From: Clytia hemisphaerica
Lineage: Eukaryota > Cnidaria > Hydrozoa > Leptothecata > Clytiidae
Assembly (NCBI GenBank): GCA_902728285.1
Contig: CACVBU010000615.1
Coordinates: 445,764 to 509,763, forward strand
Length of the DNA stretch: 64,000 bases
Reading direction: 5' to 3'
In this document: one piece after another, positions 1-64,000 of the stretch
Layout: each line of letters starts with the position of its first letter
Position numbering within the stretch: the first letter of the stretch is position 1
The notes under the pieces: generated by a model
Told to the model about the DNA's origin: nothing
Seen by the model: the letters and a program-made list of their open reading frames with translations, nothing else
Databases searched by the model: none
Position numbers and translations under genes: made by a program

Positions 1-139
1 ACTCTTTTTGTGGGGAAAATTCTGTTGCGGTTCACAGAACTGTAATTTCAAACTTTTTAAGCTGATATAACCGGAACACCTTGGCTAATATGAAGAATGT
101 TAACTCTTAAAATTTTGATTGTATTGAATATGGAATTAA

Positions 140-620
140 ACAATTGGAATCATTGTCTTGAACTTGGTACTTGGAGATTTTTCCCCATGCATTTATAATC
201 CATATAATGTGGAAAACTTTGGTCGTGGAGATTTTTTCCACGTGCGTTTTAAACGTGGAAACTTTTGTTGTGAATTTGGAGATTTTCTTCCCCGTGCATT
301 TAAAATGTGGAAAACTTTGGTTGTGAATTTGTAGACTGTTTTCCACGTGCGTTTTAAAGGCAAAAGGTTGAAACTTTTGTTATAAATTTGGAGATTTCTT
401 ACATGTGCATTTAAACAATGGAGAACTTTTGTTATGAATTTATTTTCTTCAATACGCGTTGAAAACGTGGAAAACTTTATAAATTTGGAGATTTCTTACA
501 CGTACATTTAAAAGATGGAAAACATTTGTTATGAATATATTTTCTTCAATGTGCGTTTAAAACTTGACATTTTCTTCCACATATCATATGCATTTAAAAA
601 ATGAAGAAAACTTTGTTCTC
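140..620. repeat. degenerate tandem array, unit about 50-60 bp
   Basis: The words 'gtggaaaacttt', 'aatttggagatttctt' and 'cacgtgcgttttaaa' recur in the same order about eight times with substitutions and small indels. It looks like an old, diverged minisatellite. Short reading frames over it are a by-product of the repeat. Nothing else is recognisable between 620 and 866. Confidence 0.75.
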
Positions 621-866
621 AATTGACAATTTTTTCAAGTGATTTCCTGACCTGGCATGACAACCTTTTTCCTTTTTTTCATTCTTTCATTTCAGATATT
701 TCCCCTTTTTGGCTAATATTTCTGGCAATAAGCGCTTAAAATAAAATAATATAATTATGCACTATCCCAAGGCCTTTTGATGTGTTCAATAACACAACAC
801 TCTACTCAGCAGGTGCGACGCCGGGTGACGGCTAGTATATACTAAAATCTAACTAAAGTCCACCTA

Positions 867-1278
867 CTCTTGGGTACCTAATAGCCGGGGGGATTGGAAT
901 TTAAGCGGGGGGGGGGGGTTCGAAAAAATCTCAAAACTTAATAAGAATTGGAATAAAAATGTCCTGGGTGGCAAATTTTTTAAAAGGAGGCTAATAGACC
1001 TTTTTTCAAAGAGGCCACCCTGTTGAATAATTATGTAGTCCAGCAGAAAAACAATGATAAAACCATGCATAATGTATACAATATACATGATACAGTAATT
1101 ATGCATGACTCTATCATTGTTTTTATGGCTGGAATACAAAATTATTCAACAGCACGTCCTCTTTGAAAAAAGGGACCAAAAATTAATAAGCGGGGGGGGG
1201 TGGAATAAGAATGTCCTGGGTGGAAATCTTCGAAAAATAAATTAGCGGGGGAGGGGGCGGCTATTAGGTACCCGAGAG
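867..1278. mobile_element. palindromic MITE with G-rich ends, TA target
   Basis: The left end CTCTTGGGTACCTAATAGCC is mirrored by GGCTATTAGGTACCCGAGAG on the right, and TA lies outside both ends. G-runs follow both ends. The core (about 1020-1150) is a second imperfect palindrome built on 'gttgaataatt...aattattcaac'. The internal phrase 'tgtcctgggtgg' occurs in both halves. No transposase is present, so it is non-autonomous. A broken relative lies at about 4320-4440. Confidence 0.8.
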
Positions 1279-1916
1279 TAACAAAAATTAAAGGTTGTCT
1301 AGCCAATTTGGTTACTGCATTGTTATTCTCAGTCGAGTTCAGCTTGGATATACTCCGTAATCCGTAGGTTTGAACCTTCGTCATCTTAGGAATAATCCTG
1401 CAAATACTAGCAATTGCATAAACGAATTTTGAAATTCTTGGGGACTTGTGTTGCTTGATGTTATCTGAGATAAAGCACTTTGAAATCTTTTGAGGACATC
1501 AATAATTATTTTATCATTCGTAAAGGAAATATTTATCCGCATCTTTGCGGCTCTTGTTTTATAAAAGATTTGGTCAAGTTTTAAAAGTCCAATAATCAAA
1601 TTTTGGAACCAAATGGCTGGAATTTCATCATCAGGAACCCTTTAAGTGGAATTTTGACGGTCTAAAAATATCGGAAATTTGATGTTTCCGTCATATTGGA
1701 CTGGTTGAGCCGATAAAAAGAAAAGTGGATATGTGCTTATAAGAAATAACGACCATAGATTCTTTCAAAACCTTAGAATAACTACTATAGTCAGATATTT
1801 ATGTCATATCAATGACAGTAGTCTCGTTTAGACGCTTTTAGGTCCTGTGAGTATTGATTTTTTCCATTTTCATCTTTAAGTCCATAGGATTTAGTTTTTA
1901 CTAAGATGCTGATATG
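1279..1916. other. intergenic, no recognised feature
   Basis: AT-rich sequence with short frames only. No splice-consistent coding stretch or repeat was recognised. Confidence 0.5.
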
Positions 1917-2610
1917 TAAAAAGCAGGGTAGCCAATTGGGGTAGCCAATTTGGCTAGGTTGTGGGATAGCCGTGTATTTCATAGACCAGAGTAAAAAATA
2001 AAAACTTTTTAGCGGCTGATAATCCTCTGAATGCCTGAGTTACTTTAGATATAATCAGGTATAACTAATTTACCTTAAAAGTAAATCATTTTTGGCCCAG
2101 CGCTAGCAATAGGGCCTTTCATTAGCACTTTTCCGTCCGTCCGTGTATCTGTCTGTCCGTTTTGGTAGAAACGGCGCTTAAAACCAGTAACACACTTTTT
2201 AATTTTGCCGTCTGGAGAAGGAAAAGCTTAGCTAAAGTCGGATACTGGCTATAAAAGATATATTTTCTGATTCCGCGCTCCTTCAAAACAATTTTCAAAA
2301 CAAAACAATATGGCGGTCGAAGCGAGGAGGCTGATTCATACTTTCTTGAACATTTTCTTTGCTTTAGTGGTCAAGAGACTTTCAAACCAAAGAAATTTGG
2401 TAATTATTTTTCTTTATAAACCTTTTTCAACATTCTGCCATATCTTATAGTCTTAGCTCAAGTTTTCATAAAGTTTTATGAGTGAAAATTCTACCTTAAA
2501 TCACTTTCATTTTTAGTTTCTTGTTTTCATGGTCAAAAAGACTTTATAAATTTTTAGGAAATAATGGCTTCTGATATAGAAATAAATAAACTGAAATGCA
2601 TCTGATGTGT

Positions 2611-3250
2611 AAAATTGAATAAGATTGGAACTTTTTTCTTGATGCTACATAAGAAAACAGTCACTTCTGGATCTGTCTCTGTTGAGGCTGTTAACAAGAC
2701 AACGGTGGTCAGTAGTGGTGGGACGTGGTATGATTTTCAAACTCAACACATAATTATTTCAAGTAAACTGATTCTGGAATTTGGTAATGGACACTAATAT
2801 GGAGCCCATGTGTAAATTGGAACAAGATTGAAACTTTTTCCATGATGCTACGCGTGAAAATGGTTATTTCTGGATCTGTCTCATTTGACGATTGGTGGCT
2901 TGATTTGTCAAACTCGACACAGAATTATTTCAAATAAGCTGATTATGGAATCATGTTAATGGAGACTAAAATGCAGCTCATGTGTAAATTTGAACAAGAT
3001 TAGGACTTTTTTCATGATTCTACACGTATATTAAATAAAATGGGTATTTTTGGATCTGTCGCATTAAACGATCGGTGGCTTGATTTTTCAAACTCGACTC
3101 ACATGATTATTTAAAGTATAAACTGATTCTGGAATCTGTTAATTGACACTAAAATGCAGCTCATGGGTAAATTTGAACTAGATTGAAACATTTTTCATGG
3201 TTACAATGCACGAACAGTGAAAATGGTCATTTCTGGATCTGTCACATAAC
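2611..3250. repeat. tandem array, about 3.5 diverged units of 174-202 bp
   Basis: Units begin near 2611, 2813, 2987 and 3169 with 'aaattngaacaagatt'. Each repeats 'ttctggatctgtc', 'caaactcgacac', 'attatttcaag' and 'atgcagctcatg' in the same order. The 60-residue open frame over the first unit does not persist in the others, so I do not call it coding. Confidence 0.85.
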
Positions 3251-3484
3251 TGTTAACTCACATTAAATCTCATGAATTATACTAGCCATAACTTTCATTA
3301 AGGTGCCACCGCAGCAAAACGAACACATAGAGTTGAATTTGCGTTCAAAAGGAATGATCTTAGCCCTACAGTATTTTTTGTTAAGAGTGACCTCTCATCT
3401 GAGACAAAATTCTTCCAAATGCTAACAAATGTGTCAAGGGAGTGATTTACAGTCTACTTAGAGTGACATCCGTGCCTTGTCTTA

Positions 3485-3560
3485 CACGTTTTTTATAAGA
3501 ACAATTTCATAAGAATACGAGGCTTAAATTTGGCCAAAACCTAAGAACAAATTAAGAAGA
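3485..3560 (+). mobile_element. half copy of the CACG MITE family
   Basis: It starts TA|CACGTTTTTTATAAGAACA. The segment through 'cgaggcttaaatttggcc' matches, in reverse orientation, the half copy at 16303-16379. The second inverted end is missing. Confidence 0.6.
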
Positions 3561-4432
3561 ATCTGAACCTCAGATTTCAGAAATTACTGAGAAGTACATG
3601 TTTCCATTTTAACTAATATTGACATTTAAGGCTGAAAAATCATATAAATTTAAGAGCAGCCCAGCCAAAATCATATGCCTACTGGTTTTTCCTATAAAAA
3701 GCGTATATATCTGAAGATACTGCTCTTCATATGTTATTTTACTAATGTACACGTTTAGCAACATAACTGTTCGAAAACTTTTAGTAGAGTAATATTTTTA
3801 ACCTATGAAGAGCGCTTAATAACTACTTGTGGTATAAAAAGGGAATTTCCCAGAAAAGGGAATTTCCTTAGATTCATTTAACTCTCCAGGGATAAGAAAA
3901 AGACAAACTGACATTTCAAAATGAGTAATCAGATCAAAATAACTCCGGAAAAGTCTTTTTGATGATGATAAAACAATAGAGACCGTAAGATAAGAATGCT
4001 ACCGTTAAGCGGAACTAAAATACTGAAAAACGCGCGCAAAATTATGAGATGTTTGCCCAACTTCCTTATGCGTGAAGCTATGAATGCCATCCTCAGAAGC
4101 TTTAGGCTTCCTCCGGTGGCAATTAGCCTTGATATGCAGACCATAAACTATTTTATCGTCTAGTTTTTTAAAGATTATTTTTCTGGTTTACGGTCTGGTC
4201 CAACTAACATGCCTGCAGGGATATTTCTCCCTGAATATGTGAGTGCACCTAATTGGTTAAAAAGCGCCCACTCACTATTTATTCGCGGGTTTTTAAAAAT
4301 ATTTTTCTATGGGCGCGCATAATTTATGGAAATTTTCCACCTAGGACATTTTTATTCCAACTCACCCTCCGCTTATTAAGTTTTGAGATTTTTTCCAACC
4401 TCACCCCGCTTATTCCAAACCCCCCAACTATT

Positions 4433-4747
4433 AGGTACCGTGAGATTGGGTAACTTGCATCAGTGGAGGCTAACATGCATAGCCCTCAAATGAAAGACCT
4501 GGCTGGTCATTAAAATACAAAATTAAATCAAAACAAAAGAGTAGAGCTGCGAGCGGAGCTGCGTAGTTGTATTTTAATGACCAGCCAGGTCTTTCATTTG
4601 AGGGCTATGCATGTTATGCATGTTATGTTAGCCTCCACTGATGCAAGTTACCCTCCACTGATGCAAGTTACCCTCCACTGATGCAAGTTACCCTCCACTG
4701 ATGCAAGTTACCCTCCACTGATGCAAGTTACCCAATCTCACGGTACC
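4433..4747. repeat. inverted repeat with one-sided 20-mer amplification
   Basis: The left arm (about 4433-4522) runs from 'ggtaccgtgagattggg' to 'gaccagccagg' read in reverse. The right arm (about 4566-4747) is its inverse around a roughly 45-bp spacer containing 'gagctgcgagcggagctgcg'. The left arm has one copy of the 20-mer CTCCACTGATGCAAGTTACC. The right arm has five head-to-tail copies (about 4633-4732). 'atgcatgttatgcatgtt' is also doubled only on the right. Confidence 0.9.
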
Positions 4748-5345
4748 TGAGAGTATTCAACCGGGTGAACCTGCGCCGGTTGGTAGGAGACCATTCAATA
4801 AAATTTCAAGCGTCTAATCAATGAGAAGTACAGCGGTGATTTTGGAAAAATTTTCCCTGTCTTCACTTTGATCCATGTCAACAGGGTCATACATTTGCTG
4901 TTTTGCACGCTCGTTTTCAACACGTTACTTTTCGCTGGGCCTTCAAGCCAACAGGCTTCTTGTTTGATGTTAAGATTGCCCATTGTTCCAGATTGTTTTG
5001 GTTTTCATTCTGAGTCTTTGTTAGAATGTTGGGGATCTGAAAATATTCTCTACTTTTCGCCATAAAAATGGTCTGGTCTGTAATTTTTCAGAGTGTGAGA
5101 GGAAAAAAGACAAGATGGCGACCGCACTCAGTAAACAGAAGTAGATTTTAGTACTTTAATAAAAATTACTACAATAACTAAAATTACGGATCAAATTTGA
5201 ACCTTTTTTCTTTAAAATGACTGTTAAAAGGTTCTAGTATTGAATTCTCACAAATTAAAGCACTAGACTTCAAAAATTTGGGCAGAAAAGGGGTACCCCA
5301 CAACCCAGCCCGATTGGGGTAGCCAATTGGCTACCCTGCTTTTTA

Positions 5346-6140
5346 GATCAACCCAATGTTGATTTGCATTGCGACACGTTCATATATGCTAAAGATTGTT
5401 GCAGTTGATGTTAGTATTCTTGATATGCATAGCAACACAGGGGTCAAATTCCAGTGTTATCGGGTGTTTCTGATAGGGAAAATGACGTAATCTTGACTTA
5501 CGCATATCAAGAATTACTCACTTGGATGGTAAAAGATTTTCACCTTTAGGCAAATTGGGAGAAATAAGATAGTAGTGTAAAGATTTTTACACTAAAAGAG
5601 ATAGCTTCGAAAAAAAGTTTATAAAAAGTGTAATATAAACAAGGAACTAAATGCTTAAGACGTTTAGATTAACTTTCCATATAAATGATGACAGCTTATC
5701 TCAAATCCTTATATAAACCAAGTGGACAAACAACTTCCAGTTTTCCGCGATGAAAGACAAAGTTTTTCGTCACGTCTTTAAAACGTCATGCCCATCAAAA
5801 GTCTTTTACTTTTAACCAATTTTAATCAATGAGATGATTCCTTTTTTGATGAAATTTCTAATCCAAAATAAAATATGTTCACATCAGCCAACACCATGAA
5901 AATTTGTAAATATTAAGAAAAAAAATTTCATTTCAAATTTTTGCTCTAAAAATGCTCATTTGCTCTAAAACAGTCAGAATGGTTTAAAGCTAGCAAGAGA
6001 AATATACCCACTGAATATTAAGGCTCGAAATCAATGAAATTCAAATCCCCAACAATAAATAACATAAGAATATCGATTCCCATTGAGTTTTGGTCCGCTA
6101 TTTTTACCCCGACGTGATTGAAAAAATCCTTCCGGTCCAG
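5346..6140. other. intergenic, no recognised feature
   Basis: AT-rich sequence with a small hairpin ('gtgtaaag...tttacac' near 5576). No gene or repeat family was recognised. Confidence 0.45.
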
Positions 6141-7100
6141 TGAGAAGGGGGTGTCAAATTGATGAGGAGCGCAAACTGTATCTTTGCCCTGAAAAAGCTA
6201 TGACATCCGAAATTGCTTCAGAAATTCTTAACTTTTTGAGATTTAACCCGGTTAACCACAGTATTAGATGCAAATGATGTATGCACCAAAATAGAAATCA
6301 GAATGTAAAATAATAACGCGGAAGTGGATCTAGATAGATTTTGGGTACTTATACTTTTAGCTCAGAAAAACGGATTTCAGAAGATAACGATCTGTATGAA
6401 CCTCTAAATTGGCAATAAAAGAAAAATGATTGAGCATCCATTCAAGAGTTGCAGTCTTTCCAATGTGTTCAAATGTAGCTTGCCAATCCTTCCTCTGTCC
6501 TGTTCAGTTAGACTGGCCGTTGACCCTGTGAAAACAATCGAAGGATTGTCTAAAAGTTCTAAATTACTAGGAAAAAATTCGGATTAAAATGTGTATTATG
6601 TTTCACTATCATTAAAAAATTGAGAAGGGGGTGTCAAATTGATGAGGAGCGCAAACTGTATCTTTGCCCTGAAAAAGCTATGACATCCGAAATTGCTTCA
6701 GAAATTCTTAACTTTTTGAGATTTAACCCGGTTAACCACAGTATTAGATGCAAATGATGTATGCACCAAAATAGAAATCAGAATGTAAAATAATAACGCG
6801 GAAGTGGATCTAGATAGATTTTGGGTACTTATACTTTTAGCTCAGAAAAACGGATTTCAGAAGATAACGATCTGTATGAACCTCTAAATTGGCAATAAAA
6901 GAAAAATGATTGAGCATCCATTCAAGAGTTGCAGTCTTTCCAATGTGTTCAAATGTAGCTTGCCAATCCTTCCTCTGTCCTGTTCAGTTAGACTGGCCGT
7001 TGACCCTGTGAAAACAATCGAAGGATTGTCTAAAAGTTCTAAATTACTAGGAAAAAATTCGGATTAAAATGTGTATTATGTTTCACTATCATTAAAAAAT
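6141..7100 (+). repeat. perfect tandem duplication, 2 x 480 bp
   Basis: Bases 6141-6620 and 6621-7100 match line by line with no difference seen, and identity stops at both outer edges. The unit contains no convincing gene. Perfect identity implies a very recent duplication, ongoing gene conversion or an assembly duplicate. Confidence 0.95.
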
Positions 7101-7114
7101 TTCCAAATATGAGG

Positions 7115-7250
7115 GTCTCTTTAACTCGAAGCTCCAAAAGTCGAATGTATTCTCAATCCGAACAAAGTTTTCTCGTCCCTTCAGTTAACAATGCCTTATA
7201 AACTTTTCCCCGTAATTCGAAATATCCTTCTCTCGAACAAATTTCTGTTG
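7115..7250. mobile_element. pogo/Tigger-like relic
   Basis: The phrases 'ttaactcgaag', 'cagttaacaatgccttataaac' and 'gtaattcgaaat' match the complete element at 19818-19989. The terminal bases are not recognisable. Confidence 0.5.
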
Positions 7251-7567
7251 TAGCAGCAAAAAAAAAAGAAGCACTTAAGAAGCGAGAGGATTTCAGATTA
7301 CAATTCGTCACAAACTAAGTGACAGAGTTAAAAATCCTTGTGATATTTAGCCAAGAGAGAGTGTTATGACATCATTCCATCGTTCATTCATTATTCAAAA
7401 AGTTTTACAGCTCAATAAGCTTAGTAGCAGTTACGCTGCGTTTGCGAATAAAATTTCTGGGAACTTAAACCAGACAGTTTTCTCAAGCTTAAGAAGTAAG
7501 ACTTAAGCCTCAAGAAAATTAAAACATTGAAACAATAAAATAAACTTAGAGGAAGCAAAAAGAATTA

Positions 7568-7785
7568 CACGTTTTTTTTGTAAGAACATCCAAAAATTTT
7601 GAAGCCTTTAGATGTTTTAACTTTTTGAGTTTTCAGCCTAAAAATGTTCTTAACATGTTTTGATTTTCATCATTTTTCGAGCATTTTTGCTCATTTTCCA
7701 AAGAAAAAGGGTGTTTTTTTAAATTTTCTTAACTTCTTCTTAACATTTTGGCCATCGAAGCCTTATGTTCTTATAAAAAAACGTG
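7568..7785. mobile_element. CACG MITE, complete copy (218 bp)
   Basis: The termini are CACGTTTTTTTTGTAAGAAC and GTTCTTATAAAAAAACGTG. They are inverted and flanked by TA on both sides, which is the Tc1/mariner-type target. The internal 'gttcttaac' and 'gaagcc' words recur. No coding capacity. Confidence 0.85.
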
Positions 7786-7981
7786 TATGAGAAACGTGAT
7801 GTAAAAAGTTTTAATAAACATTAGATAGTTCACGCAATGACGTTTTAATGTCTGTTGATTTAGGACTCTTTAAACGCCTCTTCTCCAAGCAAAATCTTTT
7901 TTGCTGACCAAATCAAAATTTTGATTTTTTGTCAAATTTCCAAAGATATTTTCTTAGCATTGATATTTTCTAATAGACCTA

Positions 7982-8310
7982 TACACACTCCCCACTGGAA
8001 AATTTGGAAAGAATTTCGTCCCCCGTGGGAAAATTCCCTCAAGTTTCAGCCCTATTGAAAAATCGACTTTGATTTCATCCCCATTCGATATTTAATATTT
8101 AAAAATTGCACTCCAATCCCATCCCCACTGGATTTTTTAACCTTGGGTCAACAGAATTCATATTCCCGTTGGGATTTCAAAAGGAGTTTTTATCCCCACT
8201 GAGGAAAAAAGTTCCACTGGGGCTGTGAGACAGGAATTACCTTTTCAAGGGTTCAGGATTGGAGAATTGTATTCAAAATTTCAAAATCTTATACACCCTT
8301 GTCTCAGTGA
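7982..8310. mobile_element. decayed member of the CACCCCTGT family
   Basis: Repeated boxes of 'ccccactgg', 'ccccatt' and 'tccccactga' and the end 'ggggctgtgagacagg' match the complete copies at 18192 and 20530. 'cacccttgtctcagtgaccgg' near 8292 is another family end. No intact inverted pair remains. Confidence 0.6.
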
Positions 8311-8921
8311 CCGGGTGGAAAACAATAAATCTCGTCAGGTTTTTCTTATATTATAGTATGGACAAGTCTGGTTTTACCATAATTCATTAATTTGAATACT
8401 TTCTTAATTTTGCAACTTAGAATCTCCGTAGAATTAACATATTATGTAAATTGTCACCTTTCCGACAAATTTACATATTACGTTAAAGTGCACTAAACCC
8501 GTTTAACGTTATATGTTAAATCACTGACTGAACATTCACGTAAGAGAATATGGCGTTAAGGGGGTGGCAAGGCGGAAATTCTTTTGGTGGCGAATTTATA
8601 AATGGTAGGCACAGAATTTTGCAGCTTGCTTGCCCTAATAAATGCATTCTTCAATCGGGTTGATAGAATAAATCGTTTTGCTGGGCTTGAGAATTCTAGT
8701 TTGTTTTGACTGGCTTACTCGTTATCCTACTGGGAATTAAAATTAAGCCATTCCTGGTAATCTTTTCACCGGGTTTTCCAGTGGGGGAGTCTGACCGGGT
8801 CAGAGATCAGAATAAGGAGTTAAGGAAAAATTGCCTGGTCGCTACGGATTAAGAAACTTTTTATAGGATAAGATTTCTATCTATTAAAATGCTTAACCCC
8901 ACTTAACTATCAAATTCAATT
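8311..8921. other. intergenic, no recognised feature
   Basis: No gene is seen. Two fragments near 8735-8800 ('tttcaccgggtttt', 'gtctgaccgggtcag') resemble G-box repeat debris. Confidence 0.4.
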
Positions 8922-8929
8922 TTACCGGG

Positions 8930-9205
8930 TCCATCCAAAGAGGAAAATCGAGACAAGAAAGTAGCCAAGGGAGGGGGAGGGCAGACTTGGGAAAAAGAGG
9001 TGTGGGAATGTGCCGCTGGTTAGGTTACCTTTTTTCACCTGAATGAGCACCAGGTAGGAGTCCCAAAAACACCAAAATAGAAAAGTTAGTCTCTCGTAGG
9101 GTACGTTTTTGGGGAATTTTGGGAAATTTGGGAAAAAAGTGGTCACCTTTTTCGAAAAAACGAGTCCCACGTAGGGTCCATTTTTCGAACCTTTGCGGGG
9201 AAAAT
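8930..9205. mobile_element. decayed poly-G-capped element
   Basis: The internal words 'gtaggagtccc', 'tctcgtagggta' and 'gagtcccacgtagggtcc' have the same plan as the 29730-30033 copy, read in the other direction. The poly-G/poly-C caps and target duplication are not preserved. Confidence 0.55.
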
Positions 9206-9442
9206 GTAGAGTATAAAACAACATAATCGTTTCAAATGATTGACGTCAAACAAATATATATTGGAGAGAAGTGCAAAAAAGTGTAAAAATAACATATAAC
9301 ACCAGACCAGAAAATTATTATTTATGTCATTTTGGTCAGCTTTGTGTGTTGCGACTTTCGAAGTGAATGAATAATGTTCTCAGTTGAAAGAATATTCGAA
9401 TATTATAAGAACTTACAACTAAGAACATCGTTCTTTCACTTC

Positions 9443-9835
9443 GACGAAGTGGTATACTGGTTATCATACTTGACATACGCCTGGGAGGCCCGAGTTCGAT
9501 ACCCCCCGTGTCTCTACGATTCACTTGGCAAGTAAATATACCTTCGCCCAGGTCAACCCATACCATGTGAGGGGAATTGGGTACCACTGCTCTGATACAA
9601 GATTGTGGGTAAATGAGACAGACATTGTGACGTGCCGTGGCACCCATAAGAATTGACCTCTCGTGAGCATCACTCTTCCAGTGTCGTTCGAGTGTCATGG
9701 TATACGCCATGGCTTTGCAGCTCCCGTCTGTCAAGTCACAGTGTCTGTCAGCGCTATGATTCCTACTCCTTCGTGTGTAGGACTCATTCCGAACGTATTC
9801 GGAGTGCTCATATCTATCTAAGAACTTCAAGGGGC
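9443..9835 (+). repeat. tRNA-derived SINE-like unit
   Basis: The first about 75 bp resembles a tRNA gene. An A-box-like TGGTATACTGG (9450-9460) is followed 31 bp later by a B-box-like GAGTTCGATACC (9492-9503), and 'gggaggcccgagttcgatacc' has the form of a T-arm. The downstream 300 bp is GC-richer than its surroundings and unrelated to tRNA, as in SINE bodies. The acceptor stem does not pair well, so I do not call a functional tRNA. The 3' limit is uncertain and no second copy is in the window. Confidence 0.6.
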
Positions 9836-10123
9836 TAAGGTTCTATTCATAATTTAACTTTAGTATCTAAGTTCAAAAGACAATCAAAAATGAATATCAA
9901 TTCTTAGAGTTGTAAAGCCATCGGTGTTATCAGAAATTACGAAAGCTGTCTAACTGTCTTTTTTACTTTTTCCGAATGTAGTTCTTATAAAATCTAGCAC
10001 ACAAAACTAGAACGTAGTGCGAAAAGAAAACATTACGTCTTATGTTTTCATACGCAATAGAAAGACGATATTTTGTTTTGCCTTATGTGTAGGATGATAT
10101 GACACATAGCTGAACTTGACCCT

Positions 10124-10131
10124 TATAAAAG
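10124..10131 (+). promoter_or_regulatory. TATA box of the MMP gene
   Basis: TATAAAAG lies 118 bp before the MMP start codon. This would place transcription initiation near 10155 and give a short 5' UTR with no upstream ATG that I noticed. Confidence 0.65.
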
Positions 10132-10248
10132 GACTGACAATCTGACAGGTTAAAATCAGAAATCAAAAACAGGTCTCAGAGAGAAGACCAAATATACAAG
10201 AAACTAGTATAAAGAAAAGAATTGGGGAAAATAACAAACGAGCAAAGA

Positions 10249-13200
10249 ATGGGACGAATTACACATTTGCTTGTTGGAGTAATACTGCTGCTGACAGTTT
10301 ATCACCATGTTCATGCACAAAAAGTTGATACCGGTAAACTGACCCCTAAAGTTGCTGCCGATGTAAAGGTATAATCAATTGATATTTTATTTGACCATGT
10401 GGAAACTTTCAGCGTACTGAAATTTAATACCTTTGAACAAGATTGATTTTGAAAAATTGGATTGACTTTAAAACACTATAATAACTAATTAAAGTCTCAA
10501 GCAATAGATAAAATGTAAGAAATACCAATAAAACAACCGCAAAGTGCTGAATAGGTGTTTTAAAATTCCTTTTTGAATAATGTGAAAGCAGAACTCAATT
10601 CTTCTATGCCTTTTGACGCAATCTTATTCGAGGTTTAACTATTCATCATTCGATATATATTAAAAGCCACCCTAAAAAAACTCTTCTGAATGACGTTCTA
10701 CGGTTCGTTAGTCAAGTTAGAGAGTGTCGACCCAGCCGGGGTTGCCCTTTATATAAAGTTTGATCTCTCCCAGTTTATTTCCGCTTATTCTTTCCTCGCT
10801 CAAGGAGTTTGAAATTTAATCAAGACTATCTTTCTCTTTCAGGCCTATATGGAGAAGTATGGATATTCACATGGCTTCAATGTTGGATCCTCAGTTGCCA
10901 GCGAAGAATTGAAAAAGTTTCAACAATATGCAAATATCGCAATCACAGGTAATAATTTGCACCAGGAATTTGGAAACCAAAGGGAAAAAATGAGAAAACA
11001 GCGAGCGACAGCACCGATTCCTATCCTCTTTTTCCCAATCTCTGTTTACACCTTGTCTCAATGTTGAAGAGGGTTCCATTTTCTTTCAACTCTGTTTAAT
11101 AAGTTTTTCCTATCATTTGTAATATCAGTCGGTTGCTAATTACTTCTTAAAAACCAATGCTCTAAGAGGAGAAGCAATAAGGTTTCATTAGTCAATATAC
11201 AGGGTGTCCCTAATTAAAGTATCGAGTCGAAACACAACTATGAGTAGAAAGTTTTATGTGCGTGTTCACAAAATTGTATTTTAAGCTCTCCCTCTTTTTT
11301 CTTTGTCATTACGATTAATTTATACGTTGTAACTACCTTTTGTAATAAGCCTGTGTGATGGAGAACGTTCTTATATTTTAGCGATAACACACACAAACTT
11401 TTCTACTCAATCGCATGTTCAAACTCGATACTTTAATTAGGGACACCCTGTATTGGACAAAATTTTTCACACACGCTGTGATAACATGCTGGGTATGACA
11501 CTTTTAGCCTAGCAGTTGACTGCAATTCTCTGACGTAAGAGCTAATAAAGTGACAAGTGGAATGCGATATGATTTGCACCCACAATAGTTTGTTATTATA
11601 ATTTCCAAGGTTCAAATATCAAATAAAAAGGTGTAAAAATCAAAACTTTTTATCTTTTGACCTTGATTTGATACTCCTACCACTAATCCAAAATTTGAAA
11701 CTAAAACTTCAAAATATTGATAATGGTTTATGTAAAAGGCGTTTTTAACCGCGAGGGACAAAATTGGGTTAACGAGTCAAGCTTGATGCTTAGCAACCAA
11801 ACGGAAAGGTATCAAGGATAAGTTGAGAAATCAAGGGCGGCAGGTGGGCATCTAAAGCTTCGGATTGCCCTCGACTGCGGTTGAAACTTTCTTTCAGCTA
11901 TCTTGCTATCGTTTTTCAGGTCAGCTTGACGATGCCACTCTGAAGAAAATGAATGATGAACGATGTGGAATGGCCGATTTCAATTTGGAAGTAAATAAAC
12001 GTGTCCGAAGATATGTTCACCAAGGGACAAACTGGAAGCCACTGTTTAATAAGAAGGGCGAGGTACATTCCTTTTTTTAAGCGTAATAATTTTTTTGCTG
12101 AGCCTCGGGTAATCTTATCTTCTCTGCATTTTCATTCTCAGGTCGTTATTATCCTGTTCTTATTTTCGATTAAAATGGACTTAATTTAGGCTTAATACCT
12201 AATGGCAGGAAATACGAAATCATACAATTAATTTCACGTTAATAATTAATTTTATCTTCTTTTTTTTAATTCTTCTAGATGACGCTTCGTTGGACATTAT
12301 TGAATACGGATAGTGGAAAAACAGTGACATACGCACAAGCCTTAGAAGCAATGAGGATAGCTTTCTTCTTTTGGAACGAAAAAACTGATATCGATTTTGT
12401 TGAAGTCTCAAAAGACAAAGTCGGAACCCTCGGCAACGAGAAGGAAAATATTGAAATCCTTTGCTCTTTCGAAAGTGGAGGCCATGGCGACCCTTACTAT
12501 TTCGACGGCCCGGGCCGTACACTCGCTCATGCTTTCTATCCATTGTCTAACAAAGGTAAGGTGTTAGTGGCATTAATTCGGTTTTAACATGATCTTTCTT
12601 GGGATTGGTCATTAAACGGAGAGACTAGCGGAGACTTGGAAAAGATTTATTCTTAGTTTAAACTAAAAATAAATTACACTTGATTTTGCGGAGAGAAACT
12701 TCAATATAGTATGAAGAACAAAATGGTTAGATAAAAACCAGGTCTTGTAATTTATTGTACTGACTGCTCAAATCTGACGTCCTGGTTTCCATATTGCAGG
12801 TCTTTCTGGTGACGTTCATTTCGATGATGATGAGGAATATACTTACAAATCAGCCATAGGGAAAAACTTGTTGTGGGTGGCCACTCACGAAATCGGACAC
12901 TCTTTAGGTAAGCCTATTTCTTGTGTACAGTCAACTCTCTCTCTAGTTCGAATCTCTATTATTCGAATCTTCCTGTAACTCGAACTAAAATATTTGCGAA
13001 AATATTGGCTCCCTAGCTGGAAAGTGGTTTAAAATAGGCTCAGGAAACTATTTTCTCCATTTTGATAGTTTTCTTTACTTGAAATTCGCAACTAAACGTA
13101 TCCATGGTTGACGCTCTCTTATTAGACATTCAACTACTTGCCTCCATCATATGATAATATTGAAAGTCACCGTCAACAAGAAACTCTCATAAACGACATT

Positions 13201-16048
13201 TTACTTTTCTATACGCTTCGATGAAAACCCTATTTCCCTTGAAAGTCGAAGCAGAGAGCGTCATTCTGTAAACATCGCGTTTTTAATACATTATCAATGG
13301 TTCGATTCCTCATTACACAAACTACTCTTTTCTTTGCAGGATTGGCTCACTCAAGCAACCGCAATGCAGTGATGTACCCATGGTACACAGCTTACAATCC
13401 TGACATGAAATTATTGGACGATGATATCCTCGGAATCCAAACACTTTATGGTAGGTTTGAAATTGTAGAATTCATAATTCATCCAGGAATAGTGTAACAA
13501 AAACCTGGGTACGTCAGAGATCAAAGAGCAAAATTGTTACCATTTATCAACATTCTTCAAACCATTCTTATAATGTTTAAACGCAAGTCTCGTGATTAGC
13601 AAAAGATTCGTCCACACCTTTAGCTTTAAGGCTCGAGATCAGATCAAAGTACAAAGAATTCTCCAGTTTATTAACTGGCCAGCTTATTAGGCTCTTGGTT
13701 AATTCTCTTGACCAATCCAAATGAATCTTTGGAAACCATCTTTAAAAATTTTACACGTTAATTTCTTGAGTATTAGAAATTCTTTTCTCCACATCATTTA
13801 GGCTCAAGAAGCAAAAAAGCACCAACACATCCTCTAGCAAAAGTTGATCCTACACTTCCACCACCAACCAAAGGAAATTGTCCACAACAAGGAAAAATCA
13901 CAGCAGTTTATTACAGCGATTTATACAAACAAGAGTTCGCATTTACTACCACTAACCATATCTATTTCCTTGGATATAAAACCAGAATTCCTGTCGTCAA
14001 TCGATTCAATTATTATCCAAAGGTCATTGTTCCTGGCACCATTGAAGCTGTGTTTACATTAGAAGGATTCCAAAATTTTGGATACACTAAAGACAAATAT
14101 CAATTCATTTTCAATGACCAAGGAAGGTAGGTTATTTAAAGGGGAACTCAACAAATTTCGGATTTTTTTGTTTCTATCCTGAAATGGTTTGTTTCAACTA
14201 TAAATTTCAAAATTTCAAGGTTGCAACTCTCCTTTCACTCTAAAAATTTGTTTAATGAGCTTTTAAAAAGAGGCTCCCCTCTACTAAAATGAAATTGTTT
14301 ATCAAATAAAAAAGACGCACTTTCAGCTGTTTTATGACGTAGCTGCATTCAGAAAGAGGAAGATGCTTATCTTCTCAGGCTAAAAATCAGTGAAGACAGG
14401 CCCTTCAGTAGAGGGTTTGCGACTAAATTTTTGCGTTTCTTGTTGGATTTTTTATTGTTATTCAGCTAAATCACCCACAATTTACCAGGAATACTTTTCT
14501 ATGTATTTATTTTTTATTTAAAACAGAACTCTGAAAACATACTGTAGTCATAACTGAATTTGTTCTGTTTTCTGAATACTTTGACGTCATAATCCAAAGA
14601 GAAGTCGATCTTTTTTAAAAAGAAAGGGGGTGATTTTTTTAACATATTTTTAACTGAAGTTAAGAGAGATTTTTCATGATTTTTATTTGAGAGATCGAAC
14701 CTATATACTTTCTTTCTCATTTTTATACTTAATATTACTAAAAATCAGGAAAAAAATAAAGATGAAAAATTTGTTGAGTTCCCCTTAAATCCTCATATTT
14801 ATATGAAAACTTTATACTGAAGACTATTATCTAACTGGCACCCTTTTGCAGCACATTTGATCTACACAGGACAAGAGGTTCATAGAGGTCATTAGACCTG
14901 CGAAATATATTGCTATAAAATAAGTTTTATCTAGAAAATTAACAGTTGAATAGTTTACACTTGAGGATTATCAGAAGACAACAAGACGTTAATTTTTCAT
15001 TCTGACAATTTCGTGCCGCCTTGGACAACAATTCTTTTCAAAATGTAATTCAAACTTAAATATATGTCATGAAAGAAAGTTTAGCATCCTAAGTAAAGGA
15101 ATTAGGCAAACCTATCTTTGACTAGATCCAATTTTCACCATGTCGTTCTTTACTTCACAGATATTGGCAATATTATGGATTTAGTTACGGAAGCGGTAAT
15201 GCCAAGCAAGGATTTTCCATCCACGATGGCCAAGGGCCTTTACGTTTACGTTTCCCGAGATACGTCAAACACGTCGACGCCGTTTTTAACGCCGTATTCA
15301 ATGGACGAACTTATTTCTTTGCTGGCACTGAATACTGGCGTTACAATAACAAACGACGTGAATTTGATGCCGGATACCCGAAAAACATTAAACAATACTG
15401 GGGTGGTTTACCAGGGACAGTTGATGCTGCTTACAGTTCACCGGATAAATCAACAACTTATTTCATCGCTGAAGGGAAATTCTACCTTTACGATGACGTG
15501 TAAGTATATACACAACTTTTAAATCGTTTTTCAATCTCGTACCCAGAGAAATATGAACCTTGCACTTTCTGATTTCACTGATGCATGCGATACATTTCCT
15601 GAGCACTATCAGAATTGTGAAATACCAAGCTTAGGAATTGGGTACAAGTTTTGGATTTTTGTTAGCACTATCAGAATCGTACACAGCGGACTAACAAACT
15701 TGAAACGATTTTGGTTGTTATACTAAGGGATATCAATCAAACATTTAAGAGGGGGAGGAAAAACAGGCAAATTCATTTCAATAATCAAGTTTGATACTAG
15801 ATACTGGATACTGGATATTATTAAACATACTTGTTATTTGAAAGATCTTTCTCTCTTTTTCTTTTAGCAACATCAAAGTGAAATCTGTGCATGAGATTTC
15901 CAGTTTTCTTCAATGCAGAGGTGCTGCCCAAATCATTGATAACTCAAGCAGATCATCTAACAAGCTTGGTCTTATTGGAATGATATCATCTGAACCAGCC
16001 AAGTTATCCGCTATTTCATCTCCAGGAGAAAAACCAAGAGAGCCTTGA
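10249..16048 (+). CDS. matrix metalloproteinase, secreted, hemopexin type (9 exons)
   Basis: This is a zinc endopeptidase that cleaves extracellular matrix and cell-surface proteins. Coding exons are 10249-10368, 10843-10948, 11920-12062, 12279-12555, 12800-12907, 13340-13450, 13802-14126, 15161-15499 and 15868-16048. All introns are GT-AG and the frame is continuous, giving 569 residues. Residues 1-23 are a signal peptide. The propeptide carries a cysteine-switch-like ERCGMAD (Cys91) and a furin-type RVRR site (103-106). The catalytic domain has [11 protein letters not shown] (His245, Glu246, His249, His255) and a Met-turn Met263, plus the FDGPG and FDDDE calcium-loop motifs typical of MMPs. 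A proline-rich hinge leads to a four-blade hemopexin domain bounded by Cys315 and Cys526, then a 43-residue tail. There is no transmembrane segment or fibronectin insert. Oddities are Glu for the usual Pro in the switch and an extra Cys (185) in the catalytic domain. The family is certain; orthology to a numbered MMP cannot be assigned. Confidence 0.96.
11200..11450. mobile_element. mariner-like MITE in MMP intron 2
   Basis: The ends CAGGGTGTCCCTAATTAAAG and its inverse are flanked by TA. It is nearly identical to 59288-59530. It has no transposase frame and lies wholly in the intron between MMP exons 2 and 3. Confidence 0.92.
12928..13010. mobile_element. solo pogo/Tigger-like end in MMP intron 5
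   Basis: TA|CAGTCAACTCTCTCTCTAG is followed by 'ttcgaatctctattattcgaat', the usual terminal pattern of the CAG-ended elements in this window. No matching right end was found. Confidence 0.5.
13103..13268. mobile_element. pogo/Tigger-like MITE in MMP intron 5
   Basis: It aligns throughout with 61853-62012, sharing 'ttgacgctctc', 'gtcaacaagaaactctcata' and a closing 'gagagcgtca'. The termini are somewhat mutated. It lies just upstream of the exon that completes the zinc-binding site. Confidence 0.65.
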
Positions 16049-16302
16049 ACGGATTTAACAATCGAACAACAAGGAACTAAAAATATAACTAAAAAGTTTC
16101 AAAAAGATCATTTGGTCAGATCTTGAAGTCACTAATTTATTGAAAAAAGTTTTAACTTTCAAAGAAAATAGTTAAAGTTTTAAAGGATACGTTTTGCTTT
16201 TTTTATGAAAACCAGTAAAATTCGGCTGAGGCTCTCAAATTTCGTGGTCTTTAGACTCAAATGTTTTTATATGTCATGATATTCTTACTGAGGCCTGGAA
16301 TT

Positions 16303-16379
16303 GTTCTTAATTTGTTCTTACCTGTTGATCAAAATTAAGCCTCGTTTTCTTGTGAAATTGTTCTTATAAAAAAAGCTCG
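16303..16379 (-). mobile_element. half copy of the CACG MITE family
   Basis: It ends 'ttcttataaaaaaagctcg|ta' and matches 3485-3560 in inverse orientation. It sits in the likely 3' UTR or just beyond the MMP gene. Confidence 0.55.
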
Positions 16380-16392
16380 TAACGAGGAAAAT

Positions 16393-16398
16393 AATAAA
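16393..16398 (+). terminator. candidate poly(A) signal of the MMP gene
   Basis: This is the first AATAAA on the + strand after the MMP stop codon, 345 bp downstream. It is only a candidate because the region is AT-rich. Confidence 0.35.
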
Positions 16399-16734
16399 AA
16401 CTTTTACTAATGCCATTGTATAAATTTCGAACTTTTAAAGAGACATCGATATTTTCAGACTTTAAGATTTTTTATTCTAGGGAAAATGGTTTCATTCAAC
16501 ATTTCAAGTTTTAAGTTGAATATACTTTCTGAGTATTTATGACTTTAATTTTGTAAAATGAAAAATTTAAAACACATTGTTATATTTATTATTTTTTACA
16601 ATACTTTGGAACGGTTTTATATTATTTTTAAAGATGTTTTTAGATTTAGAGAGAAAGATAAATTTTCTTGATCAAAGACTCACAATTTTCAGGTTTTTTA
16701 ACTAAAAGTAACTTTATCACTATTTAAGCTCTTG

Positions 16735-16941
16735 CACGTTTTTCTAAAAGAACATCCAAAATTTTTGAAGCCGGATGTTCTTAACTTTCTGAGTTTTAGT
16801 GATTTAAGCCTAAAAATGTCGTTAACATTTTTCTTATTTTCAGCATTCTGTAAGTATTTATGTCCATTTTCCTAATTGTTCTTAATATTTTGGCCATCGA
16901 AGCCTTGTGTTCTTATATATTTTGTTTTTATAAGAAAGGTG
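16735..16941. mobile_element. CACG MITE copy
   Basis: The left end CACGTTTTTCTAAAAGAACA and the family interior ('gaagcc', 'ttggccatcgaagcc') are clear. The right end 'ataagaaaggtg|ta' is degraded. Confidence 0.7.
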
Positions 16942-17390
16942 TATATTTTAAGTTTGAACTTCCTTTGTGGTACCATAGAAACTGCATTATGAATGAACTG
17001 CATGAATTACAGGGAGTTACTGTATTTCCAGCCACAGATCTTTTTCTGGAAAAGCGCATTATCGGAAGCACAAATTCAAATTTTTGTTCATTGAAGTAGA
17101 CGCCAAAACCTCTACCTGAAATTGTTCGTTGTAATGGCCTGTCAAAAACAAACTAGAAGAATTTCCATTCGAAATTTACAAGATTGATTACAAAGACGTG
17201 TTGTGGTTGGGAGGTCGTTTTCCGATCTTTTTTCTGGCGTCCTATCATAATCACCGTCAACCCGCAAAAATTGAAAAGAAAAACCTGCAAGCAGACATTT
17301 TTTTATTGGTGACGCATAGGAAATGCATTTGTGTAATTTATTTTCTGATTTATAATAATTCGGTTTTTGTGCCTTGTGTCATGAAAATAG
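16942..17390. other. intergenic, no recognised feature
   Basis: Short open frames only, without matching splice sites or recognisable protein motifs. Confidence 0.4.
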
Positions 17391-17533
17391 TGAGGTTAAG
17401 TAAATCGGTAAAATCACGACGACGAACGAAAATTTAACAGGCTAGTGAGTTTCAACCAATCAAATTTCGTATTTCCACTAGCCTATTACATTTTTCGTTC
17501 GTCGTCGTAATTATCCTGGTATGCTTAACCTCA
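17391..17533. mobile_element. foldback MITE (143 bp)
   Basis: 'tgaggttaagtaaatcgg' and 'cgacgacgaacgaaaa' on the left are mirrored by 'ttttcgttcgtcgtcg' and 'cttaacctca' on the right. Nearly the entire element can fold into one hairpin. It is non-coding. Confidence 0.8.
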
Positions 17534-17579
17534 GTAATATGTTCATGTTCGAATGTATGGCCACACTGCTCCGTTTTAA

Positions 17580-17732
17580 TTCATGATATTCATGACGTAA
17601 TGTTTTCTACGGAAAGACCCCAGTTTTTGCCAGTAGTGGCAAATTTTAGCTAGAGAAAAGTCATTCAAAACTTACCACTACTGGCTAAAACCGGGGTATT
17701 TCCGTAGAAAACAATATCTTGAATATCATGAA
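17580..17732. mobile_element. foldback MITE (about 153 bp)
   Basis: Outer arms 'ttcatgatattca' / 'tgaatatcatgaa' and inner arms 'gttttctacgg' / 'ccgtagaaaac' are inverted around 'ccagtagtggc'/'ccactactgg'. A half copy ('gctggggtatttccgcagaa') occurs near 18515. Confidence 0.75.
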
Positions 17733-18191
17733 TAAACAAAGTGAAACAAAAACTGTCAGTCAAAAATTGAAAAGAGGAAGAAGAAGCTGTTTACTTTTTT
17801 TGCCTTTCTTTCTTTAAGCCGATCAAGAAAGACCTATAAAGATGCTCCAAAGGTTTCCAACATTTGAACGATAAACTTGTAATACTCCCTGTGTCACTGA
17901 CGCGGTGGGACCCGAGTAGGGACAATTTTCATCACAAAGCCGAGTTCCTCTTTTTTCTAAACCAAAATAAGAAAACAGACTTGATTATCTTTCTCTTTGC
18001 CTTCAACTCACTCTCGACATTCTCCAGCCACAGAGACACATATGTAACTTGAGAATTCATACTTACAAATGGCACCTTATTCAAATTCGAACCCAGTCCC
18101 TTAGCTCGCTTTTTGATGATTCTGATAGCGCTCACGAACAGTTTGTATCACGTTCATCAGGAAGATTAAAAAGGTGATGCAAATAGTTTTA

Positions 18192-18466
18192 CACCCCTGT
18201 CTCAGTGCCCCGGTTTTTTCCCTCAGTGAGTATGAAAATTTCTATCAAAATGCCAATGGGGATAGAAAATCTATTGTTTGCAGCTCGAAAATTCAAGTGG
18301 GGATGGTTTTGGAGTGCAATTTTTTACATTCAGTTTTCAATGGGGATAAAATCATAGAACAATTTCGCAGTGGGGTTGAAATTGTAGGATTTTTTTCCAA
18401 CGGGGACGATTTTTTGGCCTATTTTTCCACCGGGGGGGGTCCACCCGGGTCTGTGACACAGGGGTG
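18192..18466. mobile_element. CACCCCTGT-family element, complete
   Basis: The left end CACCCCTGTCTCAGTGCCCC and the right end GGGTCTGTGACACAGGGGTG are inverted and flanked by TA. The interior is a series of 'tggggat' boxes spaced about 35-45 bp apart. The reading frame across it comes from these repeats. Confidence 0.85.
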
Positions 18467-18778
18467 TAGTTTTGAACACTTTTTGACCAGATTAAATTTG
18501 TAACTGCTGGCAAAAGCTGGGGTATTTCCGCAGAAGACATTATATTAGAATACCGTTCATTGGGGTGCTTTTCTGAAGATCTTTTGCCGAGTCTCGTTAC
18601 TAAGTAATAAAATTTATTTTGAGAGATAAAGGCGACATCATTAGTCTAGGATTCGGAAAAAAATAAGGAAATCAAAAAAGAGGTAGTGATAGACTTTTAT
18701 ATCCTGTAAACTATAATTTTAATGGTGCATAAGGGAAATAAACTTCATTCATTACATATAGTGACCCCCTCCTAGGAG

Positions 18779-19449
18779 CAGTGGCGGCCTGGCAGGGGGT
18801 GCAGGGTGTGGAGTGCACCACCCAGAAAGACCTGAGAGGGGCGCCAAAAAAGCTTTTCAAGGGGGCGCCAAAATTCTTTTTGATGTTTGGTTGGGCGATT
18901 TTGCGCCATTTGACACGTTTTTAGCGCCTTCTATATAAGTGCAATGTAAATTCTTTCACCTGCGGCGCTTAGTTTTATTTTACGAATTTTTTCAAAACTA
19001 CTATCAACATTTAATTTTGAAAAGTCAAAGCAAGACAAGTGTCTGTTGTGTATCCACCAGGGGTTAAAGAAGATGCTCACCTCCAAAATGAGAGATTGAT
19101 CGAAACTGTTCGCTGTGGTTTTTGTGGTCTTGTGTGGATTAACTTTCTCCCTTTTAGAATATCGTATAAGCTGTTTGACCTTTCTAAAACAAAATTTTTT
19201 TGCCTGCGGCGCCGGCTTAAAGAACCCTTATTCTTGCCAAATTTCGAATTTTTGGGGCCTCTTTCAGCCATGGATCTTTAATGATAAATAAAAGTTTGTT
19301 AACTCAAAGATTCAGGGCGTTACTTTCAACCAGGCACTGCTCTTACAGTAGTTTCACTTAATGGTATAGGGCGCAAATAAGGACAAAAATACCAGGGGCG
19401 CCAATTTCATAGCTTGCACCACCAAGAAAATTAAGCCAGGCCGCTACTG
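18779..19449. mobile_element. hAT-like non-autonomous element (671 bp)
   Basis: The ends CAGTGGCGGCCTGGC and GCCAGGCCGCTACTG are inverted and start with CAG, as in many hAT elements. CTAGGAG is repeated directly outside both ends (18772-18778 and 19450-19456). The repeat is 7 bp by my count, where hAT usually gives 8. Internal 'gcgccaaaa' words recur. No transposase is present. Confidence 0.85.
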
Positions 19450-19545
19450 CTAGGAGACGAAACCAGAAATGATCCAACAGAAATGCGCTACCTGTTTCCT
19501 AACATTCTAATTTTTACAAATCAAGTAAATATTAGGGATTATAGC

Positions 19546-19705
19546 AAAATAACACCCTCCCGGGGAGGGGGTATTGGGTTGGCTGATTTTTGGCCTCGTA
19601 TTTGCGGTTGGGACCTCCAAAAACCCGAGCAAAAACCGACCCTTAGAGAGACTTTTTTGAAATATTTTTTTCGCTTTTTGAAAAATTCCCTACCCTTATT
19701 AGAGA
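19546..19705. mobile_element. truncated poly-G-capped element
   Basis: 'cccggggagggggtattggg' and then 'gacccttagagagactttt' repeat the plan of the complete copies at 21605 and 32539. The right cap and target duplication are absent. Confidence 0.55.
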
Positions 19706-19817
19706 GAGTTTTTTGAATTTTTCCACTCTAAATCAAAAGTTCTTTCTAGAAATCGTGAATTTTCCGACCCAATAAGAAATAAGAATCATCGTTGTTGAAG
19801 ATCTGATTCTCAATCTA

Positions 19818-19989
19818 CAGTTAAGTCTTTTTAACTCGAACCTCTATAACTCGAATGTTTCCTTTCCTCGGACAAGCTTTATGGTCTTTCAGTTAACAAT
19901 GCCTTATAAACCTTCCTCCATAATTCGAAATCTTCTTTACTTGAACGAATGTATCCCCCATGCATGTTCGAGTTATGGAGCCTCCGCTG
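19818..19989. mobile_element. pogo/Tigger-like MITE
   Basis: It runs TA|CAGTTAAGTC...CCTCCGCTG|TA with 'aactcgaacctctataactcg' inside the left end and 'gttcgagttatgg' inside the right. It has a TA target and CAG ends, and no coding capacity. Relatives lie at 7115-7250 and about 20410-20500. Confidence 0.7.
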
Positions 19990-20529
19990 TATATATGTTA
20001 CTTTTTCAGAAAAAACATTGTCTAAGAAGGTCTTCTGATATTGTTGACAGTGTATTTTTGGAAAAATAGGAAGTATACCGGACAAAGTGAAATATATTTC
20101 TTAGGTCGGATCTTCTAGTCTTTAAGTAGGGGAAGCACGCTTTTTTGCAAACAGTCGGATGCATAATTTCTCACTCTTGGTGACATGTCTGGCATGTTTA
20201 ATTTTCTGCAGAATAGTCATTTTTTCATTGATGCTGAATGATCATAAATCGACCAGAACTGTTGACGATCAAATCGTCTGCGTACACGTAAGTACGTAAG
20301 TACGTAAGTACTTATTATGAACCAAAGTATTTGAAAGATATCAAATCTCTATTCTATTAAGATTAAAAAAGTACCAATGTGATCTCAGGCACAGAACAAG
20401 ATTTTTTACAGATTTTCTTAACTCGAACAAAAAGTCCTTATAAACCTTTACTCCATAACTCGAAATTTCCTTAATTTGAACAAATTTGTGTTCACTCCCT
20501 GTTCACTGTGTGTTTGGGTTTGAGATATA

Positions 20530-20810
20530 CACCCCTGTCTCACAGCCCCAGTGGAGCTTTTCTCCTCAGTGGGGATAAAAATTCCAAACAAAATTCAAAT
20601 GGGGATATAAATTCTATTGTTCCAAGGCTAAAAAATCCAGTTGGATGGTTTTGGAGTGCAGTTTTTAAACATTGATTTTCAGATGGGGATGAAATCAAAG
20701 TCAATTTCCCAGTGGGGCTGAAATTCCCGGATACTTTCCTACCGGGAACAAGATTTCTGCCAAACTTTTCAGTGGGGCTGGGGTCCCGGTGGGTCTGTGA
20801 CTCAGGGGTA
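20530..20810. mobile_element. CACCCCTGT-family element, complete
   Basis: The left end CACCCCTGTCTCACAGCCCC pairs with 'gggtctgtgactcagggg' on the right, and TA flanks both. Internal 'agtggggctg' and 'tggggat' boxes match 18192-18466 in order. Confidence 0.82.
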
Positions 20811-21590
20811 TAGATATGGAAACTCCACTGTATAATGAATTGATGTCCAGGTGGATCTCTTCTCTGGATTCTTTATCAATTAGCCTTTCGAAACAAAAAC
20901 AATAGGAGTTTTCAGAAGAGAAAATCAGCATTAATTAGAACCTGTGATTGCTGCTGCAAAAAACTCAATATCAGTAATTTGTCCATATCAACTATTATGA
21001 ATTTATTGTCATTAATTCAAATGGCTGTTCGGTTTTATGCTAAACCATTTTTAATTGGGTTCGCCTACTGTATTGCTCCAACGGAAGTATGTAGCTTCAT
21101 CTAGTTTTATTTGACAATCTACCCCATCAACAAATTTAGTAATTTAGTTAAAACATAGACGTTAAAATTTAATGCAAATTAGGAAAACATTGTCTTTAGT
21201 GGAGCAATTCGTTCAGTTTTTTCAATAATCTTGATTTCTTGGTATCCTCAGTATCAATGATCACGATTTTTTCATTCAAACTTAAGAAAATATTTTCATG
21301 TCTAGGTTTAAACGTCTAAGTATAAATTTTCTTTTTGGATTTCTTAATAAAAACTAGTTCTACCAGTTAGAATCATGCATGACCTTCAGGTTTTCTTTAA
21401 AAATATTTTCATAGCTTATTCAACTTTGACCAACAAATTTCTGGCAAATAGAAACAAACAAGATATTGAAATAAAACAGCAGACGACCAGGTTTGGTCGG
21501 AATAGAAAACTTAATTTTTGGATCTGAAGTCGTACCTTGAATTTGTGAAGTTAGGACTTTGAGTTCCTGTACATGAAGGTATTCAGTTAA
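20811..21590. other. intergenic, no recognised feature
   Basis: AT-rich sequence, with no gene or repeat family recognised. Confidence 0.4.
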
Positions 21591-21604
21591 AGATCCGTCC
21601 ACAG

Positions 21605-21954
21605 ACCGGGGGTACTAGGTTTGCGAGGTGACAGGTATGTCCGAGCCGAGAATCGAAAATCGACCCTTTGAGAGACAAAATTTTGGTGATTTTGGGACCC
21701 TTTGAGAGACTTTTCCTAAATTTTGGTCCATTTTTTCCAAATTATGGTTTGATTTTCACCAAATTTTGGTCAAAATTTTTGGAAATCGTGACCCTTTGAG
21801 AGAGAATTTTTTGATTTTCGTGATTTTGGGACCCTTTCAGAGACTAACTTTTGAATTTGTACCCCTTTGAGAGACTTTTGAGGAATGAGAAAAGATACCC
21901 TTATGACTCGCACATACCCGGCACCCATTTTGCCTAAGTACCCCCCCCCCCGGA
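21605..21954. mobile_element. poly-G-capped element, copy A
   Basis: It begins ACCGGGGGTACTAGG and ends CCTAAGTACCCCCCCC...GGA. The perfect 8-bp direct repeat GTCCACAG lies at 21597-21604 and 21955-21962. The interior repeats 'gaccctttgagagac' with variants. Subterminal 'aggtatgtccg' / 'cgcacatacc' are also inverted. No coding capacity. Confidence 0.9.
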
Positions 21955-22766
21955 GTCCACAGCATACACCCCTGTTTCCTCTCCTTCGATATCTGGTGAA
22001 ACTATTACCTATTTGAGAAAAGAAAATTTCTAACCAGCATACTAATTGATTTTTATTCTTGACCTACTTTTCCAGTAGAAATGGTGTCCCATAGGTTAAG
22101 TTATCCTGAATTGTTCCTGGGTTGGATGGAAAAACTAGGTTTAAAAGGAAAATGAAACGAGAAAAATTATGTATAAAAATGACAGCAGTTTTTCTTTTAA
22201 AAAATATCATAAATATGTACAGTCGCCATAAATCTAAAATTCATCAAAATAATTTAAACAAAGCCTATTTATTTTTGACATCTATTTTTCTTGGACATTC
22301 TTATTTATAGGGGACAGGTTTCTTTTAAAACAAGAAAGCTGATAAGATTGTGAAGATTTGAAATACAGCTCAAAAGTTAAATTTCACGAAGCAAAACCCA
22401 TCTTCCTTTTTTCAAAAAATTTTTAAAAAACGAAAAGCTCATTTTGAAATTTGAGATTGACTTTTTAAGACTTTTGTGGGAGTGGGTAGCTTAGAAGCTT
22501 AACAGAGAGAAACGAGACACTCTCAAAATAGAATTTGAAGAAACCCTTCCAGATTTTGACGTGTCATCATCCAAGGCAGATTTTTTCTTTAGATCCTGCT
22601 AACACTGAAACATGAAGACCATGTCGCACCCCTAATTTAACTTTCTCGGCTTAGTGTAAAAAAGTCTAGTTTTTTAAATAGAATTTATAATATCAAATTT
22701 TTCCGTAAAGGCGAAAAAAATACTAATCACATATAAACAACACAAATAAACGTAAAAAATGCATCA

Positions 22767-22772
22767 TTTATT
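22767..22772 (-). terminator. poly(A) signal of the LRR/EGF gene
   Basis: AATAAA on the - strand, about 80 bp after the stop codon, fits a short 3' UTR. Confidence 0.6.
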
Positions 22773-22852
22773 AAAATTTTAACGAGTTTATCCTCTACTT
22801 AGAATTTAGAACCAACTCTGCATTCCTTACGGTCACGAAAATATTACATAAA

Positions 22853-24217
22853 CTATACCGGTACCGAACCGGTCAATATCATATGTTTTAAGTCTGGTGG
22901 AAAATCTTCATTTTCTTCTACAAGTACTTTCGCAATTTGCGATTTCTGTTCGTTTGTACCATCACCAAGTCTTAATAAAATGGCACGATTTTTATCGTTT
23001 TCATAGCGTTTTTGTAGCTTATATTCCTCATATCTCTTCCACATGAAATAAACAACAAAACAAATGATAACAATAAATTCGAACGCACACATTGCGTATA
23101 GAATCTTCAGTTTTTTAGCATCATCCTCATTAGGGATGTGTTCTTTAACTATGATATATTCCGTGCGGTTGTTTTGTCTCTTAAGTGCAACCATGTTTGG
23201 ACTGAGTGGTTGTGGCGGAGGTTTGTTAACCTCGACAACTGGTTTTTCGGTACCGTAAGTGTATCCTTCACAAACATTCGTTTGACAGTATTTACCTTTG
23301 AACCTTTCTTGGCATTCGCATGTGAATGTTTCCTTGTTACCAACACATTTTCCTTCATTCTTGCATGGATCTAAATCACATAGGGAACAGTCATCAAGCT
23401 CTTCATGCGCATCCATAATATGGGCATCTACATGATACGGTGTAGCGCAATAAGCCCAGAATTTGTACTTAAGCTTGAAATTGACTTTATAGTTCATGGC
23501 GTTACGGCAAGAACAATCTAACGGGTTATCAAGCATGTTGATCTTTCTGGTGATGTCGAAGTCCTCGAATGCATTCTCTGGAATGACTCTGATCTTGTTG
23601 GATGCAAGACCAAGCATTTTCAACCGCATTCCTTTGAAAGCATGTGATTGGATGGTGACAATCTCATTCCTGGTCAACGCTAGATGTTTCAGTTTTGGTA
23701 AAGTGTTGAAAACGTTATTGCCAACTGTTAAGAGTTTATTATCTTGAAGGAGGATGGAATATATGGATCTCAATTCATCGAAAACACCTTCTTGTAAATG
23801 TGCGATTTTGTTGAACTGCATTTCCAAGTAAACCAAGTTGTTCAACCCAATAAAAGATCCCTCATCTATCTCGATGATTTCATTTTCATTTAATACTAGT
23901 TTCCGAAGATTACTAAATCCCCGAAAAACGTAGATTGGGATTTTCTTCAATTTGTTCTTGGAGATTTCCAATGTTTTCAAACGGCGTAAATGAAACATTG
24001 AACTTTCGCTAATGCTTTCTAAATTGTTTGATTTCAAAACTAATTCGGTGATACCATCTGGGATCTCCAGCGATGAAAGATCTGATTCGGTCATATCCAC
24101 GTTCTCACAAGTCATTGTAGTATCGGAACAATAACATTGTGTTGGACATGCGTACATTGTACCAAATAAATTGCATATAAAAAATAATGCGAAAAGCAAA
24201 ATGCTCCTCATCTTCAT
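22853..24217 (-). CDS. LRR and EGF domain single-pass membrane receptor
   Basis: The product is a probable cell-surface adhesion or signalling receptor of 454 residues, encoded without an intron. Residues 1-23 are a signal peptide. An LRRNT cysteine cap begins CPTQCYC, followed by about seven leucine-rich repeats (roughly 56-235), an LRRCT cap (235-280), one EGF-like domain (about 285-312, CKNEGKC...CECQERFKGKYC), a proline-rich stalk, a transmembrane helix (about 373-393) and a 61-residue basic-then-acidic tail. The tail ends VPV, which would suit a class II PDZ domain. I chose the ATG at 24217 because it starts directly on the hydrophobic signal; an upstream in-frame ATG at 24289 would bury it, and 24211 is also possible. 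The architecture recalls LRR/EGF proteins such as vasorin, but I cannot assign an orthologue. Confidence 0.93.
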   Translation of the reverse strand: MKMRSILLFALFFICNLFGTMYACPTQCYCSDTTMTCENVDMTESDLSSLEIPDGITELVLKSNNLESISESSMFHLRRLKTLEISKNKLKKIPIYVFRGFSNLRKLVLNENEIIEIDEGSFIGLNNLVYLEMQFNKIAHLQEGVFDELRSIYSILLQDNKLLTVGNNVFNTLPKLKHLALTRNEIVTIQSHAFKGMRLKMLGLASNKIRVIPENAFEDFDITRKINMLDNPLDCSCRNAMNYKVNFKLKYKFWAYCATPYHVDAHIMDAHEELDDCSLCDLDPCKNEGKCVGNKETFTCECQERFKGKYCQTNVCEGYTYGTEKPVVEVNKPPPQPLSPNMVALKRQNNRTEYIIVKEHIPNEDDAKKLKILYAMCAFEFIVIICFVVYFMWKRYEEYKLQKRYENDKNRAILLRLGDGTNEQKSQIAKVLVEENEDFPPDLKHMILTGSVPV

Positions 24218-24428
24218 TTCCCCTCTTCTCAGAGTTATAATTTCAGATAAACTGAAAATCAAAGTGCACTCAAATATGGGTCTTTGCACTGCTCAAAATT
24301 TCTGCAAAGTTGTATTCAATGATTTTTCCACTTTTCCAGACCAAGTTTGTTTATTTCCGACAAGTGTTTGCTTCCAATGGATTTACGTTATGCCGGGCTC
24401 TTTTTTCCTCTTCTTTCTTTTTTTCTAA

Positions 24429-25921
24429 TATCTGAACAACAAAGAATGAAGAATTGAAAATAAATAAGCTTTGAATATAAGAAACTTTTGTGGGAATTTG
24501 AATGAAAAAGAACCTAGAAGATTAATATGAATTTTATCATTTTCTTCGCTAAAAACTAATATTTCACATAGGAAGTCTTTGTCAAATATTAAGAGAAAAT
24601 CTTATTGGGGGTCCCTTTTATGTCGTATTTTCGTATAAACGACAATCAAAGAATAAAGGAAAACTCCAAGTTTGTAAGAGATATGAAAAACAATGAAAAA
24701 GAGCAGAAGACAATGAAACCTTTATCAGTTATCCCTCCTTCCAAAGAGAAAACCTATAAAGACTGCCTGTGATTGGCTGAGCTTATAGTTGTTATCATAA
24801 TGGACCAATCAGAAACGATATTGATGAAATATTTATAGAAAGAATCGCACTAGGTGACAAAAGATAATGGAGTAAGAAGACTCAGAAGACTCCGAACCAT
24901 GCTGAGACTTACTATTTGTCCTGTCTCCCAAATATATTTCTCGAGATCAAAGCGGTGGAGCGTTCAGAACTTACGAAATCCCTAAAATGTAAAATAACGC
25001 ACTCCATCTAGGATCATTCTGGTATGAATAAGAAAGTTTGTTTGATTATGATGTCGATTAGTTAGAATATCGAAGGAAAAATTCATGACGTATTTTTTCA
25101 AATAAGCATTTAATTGCCAGTACTTGTAAACAGAAGTTTCCTATCTTGGTCCGTTAGGTCCAATTTAAGACTTAACACTCAATTGTCAAAAGGAAGAGGT
25201 TATAACAGTTAGCCAAACATGAAGAAAATGCCACCAACTGACTTAAAGCAATTAAAACCCTCACAAACCCTTAACCGAGTGAAGAAGTTCCCAAGATATT
25301 TGTCAATACCATGAGATAAAAACCTAAAGTGAAATTCATTTTGAAAAATATATAATATCAAATGTTCTATGAACATAGCATTTACTCTAATTTCATTTTC
25401 AATCTCAGATTTTTTAACTTGAAAATTGAATTCTCAAAATATCTGCTCCGAAAACACGACCACCTAACAGCAGATGTAAATGGCAACTGACACCAGTCAC
25501 TGAACAAATCGAATCTCTAGTTGCTAATACTAGATCTTAATTGATACCTTCTATCAATTCATCCATACCTTTTTAATTGGTGTTCGAAAAGAATGATTTA
25601 ATTACTTCAATAGCGACCGGCAAATCAAGCAATTAATCAAATTGTTTCTCTTTCTTGAAAGATGAATGAAAACAATTTTTAGAGATTCCTGTCTACTTTG
25701 GCTACCGCTCATGTCTTTCATACGGCACGGTGTTTTTTCCGTTATTTTAATATAAGAAATTTTTTTTGTAAGAGCAAAATTAGTAAGTATTTAGCCTGCG
25801 TTCGGTTTTTGGCGACTTAGGTAGGAGTTTATGGAGTCGAAACGGCATTGAAGATTCAAAATCGATCATCCCTGGCTTGCTCAATAACGAGCAAAGAATT
25901 CTACAATTTATATTTTATATA
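24429..25921. other. intergenic; promoter-like patch near 24770-24835
   Basis: Two CCAAT-type words (GATTGGCTGAG, GACCAATCAG) precede ATATTTATAG on the + strand, a promoter-like arrangement. No convincing gene follows. Read from the - strand it could serve the LRR/EGF gene about 550 bp away. The rest is AT-rich with nothing recognised. Confidence 0.3.
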
Positions 25922-26145
25922 CACGTTTTTTTATATAATAACATAAGGCTTCGATGGCCAAAATGTTAAGAACAAGTTAAGAACATTTTAATGCTTTGCA
26001 GACTCTAAAATGGCCAAGTTCTAAAGAAAATGTTTACAAAATGGTGAAAATAAGAACATGTTGAGAACATTTTTAGGCTCAAAACTTAAAAAGTTAAGAG
26101 CATCCTAAGGCTTCAAATTTTTTGGATATTCTTATAAAAAACGTG
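25922..26145. mobile_element. CACG MITE, complete copy
   Basis: Inverted CACGTTTTTTTATA and 'ttataaaaaacgtg' ends with TA on both sides. The interior is in the opposite orientation to the 7568 copy ('aaggcttcgatggcc' is on the left). Confidence 0.82.
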
Positions 26146-26429
26146 TACTGTACATCGCTGATGAAAGAACGAAATTTTCCATGAAAGGTAAAAGGAAATT
26201 ATTCGTAATATGTTTTTCATGCTGGTGTGCATTGTTTCTGTTCTTCCTTCTATCATTTCTTGTGTTCTTCTGGTGTGCGTTGTTGAAAAAAATATTTCAA
26301 ATATCTTCACGTTTGTCTAGAATCCGCAACTGAAAATTAAGTTCAATAATTTGCTATATAACTCCGCCCGAAATATTGCAGCGTTACTTGTATTGCATAA
26401 AATCACCCCTGTCTCAATAAGGTGGTATA

Positions 26430-26645
26430 TACGTTTTTTATAAGAACATTAAAATTTTTAAAGCCTTCGGATGTTCTTAACATGATCTTATTTTCACCAT
26501 TTTGTGGGTGCTTTTGTCCATTTTCTTAAGAAATTGGGTGTTTGAAAGTCTGCAAATCTTGAAAATGTTCTTAACTTGTTCTTGATATTTTCGCAACCAA
26601 AGCTTTATGTTCTTATATAGTTTTTTCTTGTATGTAAAAAACGTG
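26430..26645. mobile_element. CACG MITE, complete copy
   Basis: The left end is mutated (TACGTTTTTTATAAGAACAT) and the right end GTAAAAAACGTG is intact. TA lies on both sides. Confidence 0.78.
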
Positions 26646-26826
26646 TATTGCTTTGGAATGTTCCAACAGGATGATAAGCAGATAATGCATGGCCTTCATG
26701 AAAATATTGCGATTTATTAGCCCGATGTGAGTGATATTCAACGAAGCAAAGCGGAGTCGTAAGCGAGTTCTTTTCCCCAGGATACAGCACCAAGTAGAAA
26801 ACGTCAATTTATAGAAGCACTTTGTA

Positions 26827-27010
26827 CAACCCCTTATCACAGACCCACTGTAAACCCTTCCCACTGGAAAAATTGGCCAAAATATCGTCCCCGGTGGAAA
26901 ATTTTCCTTCAATTTTTGTCCCCACTGAAAAATCAAATAAACCAGTCCTCACTGCAAAATATTATGCTACTGTATTTTTCCAATCCCCACTGAATTTTCC
27001 TACCATGTCT
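26827..27010. mobile_element. truncated CACCCCTGT-family element
   Basis: 'caaccccttatcacagaccc' is followed by 'cccactggaaaa', 'ccccggtggaaa' and 'ccccactgaaaaatc' boxes. The right end is lost. Confidence 0.6.
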
Positions 27011-27301
27011 GAAAGAAGGAGAAGGGGGTGTTTTTGTAGAAACAAGATAAAGACTAAGGTAGTATGATAAATATAAACAAAAAAAGTAATACAACAAACT
27101 GAACAGCTGATATAATTGAATTAAGTTCCTCTAATCCGACAAACAACTTAGGTGACGTCAACTTGCAATAACCGTACGGGTTCCTGTACATTTGTAGCGG
27201 TTACTCTGTTACGCAGTGAATCTCAAGAAGTAAGCTATCGAAAGTGCTGAGACTAACTTTTCCAGCATCTGGAAGAACTTTGTTTCTAAAGCCGACGCAA
27301 C

Positions 27302-27430
27302 GTAATGGACAAAAATGCTCGAAAAATAGTGAAAGTAAGAACATGTTAAGAACATTTTAGGCTTAAAACTCAAAAATTTCAGAACATCCGAAGGCTTCAA
27401 CAGATTTAGATGTTCTAATAAAAAAACGTG
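27302..27430. mobile_element. CACG MITE, left-truncated
   Basis: It retains 'taagaacatgttaagaacat', 'gaaggcttcaa' and the right end 'aaaaaaacgtg'. Confidence 0.65.
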
Positions 27431-27825
27431 TTTAACCCTAGAAAATACTCAAAGGATCCCAAGACAGCTTTGTTCTGTTTGTTTGTATCGAGCTAGAAAT
27501 ACAATGTCTGTATGTTTCTGTTTTAAAAGTTGGGAAAACATAACGACTTCAAAATGACAAAATCTTAATTGTAAAATGGCGACCTGTCAACTGTCTTCTG
27601 TCAGACCGTATCGGAAGACACTTATTATGGTGACTCCTTTTATAAGAAAAAATAAACAAAAAATAGAATAATACCGGTCGTAAAAAGATGCGAGTGTCTG
27701 GCCCGATGTCTATTCAACTTTTTCTATCACGGTCATTAATCATTGGGCATCAGCAACCAAAACCAAAAGTCACATTCTTAAATATCTGCTACCTTGTAGA
27801 CCAATAAACATTACTTTGCTTGATA

Positions 27826-28076
27826 CACTTTTTTTTAATAAGACCATTCTAAACTTTTGAAGCCTTGGGTTGTTCTTAACTTTTTGAGTTTTAAGCCTAA
27901 AAATGTTCTTAACATGTTCTTATTTTCGCTATTTTATGAGTAATTTTGTCCATTTTCCTAAGAAATCGGGTGTTTTAGAGTCCCCAAAGCCTTTAAATAT
28001 TCTTAACTTATTCTTAGCATTTTGGCCATCGAAGCCTTATGTTCTTATATAGTTTGTTCTTATTAAAAAAAACGTG
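27826..28076. mobile_element. CACG MITE, complete copy
   Basis: TA|CACTTTTTTTTAATAAGACC and 'ttattaaaaaaaacgtg|TA' are inverted. The family interior is complete. Confidence 0.82.
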
Positions 28077-29720
28077 TACTTTGCTTAATAATAAAAAATC
28101 TCATCAATCAACTGTAAGCAGAATCCGATTTTCTTCCACATTCTCATTTTTGTCGTCAATGTATTTTTAAACGTTTTGCTCATTAATGAAAAATCGTATG
28201 TGTAATTAAGTAGTACTGATTAGGCTATAAATCCTAAATAATTGCCCCATATTGAAACGTTTAGACAATTTGCCCAAACTTGCCCCAATTACGTTTGACT
28301 CGATGAAACCAAACTTTCCAGTGCTAAACCCTTTCCGATTGAGCTAGGTAAGCAAGATTATTGGACATTGTGTGGTAACCAAAAGAAATAGCTTCTAAAT
28401 AGGGCAGCTGGTAGCCCAATTTAACTCATTAGCAAAAAAGTAATTTGAGTAATTTCGTGAAAATGCAAGGCTCTTTTGTTGCAAAACAATTAGGCTAAAC
28501 AAAGATGGTTCGAAAAAGCAAAGCGCAAGAAAAAGTTTAACTTTACTACCCGCTGGAAGAGTAACCTAGCTATTGTTTCCCATTCATTGGGTCCATCAAA
28601 AAATATACCGACATGCTTTGATCTCATTGCGGAAAAATTTAAAATCATAATTCTGAGCCACCTTCCTAGGATTTTGTCAATCAATGAAATGATGAAATTC
28701 AAAATCCTGTTATAAAGGACAACATTGCCTTGCATTTGCATTTGGAACTCAGGCATCTTCATCCTATCTCAATCCTTCTTAGGTCAGCGAGACAGACGTG
28801 AACTTGTAACACCAATTGACACCAATTTGTCGAGAATTCCTTCACTGTTACTCTAAAAACCTGAAAAACCAAAAGACGTAAATACATGCAATACCTCAGA
28901 AAATTTAACATGTTTCTTTGCAAGTAAGCAACAGCAAATGATCAACTAATGAAGCCAATGAAGAAAAATAAGGCGATTTATAATCCCCGATCAAAACAAG
29001 TTTTAAAGAAGGGAGTAGGCATGGACACCTTTTTAAACATAATATGCGTTGGAATCCCGCTGTGATCTCACAAATCGCATTGGATTAGTATGGAAACAAA
29101 AGTACTGAATGTGGTGATTAGTTTACACAAAGCGTCAAGTGTGTGGTAAATGAATTGCAGATTAAGAAGAGGAGGAGAATGAGAAGTTTTGGATGAAAAA
29201 TATTAATCTTCTTGTTATAGGCAGAATTATAGAATGATTAAGTAAGGGGCGGGAGATCTATTGCATTCTGAAAAAGAAACATTCCTGCCCTATTTTTACT
29301 CATTCAAAGTGCTACCATGTTTTTATGAAACGGTGACGAGTTTTTACGCAAAGTCGTCTACACGAGCTACGACGCAGTCGCTCGTGTTACCGTTTGAGTG
29401 AGGAACAAGTCCATTATGTTATTTACAAAAAATACCGTCTGTCCTTAAGTAAACACTACATTTAAATACACAAGAGTGGGCAGGGTCAAACGAAATAGAA
29501 ATTGAACAAGAAGGCGGGATCTCATTTAGAAAAATGATATTCATTAAATGGGAGTCTGTCTCCAGAACATTGATATAGATTCTACGCAGAGTTCAAAAAA
29601 GTTGTTCAAAAAAGCAAAAACGCTATACGCGTGTATGTAACCAAAGGATGAAACAGTATCACCTCGTCTGTAATATTTACAGTAATGGAATAGAGAAATG
29701 ACTTAATGAAACCGAATATA
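28077..29720. other. intergenic, no recognised gene
   Basis: A 90-codon frame on - (28490-28762) has no recognisable motif. An imperfect hairpin ('ctcattcaaagtgctac' / 'gttaccgtttgagtgag') lies at about 29298-29401. Nothing else was recognised. Confidence 0.35.
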
Positions 29721-29729
29721 ATATAGGTC

Positions 29730-30033
29730 CCCGGCGGGGATGCTCCGATGAGGTTCGAAAAGTATGACTCTACATGGGACTCGTTTTTTCAAAAATTTTG
29801 CCGAAATTTAGGAAAAAAGTGGCCCTGAATGGGACTGAAATTCCAAGATTTTCTCAAATTTTCTACTTTTATTTCCCAAAGATTTTCCAAAAAAGGCACC
29901 CTACAAGGGACTGATTTTTTTATTTTAGTGTTTTTGCGACCCTACCTGGGACTCAGGAGGTTAAAAAAGGTACCCTGACCAGCGGCGCATCCCCGTAACC
30001 CATTTTGCCGCCCTAGTACCACCCCCCCCCGGG
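29730..30033. mobile_element. poly-G-capped element, copy F
   Basis: The left cap CCCCGGCGGGG is worn and the right cap is CTAGTACCACCCCCCCCCGGG. The target repeats are TATAGGTC (29722-29729) and TATATGTC (30034-30041), 7 of 8 matching. The internal word is 'gaccctacctgggactc' and variants, about four times. Confidence 0.82.
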
Positions 30034-30041
30034 TATATGTC

Positions 30042-30599
30042 TTTTTAACACCGGACCTTAATCCGTCGCTCCCCAATTTCGACCTTAGGCCAATAAGGGC
30101 TGGAAATATCACCAAAACTTCCCTAACAGGCTTCAAAAAAGTAAAAGAAATCTCAGTGAAAAATTAAAATTCGGGCGCAGGTCAAATAAGGGCCGGTGTT
30201 AAAAGAGCCGTATGGTACTTGTGAAGAAAAATAAGGAACCATGCCTGCCCACTTCTTTACCTTTATCATCTTTCCTAGTGTCTATCTCCGATCAATTTTT
30301 CCAACATTTCTGCCTGATGGAGGAATGGAAATCTAGACAAAACAAAATCGAAATCATAAATCAACACGTGTTTATTTGATATTCTGTTAAAATTTGAAAA
30401 TGAAACATGCATTAATTTGTAACATCAGACAACAAGGTATTGCATTTCATTCCCTCCTCATCTCTCTCATTTACAACAATTTTTTACTCAAATAAAAGTA
30501 GTTGTGAACGGCACCAACATCAATCAACAGATTCTCAAAGTCATAAGTCATCACACTTTCTCTCGCTGCAACGAATAGAGACTTTCAAAGATGTTATTA
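30042..30599. other. intergenic, no recognised gene
   Basis: Only a weak inverted pair around 'gaccttaatccgtcgc' / 'aataagggccggtgtt' (30050-30205) was seen. It may be a small element. Confidence 0.3.
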
Positions 30600-30818
30600 T
30601 ACGTTTTTGTTAGAACAAACTTTATAAGAACTTTGAGGGCTTTGAGGGCCGAAATATTAAAGAACAAGTTAAATATTTAAAGCTATTGCGGACTGGTCAA
30701 ACACCCGATTTCTCAGGAAAATAATTAAAATATAAGAACACTTTAAGAACATTTTTAGGCTTAAAGCCTAAAACTCAAATGGTTAAGAACATTCGAAGGC
30801 TTCAAAGATTTAAACGTG
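30600..30818. mobile_element. CACG MITE copy
   Basis: The left end TACGTTTTTGTTAGAAC is followed by 'tttataagaac', and the right end is 'taaacgtg|TA'. The interior has 'gttaagaacattcgaaggcttc'. Confidence 0.72.
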
Positions 30819-32530
30819 TATCGCGGGCTCATACAAAGAAGGGATGTTGACCTAAATACATAAACAATCTATTACTATGTATGAAGTAAATCTTAAAAAC
30901 ACGAAATTCTTTCTCTTTTGACATTACAGAATATTGATCTGCTATAAGATCTAAAAACGCATTCAAAAATCCCTCTTATACGCTTTCGGGAAGTTTTAAC
31001 AAAGTTTTGTAACAAAGAACTTTCTCTGGTTCGTTTTTTTTTGCCGACTTTTGCCTCTTAAAATATTCAAAATTCTGGGCAAAATCATTCTTCGTGACCC
31101 CGTACTGACCCTTCACACTGGTGAAAATCTAGATTGATAGAAGAATCGCTCGATCAAAATACATAATTAGATTTTGCCGGCAAGAAGAAAGAAAACCTCA
31201 AAAATGTGACAAGTATTTTAAATCTTAATTCAAAAAATCTTAAGAGAAAAAAATTCAATTTCTAAGCTTTCAGATTTTAAACCTTCAAATGAAAACTCTG
31301 AATCATACCTAAATCACTACTGTATAAACACGCGACTAATTAACCCTACTTTTAGAACACTTCACTGCCATTAATTCTACCCATAAAACCCATATTCAAG
31401 AGCGTATTTTCTTGTTACTCTTACTTAAAAAATCTTTCACTGTTAATATTTTTGATGTCTTTGATGCTCGAAAAAAATATTTGGTTTATTTCTTTTCACT
31501 GGGTAGACACGTGTCGTCTGAACCTCTCACACACCGGCAAACTTAATCATCTTTGTTTGTTTCCTGTGTTTACCTGGATTTAAGCGTCATCAAATTGATA
31601 CGTTTGTGTATTTTGCAGACCTGCGAATTTGCTTTACGCAGGCCATGTGGTTTCCCTATTTGAAATGCAAATAAAGAAACTTTGGATAACAAAGCAGGCG
31701 CCGCTACTTATCGCCACAATGTTATGATTGATCCATTTATATTACCGAATTTCTCAACCTTGGAGGAAAGCTTGAAATTTAAAAGGAACGCACATTCCCA
31801 CCTAAAAACTCTCGTCTTTTTGAATCATTAAAAACTTTGACGACTTTACCTTTAATTTCCGATGAAGCTTTTCTAACATGAATCTTTTCGTTAGACTTGG
31901 AAAATTGAAAGAAAACAGAGCACGTAATAAAATTGATATGTCGAGAATGTGTTTTGTCTGAAAAGGTCAATCTTGTCACCTCTTTACCCTAAATATAATT
32001 TGTCATTTTTACGATAAATTTATGATCAAGATTCTAATTAAAAACAAAAATATTTAAAGAGAATAGACAGAGACAACATCGGTCTGTGAAAGCAATTTCC
32101 ATTTGTCATTTAATTTTAGCTCTGGATTTGTTTTGTTAGTAACATATCGATCAATGACCAATGACATATCAAAAGAGTTATCCCCTAGATCTTTGCTATG
32201 ATCAATAAAAACTGTGAAATTCATTAAAAGTTTTTACCGATGAGTTTCTTTTTTCGATTGATTGTTTCAATTTGTCTCTATTTGTCATTATTATAATTCA
32301 AAAATCAGTTAGAGAAAAATAATCAATTTCCTATAAATTAGAAATAATAACAAACTTTTCCTTTTTACTTGATAGCTCTGTTTAATTATAATTTCCAGCG
32401 CAGACAATAGTCCGGGAAACTGACAGCAAAACAAATACTAATTACTCATCAATCACTTAAAAACACATTAATTGAGCATTCGCGAAAACCAAAAAGAAAT
32501 TATAATATCTGTTCCCCTGTCTCCTGCCTT
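30819..32530. other. intergenic, no recognised feature
   Basis: AT-rich sequence, without a recognisable gene, splice-linked frame or repeat family. Confidence 0.4.
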
Positions 32531-32538
32531 TCTCGACG

Positions 32539-32893
32539 CCGGGGGGGGGGGGGTACTTAGGCAAAAATAGGTGCTGGGTATGTGCGGACGGTAAGGGTCG
32601 GGTTTTTCACCTTTCAAAGTCTCTCTAAGGGTTACAAAAATCAGGAAATTTCAAAGTAGTCTCTCTAAGGGTGGGGAAAATCACGATTTTTTGAAAAAAA
32701 TTTTGATTTTGAGAGAAAAAATTACAAAAAAGTCTCACTAAGGGTAGGAAATTTTTGAAAATCAGAGAAAAATTTTCGAAAAAGTCTCTCTAAGGGTCAC
32801 TTTTTCACTAAAATTTGGTCTCTCTAAGGGTCGGTTTTCGGAGGTCCCGTCCGCACATACCCCTCATTCACCAACCCTAGTACCCCCCCCGGG
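32539..32893. mobile_element. poly-G-capped element, copy B
   Basis: CCGGGGGG...GTACTTAGG opens it and CCTAGTACCCCCCCCGGG closes it. The perfect 8-bp repeat TCTCGACG lies at 32531-32538 and 32894-32901. 'gggtatgtgcggacgg' / 'ccgtccgcacatacccc' are inverted. The internal word 'gtctctctaagggtc' occurs about six times. Confidence 0.93.
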
Positions 32894-33085
32894 TCTCGAC
32901 GCTACTGATGTTTTATTGTTTATTTTGAAAAGCTATTAGCAAAATTAATTGTGCTGTAATTGTTTGAATTGATAGCCGAACTTTTTGTGGTACCGCTTGG
33001 CCACACCGCGTCTCCATCAAAAAACCCAAGATTTAAAATGAATCAGAAGATGTCACAAAGCCCCCTTCACAACAACACTTACATA

Positions 33086-33352
33086 CACGTTTTTTTTTTA
33101 TAAGAATGGTGTTTTTTCATTTCATCATGGATATTCTTAACTTTTTGGCGAAAATCATCCAAAAATATTCTTACGGTATTCTTACGTTAAGATCGAAATT
33201 GGCAATCTACAGGTTAAAATGCATTAAAAATGGCATTCTTAGGTTCAGTTGATAAATTCCATGATGGTGATATTCTTACCATATTCTTAATTTTTTGGCC
33301 ATTTTCATCATGGACATTCTTATAAAGTGTATTCTTATAAAAAAAAAGCGTG
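33086..33352. mobile_element. CACG MITE, 'gaatggtg' subfamily
   Basis: The ends CACGTTTTTTTTTTATAAG and 'ttataaaaaaaaagcgtg' are inverted. Its interior ('catcatggatattctta', 'ttcatcatggacattctta') differs from the main subfamily but matches 43748-43988 in reverse. Confidence 0.82.
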
Positions 33353-34985
33353 CATTTCGATTCCGAGGTGATACTTAAACCGCAATTTCATATCATCTTT
33401 GTGCTATGACGATTACAACCAATACCCAGGCTAAAGTTTCACGACTTTCTCAATTTTTTGAAAAATTGCCAATAATATTTGTAAAATTTAACCAATAAAT
33501 CGTACTGCAACTGCCACAGCAGAAAATGAACCCAAGAGCTCATACAACTCCAAATACTGTAAACCAAAATACATAAGTAACAAAACTCGTGAGAAATAGA
33601 GAAATCTTAAGCGAAAACCAACAAAATCGATTTTTAATCCAAAGCTCTCACAAAAGATGTGTTTGCGCCTTAAGGAAATTTCTCAAGAATGATTAAGATT
33701 TAAGAGACTTTTGACACAACCATAATCTCTTGACGATGTATGATAACGTTCAACTGCTCAAAATGACATCAACAAAACTTATCGATAGTATCGATGTAAC
33801 AGATTTTTTGAATCGCTTCTTGTAAAAATCTACTGACGAGAATTTCTTTTGATTACAAGTTTTAACCCTAGCGTGCTTCGTTTCTGTTTCTCAACGTTAA
33901 ACAAATAAAGTTTAATGGGCGTTGTTGACACCACATCGATGGTGTTTTTTACTTTGAATATCAGTTTCAAAGATAAAACTAAAGAAGAACGATTTGCTCG
34001 ATTCCACGGACTTTTATAATACCTATAAGGCTTTAAAAAGCACTTTAGTTTTCTTCATTCAATTTCGAAAAGTAATTGCATTCAGTTTCTCTGCAAAACG
34101 AAGCTTTCTTCTTAGGTCCTCCAGATCCTATCCTGGCTAGCTTTGCTAGAATTTGCTAAAAACTTTTACCATCGCAATACAGGGCTACCAAACATAACAT
34201 CAATGCCATCGAAAAAACACCTCGTGCCATGCTATATCCTTTCAATTGTCATACATAGGAGACGTATTCGTGTATCACTTCTCAAAAGCGATTTAAAAGC
34301 ATTAGAACGTCTTTAATTTTTTTTCAAAACTTAACTAGCGATTAAGAATCAATCAAAAAATAAAAGAATAACAATTTTTCATGATAGCAAAATGATGATA
34401 AATTGAAATGCACTTATAAAGATATACCCTCCCACATAAGTATGCTCTCTAATCCGGTGTGACTTTATTAGCGTACGTCAACGCCCGCTATTAAAACTAT
34501 TACGTATTTTATGATACCGTTATAACTCGGGTGTTATCAAATTTACGTAGTTCGTACATTCTCGTACGATTTCGTACAGCCCTGTATCAAAAATTCCAAC
34601 CAAAAGTGGCGGTGAAATCAATCTGAAAACGCCTGAAAATAAGACGTCCCCCCATCAAAAGAAACAAAAAAATATGTCCTTCTTTGTATTATTCTTGTTT
34701 ATCTAATGCCTCTATTTAAAATGCTTTTAGATTATAAAGATACTGTCGATTTTTTTTGATAGTCACGTGACTCAAATTGACACGCGGTGCGAAAGATCTT
34801 AAAACACCAGAACTTTCAACGGTTTGAGGAGTGAAATTAAATTAGATATCTTGTCAAGTAGCGAGATGATGAGTTATTTACTGACTGCTGCTGTTAACAA
34901 TTTGTTTTATTGAAAAGCAACTATCCAGGTTTCAAAGTCTTGCATTTAAAACGATTGCTCAATTGCTCGAGTCACAAAAAAAATA
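33353..34985. other. intergenic, no recognised feature
   Basis: AT-rich sequence with only short frames and no confident promoter or RNA gene. Confidence 0.4.
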
Positions 34986-35239
34986 CACGTTTTTTTTTTA
35001 TAAGAACATCAAAATTTTGGAAGCCTTCGGATGTTCTTAGTTTTTTGGATTTGAAGCCTAAAAATGTTCTTAAAATGTTCTTAATTTCAGCATTTTATGA
35101 GCATTTTGATGTAATTTCTTAAGAAATTGAATGTTTTTAAGTCTCCAAAGCGTTAGTATGTTCTTAGAATGTTCTTAAATTTTTGGGCCTCGAAGCCTTA
35201 TGTTCTTATATAGTTTGTTCTTATAAAAAAAAGAACGTG
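34986..35239. mobile_element. CACG MITE, complete copy
   Basis: TA|CACGTTTTTTTTTTATAAG and 'ttataaaaaaaagaacgtg|TA' are inverted. The interior 'ggaagccttcggatgttctta' is typical of the main subfamily. Confidence 0.87.
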
Positions 35240-37430
35240 TATAAAATGTTTACCAGAGGGCTCTTGCAACAAGACTTTTCAGAGGTATTTGACTCAGAAG
35301 AAAACTTGGGCGGTGGATTGGAATTTTCCACCTTAGTAGCCTAATTAAATTACCAAAAATCTAACTTTGCCAAGATATTTATTGCTTTGGAATGAAGCCA
35401 AATTAATCCGTCCTCCTATGCTCGTAATATCATAAATTGATATTGACTTCGTCAAAACAATCAATTTCATGTAAATGGAATGTAAACAATTTTCTAACCA
35501 AATTAATAATTAAAATTTATTGGTGGTGGTAGATCACTTAAGAATGGAATTGATTGAATCACAAACAACTTGACGGAATATTCCATACATAGATCAGAAG
35601 ATATAAAAACGTTTTCATTTGAGCATGCATATGCATTAAAGGTTTTGCTTTAGATAGTCGGTACTGTTTGAGGTACGTGCCGCCCGATATTTGAAAATCA
35701 AAATTTTAGTCAAAATTCCGAAAAAAACCGAGAAATTGACTTATACTGATATCCTTTAATGTTCAAGGTCTGAAAAAGGAAATGAAAGGACAGAAGACGC
35801 GTGCCTCTACTTATCTAAGTGACATGCAAGAGCAGCAAGCAACGACAATTCACCCTATTTAGCTTTTTGCGAAGCGAATTTATGAGCGAAGCAGTTTTGC
35901 TACATTGCGTGCACGTACCTCTAACTTCTATCCCAAGCGAAAATTTGCTATAAAATTTGCTATATAAATCACATCTTCAAACCGATGATTTTGTCAAAAT
36001 GACCTTGAAGGCTTTGGGTTAAAGCCACGAAAGTTTTCTCGGTTTGGTAGCCAGGACTGCGAAAAATACCGTTTTAAAATGGTGTACCCTAGCAGTGAAC
36101 AGCAAAAGAATTACGGAAGCCGAAACACGGACTTAAAATCTGAAGTTGATCAAATTGCCGCGCGGGCGCACGCATCTAAACAGTGGTTCTTCGGTTTTAA
36201 ATGTTTATTTTGCTGTTAAATGGAAAAAAAATAGTTTGAAAGATGACAGAAATGATTTCGACAGACGTTCGAACGTTCGACGAATATCGTTCAATTTTTT
36301 AAGGCACCATTTACATTAGAAGAACTAGAATGAAAGAAAGATCGTTGCGCGGGGTGGCGAGAGTTGTGCCGCCGAGGTTTGTGTGGTGTGTTTGGGGTAT
36401 TATAAGGCTTATTAAGACACTGTCTCCTTTGGGGTTTTATCAGAGTGTCTATTATTTTGCTAGCAACTTGCGAATTGAGGTGGAGTCTGGATCGCTTCGC
36501 AACCCTTATACAATACGGCTAGTATAACACTTTTCCCCGTACAATGTTGCGGGATATATTTTTCTCGTTCAGAGTTTCTATATTTTCCCTCGTCTATAAA
36601 CACTTGGAAAATATGACGAGAAATCTGAACTCGAAAAATTCTTCCCATATTGTACTCGGTACCGTACGACAACTATTACATATTGGTCATTGCAGAGTTT
36701 AAAAAAGCTCTTTAAAGATTTAACATTTTAACAGTGTGTCATAATATGTCAAACTTTTTCAAAACAGTTTTCTGAGTGATACCGTCGTGAAAAATATATT
36801 CAAGAAGGTGCTAAATTCTTTTAAAACTTAATTCTAAAATCACGAATTTTCAACTCAAATGACTCATGAATTTATATTCCTATACTTAAAGTACCACCGA
36901 TAAAATGGAAAAATCTGAAAATCGTAAAAATATGCAGACAAACTACGAAAAATTGACAATGTATTTAATTGAAAAACTAATGAATTTTCAGATTGTATAA
37001 TATATCCCTTAATCATTTAAGGCCATTTAACACTTGAGAATAAAAATTTTAAAACTTTAAGAATAAAATGTTATACTTACCATACTTATAATCGACATAC
37101 AATTTGACTAATCTGAAGTTTTTGTTACTTGATCCGTGTAATATCATCATTTTCATCATCATCAAAAAAATATAATCTTTATTGACAAACATATATGGTA
37201 AATATATAAACAATCTACCATAGAAATATTTCATGATTGATTTTCCATTAGGTTTGAGTCATGTGGAGCCAATTGAAGTGAGGACTTTGATGACGAACAA
37301 GACATTTGTCGTCTGGTTTAATTGCGTCAGCCATCAAAATGTCGAATTCGTAATGATATAGTTTGCCAGGGTTTTTAGCAAACTCAAGATTTGATTCAAG
37401 TTAAATCTTAGATCTTAAAATCGCCCCTAT
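35240..37430. other. intergenic, no recognised feature
   Basis: A short open frame at 36330-36527 has no protein motif. Nothing else was recognised. Confidence 0.4.
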
Positions 37431-37432
37431 TA

Positions 37433-37596
37433 CAGTAGACTCTCGTTAGTTCGGGATTTTATCATTTGAAGCTTTCTATAATTCGAACTGATCCTCAGTA
37501 CCCCGTCACGGAAGATCCTTCGTAAAAAACCAACTGTAATTTCTCCGTAATTCGAACAAGTTATAAATTCGAGTTCGAGTTAGCGCCAGTCAACTG
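37433..37596. mobile_element. pogo/Tigger-like MITE, complete
   Basis: TA|CAGTAGACTCTCGTTAGTTCG and 'cgagttagcgccagtcaactg|TA' are inverted. Internal 'ataattcgaact' and 'gtaattcgaac' are the usual subterminal words. Confidence 0.82.
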
Positions 37597-37639
37597 TACG
37601 GTAACTGTATGTATTTGATATAACAGAAAAATTGCTTAA

Positions 37640-37801
37640 AATCACGACTTATTTTCACCAATTTTTGAGTATTTCTGTCCATTTTCCCAAGAAATTGGGT
37701 GTTTCAGGTTCTACAAAGCTTAAAATGTTCTTAACTTGTTCTTAACAATTCGACCTTCGAAGCCTTATGTTCTTATAAAATTTGTCCTTACAAAAATCGT
37801 G
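37640..37801. mobile_element. CACG MITE, left-truncated
   Basis: It retains 'ttattttcacca', 'cttaacttgttcttaac', 'cgaagccttatgttcttata' and the right end 'aaaaatcgtg|TA'. Confidence 0.65.
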
Positions 37802-38660
37802 TAATAGAGCAGTAACTATTTCGAGATGATATTAGCTTGCATATCATACACAGAAGGTTTCCTCAACAAATCGTCTAGCATACATGACCAAGTTACCGAT
37901 TAGAAAATTCATCCAAATACCACACAGACATAAACACACCAAAACGTATTAGCCGAACATTCCAAAGATTGTTGGAATGAGAAAAAATTTCTCCTGGATA
38001 CATCACGATTATTTCATCATCATATCCGCAAAAATGGGATTTTAATTTGTAAACAATCAAATGAGTATCGCAAATGATAGACATATTAATATATTTCAAT
38101 GTCTCTTACATTGCTTAGCCAGACCAAGACGTTTCTCACATTGCAAAATGTTTTTAAACCTAAAGCTTTGCAATTGAATATCCAACTTTCCCACTTAGTA
38201 AATTGTAAGCAGCCGCTTTCTCTTCACTTAGTCTCGTTTAAAAATAGAAGAATCGATCTGGTCCTTTGTTAAGATTTCTTCGAAAAACAAAGGATATGAA
38301 GCAGCAATTTGAACTAGTATTTCATGGGATTTTGATTGTGTTTCATACACTAACCTAGGATTGTGAAGTTTTGGCAGTTAAATCATAACCATTCTGGCCC
38401 GATTTTGTATTTCTCTATCAACTTAAGGGATATAACGTAAACAAGACGAATATTCATAATATCATGTGGTAAACGTTTGAACCCTTAAATTACTGAAATT
38501 TCAGTCCAATATTATCACCAAGTGAGGAGGAAGAAAGAAAAAAAGATGTAACGAAAATAATTGGTCTTTAATCAAAAGGTTGGAATTTATTATTTTGGGA
38601 CCAATTACGATACTTAATGGAAAGAAAATATACCGTTGCGTTTATATAAGGTTTGAGAAC
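37802..38660. other. intergenic, no recognised feature
   Basis: No gene or repeat family was recognised. Confidence 0.4.
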
Positions 38661-38663
38661 CCT

Positions 38664-39029
38664 GACACCCCTGTGTCACAGACCCGATGCTGGGACTCCC
38701 ACCCGAGTTTTGAACTTGGAGGTTGCAAAGTAAAAAGTCTGAAGACAAATCACACCTTTACTCGAAATTTCTATGCGTTTGTTACATGACATTTATTTCT
38801 GATTGGTTCGAATTTATTGACACTAATAAAGTTATCAGCTGTAAGTTGTAAAGCAAGCAGAGCAAGTAACATGGGAATAATATCACGTGAGCTTTTTCGA
38901 GCAATTGCATGTTTTGACTGCATTGATATAATTTTGCATCCGTATATTCTATCCCCAATGGAATTTCGATAGAAACTCTAACTTTATCCTCGCTATGGGT
39001 AAAGGTTCTACCGGGGCTTTGAGACAGGG
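38664..39029. mobile_element. CACCCCTGT-family element interrupted by another repeat
   Basis: The left end 'cacccctgtgtcacagaccc' and the right end 'ggggctttgagacaggga' belong to one element. Between them lies a 227-bp sequence (38718-38944) found inverted at 55984-56200. Confidence 0.65.
38718..38944 (+). repeat. dispersed 0.2-kb repeat, copy 1
   Basis: It shares 'ctgattggttcgaatttattgacac', given here in parts as 'ctgattggttcg' and 'aatttattgacacta', with the inverted copy at 55984-56200. The match continues through 'gtctgaagacaaatcac' on one side and 'gactgcattgatataatttt' on the other. There is no inverted end of its own, so its class is unknown. Confidence 0.8.
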
Positions 39030-39347
39030 ACATTTTATGCTTTTTTACTATTGCAATGCGAATAAGTCCTTACCTGGTCATACACATCAGAATTCCAAAA
39101 GAAAATTCTAGACTTTAGAACTAAGAATTGAAAGATAGACCTGGTAATACCAATGGTAAACAAAGTAGCATACCTTCGCAAACTTAATACCAATTTTGTT
39201 AATACCAATTTTTTTACTTTAAAGTTTAATTAATCGAACAAGCATCTTGCCAATAAAGGAAGCACTGTTCATCGCAGCATTTCATATAAACAAAACTTTC
39301 ATACTTGGAGGCGTGTTGAACTCACAGTAATTCGCTTTTGAAACGTA

Positions 39348-39545
39348 CACATTTTCATAAGAACAAATTGTATTAGAACATGAGGCTTCGATTGAAGAAA
39401 TATTAAGAACATTTTAAGACTTTATCGATGCTAGAACACCCAAATTTTTTTTATTAAGAGCATTTTTGAAGTAGGCTTAAAGTTAAGAAAGTTAAGAACA
39501 TCTAATGGCTTCAGAAAAACATGGATGCTCTTATAAAAAAACGCG
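39348..39545. mobile_element. CACG MITE copy
   Basis: TA|CACATTTTCATAAGAACA and 'gctcttataaaaaaacgcg' are inverted with some decay. The interior has 'gaggcttcgattg'. Confidence 0.7.
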
Positions 39546-41246
39546 TTGAACTCGCAGTAGTTAACTAACATATTACGTATGCTTACCTTCTTGACATAAA
39601 CCTATTAATCAGAAGTAGTAGGCTGGCTCAAACTCTTCTCTATACTTTTGTGAAGATCAGCAAAACGGAATTACATTACATTAGAGGATATCATTAGATT
39701 TGATCCTAAATTAAACGACGAATTAACACCAAAGTTTTCAAAGAACATATCAACCTCTGAGGACCAAGTATAGAAATTTTATCGCGCATGTGTCAATCTA
39801 ATCACTTTAGAAGGAATCAAAGATGAAGAGCAAATATTACCATATAAATGTCTAGCAGACTGTATCAATATATATGTTTACTATTGACGAATTCCTCAGA
39901 AACCTCCAAGTGTAGATTTTTAGGGCTAAAAGGCCATTTACCAGAGAGAGGTGTCCTGAAGGCCAAATATTCGTGGACACGTATTTTTTTGCTAATTAAT
40001 TCGGTGCCGTGAGAACACTGTAAGGCCTGAAAGTAGCAATAAAAATAAAAAAAATGAAGAGGATGTGTAATAAGACTTCAAAGTATCTTGAAGTAATGTG
40101 AATGTACATTTATAACCTAGTTCTCGCCGAAAACATATTATTAGAATTACCCTGACAAATTCTATTTGGGCGCCCTGGTGTTTCATTAATTAATGTCCTG
40201 TGTTGGCGATTAGGTTTTCCCATGACGATTAATTCTGATTGACAGCCACTCTTAGTATGTTAATGTCTATCTTATACTTCTATGAGTAGATTCAAATAAA
40301 TAGCATTAAGATACTTTTCTAATCGATCGAAACACTCCATATAAATTCAACCTTTGCTTTAGACTAGAGTCTACTTCTGACTGAAGTTTGCTTTCTGATG
40401 ATTTTGATGGCATTAAGTTCAGTGAAATAGACTAGAGGATATCGCCATCTTCAATTTTTTCACTTTCATTTTCAAAAATTATATGAAAACAAAAAAACAA
40501 TGAAATATATTCTAAAGTTCAATCAAAGTTTACGAGACGATAAAATAAAATCTCCAATTATACCTCCAAACTTTGAACTGCTTGGTCATAGTTTTCTATT
40601 TGTTTTTCTCCAAAAAGGGACTGGATCTAGTGGCATGTATGTGCTACCACCTCAAGCAAAGCTGCCAAATAACACCAGGCCACTTATCAGCGCCATCCAG
40701 TCTATCAAAAAGCTATAAGTAGCATCAGATTATATTTGTCCTTCAAAGAATGGTCTTCTATAAATCAAAATCAAAATCTTGAATTTACTTTTGATGTTTG
40801 ACAAGTATAAAATAGAAAGGCTAAGCGTCCAACCTCAACGCGTTACATTACTGTTTGCATTCTAAATGACAAACCATACCTAATATTTACTAAGCCAGCA
40901 TTGAGTCTGCAGCGGTTCTCTCTGAGATATGTTTCAAAGTCAACATGGCTATAGAAAAATTATGCCACACATTAACTGTTAAAGTCCAAACACACAACAT
41001 CAAAAATTACGTCTTTAGTGTTTGATGAAGAGATAAATATGCACTTCATCAAGAAGGCAAGTATATGTATGGTACAATGGTAACATATAAGAAAAAAATG
41101 TGTCGAGTTTTGAAGTGGCGGTACTCTCTAATACAAGAACTTTTTTGACCGCATTATTATTCTGAAAGAACCAAAGAAGGTTACGTCATGAAACAGAGGG
41201 GTTGTTTTAAAGAGGGTCCCAAAACACTGATGCAGTTTGAATACTT
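39546..41246. other. intergenic, no recognised gene
   Basis: A 72-codon frame at 40500-40718 has no recognisable domain and no linked exons. Nothing else was recognised. Confidence 0.4.
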
Positions 41247-41254
41247 CACCTATC

Positions 41255-41600
41255 CCCGGGGGGGGGGGCAGTCAGGCAAATTGACCGACGGGTATGTGCG
41301 GCGGTTAAGGGTATCTTTTTCAAAATATCAGAAATGCACTGTAAGGGTGGACTTTTGATAAATGCACTGTAAGGATGGAAATTTCAGCAAATCTGGGAAA
41401 AATTGCAAATATTTGCTCGAAAATGTTGATTTTTTTTGCTCTAAACATGCTCTAAAAGAGTTTAAAATTTGAAAAAATGCACTGTAAGGGTATGAATTTC
41501 ACCAATTTTTTTCTGCACTGTAAGGGTGCGATTCTAAAAGCCAATTTTTTCGCCGCACATACCGTCAGTTGGTAAACCCACTGCCCCCCCCCCCCCCGGG
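41255..41600. mobile_element. poly-G-capped element, copy C
   Basis: It runs from CCCGGGGGGG...CAGTCAGG to CCCACTGCCCCCCC...GGG. The perfect 8-bp repeat CACCTATC lies at 41247-41254 and 41601-41608. 'gggtatgtgcggcgg' / 'cgccgcacatacc' are inverted. The internal word 'gcactgtaaggatgg/gggtg' occurs about five times. Confidence 0.93.
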
Positions 41601-41627
41601 CACCTATCCCATCTGAAAAGAACTCTT

Positions 41628-41822
41628 CGGAGAGGGTACCTAAGCAAGTGGAGAGTACGGGTATGTACCACCCTTAAGAATGCCTTTTGGAAACCTTGAA
41701 GTCCCTGTAAAGGTCAGAAAAATCAGAAAATTAAATATCGTTCCTACTAAGGGTCTCATGGTCGAGAGTCGGGCAGCACGTACCCGTTAGCACAAACCTC
41801 CCTTTGTGCCCCTCCCGGGAGA
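41628..41822. mobile_element. decayed poly-G-capped element
   Basis: 'gagggtacctaagcaagtgg', 'acgggtatgtacc' and a far end 'ggcagcacgtacccgttag' followed by 'cccctcccggga' preserve the family outline without intact caps. Confidence 0.55.
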
Positions 41823-41911
41823 TAACGATAACGAGCCAAAACATCTTGGGAAAGATTGCGCCTTTGGGGTGAATAAATACGAACTGTAATTAAAAGTATT
41901 TCTACTTTTAA

Positions 41912-42230
41912 CCCTTTAAGTACCAATGACGAGTATACTAGACATGGGTTATATAGGAGGACGATGCCCTCATGTAATGCCCAGTTTGAGTGAGAAATCG
42001 TCATTTTGGTCTAACTGGTATGAATTGAATTGGGTTTCATGTTCAAGCAAAAAGTCTGACAAAAAATTCACTTTTTTAAGATTTTGACCGCTTTTTGAAT
42101 CAACAAGTGATTCAAGAACCCCCAAAATTGGCCGTGCTTTACTTGTTTCTGTCCTCTAGCAAATTGATTTGAAGTTTTACTACTTGGCACCTTTTTATCA
42201 TTCAGGCATTCAAGCATTCAGGCACCTTTC
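41912..42230. mobile_element. piggyBac-like element, right end missing
   Basis: TTAA (41908-41911) is followed by CCCTTTAAGTACCAATGACG and then 'tgcccagtttgagtgagaaatcg'. This aligns with the complete element at 60411-61027. Confidence 0.7.
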
Positions 42231-43747
42231 TATCATTCCACTTGTATAGGACTGAATACAAATTAGTGAATTTTTCTTATCAGGAATGATCTGCACGCTG
42301 ATTTCTGTCGAGGTCTATGTGGCATATATTCTTCACAGAAATACAAAGAAATCGTCTAACTATTTTTGCTTTTTGCTTCTCTGTTATTCTTAGAGATGTG
42401 CGATTTAGCCTTAGATTTCAGACAGGGAATGCAAAGAAAAGCTTTTCAGAACAAATCTCAAAATGCTTATTTCTGGAATTTATTTTCTTTCGTAAATGCT
42501 TAATTCAAGTGTAGCAAACATAAACAAACAAAACCTACTTGCAAAGGAAAAGTTAGTGACATTTCATAAAAAATACCGCTATCAAAAAGCACTCGACTAT
42601 ATTAGAAATTAGCCTTGAAAGATGCCATGTCTTGCAAAGGAAACCACCATGACATTTGGATTTTAACGGTACGTTCTGTTGCATTTTCCTGACAAAAGTA
42701 AAAGATCAAAGCGCTAAAAGAACAGGGCTGCAAGATCTTAAAAAGCCGAGGTAAAAAGAATCTAAGAATAATAAATTTTGATTTGAGAGCTTCATTTCGC
42801 TAAATGAGTAAGCACGGAAGAATATATGAGGGTTGAAAAAACTTCAGGTTTATTAGGAGTCATGGTAACTTCATTACCCGCCTATTATCAGCTCTTTGGT
42901 GCTTACTAAATAGCGCTGGACTTGTTCAACCTGCGTATTATTAGCCAACACCAGGGTATTTTCTGGCGTCCATCTGTAACTTAAATAAAGCCAGCGATAC
43001 ACGGGGACGAGGTTGAACATGGACTGCTTATTTGGGTTGGAGTCCTGGCTGAAGAGAGGAGGACAAATTCAGTTGGGTAAATAGACATTAGACGTATTGA
43101 TACGACAAATACTTGCTTTTCAAATTTTGATATCAAAAATTAAACAAGTCGGTCACTGGTGAAATTGTCCTTTCTGCTAACCTTGGAACTGGGGATTTCT
43201 ATAAAAAATGTTCATTAGGGATATTAGTAATTACCAAAAAACTACTTTTTGTAATGAATAGCAAATTAATCATCATCTTAATCAATGATATATTTTCACA
43301 TGTGTATAAGTATAAGGGAAAAAATCGGTGAACATACGGCATGTAAATATTCATCTTATAAGACATGTGATAAGAAGGGAATGATTTTTTAATTAAATTC
43401 CACGAAACTCAATTCATTTCAGAGCTAGTTGGTAAACATTGTGTGTTGAAAGAAGTTCTGGAGTTTATTAGTAAATCTCTTGTTTAACGGAACATTTCAA
43501 CCTCGTATGTATTCCTTTTATGATAACATCCAAATTAGTATGTCAATTAACTGGGGGATCGAGAGTAGAGGAATTAGCTAAAATCGAGAAAACTACGTGG
43601 TAAAATACCCAGTCACTCATCGTGTTGCACTAAAAATTTAATGATTTCTTCCGAAAAAGCAAGGGCAATCACTGATTATAAGTGATTTAACACCATCAAT
43701 TGCAAAGCTTGGAAAAACATGGTACAGGGTTGTACTATGAATAAGTA
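42231..43747. other. intergenic, no recognised feature
   Basis: 'caggcattcaagcattcaggcacc' words repeat briefly near 42205-42230. No gene was recognised. Confidence 0.35.
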
Positions 43748-43988
43748 CACGTTTTTTTATAAGAATATACTTTATAAGAATGTCCATGATGAAAATGGCC
43801 GAAAAATTAAGATTATGGTAAGAATATCACCATCATGGAATTTAGCAACTGAACCTAAGAATGCCATTTTTAATGCATTTTAACCTGTAGATCGCCAATT
43901 TCGATCTTAACCTAAGAATACCGTAAGAATATTTTTGGATGATCATGATGAAATGAAAAAACACCATTCTTATAAAAAAAAAAGCGTG
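43748..43988. mobile_element. CACG MITE, 'gaatggtg' subfamily, complete
   Basis: TA|CACGTTTTTTTATAAGAA and 'ttcttataaaaaaaaaagcgtg|TA' are inverted. The interior matches 33086-33352 in opposite orientation. Confidence 0.85.
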
Positions 43989-44303
43989 TAAACGTGTAAT
44001 CTGTAGGGTGTACGAGGGATCGAAATATCGAAGAATTATGTCAGGATTTCCAAAAATCAGAGTAAAATTATTTTGGTTTCAATTTTGTTTTTTTTTCTTC
44101 GTTTTTGAATGAGCCATTTTGTAGAAAAATGAATTTAAAGAATGCAATCTCCCCATTACCTAAACTTTGAAGAAAAAATGAGCTTTTTGATATACCAAAC
44201 CAGGAATCCGTAAAAACGGTCAATTTACGCAGTACTGAACTCTTGTACGGTCCCCACTGTAGGGACCTATAAGACCATTATACCATTATACCATTATCTA
44301 AGA

Positions 44304-44372
44304 ATCTAAATTTATGTAATTTAAATCTAAATTTATGTAATTTAAATTTGTATCCAATTTATGTAATTTAGA
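44304..44372. repeat. short AT-rich direct repeats
   Basis: 'aatttatgtaatttaaat' recurs three times. It lies about 500 bp upstream of the 44883 gene. Confidence 0.7.
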
Positions 44373-44779
44373 AGCATTATGGTATCAAATTGCTTTAAAG
44401 GTCATGGTAAACGACATGGCCCTTAAATACCTATTAATGGAATTCGTTAAGTTATACAACTTATTATTTTTTTTCAATTTATGTAACTTAAGGCACGCAT
44501 TTTTGGAATAAAGGTTTGGATTTAAAGTTAAAAGAAATCAAAACATTACATGCTCTTGAAGGTGAATTTTAATTTGAACTCGTGAACTTTTAAACTCCTC
44601 ACAACAAAAATTCTAAGTAAAAGAAAACAAAAAGTCGTTTTTAATTTTCCCAAAAACATTAAAGCTATTGTTTATAAAGCTATTATTTTTGTACATTTCG
44701 TAAATCCCTTATTAATAGGACATTTAAAAGTTATAGGCCATAAGGTAACTTTAGGAAAAACCTGTTCTTAAAAGACCTG

Positions 44780-44788
44780 CATAAATAG
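44780..44788 (+). promoter_or_regulatory. TATA-like box of the 44883 gene
   Basis: CATAAATAG followed by a GC-richer patch ('gaggcgcggc') lies 95 bp before the start codon. Confidence 0.55.
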
Positions 44789-44882
44789 AGGCGCGGCTAG
44801 AAGCAAAACATTTAAACGAAAAAACTCTAGAAGAAAACAACAATCGTGAATTTTTACTACACTACAAACCAAGACATCAACA

Positions 44883-45764
44883 ATGGCAAATCTATCTCAA
44901 CTCGCTATCTTACTCTGCTTTGCTATTTGCTTGGCATCTTCGAGAAATCTAAACAAACAATCATGGCGTAAAAATTCATCAGGGCGTAAACATCCGATTG
45001 GGCGTTTATGTTACCCTCAACAAGGCGAACATTTTACCATCTACGCAACATTTGAGAATGATATCTTCACAAATTTGACGAACCCTAACACAACCATCCA
45101 AGTAAGACATGCTGATATCCTTTGGCGAGAATATGGAAGATGCATTTCAGAAGGAAAATCAAGTAACGGCCATATCGTATCGTGTAAAATCCCTAAAAGA
45201 AACTACAAACTTACAAGCATACATCGAATAACAATGAAGGAAGTGAGAAATGGTACACTTTCGCGTATGAGGTATCCTTTCAAAATAACATCATATAGTT
45301 GTTTGGATCCGGCTGACAAGAAATCGGAATTGAACATTTTACCCGTTCAAGATAATTCAACCACTCAGAGTCCAAAAAATCGGATTCTCGTTCAATGGAC
45401 AAGACTTAATACCACTAATCCAAATCGGACTAGCCTATTCATTAACGGGATTCAAAATACAAATCTTGAATGCGCATGCCCAAACAAAGGATCCTGTAAA
45501 AACACATCAACCAATCAAAATTGTTCAATCTACATGGTCGGTTTCTCACATTGTACGAACTATAGAATATGCGTTGAAACAACGTCAGCTACGCGCAAAA
45601 TACAATATTGTGCGCAATACAAAACTTTATGTACTTCCTACCAAAATGGGAATGGGCAAATGGAGGGTGTCGCTACAAACAGTACTACCGTGATTCTAAT
45701 CGTGCTTATTGTTCTTGTGGCTTTGATTCTGTTAATGATCATTTTTGCCGATAGAATTTGGTAA
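44883..45764 (+). CDS. orphan single-pass membrane glycoprotein
   Basis: I do not recognise the family. The 293-residue product starts with a clear signal peptide (about 1-20). It has a cysteine-rich ectodomain with about ten N-glycosylation sequons and ends in a strongly hydrophobic helix (about 269-288) followed by only five residues, ADRIW. The ectodomain seems to fall into two parts: residues about 40-145 with a few cysteines, and about 168-250, whose pattern (LVQWTRL ... YRICVETTS) is compatible with a diverged fibronectin III or cytokine-receptor-like fold. No intron is needed, and a TATA-like box lies 95 bp upstream. With no signalling tail it is more likely a coat, adhesion or decoy molecule, or a co-receptor. 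A GPI-anchor signal is an alternative reading of the C-terminus, but the terminal charged residues argue against it. The gene call is firm; the function is unknown. Confidence 0.88.
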   Translation: MANLSQLAILLCFAICLASSRNLNKQSWRKNSSGRKHPIGRLCYPQQGEHFTIYATFENDIFTNLTNPNTTIQVRHADILWREYGRCISEGKSSNGHIVSCKIPKRNYKLTSIHRITMKEVRNGTLSRMRYPFKITSYSCLDPADKKSELNILPVQDNSTTQSPKNRILVQWTRLNTTNPNRTSLFINGIQNTNLECACPNKGSCKNTSTNQNCSIYMVGFSHCTNYRICVETTSATRKIQYCAQYKTLCTSYQNGNGQMEGVATNSTTVILIVLIVLVALILLMIIFADRIW

Positions 45765-45844
45765 GATGCGATTCTAATGTGATAGAAATTGTAATTTTTA
45801 AAGAATATTTAGTGGCTTGTAAATTTTTTGTTTTATCTTTTTGT

Positions 45845-45850
45845 ATTAAA
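45845..45850 (+). terminator. candidate poly(A) signal of the 44883 gene
   Basis: ATTAAA lies about 80 bp after the stop codon in a T-rich 3' flank. Confidence 0.4.
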
Positions 45851-46131
45851 TTGTATTTTATTTACACTTTTTGAATATGAATATGTAAGTTAATAGCATA
45901 TTTTGCTTGTAAATTAGAATCTTTTTAACGAATTTATATTTGATAAGAAATAAGAATGAATCAAAACAAACATGTTTCTTGAGTTGTATTAATATCTTTT
46001 TAACTTTAAAGACGCGCTAATGCTACAATCATGGTCGAAATATATTGACATTTTAGTGTATTTTAACATTTTTCAGAATTTAAAGTTCGGGCGAGAATTG
46101 TTTTTTTAACACTTCCACTTTCTTTCATCGA

Positions 46132-47177
46132 ACGAGGGGTAAATCACTTCGAAAAAAGCGTACGAAATGATTTTTGATTTTTGATTTTTTTGTGATTTTT
46201 TGATTTTTTCTGTGATTTTTTGATTTTTTTGTGATTTTTTTGTGATTATTTGATTTTTTTGTGATATCTTTGTGATTTTTTGATTTTTTGTGTTTTTTTT
46301 TGATTTTTTGATTTTCTTGATTTTTTTGTGATTTTTTTTTTTTTGATTGTTTTGTTTTGATTTTTTGTGATTTTTTTTTTGTGATTTTGATTTTTTTGAT
46401 TTTTGTGATTGTTTTTGTGATTTTTTGATTTTTTTTGATTTTTTTTGTTGTATTTTCTTTTGATTTTTTTGAGTTTTTTTTTGTTTTTTTGTGATTTTTT
46501 TGATTTTTTTTTTTTTGATTTTTGATTTTTTTTGTGATTTTTTGTGATTTTTGATTTTTGTTTTTTTGCTTTTTTTTTTGATTTTTTTGTGCTTTTTGGT
46601 TTTTTGTTGTTTTTTTTTTGTGTGTTTTGTTTGTTTTTTTTTTGTGATTTTTGTTTTTTTTTTTGTGTTTTTTTTGTGTTTTTTGCTTTTTTTTGGTGCT
46701 TTTTTTTGATTTTTTGCTTTTTGTGCTTTTTTTTGTTTTTTTTTTTTCTTTTTTTTTTTGTGCTTTTTTTGTGGCTTTTTTTTTTTTTGTTTTTTTTTTT
46801 GCTTTTTTGCTTTTTTTGTTTTTTTATTGCTTTTTTGTTTTTTATTTTTTTTTGTTTGTTTTTTTTATTTTTTGATTTTTTTTTTTTTTTGTTTTTTTGA
46901 TTTTTTTGATTTTTTGATTTTTTTTGATTTTTTTTTTGTTTTTTTTTTTTTTGATTTTTTTGTGCTTTTTTTTTTTTTTTGTGATGTTTTTTTTGATTTT
47001 TTTGTGATTTTTTTTGTTTTTCTGTTTTTTTTGATTGTTTTTTTTTTGTGATTTTTGTGATTTTTTTGTGCTTTTTTATTTTTTTGTGATTTTTTTGTGA
47101 TTTTTGATTTTTTTTGTGATTTTTTTGTGATTTTTCTAAGAAGTGTACGAGATTTTTTCGAGTAATTTACCCCTCGT
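46132..47177. mobile_element. inverted-end element filled with a 1-kb T-rich tract
   Basis: The ends ACGAGGGGTAAATCACTTCG and 'cgagtaatttacccctcgt' are inverted. CATCGA is repeated outside both (46126-46131 and 47178-47183). Between about 46150 and 47140 the + strand is almost entirely T with interspersed 'gtga', 'gatt', 'gctt', and almost no A runs or C. Long Phe-rich frames here are artefacts. No transposase is visible. Confidence 0.85.
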
Positions 47178-47482
47178 CATCGAATATTTCGATTTTTGAG
47201 GGGTTCGGTGGCTTCTAGGCTATATTCCAAGCCTTATTGGAACAAATTTGAGCTTTTAAATCTTGAGATCCTAAGTTCCTAAGTCTCATATTAAAACTCA
47301 GAGTGAAAACCCTACTTTCCAACTGTAGTTTAACGTGCTTAAAAATCATTTTTGGTGTTTAAAATTTCGCACGGAAATCCCCTCTGTCTCAAACATTTTG
47401 TCCATGATCGTAGAAAAGTTGAATATCTTCTTGAATAGTTAGTTATCAGATAATCGCTGTTCTAATTCTTTCTCTTTGCATA

Positions 47483-47720
47483 TTTTTCGTACGAACAAAC
47501 TCTATAAGAACACAAAGCTTCGTTGACCCAGAGATTTGGGAAAAGTTTAGAACACTTCAAGGCTTTTCAGACTCTAAAACTGCCGATTTTTTAGGAATTG
47601 GATAAAAGTGGACAAAAATACTAACTAAATGGAGAAAATAAAAGAATATTAAGAACCTAAAACTTAAAAAAGTACATCCAAAGCCTTCAAAAATTTTGGA
47701 TGTTTTTATAAAAAGAGTAT
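47483..47720. mobile_element. CACG MITE, decayed copy
   Basis: 'tttttcgtacgaacaaactctataagaac' (read as parts 'gtacgaacaaactc' and 'tataagaac') and 'tgtttttataaaaagagta' are inverted. The interior words 'aaagccttcaa' and 'aagaatattaagaac' match. Confidence 0.55.
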
Positions 47721-47909
47721 ATATTGATATCTGTATGGTAATAAAGCTTTTGCACTTTTACTAGAAGCCTACACAATTGCTAGTTTTGATATGAAAAGCT
47801 CAAGTGGTGAAAGAAGACACTGAAGTTGCGCATCTTATTTATCTACAACTGATATCCCTGTATAATACAAAAATTCATAGTTATTCGTTTGTAAAGACCA
47901 GCATCTGCA

Positions 47910-48087
47910 CCCGGGGGGGGGGGGGTACTAGAGTTGAGGGATGTTGGGTATGTGCGTTTCCGACCCTTGGAGAGATTGATTTTAAAAAATTTTCCGACCC
48001 TTAAAGAGACATTGAAAGGTGAAAAAACCGACTCTTAAGGCACGCACATACCAGCTCCAATTTTTGCCTAAATACCCCCCCCCCGGG
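47910..48087. mobile_element. poly-G-capped element, copy D (shortest)
   Basis: It runs from CCCGGGGGGG...GTACTAGAG to CTAAATACCCCCCCCGGG. The target repeats are CATCTGCA (47902-47909) and CATCTACA (48088-48095), 7 of 8 matching. 'gggtatgtgcg' / 'cgcacatacc' are inverted. Only two internal words ('cgacccttggagagatt', 'cgacccttaaagagaca') are present. Confidence 0.9.
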
Positions 48088-48095
48088 CATCTACA

Positions 48096-48535
48096 ATGCA
48101 TGAATCCAAAATGGTGTGTTGAATTAAACGTGTATCCCTTGGAAGCAGATGTGTCTTCAAATAACATAGCATTGCGTTGAAGCAAATAAAAGTAAACAAA
48201 CTAATAACCTGAATATATTCATATCTTGCTTCATTTTATTTTTAAGACAGATTTTTCAAAAAAGAAGTTATAGGGGATTGAGGATACCAATCTTCACAAA
48301 GCGCAACCTTTCAAGCTTTCAATTTTTATTTTTAACAGACGAGAAATCAAACATTTGCAAGCAAAAATCTGTAAGAAAGAATTAATATTTAATGCTAAAA
48401 TTTTCGAATTGAAATCTAAAAATTATCCATAAATCATTACCCTCAATATTTATTCTTGGAAATCTTTCTTCCTATTTCAATGTTCAACACCCAGCCGTTC
48501 CAACAACCTTCATCACCAATATTTAAGCCTTTTCA
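48096..48535. other. intergenic, no recognised feature
   Basis: AT-rich sequence with nothing recognised. Confidence 0.4.
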
Positions 48536-48542
48536 ATTTCAT

Positions 48543-51337
48543 CAGAGATTTGGGAAAAGAGGATAAGAAACGCCGCTGCCGCTCGCTGTTTTCCTATTCT
48601 TTCCCTTTGAATTCGGCACTCTTTGAAGAAGCAAGGCTGTAGAATAGTTGAGCAAGAAGGAAGGCCGAAACAAAATGGCGTTACGTACAGGTTAACCAAT
48701 GTTCAAGAAAGAAGTCCTTGAATAAAGCTTTCCAGTGGGTTCTCTGTGAAAAAGAGACTGGGGAGTGAAACTTTGATCTTTTGGGGGTTTCCCCTGAGAA
48801 AATCGAGGAAATTCATTCTATATTCTGGGAGTAAAGATGGCGGACATGAGGCATGCTTGAAATTTTGAAAAATTGGGACTCATTTCTCTCTGGCTTGTAT
48901 TGCACTGAATGAATTTTTTGTGTTGCAGACATAATTTTTATGGGTAGTAGGAAGGTTGATTGTGACCACCTATACCTTAGTTTTCCATGGCACTCTCTAG
49001 AACTTCTCGGCATTTTGATTTTAGAAGGGCAAAATCGATTGATAATTTTGTTGTTTTTTTCAACTTTTAGATGAAAAAAATAGTGTAATCTTAGAAAATC
49101 TTCCTCCATGGTAATGGAATTGAGATTCAGTAAGTATACTTGATTTCCTCTGTGGTACTTTTAGCTTTATCTAGGGAAACCATTGACTTTTGGGTTGGAA
49201 ATTTCAAGTTGCAACAACAAAAACATCTCAGAAAAAATAACTTTGACAGGTGATATTTGTAAATTGTGACTACCTGAAGGGCCATGATTTTGACCAGTCA
49301 ATGGATTGACTCAGGCTTTGGTACTTTTACATTCAAAATATTATTTAGTCCGTGGAATTTACATTTTGTTGTTTGTATTTAACGGATTAGGGTAATTTCA
49401 TATACAGATTTCCATTTTATATATTTTCAGGCTAGTCGCTAGTTATCATATTCTTTGTAAAAGGCTGTTAACAACACCGTCCCATAGAAGTATTCGCCAT
49501 CCAAGTACAGGTTGCCGATGCAACAACGATTGACTCAAGATTATCAGACAATTTTTGCATGTTAACTGTCATGTTTGTTCTCTATAGTTCCAGCAGAAAA
49601 GGTCTGCTAAAAGATGAGTGGGAACTGATGAAAACTTTACGTGTATTATATATTTGACTCAACAGGAACAGAATGGAATAATAATTCTATGGTGTTGATG
49701 TTATATTTATGGAAAAAGTGGATTTGAGCGGTTGGACCTGTATGCCCTTTGAAAAATGGATGTCGATAAATTGGGGATTTGTTCGATATACACATTATTA
49801 TGTAAACGTTCTCTGGCGAAGTGGATTTTGATGCAACTTCTTTTTGGAATCTTTATTTCGATGTTTGTTTTTTATCCACGTTGTCCTTGGAAACTGAATT
49901 TTGAGGCATAAATACATATTGCATGGTATAGATGAAATGGATACATGCTGTGATGATAAGTCTACTTGATTTGTCTATATTTTGATTTGGGGGCTTTTGC
50001 CCTGGAGCTACCCCTTAATTTGGGAAGCACGTCAAAACAATTCATCAAATCAGGGAACATGTAGGCCAAAATTACCAAATGTAAACAAACCAGGAAGAGC
50101 CAGAAATGCTTCTATAATTTAAATTTAAATTGTGCAGTGGACTATTTTGACAATCACATATTTTCAGTCTGATATTATTTTTAAACTATATTTTTCAAAT
50201 TTAGATTTAAATTTTTTTAGCATTGAGTCATACACCTTTTGCATTTAGTGTGGAGCAATAATACAATTTTTAATCAGCTTTGAAGTCTTAAAATCTGTAT
50301 GAAATGTACTACTCAAGAACACAGTTGGAAAGGCTTTGGTCATTTTTATTGTATATCCAATTTTTTACTTCAAGTAAAGTAAATGGTGATTGATTTTTCT
50401 TCATGCTCTGCAATACACATTGATTTGAGGTGTATAAGGAAGTTGAATTATACTGAAAAGAACTTTTTGTTCTTAATCTTTTGCAGCAGTTGCAAAGAAG
50501 AGTCACCTGTGATTTATATTCAGAGAAATAGTGAAGTCATATTATGCACTGAAAAAAATACAAACTAACAATGACAATCTGTAATTCAAATATACATATA
50601 CACTGTGGAAGAATATTTAATTTTTATACACTATTATTTGTTGGGTTGGATGGAAATGCATAGTTTTTTTTTTTTTAACCTCATTTTTACGATGTTTTTG
50701 TATGTACAATATTTTTTCTAACATATCTGGGGAAATCCCCTGGTGATGTCTTCGGTATAATTTTTGTATTTTTTCAATGGTATTGTAAGATAATTTTATG
50801 TTTTGTTGTCTAGAACTCATAAAGCTCTTACAAGAAAGCCTTCATGGTATTTATGACCTCCTGGCATTGATATCATGAATGAACATCGTTTCTTTTTTCC
50901 TTTTCTTTCCTTGACATTTGTTGTTGTTTTTTTGTCCTCCAAGGTTTTATTTTCAACCTCGCTATCCCTACTGAAGAGGCCTTTATGGTATTGTTTCTTA
51001 GAAACTTTAGCCCAAGAATAATGATAAACTAGTTTTACCAGCTTCGTTTTAGGCTCGCAACCCACTGCATCCCTTGTCCAAAGTAGAAAAGTGCTTATAA
51101 AAAATAACAAAATTCTCGATTTCAGAAAAAAAAAAAATTTCACTTTCGATATCAATCACGGCTACCATTTTTTGTTTGTACTTCTAGTCTTGTGCGCATA
51201 ACGAATCAAGCGCTCTGATTGGTTCAGAACGAAAACAATAGATCGGCCGCAGACATTTCAATAGAAACAAAAGATTCTACAGCCTAGCTTCAAATAGATG
51301 AATAGCGCATTTCTTATCCTTTTTTCCCAAATCTCTG
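48543..51337. mobile_element. hAT-like non-autonomous element, 2.8 kb
   Basis: CAGAGATTTGGGAAAAGAGG on the left is mirrored by 'ccttttttcccaaatctctg' on the right, extending to about 30 bp. A second matching block ('aggctgtagaat' / 'attctacagcct') lies further in. ATTTCAT is repeated outside both ends (48536-48542 and 51338-51344). The CAG start fits hAT; the direct repeat is 7 bp, as at 18779. The interior has no transposase or long frame. Near 48835 'aaagatggcggacatgagg' looks like the first exon or promoter region of a host gene, so capture of host sequence is possible. Confidence 0.75.
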
Positions 51338-51344
51338 ATTTCAT

Positions 51345-53188
51345 GAATACAAAAAAATACCAGATATTGATTCCTTCAAGATTGCACTAGTTAAAGCCAT
51401 TTTGATTCTTTAGTAAAACTCAGAATCAGACAAAAACTTCTTAAAAATTGTAACAAACCTGTAAAATTTGCCAAGTAATCAAGCCTCACCCCAAAGAAAA
51501 ACATTCATCCATTCATTCATCCATTAATTCAAAATTCAACTAAATGCTTCAGATTAGAAATTTCTCATGAGATTTTTACAGTGTAAATTATTTTTAGAAA
51601 TATACGACGAGTATTTATCCTTATCGGTTCTGATAATTGGTTATTTATCAATAGCTCCACGCTACCCCTCTTAGAAAGCTAAATCAACCGACCATTCTAT
51701 TTTTAAGCCCGATCCCAAGCACTTACCCTCTTTAAAAAATTAAAATTGATACTCGACTTAATTGATTGCATAGGAGGAGCTTTGAAAAATTCGTGACATT
51801 CAGACTGCTATTAGATAGGATCTAATCGATTTTTAAGTCTAGTTAATCCTCGTAATGAATTTTTATGTAATTTTTTGCTCGCGTAGAATTTCAAGCGATT
51901 TTATATGTGATTTCCATGCGTCCATACAATGTAATAGATCTTTCATGACAACTTTGCTAAGAAAACAACCTCAAGATGCAGTTTGAAATTCGCTTTATAA
52001 TGGTCCGCTCGCGATAAAATACCCTGAAATTTCATTCCACCGTCCAAATATATAGACTTTTTCGATCTTCAAAGAAAACAAGATTGCTATCTATCTATCC
52101 ATGGGATCCTCGTTGCCTGAAGAACTATCAATATCTAAGACTTATCTTATATTCTGATGGCGTATTGGCTGCCGCCCACGCTAAAGCTCTAAAGGAGCGA
52201 ACCAATTTACCCAACGACCTTCAGAGCAAAGCGTGTGGTAGCATATTTCCACATCTGGTACCAGATAAGTCTAAGATCGTCTAAGAAAACATTTGGTCGC
52301 TAAGACTCTCATCATCTCATCATTTACTCTATATCGTTAAAAAAAGTTTCCATGCTCCCCAAACAGGTGAAAAGCACCTCCTCGAACAAAGTGTTGTTTA
52401 TCGATCTAATCGCTTGTTATACCGTAAAATATTGTTAAAATGAGCAGGAATTTTCCCACGGTGTTAAAAATATTGATCATCTGATTAAAGAATTCCTAAT
52501 CTTGTATATGAAGCATTGAAACTAATGCAAATCTCTTACATTCAAAAGCTAAAAAATTCTCTAAATCAGAGTGTTTTTCTCGTTAACTTTTTTCTGTCAG
52601 TCGAAACAACAGCAAATCTGCTTTATCTAGATCCAGTGAAAGATAGAGCCTTATCAACTAATATCCGGATGTTTGGGTCATGTTAAACTTACTGAATCAA
52701 GGAACTAAAAGTTTCTAATTTTAAAGCTTCCTGTTTACACAAATCTTGAGTTTAGGGGATAAAAGATTAAGGATATTTAGGGTTACCCGCTTACAGAATG
52801 GCAGCGACAAGACGAACTAGGGATAAGGATACGCCATATTTTTGGTTAGGTTCAATGAAAACTGACAATGACGTCAAAGAGTCAACCCTCTTTCAAAAAG
52901 TCATTAACAAAGGTCATGTTACAAAAAGCAGACAAATTTGTCCTTTATCACATCATCAGGAATGTCTAAATTGTAATTTGATCCGCTGATTCATTACATG
53001 GTCATTTTTTAAATGCTGACTTATTTTCACCCATTCTCGTCATCTCAGTCATCTCTTGTCAGTTTTAACTGCGTTGCTCGAGATTACAAAACTGCGCAGA
53101 AATTACAAAAGTGCGCAAAGAAATTACAAAACTGCGCAAAAATTACAAAACTGCGCATACCAATATACATATCATACTAACTCTCACA
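51345..53188. other. intergenic, no recognised gene
   Basis: 'ccaaatatatagac' near 52046 resembles a TATA region and is followed by short frames (52084-52284). I found no domain or splice-linked continuation. A run of 'attacaaaactgcgca' units repeats at about 53083-53157. Confidence 0.35.
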
Positions 53189-53189
53189 G

Positions 53190-53600
53190 TCACATTTGAC
53201 TCCCTCTCATTCGATGTACTACCATTCGATACTCTCCATTATTCGATAATGTTGAAGGGTTTTTTTAGTGTGATGTCGTTTGCTTACTCATCAATCTTAA
53301 TTCACAAGCTTTTTCACATTGGATTGACATGGTTGTGGAGCAAGATTGGCCAGAAAGGGGAAAAGAAAAACATTATTTTCTCATATCAGCATAATGTAAG
53401 AAAAGGTAGACACTGTCCTAATATGAAATATGTGTCTGATATGAAATGGGAACACTTATGTAAAAATAAAACCTTTGAAAGCATCCGTGAATATGAAACT
53501 CTCGTAAACAGCGCTTTACTATTTGATACACTCCCTTATTCGATGAAAATCCCCTGGAAAGTCGAATTAGAAAACATCAACAATACTTTTATCTGGGGCT
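53190..53600. mobile_element. pogo/Tigger-like element, interrupted or expanded copy
   Basis: The left part ('ttgactccctctcattcgatg', 'ccattattcgata') and the right part ('ctatttgatacactcccttattcgatg', 'gtcgaattagaaa') match the two ends of 61853-62012. About 250 bp of unrelated sequence lies between them. Confidence 0.5.
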
Positions 53601-53689
53601 CGCTCGGATTCTTTTTGACAAAGTCTTACCGCTTACCTAAAAAGGCCTTCCGAAAAATATTTATATGATATTTTCTATGAAACTTGCGC

Positions 53690-53990
53690 TGCAAATCTGT
53701 TGGGAGCCCCACCCAAATGGAAAATTTACCCAAAATTTTATCCTGGTGGGAAAAATACCCTACAATTTCAGCCCCACTGGGTAATTGACTTTGATTTTCC
53801 CCTATTTTAAATTCAGTGGAAAAATTGCACTTGTAAACCATAAACCTACCGGGAGCTTTGAGCTGGGGACAACCGCATTTTTATCCCCATTGGGATTTGA
53901 TACAAAGTTTCAGCCCTACTATGGAAAAGGTTTCAGCGGGGATGTAGGATCATCTAAAATGTGAAACAGGGGTGCTCCTAAAAAGGTATC
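53690..53990. mobile_element. decayed CACCCCTGT-family element
   Basis: 'agccccacccaaatgg', 'ccccactgggtaattg', 'tccccattgggat' and the right end 'gtgaaacaggggtg' are the family's boxes in order. A solo 'atccctgtctcacaggg' follows at about 54001-54018. Confidence 0.6.
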
Positions 53991-54018
53991 AAGATTTCTA
54001 ATATCCCTGTCTCACAGG

Positions 54019-54780
54019 GAAAATATTTTGATATTAAAATCTGTTTGTGTGTGGTGCGTTCTGCTTAAATCTTCATTCGAATCATTTCAAAGGGTAAAAT
54101 AAGAGTAACCAAGTTTAATACGGGTCATGGAATTGGAATCTTAGATTTCAAATTCAAAATCTGTCCTTTTCTGTTGCGTGTACTCTTTACTAGAAACCAA
54201 TCAACATTTTGTAGCAGTTAGTGTTTTTCATAAGTAGTAATCGATGTTTAAACATCCCGAGATTAAGTGTCATAACCGGGAAACAATCAACAACCCAATC
54301 ATCACACAATCAACATGATAAGATATCGGCGGAAAGACCACGTGTTACCGCAAACTTAAACTTTTTAGTTTCATTTATCACGATTGGTGGTTAAGAATGG
54401 AAAAGGAAATTATTATCTATGAATTTGTTTGTTTGTTTGTGGACTTTCAGCTACCCCAAGATTTTAAACGTAACTTTTTCTGCCATCAAGGTAAAAAGCC
54501 TTATACACTTGCCGCAAAAATTGTACATTTTCCTTTCAAGTATCTGGATGAGTATTTAAGCTATAGGTATAACCACAAACATTTACTGGAGGAAAAGACT
54601 GAAAAATTTCATGGTGGTACGAAGAAATGAACAGTGCTATTTTTCTCAATCTTTTGTTAGAAGGCAAAAAGGGTCCCAAAACTAAGGAATGAAGCAAAAC
54701 GTCACTTTATCTTAAGACTCCTTATCTCCTGCCAGTACTGTCTCCTGCAAGAATCCATAAAAACAGCTTTTAGGCTCTTA
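54019..54780. other. intergenic, no recognised feature
   Basis: A 77-codon frame at 54397-54630 has no recognisable motif. Nothing else was recognised. Confidence 0.35.
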
Positions 54781-54786
54781 GTACTA

Positions 54787-54959
54787 CAAATAACTCTCGC
54801 TAATTCGAAGTCCAACGGGAAGCCTCATTTTTTCGAATTACAGAAAGATTCCAATTAGAAAGTACTTTATGAGGATTTCAGACAGGACAAAACAATTAGT
54901 TTGAATTATATTATAGAAAGATTCGATTAATAGAAGTTCGAATTAGCGAGGGTCCACCG
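54787..54959. mobile_element. pogo/Tigger-like MITE
   Basis: TA|CAAATAACTCTCGCTAATTCG and 'cgaattagcgagggtccaccg|TA' are inverted. 'ttttttcgaattacagaaag' lies inside. Confidence 0.75.
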
Positions 54960-54961
54960 TA

Positions 54962-55980
54962 TACTTTGCGGTTTAATGAGACAGCCCGAAAACTGAGCAG
55001 GTGTCTTGTGTCCGATTAACAGATTGTAGCAATTTCTCCTAGCCTCATTATGCATCATTAACATCAATAATGAACGGATCTTATAAATTCAAATCAATTA
55101 TGATTGAAATTACTGCAATTGGAAATAAATTGACCGAAATCCTGTAAATATTTGTTCCCTGTAACGGAAAGTTTCATTAATTGTCAATTAAGCCGGATTA
55201 AAGTTGAATGAAATGGAAAATTGAGTGAACAGCATATACACCGTCACGAACGTACCCGGTGGATTATCTCAGTCATATTTGGAGGAATGTACTATGGCAT
55301 ACACATTATTATTTATAAGAACTTCAAAATGTTTGAAGCCTTTGGATAGTCTTTAAAAAAATTAGACAAAATTGGAACCATCAACGCATATTTTGTCAAA
55401 TTCTGGGTGCTTATAATGCACTCTCAAATGCCTAAAAAAACTACCGTAAGGGTCTTATATATAGTGGGTCACTCACCTTGTGTGTTCCCCGCCAAGGTTA
55501 ATATACAAAATGACGTCATCAAGTTATGACGAATAAAAACACTTCCGAAGTCTTAAAGTAAATTGATAGGTTTGACGGTCAAACATTAAATTATAAACAT
55601 GCAACAATGGATTTCAAGATTAACAAACTTTTTTATTCTCTAAAATTGACAAATAAATATAAAGCGTCCTCACAACGTGTCGGCATCCCAACAACTCTCA
55701 GTTTTGTATTGGTAAGGTGAGATAAGGTTGCTTGAAAGAATGAACAAGCGTTATCCACTATCTTGCCTATTCCTTGCTTTTCATGTGCTTCTCACATACA
55801 CAATGCCAGCTTAAATTAGCATTGGAAACTGGCTTTCGTCTAAATAAAGAGATAAGTTTATTCGGTTTTTCAAAACTTTTTTTCGTACAATATTCGCAGA
55901 GTCGATAAGCAACGAAACTTGCGTACTGTAGAGAATTGTTGTTTGTTGACTCCAACTCGGCTTGCGTCAACTTAAATCAT
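54962..55980. other. intergenic, no recognised gene
   Basis: A fragment 'tttataagaacttcaaaatg' near 55311 resembles the CACG MITE interior. Nothing else was recognised. Confidence 0.35.
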
Positions 55981-55983
55981 CAA

Positions 55984-56200
55984 TACACGGGCTGCAAAAT
56001 TATATCAATGCAGTCAAAACATGTGATTACTCGAAAAAATTCATGTGATTTTATTCCCATGTTTTGCAACTTACAGCTGATAACTTTATTAGTGTCAATA
56101 AATTCGAACCAATCAGAAATAAATGTCATGTAACAAACGCATAGAAATTTTGAGTAAAAGCGTGATTTGTCTTCAGACTTTCATTTTGCAACCTGTGAAT
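55984..56200 (-). repeat. dispersed 0.2-kb repeat, copy 2
   Basis: This is the inverse of 38718-38944, with high similarity across the whole length. It begins 38 bp beyond the stop codon of the 56238 gene, so it probably forms that gene's 3' UTR. Confidence 0.8.
56085..56090 (-). terminator. candidate poly(A) signal of the 56238 gene
   Basis: AATAAA on the - strand, about 150 bp after the stop. It lies inside the dispersed repeat, so the repeat may supply it. Confidence 0.45.
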
Positions 56201-56237
56201 TCTCCTTCTTACCATACTTTTGTAGAATATATTCAAT

Positions 56238-57359
56238 TCATTTCCTGGTCTTGATATACTTTTGTTGCGTCCATAATTTGTAAGCGTTATTGTCAAAGTA
56301 TTTTTCAACTATTTCCAAACTTGCAGATGAAATGTCAGGAATAGTCCGGACACTCACTTTATTCGGAACGAGCAGTTTCCGTATAGATCGGATAAGATTA
56401 TAATCTGAATGCTCCCGAGTCACATCCCGAACTATAAAGTCGATAGTGCAAGAATCTGGGTCGAGCTTACTTAACATATCTCCTAAGGACTCGAAAAATA
56501 CACGAAGTTCGACATTCTTTGTGATTTTGGGAATGGTGACAGCAGTTTGTTTACATAAGTAAAAATAACCGGGACCTCCTTGCAAGACGAAAGCAATTGA
56601 CTTCAGTTTAGTTCCTTCTACGGGTTCGTCGAGATAAAGTGCAATGGAGTTCAAAAGGTCATTGAGGGTACTTTTTGCGAAATCAAATACAACAACATCG
56701 ACGTTCTTTTGGGATATGTTTTTTAGTTTTTCTGGTTCACAAACGTTGGAAGAAACCATGACAAGAGTTTTTGGTTCAAATTCACCGTTATTCATTAGAG
56801 CGGTTTCTATCTGTTTTTCCGCTAGCCATTTTGTTTCCTCGATTTCAAGTTGAAAATTTTCAAAACTTTGCTCGTATGAATTTTCGTTACTGCTTTCATT
56901 GTCGTTAAACGACCGATTATTTTCTTTTTTCGGGCTTACAAAAATAGGATGCTGGTTCGTTAGGGATGAATGTTTTCGGAACGATCTTTGAATGATTCGT
57001 GCTGAACGTTGCTTAACAGCCTCCTCGTCGGTAGTTTTGTCGTCGGTTGTCGGATCGTTATCGTCGCTCTTGTCGGTATTATCTCCGTTGTGGTTATCGC
57101 TTTCGTCGGCAAGACCGAACGTTTCTTTCATCATAAGCCTCGGTGTGCTATTTCTACGATCATCATTGTCGGTGGAATCAGTATTGTGACTTTGAACTTC
57201 ATTGACCCTTTTCCATTTGTTCGGTTGCTTTTCTTCGGATGAACTTTTCTCTTGATTGTCCACGCGTTGAATTTTACTTTGAAATGCAGCAACAGCTTGA
57301 GTTTTTGATTTCAGTGATGGCTTAACTTGTGGATTTTTTTTGGTAAATGTTGAACCCAT
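56238..57359 (-). CDS. IQ-motif protein with degenerate DUF4347-like domain
   Basis: A 373-residue intracellular protein with no signal peptide or membrane segment. I chose the ATG at 57359 because it gives MGSTFTKK, a good N-myristoylation start; the 30 upstream in-frame residues look like 5' UTR. Residues 35-115 are hydrophilic, rich in Asp, Asn and Ser, and probably disordered. An IQ-type motif (about 119-130, RIIQRSFRK) may bind calmodulin or a myosin-type light chain. Residues about 195-360 follow the DUF4347 pattern: LVMVSSNV, VDVVVFDFAKSTLNDLLNSI, then FVLQGGPGYFYL where family members have a His-Gly, and DFIVRDV where they have a Gly-Cys. Both putative catalytic residues thus look replaced, suggesting a pseudo-enzyme or scaffold. 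The domain match is from memory of the pattern and is moderate. No intron is needed. Confidence 0.82.
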   Translation of the reverse strand: MGSTFTKKNPQVKPSLKSKTQAVAAFQSKIQRVDNQEKSSSEEKQPNKWKRVNEVQSHNTDSTDNDDRRNSTPRLMMKETFGLADESDNHNGDNTDKSDDNDPTTDDKTTDEEAVKQRSARIIQRSFRKHSSLTNQHPIFVSPKKENNRSFNDNESSNENSYEQSFENFQLEIEETKWLAEKQIETALMNNGEFEPKTLVMVSSNVCEPEKLKNISQKNVDVVVFDFAKSTLNDLLNSIALYLDEPVEGTKLKSIAFVLQGGPGYFYLCKQTAVTIPKITKNVELRVFFESLGDMLSKLDPDSCTIDFIVRDVTREHSDYNLIRSIRKLLVPNKVSVRTIPDISSASLEIVEKYFDNNAYKLWTQQKYIKTRK

Positions 57360-57578
57360 TTCAAAACAAAACAAAACACTTTGATTTTTTTTAGTAATGA
57401 ATCTAAGATAGAAGAAGAAATAGGAGATCTTTAGAAGATACGGTTTCAATCAGTGCCATTTGGTCACCCAAGAAAAAATGCACAAATATATGGCACAGAA
57501 TAAATACAAACATAAAGTGACCCTTCTCATCATTATTGGCAAAGCAAAGGTTTAATAAAGCCATTATACAGTCTTTAA

Positions 57579-57722
57579 CACACCTCTGTATCAGTGATCC
57601 GGTCAGATCCACCGCTGTGGATAACCTGGTGAAAGAATTGCCAAAAATGACCTAATCTTGAGTCCCAGTGAAATAACGAGTGAGCCCTGGCAAAATCATT
57701 CCTACCGGGTTACTGAGGGGTG
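57579..57722. mobile_element. short CACCCCTGT-family element
   Basis: 'cacacctctgtatcagtgatccgg' (read as 'cacacctctg' and 'cagtgatccgg') and the right end 'ccgggttactgaggggtg' are inverted. It lies about 220 bp upstream of the 56238 gene. Confidence 0.6.
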
Positions 57723-59287
57723 TTTCAACTGACTAAAGTATTTATAGAGCTTTGAGATCGGGGTCATTACTACCTTACCATATTCAGCTGGACCTCTAAA
57801 ATCCATGGCCAGAGCATTTACTTCAAAACCATCACAGTAAACTGTACACAGTGTAAATTATACAAAGAATAGAGATATGTTTCATATAAAAAGCTAAGAC
57901 AGGTTGACTTAAGTATTTATTAAGTTTGTTGTCAGCACAAGTTATAATCTGGTACATAATAACAGGCTACATAACGTGCTGATAGTTCATATATTTATAT
58001 TTGTTTTTCTGACTTTTGTTTCTATTTCATCATACAATGAAGTTGTTATCGCATAATTTTACCACACAGTATACGCCATAACTTTGGTTAGTTACACACA
58101 AAAAACCCTTGTTTATAAGGGATGCCTGACCAGCATGACCAAACTAACTTTTCAAAAAATAAATCCAAAATAATTGAGATTCTCAACGGTGTCATATTTT
58201 TTCTTTAGTTACACTACTTTAGTTACTGAGTGGTAATTCATAGTAAAAACCATAGCCCCAACAATTTGAGGAGTCAGGGGTGAAAAATTTCATCGTCAAC
58301 TCACTGCTACCCTTCCTTAACTAGCTCTAACTCTAACTCTAGCTCTAACTCTAACCTCTTAACTAGCCACTCTATGTAGAATGGAAATAGTCTAAAAGCG
58401 AGTCGAGAAGCTACATATATATATAGCCATTCATAGTTCCTGTTGAACTCCCAGTTGCTCACGGTGCTCTTTCATATCTTACTAAACTAATCCTTCTTGA
58501 TCGATGGCTTGCTAAAAAACGAACATTCCAACTGAAGCTTGAATTTTACTTACTGACTATCAACATAAGATCGCAAGCTATGACAAGAAATAATATGCTA
58601 CTTCGCGTATAAGAAGTTCCCTATAGAAATATTCAAATACCATCACTAATGGAGGAACACAAATACATTCCATGTAGGTGCCTTCCAGCAAAATTTGTAA
58701 CTTTTTTATTAAGTAATCATGACGCAACACAAGGAAATAAACGAAAGAAAAATCCGCTCATATCGTCACCTCCGCTCACTGAAAATGTATCGCTAACCAG
58801 CCTACATCCTTACTCAAAAACTAAAAAGTAAGAAAAAAATATAGGAAATAAAAGCGATCAAAAAATGTACAATAAACTTCAAGCAAAAAATGTATCATGT
58901 TAATTTTAAGCTGTGAATCACTGCGTAACAGTTCCTATCGTGGTAATAGAAAGAATTATTATTAAAAATATAGTCCTGCAAACCTCTATTTTGTGAATTA
59001 TCAGTTTCAATAAAAGATTTTTTTTACTACGGTCAGCTTACCTGGTAGGTGCTGAACTTGATTAAATGAAAAATATACTTCTGTGAGAATTAAGCATTTT
59101 TACTTTAATACGATTATATATTACCTCCTCTGCTATCATCTTAATACTAAGGTATTTCTATGTATCTGTGTGCCAAGAACCTGGTAGCTAACTTTCTCTC
59201 ACATTAATCCGAAATTATTAATTCATAAGCAAGACCTTCATCTCCATTTTTCCTAGAAATTTAGAATACATCTGCTAAACTCGTTAT
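57723..59287. other. intergenic; short CTCTAA array at 58320-58362
   Basis: About seven head-to-tail copies of CTCTAA/CTCTAG occur near 58320-58362. Otherwise AT-rich, with no recognised gene. Confidence 0.5.
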
Positions 59288-59530
59288 ACAGGGTGTCCCT
59301 AATAAAAGTATCGAGTTTGAACATGCGATTGAGTAGAAAGTTTTAAGTATTGTATTCACAAGATTGTATTTTAAGCTCTCCCTCTTTTTATTGATTAATT
59401 TATACGTTGTAACTACCTTTTGTAATGAGCCTATGTGATGGAGAACGTTCTTATATTTTAGCGATAACACACACAAACTTTTTTACTCAATCGCATGTTC
59501 AAACTCGATACTTTTATTAGGGACACCCTG
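59288..59530. mobile_element. mariner-like MITE, second copy
   Basis: CAGGGTGTCCCTAATAAAAG and its inverse are flanked by TA. It aligns with 11200-11450 end to end with only a few substitutions and a small deletion. Confidence 0.92.
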
Positions 59531-59903
59531 TACTGTCGAGAACACTCACGTTAGAGTTGATTATGGCTTGTGTGACGTTTATGTAAGGCTAGTGTTGAAT
59601 TATCTTTTATACTAATGGCCAAAATACTGGGTGTTCCAATAAAAAGTCCCCCTTTTTGAAGTGTATATTCTTGAGTTCTATGAATTGTTAAAGAATCAAT
59701 TCTTTTGCATTGGTAAAAGAGGAAGGATAAACTCAAATTTTGAGGGGTCGTTTGTCAAATTTGATCACCTAGATCAAAAGTTATAGTCTAAATGCGAAAA
59801 CAAAACTTTTCAAAAAAGTCGAAAAAGGAGAAAAATGAGGGTATTAAATTTATTGTATGACAAGACACTATTGTTTTTTTTTTTCATCATCTGGAAATGT
59901 ATT

Positions 59904-60092
59904 TCAATTTTCACCAAAGCACTTACTTACACAATTAATCATTCCTGCAAAGGCGTTTCGAATCATTTGGGGGTCAAGATTAGCTGCAACATTTCTGACT
60001 GAAGCTTTAAATTGATCAAGGATCTGCGCAAATTTGTGAGTTGCTCCCAGATTTCTTGTTTCATGTAAACCCCACAAAAAGAAATCACACAC
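59904..60092 (-). pseudogene. mariner transposase C-terminal remnant
   Basis: The - strand encodes CDFFLWGLHETRNLG and a further about 45 residues ending CFGEN. The phrase D-F-F-L-W-G is the hallmark of the last part of the catalytic domain of IS630/Tc1/mariner transposases, carrying the third acidic residue. The preceding catalytic motifs and DNA-binding domain are absent because the poly-G element cuts the frame at 60125-60132 and little transposase-like sequence resumes beyond 61090. It is non-functional. Confidence 0.8.
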
Positions 60093-60132
60093 ACTCCTCC
60101 ATTGTTGACCACCTTCCTTGGAAACAGACCAC

Positions 60133-61082
60133 CCGGGGGGGGGGGTACTAGGGTTTGCGAGCTGACGGGGGGGGGGTGCCGCCCGACTTTCGAACTTTGG
60201 ACCCTTACCGGGACTAAAAAGGAGAAAACAAAGGTAAATTTTGGGAATTTTACGACCCTTAGCGGGACTAATTTGACCAAATTTCGATCTTTCAGGGGGT
60301 AAAAAGTTGAAATTTTCCTATTTTTCCGACCCTTACTGGGACTGAAATTTGATTTTCTGATTTTTCCGACCCTTAGCGGGACTTTGGAAGTCCAAAAAAG
60401 GTACCCTTAACCCTTTAAGTGCCGATGTCGTATATATACGACATGGGCTATATAGGAGGGCGAAGCCCTCCTGTAATGCCCAGTTTGAGTTAGAAATCGT
60501 TATTTTTGGTCGAACTCGTAGGAATTAGATTGTCCTTTATGGTCAAGCAAAAAAAAATTCAAAAGTGAGTCTTTCCAGCGAAATTTTAAGCAAAAAAGTC
60601 AAAAAAATGCAAAAAATTGACAAAAATTCACTTTTTTGAGATTCTGACCGTTTTTTGACTATTTTTGGTCAACGAGTGATCCAAGAACCTCCAAATTTGG
60701 CCCTGTTTTACTTTATTCTGTCTTCTAGTGAATTGATTTGAAATTTTACCACTGGGCACCTTTTCATCAGTTCAGTCAGGTCCGCGCAGCGGGCCTGACT
60801 GCTTTAATTCCCTAACCTACCCCCCCCCCCCTTGGCCGCCGCCCACCACGCCCTTCCTAAATCGGGCGGCGCCGAAGGCGCCCAAAAGAAAGAAGAGACT
60901 CTAAGCTATCCAACGAGCTATATACGAGCTTCTAATTCCTTCTAGATCAGGAGATATAAGCCCTTAAAGTTTGAACTAGCGATTTTTTAAAAAAAACTTA
61001 GAAAAAAGGACCCTGGCACTCAAAGGGTTAAGGGCGGCACATATCGTACCCTCCATTTGCCTAAGTACTCCCCCCCCCCGGG
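60133..61082. mobile_element. poly-G-capped element, copy E, carrying a nested insertion
   Basis: CCGGGGGG...GTACTAGG opens it and CCTAAGTACTCCCCCCCCCGGG closes it. The perfect 8-bp repeat CAGACCAC lies at 60125-60132 and 61083-61090. 'gggtgccgcc' / 'ggcggcacata' are inverted. The internal word 'gacccttagcgggact' occurs about four times. A piggyBac-like element splits its right part. Confidence 0.93.
60411..61027. mobile_element. piggyBac-like non-autonomous element
   Basis: TTAA lies outside both ends (60407-60410 and 61028-61031). The ends are CCCTTTAAGTGCC and GGCACTCAAAGGG, inverted with a small difference. CCC ends plus TTAA are diagnostic of piggyBac-type transposition. The subterminal palindrome 'gtcgtatatatacgac' and 'gcgaagccctcc' are notable. 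No transposase is present. Confidence 0.92.
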
Positions 61083-61366
61083 CAGACCACGAAGAGACTT
61101 TGATCGTTAATGTATTGATAAAAGAAGAGTTTCTTTATGATGATTTAATAAGATTTAATAACCCCTCATTTTTCGCCTTTTTAAACTTTTTTTTTGAAAA
61201 GCAATGTTTTAGCATTTAGGCCATAGCTTTTGATCTAGTGGACCAAATTTAACAAATGACCCCTCGAAATTTAAGTTTATCATTCCTAAATAGATGATTC
61301 TTTAACAGTTCATAGAACGCGAGAAAATACACTTTAAATAAGAGAACTTCTTTTTGGGACACCCGG

Positions 61367-61852
61367 TACATCAAAATAAGATCAAAGGTTAGAAGTTTAA
61401 TTGGACTAAAAAATGAAGATAAAAATGCAAAAAAAAGAAGAACACCTGGTATTCTGTTCAATGTAAAAATTTATCTATTTCTTGTTCAACACCAATGTAT
61501 ACGTTTGCACAATAATGCATTATTTTTGAAACCACACTACGTTTCCACTAGAAAAAAAAAACCCTGTAAACATAAAATAAAAACTACAATTAAATTCTTT
61601 AAAATTTGGATTAAATAGGTCCATAATATCTATATTAAAACCTAAAACAAACCAATTAAGAACCAAATGAACAAAAAAATGTAAACTATGACGAAGATAA
61701 ATTAAAACAAGACATTAAACAATAAACTGGGACAATATGGAAAAACAGCAGAGGATTAAGTAAAAGGGTATGCCAAAAAATCCTTCCAAGATTCGAATCC
61801 GAGGAGAAAAACTGCTAGATCATAGAGAAATACTGTGAGGTGCTTATATATA
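61367..61852. other. intergenic, no recognised feature
   Basis: A-rich sequence, with no gene recognised. Confidence 0.4.
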
Positions 61853-62012
61853 CAGTTGACGCTCTCTAATCCGACGTTCTATTATTCGATACGTTCCATT
61901 ATTCGATAGTATCGAAAGTCGCCGTCAACAAGAAACTCTCATAAACCACGCTCTACTATTCGATACGCACCCCCTTTTTCTTCTTGAAAATCGAATTAGA
62001 GAGGGACAACTG
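61853..62012. mobile_element. pogo/Tigger-like MITE, complete
   Basis: TA|CAGTTGACGCTCTCTAATCCG and 'aattagagagggacaactg' are inverted. The interior 'ttctattattcgatacg' and 'gtcaacaagaaactctcata' match the copy in MMP intron 5. Confidence 0.82.
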
Positions 62013-63007
62013 TTCATGACCTATTCATGACGTTATGGATCATTAAATATCATAAATATCTAAAAATAAAAATAAAAATTTCAAAGGTCAGCAACTCAGA
62101 TGCACTCAAAACTTTTATTTTCACTTGTAATATTGGAAAGGCCAAGTCCAAGTGAATGAAAAGGAAAATAAAAGACAAAAAGATTGTATAGAAAGGATTG
62201 TAGGCTTCTTAGTTCAATCAAAAAGGTTTGGAGACTAGTATCACAAAATGTTATCTTGAAATTACATCTGATAGAAAAAAAGTATAAACTTTTCATCCCC
62301 TGAAATTTTCATAACAGTTAAAAAATAATTTCGTAAAATTTCAAAAAGAAATATTCATTTTCTATTTCAATAAACACAGAAGGTAGCTGTTGATCTGAAA
62401 TTTTGTCTTTTCATTTCCTTTAGAGAGAGAAGTCAATAAATTCCATTAGGGAATAAAGGTCTCAATTGTAAATTTTCAGCTATACCGTTAAAGACTAAAG
62501 CCATCATTAGCATAGCCAAAAAAAAAACACCATTTTTAAAAATTATAAATTATAAAACTGTTGGTAAAACTTCCTTCATTCTGAAAATAAAAATCCAATT
62601 GGCTAAAAGGTAATTGGCCTATAACCTAGGTATTGCTATTTCGTTTTAAAAATATTATTTTAAATAAACTTCTTCACTATGAATACAAGTATTTACTAAA
62701 CAGACTGTTTATTTTATGGTAGAAATCCTTTTCCAAAACGTTTAAAGTAGTCATTTTAAACTTGGGCTGTATGAGTTTTAAAATTATTTTACCAAATGGA
62801 GAGGTAGTAATATAAAACGCATAGGCTAGAAGCTCTGAAAAAGAAAACTTTAAATTTTTATCAGCTGATTGTGAAGAGATGATGTAATGCGGTTTAGATG
62901 TTGATAGTCTAAGACGTTTTAAGTTTTGTTAAAAATATTTTCATAGATCGAAATCGAATAAGGTCAAGAAAAAAGCCTTGTTGATCAAATCGGATATTAA
63001 AAATCAT
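62013..63007 (-). other. probable TRAM 3' UTR and flank
   Basis: AT-rich non-coding sequence following the TRAM stop codon on the - strand. Several AATAAA-type words occur, so the true transcript end cannot be fixed. No other gene was recognised. Confidence 0.4.
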
Positions 63008-63215
63008 CTAATCTTGTTTTTCTTGTTTCTCCTTCTTTACTCGAGGTGATGATCTGTTGGCTTTTCCGTTTTTCGCATCCTTGGTTTTCTTCTTCTTTTC
63101 AGTCGTGCGTGCGGACCGTGCGGGCATTGAATCACGGTAGCGTTGGACTTGGAACATGATGAAGTTCCATGCCATCCAGGCTTGAACGAGAACAACAGCG
63201 GCCAACCAAGCGATA
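63008..63215 (-). CDS. TRAM-type translocating chain-associated membrane protein, last exon
   Basis: This is the 3' terminal coding exon of a multi-span ER membrane protein that helps nascent secretory and membrane chains at the Sec61 translocon. It begins at a splice acceptor (reading 'attatgtttag' on the - strand, 63216-63226) in phase 2. It encodes about 68 residues: the end of the last membrane helix (IAWLAAVVLVQAWMAWNFIM), then FQVQRYRDS and a Lys/Arg/Ser-rich cytosolic tail ending KKEKQEKQD. The pattern Q-A-W-M-x-W-x-F-I-x-F-Q-x-x-R-x-R-[DE] followed by a basic tail is characteristic of TRAM1/TRAM2. Upstream exons should lie at higher coordinates; none was recognisable before 64000. The alternative is another TLC-domain protein, less likely. 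Confidence 0.82.
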
Positions 63216-63226
63216 CTAAACATAAT

Positions 63227-64000
63227 AAAAAAGATCTTCTTTATAAAAGTTAGTTTAGATTTAGGGGTTAAATAGTAACGTTGATTTTCAAATTATAAAA
63301 GATTCAAATATTTAGAATGAGTTTTTATACTAGTTTCTAGCTGAGGGGACAAATATTTAAATTCGAATAATAGAGGTTCGAATAAGAGACGCATGACTGA
63401 AGACAGTTCCAAGTGTTACCAGAGTATGAGTTCAACGTTCGAAAGGAAGGGGTTAAATAACACCAAATTGTATAAATAAAGTTAATTGGGCGGGAACGAG
63501 CTTCAAATAATCTTTTACAAAAACTAAGAAGTTACTGGTTCAATGGATATTGAATTTTAGAATAGTTTGTGATAAGAAATTTACCGAATAGTTTGTGTAT
63601 TGTAATTTCCACTAATACAATCAATTCGTTCGATTTGTGATTTTCCGAGTCCAAACCTGAATATGGAAAAGCACAAGGGTCAAGATACATGGACACACTG
63701 TTCAGTTTAAACGAAAACACTTGAGAGAGCCCGTGAGAATTAGCCTTTTCAATTATTTTCCATCAAACCTCTCTGGAAATATGTGTCTCAAGGTAGGGGG
63801 GGTCAAGCGTTACACCGGAACACTATGAGTAATAAATGAATTTTGATAATTTTGAAAAAGGACCACCAGCCCTTTTCGCTTAGTACAAAATATACTAACT
63901 GATTTTGAGGTCAAATTTCAATGCATCACCCCCAAAATAAACCATTATCGCAATTTTGGCCATTTCAACATCTTTGATGTTGAAATTATGTTAGAAATTA
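63227..64000. other. probable TRAM intron
   Basis: If the TRAM call is right, this is intron sequence up to the window edge. 'aaattcgaataatagaggttcgaataag' (63359-63386) resembles a pogo/Tigger-like end. No upstream exon was recognised. Confidence 0.45.

Follow-up and report, generated by a model that had tools for sequence, protein, structure and literature searches.

Subfamily-specific word arrays in a poly-G-ended MITE family of Clytia hemisphaerica: repeated sites that may have been rewritten together

The subterminal repeats of hAT transposons are among the closest described counterparts of the repeats analysed here. In Hermes, the BED domains of the transposase bind subterminal repeats, and 17 and 14 AAG(T/C) motifs have been mapped to the two ends of the element as putative sites (PMC10368747). 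For hAT-derived domains, a further study describes diverse motifs, and all four of the hAT-encoded ones match the subterminal regions of their own element (PMC8097297). Diversity is thus seen on the protein side in these CGG-binding proteins, whereas in the family described here it is the site side that is seen, with whole sets of sites rewritten together. Our elements resemble the hAT elements Hermes, Ac/Ds and Tol2 in having short repeated sites and 8-bp duplications; in the latter, the sites are interspersed near the TIRs and are bound by the BED domain of the transposase. They differ in that the word is ~14 bp long, occurs up to five times in homologous slots over the whole length of the element, keeps one orientation and carries a lineage-specific half, and in that their ends, CCCGGGGG, are unlike the general hAT consensus.

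In En/Spm (CACTA) elements, TNPA-binding motifs of ~12 bp are repeated at irregular spacing near the ends. Those elements have CACTA ends and a 3-bp duplication, unlike the CCC plus poly-G ends and the 8-bp duplication found here. The poly-G/poly-C tracts of Caenorhabditis are likewise dispersed G/C runs in an animal genome; the available text does not tie them to transposon ends (PMC2211496), whereas poly-G is the element end in the present family. Among the top-listed titles and abstract openings of open-licence papers, none names this family or subfamily-coded words.

A family of poly-G-ended MITEs and its word arrays

The whole stretch of DNA analysed, hereafter the window, comprises 64 kb of the C. 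hemisphaerica contig CACVBU010000615.1. The poly-G elements have CCC and a G-run at their ends and an inverted block GGTATGTGCGG, and measure ~350 bp in total; in subfamilies a and b the G-run is followed by TACTAGGG at end A and by TACTTAGGCAAA at end B. The exact end motif GGGTATGTGCGG has 2,570 matches (1272+1298) in the 417-Mb assembly of 951 contigs, against 15 for a reversed-pattern control. In the program-made list of open frames, none of at least 120 aa lies inside E1-E5, and the start of E6 is overlapped by two, of 137 and 147 aa. Exact direct repeats, 7 bp or longer, flank 30 of the 44 copies having both ends, with 8 bp as the commonest length (13 copies); 14 of the 44 have no direct repeat of at least 6 bp, and shuffled flank pairs gave none above 6. 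Short, non-coding, with inverted ends, high copy number and target-site duplications (TSDs), the poly-G elements are a MITE family of non-coding, non-autonomous DNA transposons. The copies in the window are listed below.

E3, 32539..32893, minus strand: full MITE of subfamily a, read in the A-to-B direction on the minus strand, with CC/GGG and poly-G/poly-C ends and the flanking direct repeat TCTCGACG(C)
E3 word w1, 32817..32832, minus strand: GACCCT.TAGA.GAGACC
E3 word w2, 32783..32798, minus strand: GACCCT.TAGA.GAGACT
E3 word w3, 32731..32746, minus strand: TACCCT.TAGT.GAGACT
E3 word w4, 32658..32673, minus strand: CACCCT.TAGA.GAGACT
E3 word w5, 32618..32633, minus strand: AACCCT.TAGA.GAGACT
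E3 terminal half-word w6, 32576..32599, minus strand: ACCCTTA running into the TIR block GCACATACCC, without the subfamily code
E1, 21605..21954, plus strand: subfamily g, TSD GTCCACAG
E1 words, 21662, 21696, 21790, 21830 and 21861, plus strand: TTGA/TTCA.GAGA
E2, 29728..30033, plus strand: subfamily e, words at 29766, 29821, 29897 and 29938
E4, 41255..41600, minus strand: subfamily c, direct repeat CACCTATC(CC)
E4 words, 41334, 41362, 41477 and 41513, minus strand: TACA.GTGCAT/G
E5, 47910..48087, plus strand: short, two words (at 47962 and 47996); near-TSD CATCTGCA/CATCTACA by eye, no exact repeat in the script search
E6, 60133..61082, plus strand: subfamily f, TSD CAGACCAC, read by eye
E6 words, 60200, 60254, 60328 and 60368, plus strand: TACC/TAGC/TACT/TAGC.GGGACT
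E7, 8972..9215, minus strand: degenerate, subfamily e, words at 9088 and 9163
E8, 41618..41826, minus strand: old copy (j), words at 41700 and 41740
E9, 19545..19800, plus strand: degenerate, a-like, words at 19638 and ~19691; no B end found

E6 is interrupted by a nested, TTAA-flanked element (60407-61031; termini CCCTTTAAGTGCC...GGCACTCAAAGGG), which by its flanks we take to be piggyBac-like and which contains a G/C-rich stretch at ~60780-60890. Inverted arms flank E6 (59720-59817 with 61190-61287, 85%; 59625-59717 with 61276-61368, 78%), and E6 may therefore sit inside a larger inverted-repeat element (59625-61368).

The window was scanned for words with the consensus GACCCTNNNNGDGACT, leaving the middle four bases unscored (maximum score, 12), and 20 first-order Markov shuffles of the window served as background. 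Sites scoring 11-12 numbered 22, all of them inside nine element copies that total 2,677 bp, compared with a shuffle mean of 0.35 and at most 2. At a score of at least 10, 24 of 27 window sites lay inside elements (shuffle mean, 5.65; maximum, 9). The original prediction of repeated words inside these elements is therefore borne out. All the words that it quoted exist, the positions given for them being element starts and not word starts: GACCCTTTGAGAGAC lies at 21662 and 21696, GTCTCTCTAAGGGTC at 32784 and 32818 with its complement at 19638, GCACTGTAAGGGTG at 41336 and 41515, and GACCCTTAGCGGGACT at 60254 and 60368. The fifth, GACCCTACCTGGGACTC, occurs once in the window, at 29938; the words of E2 consequently do not share one centre, and near-uniformity within a copy, also predicted, does not extend to that centre. 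To the five copies from which the prediction was drawn, the degenerate E7, E8 and E9 and the short E5 are added.

The words of any one copy share a strand and follow each other from end A towards end B; they fill slots w1 to w5, up to five per element; at w6 the half-word ACCCTTA continues into the terminal block (ACCCTTA...GCACATACC). The spacing is irregular within a copy, as had been predicted, and largely conserved between copies. Seven of the 10 subfamilies (a, b, e, f, h, i, j) have w4 and w5 40-41 bp apart; the corresponding distances for c, d and g are 28, 29 and 31 bp. The spacings (bp) are as follows.

Subfamilies a and b: 34, 52, 73, 40
Subfamily f: 54, 74, 40
Subfamily e: 55, 76, 41
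Subfamily h: 66, 73, 40
Subfamily i: 73, 40
Subfamily j: 40
Subfamily c, departing from the common scheme: 36, 115, 28
Subfamily d, departing from the common scheme: 35, 115, 29
Subfamily g, departing from the common scheme: 34, 94, 40, 31

Words are inherited within subfamilies and change together between them

The 61 copies examined came from the window itself, from 20 stretches measuring ~10 kb, from 8 loci measuring 2.5-3 kb and from 20 targeted stretches. L007, a repeat of L006, was excluded, and for the first 41 copies profile matches scoring <75 or spanning <180 bp were set aside, E5 among those. Since the stretches outside the window were picked by exact GGGTATGTGCGG matches, the sample is biased to subfamilies a-d. 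The A end matched that of a/b, c or d at 0.9 or above in 36 of the 61 copies, and every one of these 36 carried the word of its own subfamily in at least one slot: TAGAGAGAC was present in 18/18 a/b copies and TACAGTGCA in 6/6 c and 12/12 d copies, the w2 of subfamily d being TAGAGTGCA (TAGA) in 12/12. Among the remaining 25, the A end was poor or absent in 19 and recognisable in six, one copy each of e, f, g, h, i and j. In subfamily a, TAGT stands at w3 in 10 of 12 copies; L042 is without it and L044 has TAGG.

Homogenisation within individual copies, which the original prediction had proposed, is unsupported because the words follow the subfamily, and we reject ongoing copy-by-copy homogenisation: individual copies inherit their subfamily's word. 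The prediction had named word variants that simply follow subfamily descent as the outcome that would speak against it, and this is the pattern of the individual copies (18/18, 6/6 and 12/12). The predicted divergence between copies is real and strong as concerted word change between subfamilies, not copy by copy. Within subfamilies a-d, words, spacers and TIR differ from the subfamily consensus at 1-5% of positions. Differences are fewer in words (37/2213) than in spacers (171/6342; Fisher p 0.006), with p values of 0.001 in subfamily d and 0.09 in subfamily a and no such difference in b and c. This deficit is weakly consistent with constraint on the words.

Subfamilies were compared with each other through one representative each (10 subfamilies, 40 words, slots assigned by hand); E7 is outside this set, and for f, g, h, i and j a single copy each is known, apart from fragments. 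Identity over word positions 7-15 was 0.91 within a subfamily, 0.58 with the same slot of another subfamily and 0.57 otherwise. The middle four bases gave 0.86 within a subfamily vs 0.51 in the same slot and the right six bases 0.90 vs 0.65; the left half gave 0.88 and 0.86, values inflated by the partial use of the outer bases in word finding. The middle four bases had no part in word finding, and the contrast is therefore not a product of the search pattern. The flanks behaved in the opposite way. For the 16 bp upstream, identity was 0.39 within a subfamily and 0.47 in the same slot, and for the 16 bp downstream 0.33 and 0.44, with a permutation p of 0.0003, the floor, in both cases. With the comparison limited to the six representatives most distant from each other (a, c, e, f, g, h), identity of the code was 0.90 within vs 0.53 in the same slot, that of the downstream flank 0.36 vs 0.41 (p 0.002) and that of the upstream flank a marginal 0.40 vs 0.42 (p ~0.06). 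The contrast between words and flanks is also present among the nine window copies alone, where the first word of E7 was placed in w3 by spacing and has flanks matching w2 of E2.

Base by base, positions 2-6 are 0.89-1.0 identical in all comparisons, and positions 7-15 give 0.73-1.0 within a subfamily vs 0.31-0.65 in the same slot, except for 11 (0.88) and 13 (0.79), which are conserved throughout. The regime changes at position 2 and at positions 15-16, and from position 17 onward same-slot identity is usually above that within the subfamily; a small within-subfamily excess is seen at positions -1 (0.42 vs 0.28) and 1 (0.53 vs 0.44). Between subfamilies, concerted change is confined to the words, with edges defined to within ~1-2 bases, while the slots are homologous. 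ACCCT is common to all subfamilies and the nine bases that follow it differ by subfamily, the right halves reading GAGAC, GGGAC, GTGCA or GATAC according to lineage; subfamilies i and j are not homogeneous. The words are a repeated sequence-specific site at conserved positions that evolves apart from its spacers.

Within the word, right half and centre can differ in behaviour. In E2 the right half GGGACT stands in 4/4 words, and the centre reads ACAT, GAAT, ACAA and ACCT by slot; E6 likewise has GGGACT in 4/4 words beside slot-specific centres. The centres of subfamily e are kept by slot, with AC[AG]T at w2 in E2, L022:6654 and E7, [AG]AAT at w3 in E2, L022 and L013:734, and AC[AG]A at w4 in 4/4 copies (E2, E7, L013:734 and L022:6654). 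The halves of this subfamily are not fully fixed: exact ACCCT is found in 2/4 E2 words, and a different right half occurs in one or more words of each of the copies L022:6654, E7 and L013:734.

Proposed bipartite binding sites and the competing explanations

Change confined to the words, slot after slot on a homologous scaffold, agrees with selection for a binding partner that all slots share. The reading that we prefer, with a probability of roughly one half, is that the words are bipartite binding sites of a trans-acting protein, probably the transposase, and have been rewritten together by selection. Each word would be a putative recognition site, ~14 bp long, at which a sequence-specific DNA-binding protein acting in trans, most likely the family's own transposase, binds; it would consist of a near-constant half, ACCCT, and a right half that varies with the lineage. 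If the specificity of the protein drifted or switched, only elements with a matching word set would still be mobilised; the slots would then change together, and the spacers would go on evolving slot by slot. Since their right halves are uniform and their centres slot-specific, E2 and E6 appear to speak for two half-sites, albeit with an imperfect fit. The earlier idea that the sites coevolve with a transposase or a host factor is, short of proof, the one that fits best. We infer the transposase as the likeliest partner because the Hermes transposase binds subterminal repeats and hAT-derived motifs match the subterminal regions of their own elements. Against this, the words point one way through the whole element, a layout unlike that of most known transposase sites, which take their arrangement from each end; the one-way orientation is the weakest point of the transposase reading.

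The main rival is gene conversion limited by homology, or template switching, from one word to another, for instance during gap repair after excision. One variant would be spread over the slots of a master copy, and subfamilies would amplify from the converted master, with tracts ending near the word edges because the spacers resemble each other too little to be included. Such a process, which we consider rather unlikely, accounts for homogenisation of the words only and for the complete sets within subfamilies. Recombination between words is itself plausible, in that E9 and subfamilies e and f seem to have lost one word unit between neighbouring words; the odd w2 slot of subfamily d (TAGA in 12/12) could be an incomplete conversion, and the small excess at positions -1 and 1 a tract remnant. 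However, no homogenisation is seen at position 1 (0.53 within subfamilies), directly beside the near-invariant ACCCT, and a conversion tract across the word should also take the centre, so that the slot-specific centres beside uniform right halves in E2 and E6 count against conversion. The w4-w5 spacing kept in 7/10 subfamilies would require double switches without length change, and 14-16 bp is very short for a gene conversion tract.

The partner of the words could be not the transposase but a host DNA-binding factor or a silencing pathway, such as a zinc-finger repressor or a small-RNA target. Sites in one orientation over the whole element are what would favour this possibility, as typical transposase sites are focused on the ends. 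Yet escape from silencing would be expected to favour diverse words and not identical ones, and at w6 the ACCCT half meets the terminal block and is thereby tied to the element ends. We hold a host factor to be distinctly doubtful. Very improbable is descent alone, by which duplication of one word unit would have rebuilt each subfamily, its words then being alike through recent common origin: the words do follow subfamilies at the copy level (36/36 clear a-d copies), but an array rebuilt from one unit would copy the flanks with the word, and the flanks are homologous by slot across subfamilies (among the six distant ones at p 0.002 downstream and only ~0.06 upstream). Of the two mechanisms raised at the outset, replication slippage is unlikely in view of the conserved slots and flanks and the conservation of most spacings, and so is gene conversion where it would take whole units, since the flanks are not homogenised.

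If the preferred reading of co-rewritten binding sites is followed further, the words may form a two-part address, a near-universal ACCCT handle joined to a nine-base lineage code. Tentatively, and with less confidence than for the binding sites themselves, the family might then record repeated specificity switches, four to five dispersed sites having been rewritten together per lineage, with coexisting subfamilies, descended from one ancestor, each answering only to its own trans-acting protein. How a transposase and its numerous sites shift specificity in concert is hard to study because independent changes are scarce in most families. In this genome, a single homologous scaffold carries six clearly distinct word sets (a, c, e, f, g, h), and its slots and spacers provide an internal control. 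The coevolution between a DNA-binding protein and its several sites would become directly testable, in a clean case for telling selection from short-tract conversion.

Superfamily, candidate partners and neighbouring features

The 8-bp target duplication, the commonest length among the 44 paired copies, is that of hAT elements and also occurs in other superfamilies. The terminal bases of hAT elements are CAGGG-like, a terminus that the ends of this family do not have. MULE target duplications measure 9 bp (8-11); duplications of 9-11 bp were found in 13 of the 44 copies, mostly where flanking C/G can extend the match. The hAT domain PF05699 has at least 99 matches in the assembly, and in the tails of 20 of these genes (~900 bp 3' of the domain) the family end was found in none, so that no hAT gene is linked to the elements in this set; the closest tail, L066, has 2 of 11 mismatches to the family end and no adjoining G/C run. 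For the MULE transposase domain PF10551, 91 matches are listed, covering the domain alone, and these could not be linked to the elements. B ends of subfamilies c/d without w6 occur at 6 sites genome-wide, and the 5 that were fetched (all but C416) yielded no autonomous element; in these and the 20 hAT tails, neither an autonomous element nor a binding protein was found. B-end patterns had no matches in viral and prokaryotic collections.

Several loci were considered as candidates for an autonomous or long element and rejected. L071 and L073 are subfamily d copies, L072 is a subfamily c end, and at L069 and L070 a wordless B end lies within a shared repeat of ~1.2 kb. The two instances of that repeat (L069:1-1189 and L070:2795-3998) are 93% alike and continue beyond the element end as far as the retrieved sequence reaches. 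An insertion seems to have split the copy at L010, and L009 combines one MITE with a separate B end. The copies L017:3966 and L047:252, on the same contig ~180 kb apart, have the identical TSD TACATAAT, which suggests duplication of the locus and not two insertions.

No known RNA family at gathering score and no tRNA were found in the window. An LRR/EGF protein lies at 22853-24292, in keeping with the animal origin of the DNA. A T-rich repeat of ~1 kb, TTTTTGATT-like, occupies 46168-47135 and has long Lys-rich open frames on the reverse strand; an open frame at L011:6008-6481 has the same start (ITRKNLVHFLEKSQKNHKKNQKSQK) as the Lys-rich frame. Similar-looking frames of ~350 aa at L005:1960-3012 and L016:5960-7024 have a Cys-rich, PHD-like stretch and resemble ORF1 of non-LTR elements. 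At 6141-7101 of the window, a 480-bp unit is tandemly duplicated (2.0 copies, 100% matches), and this duplication is either very recent or an assembly effect.
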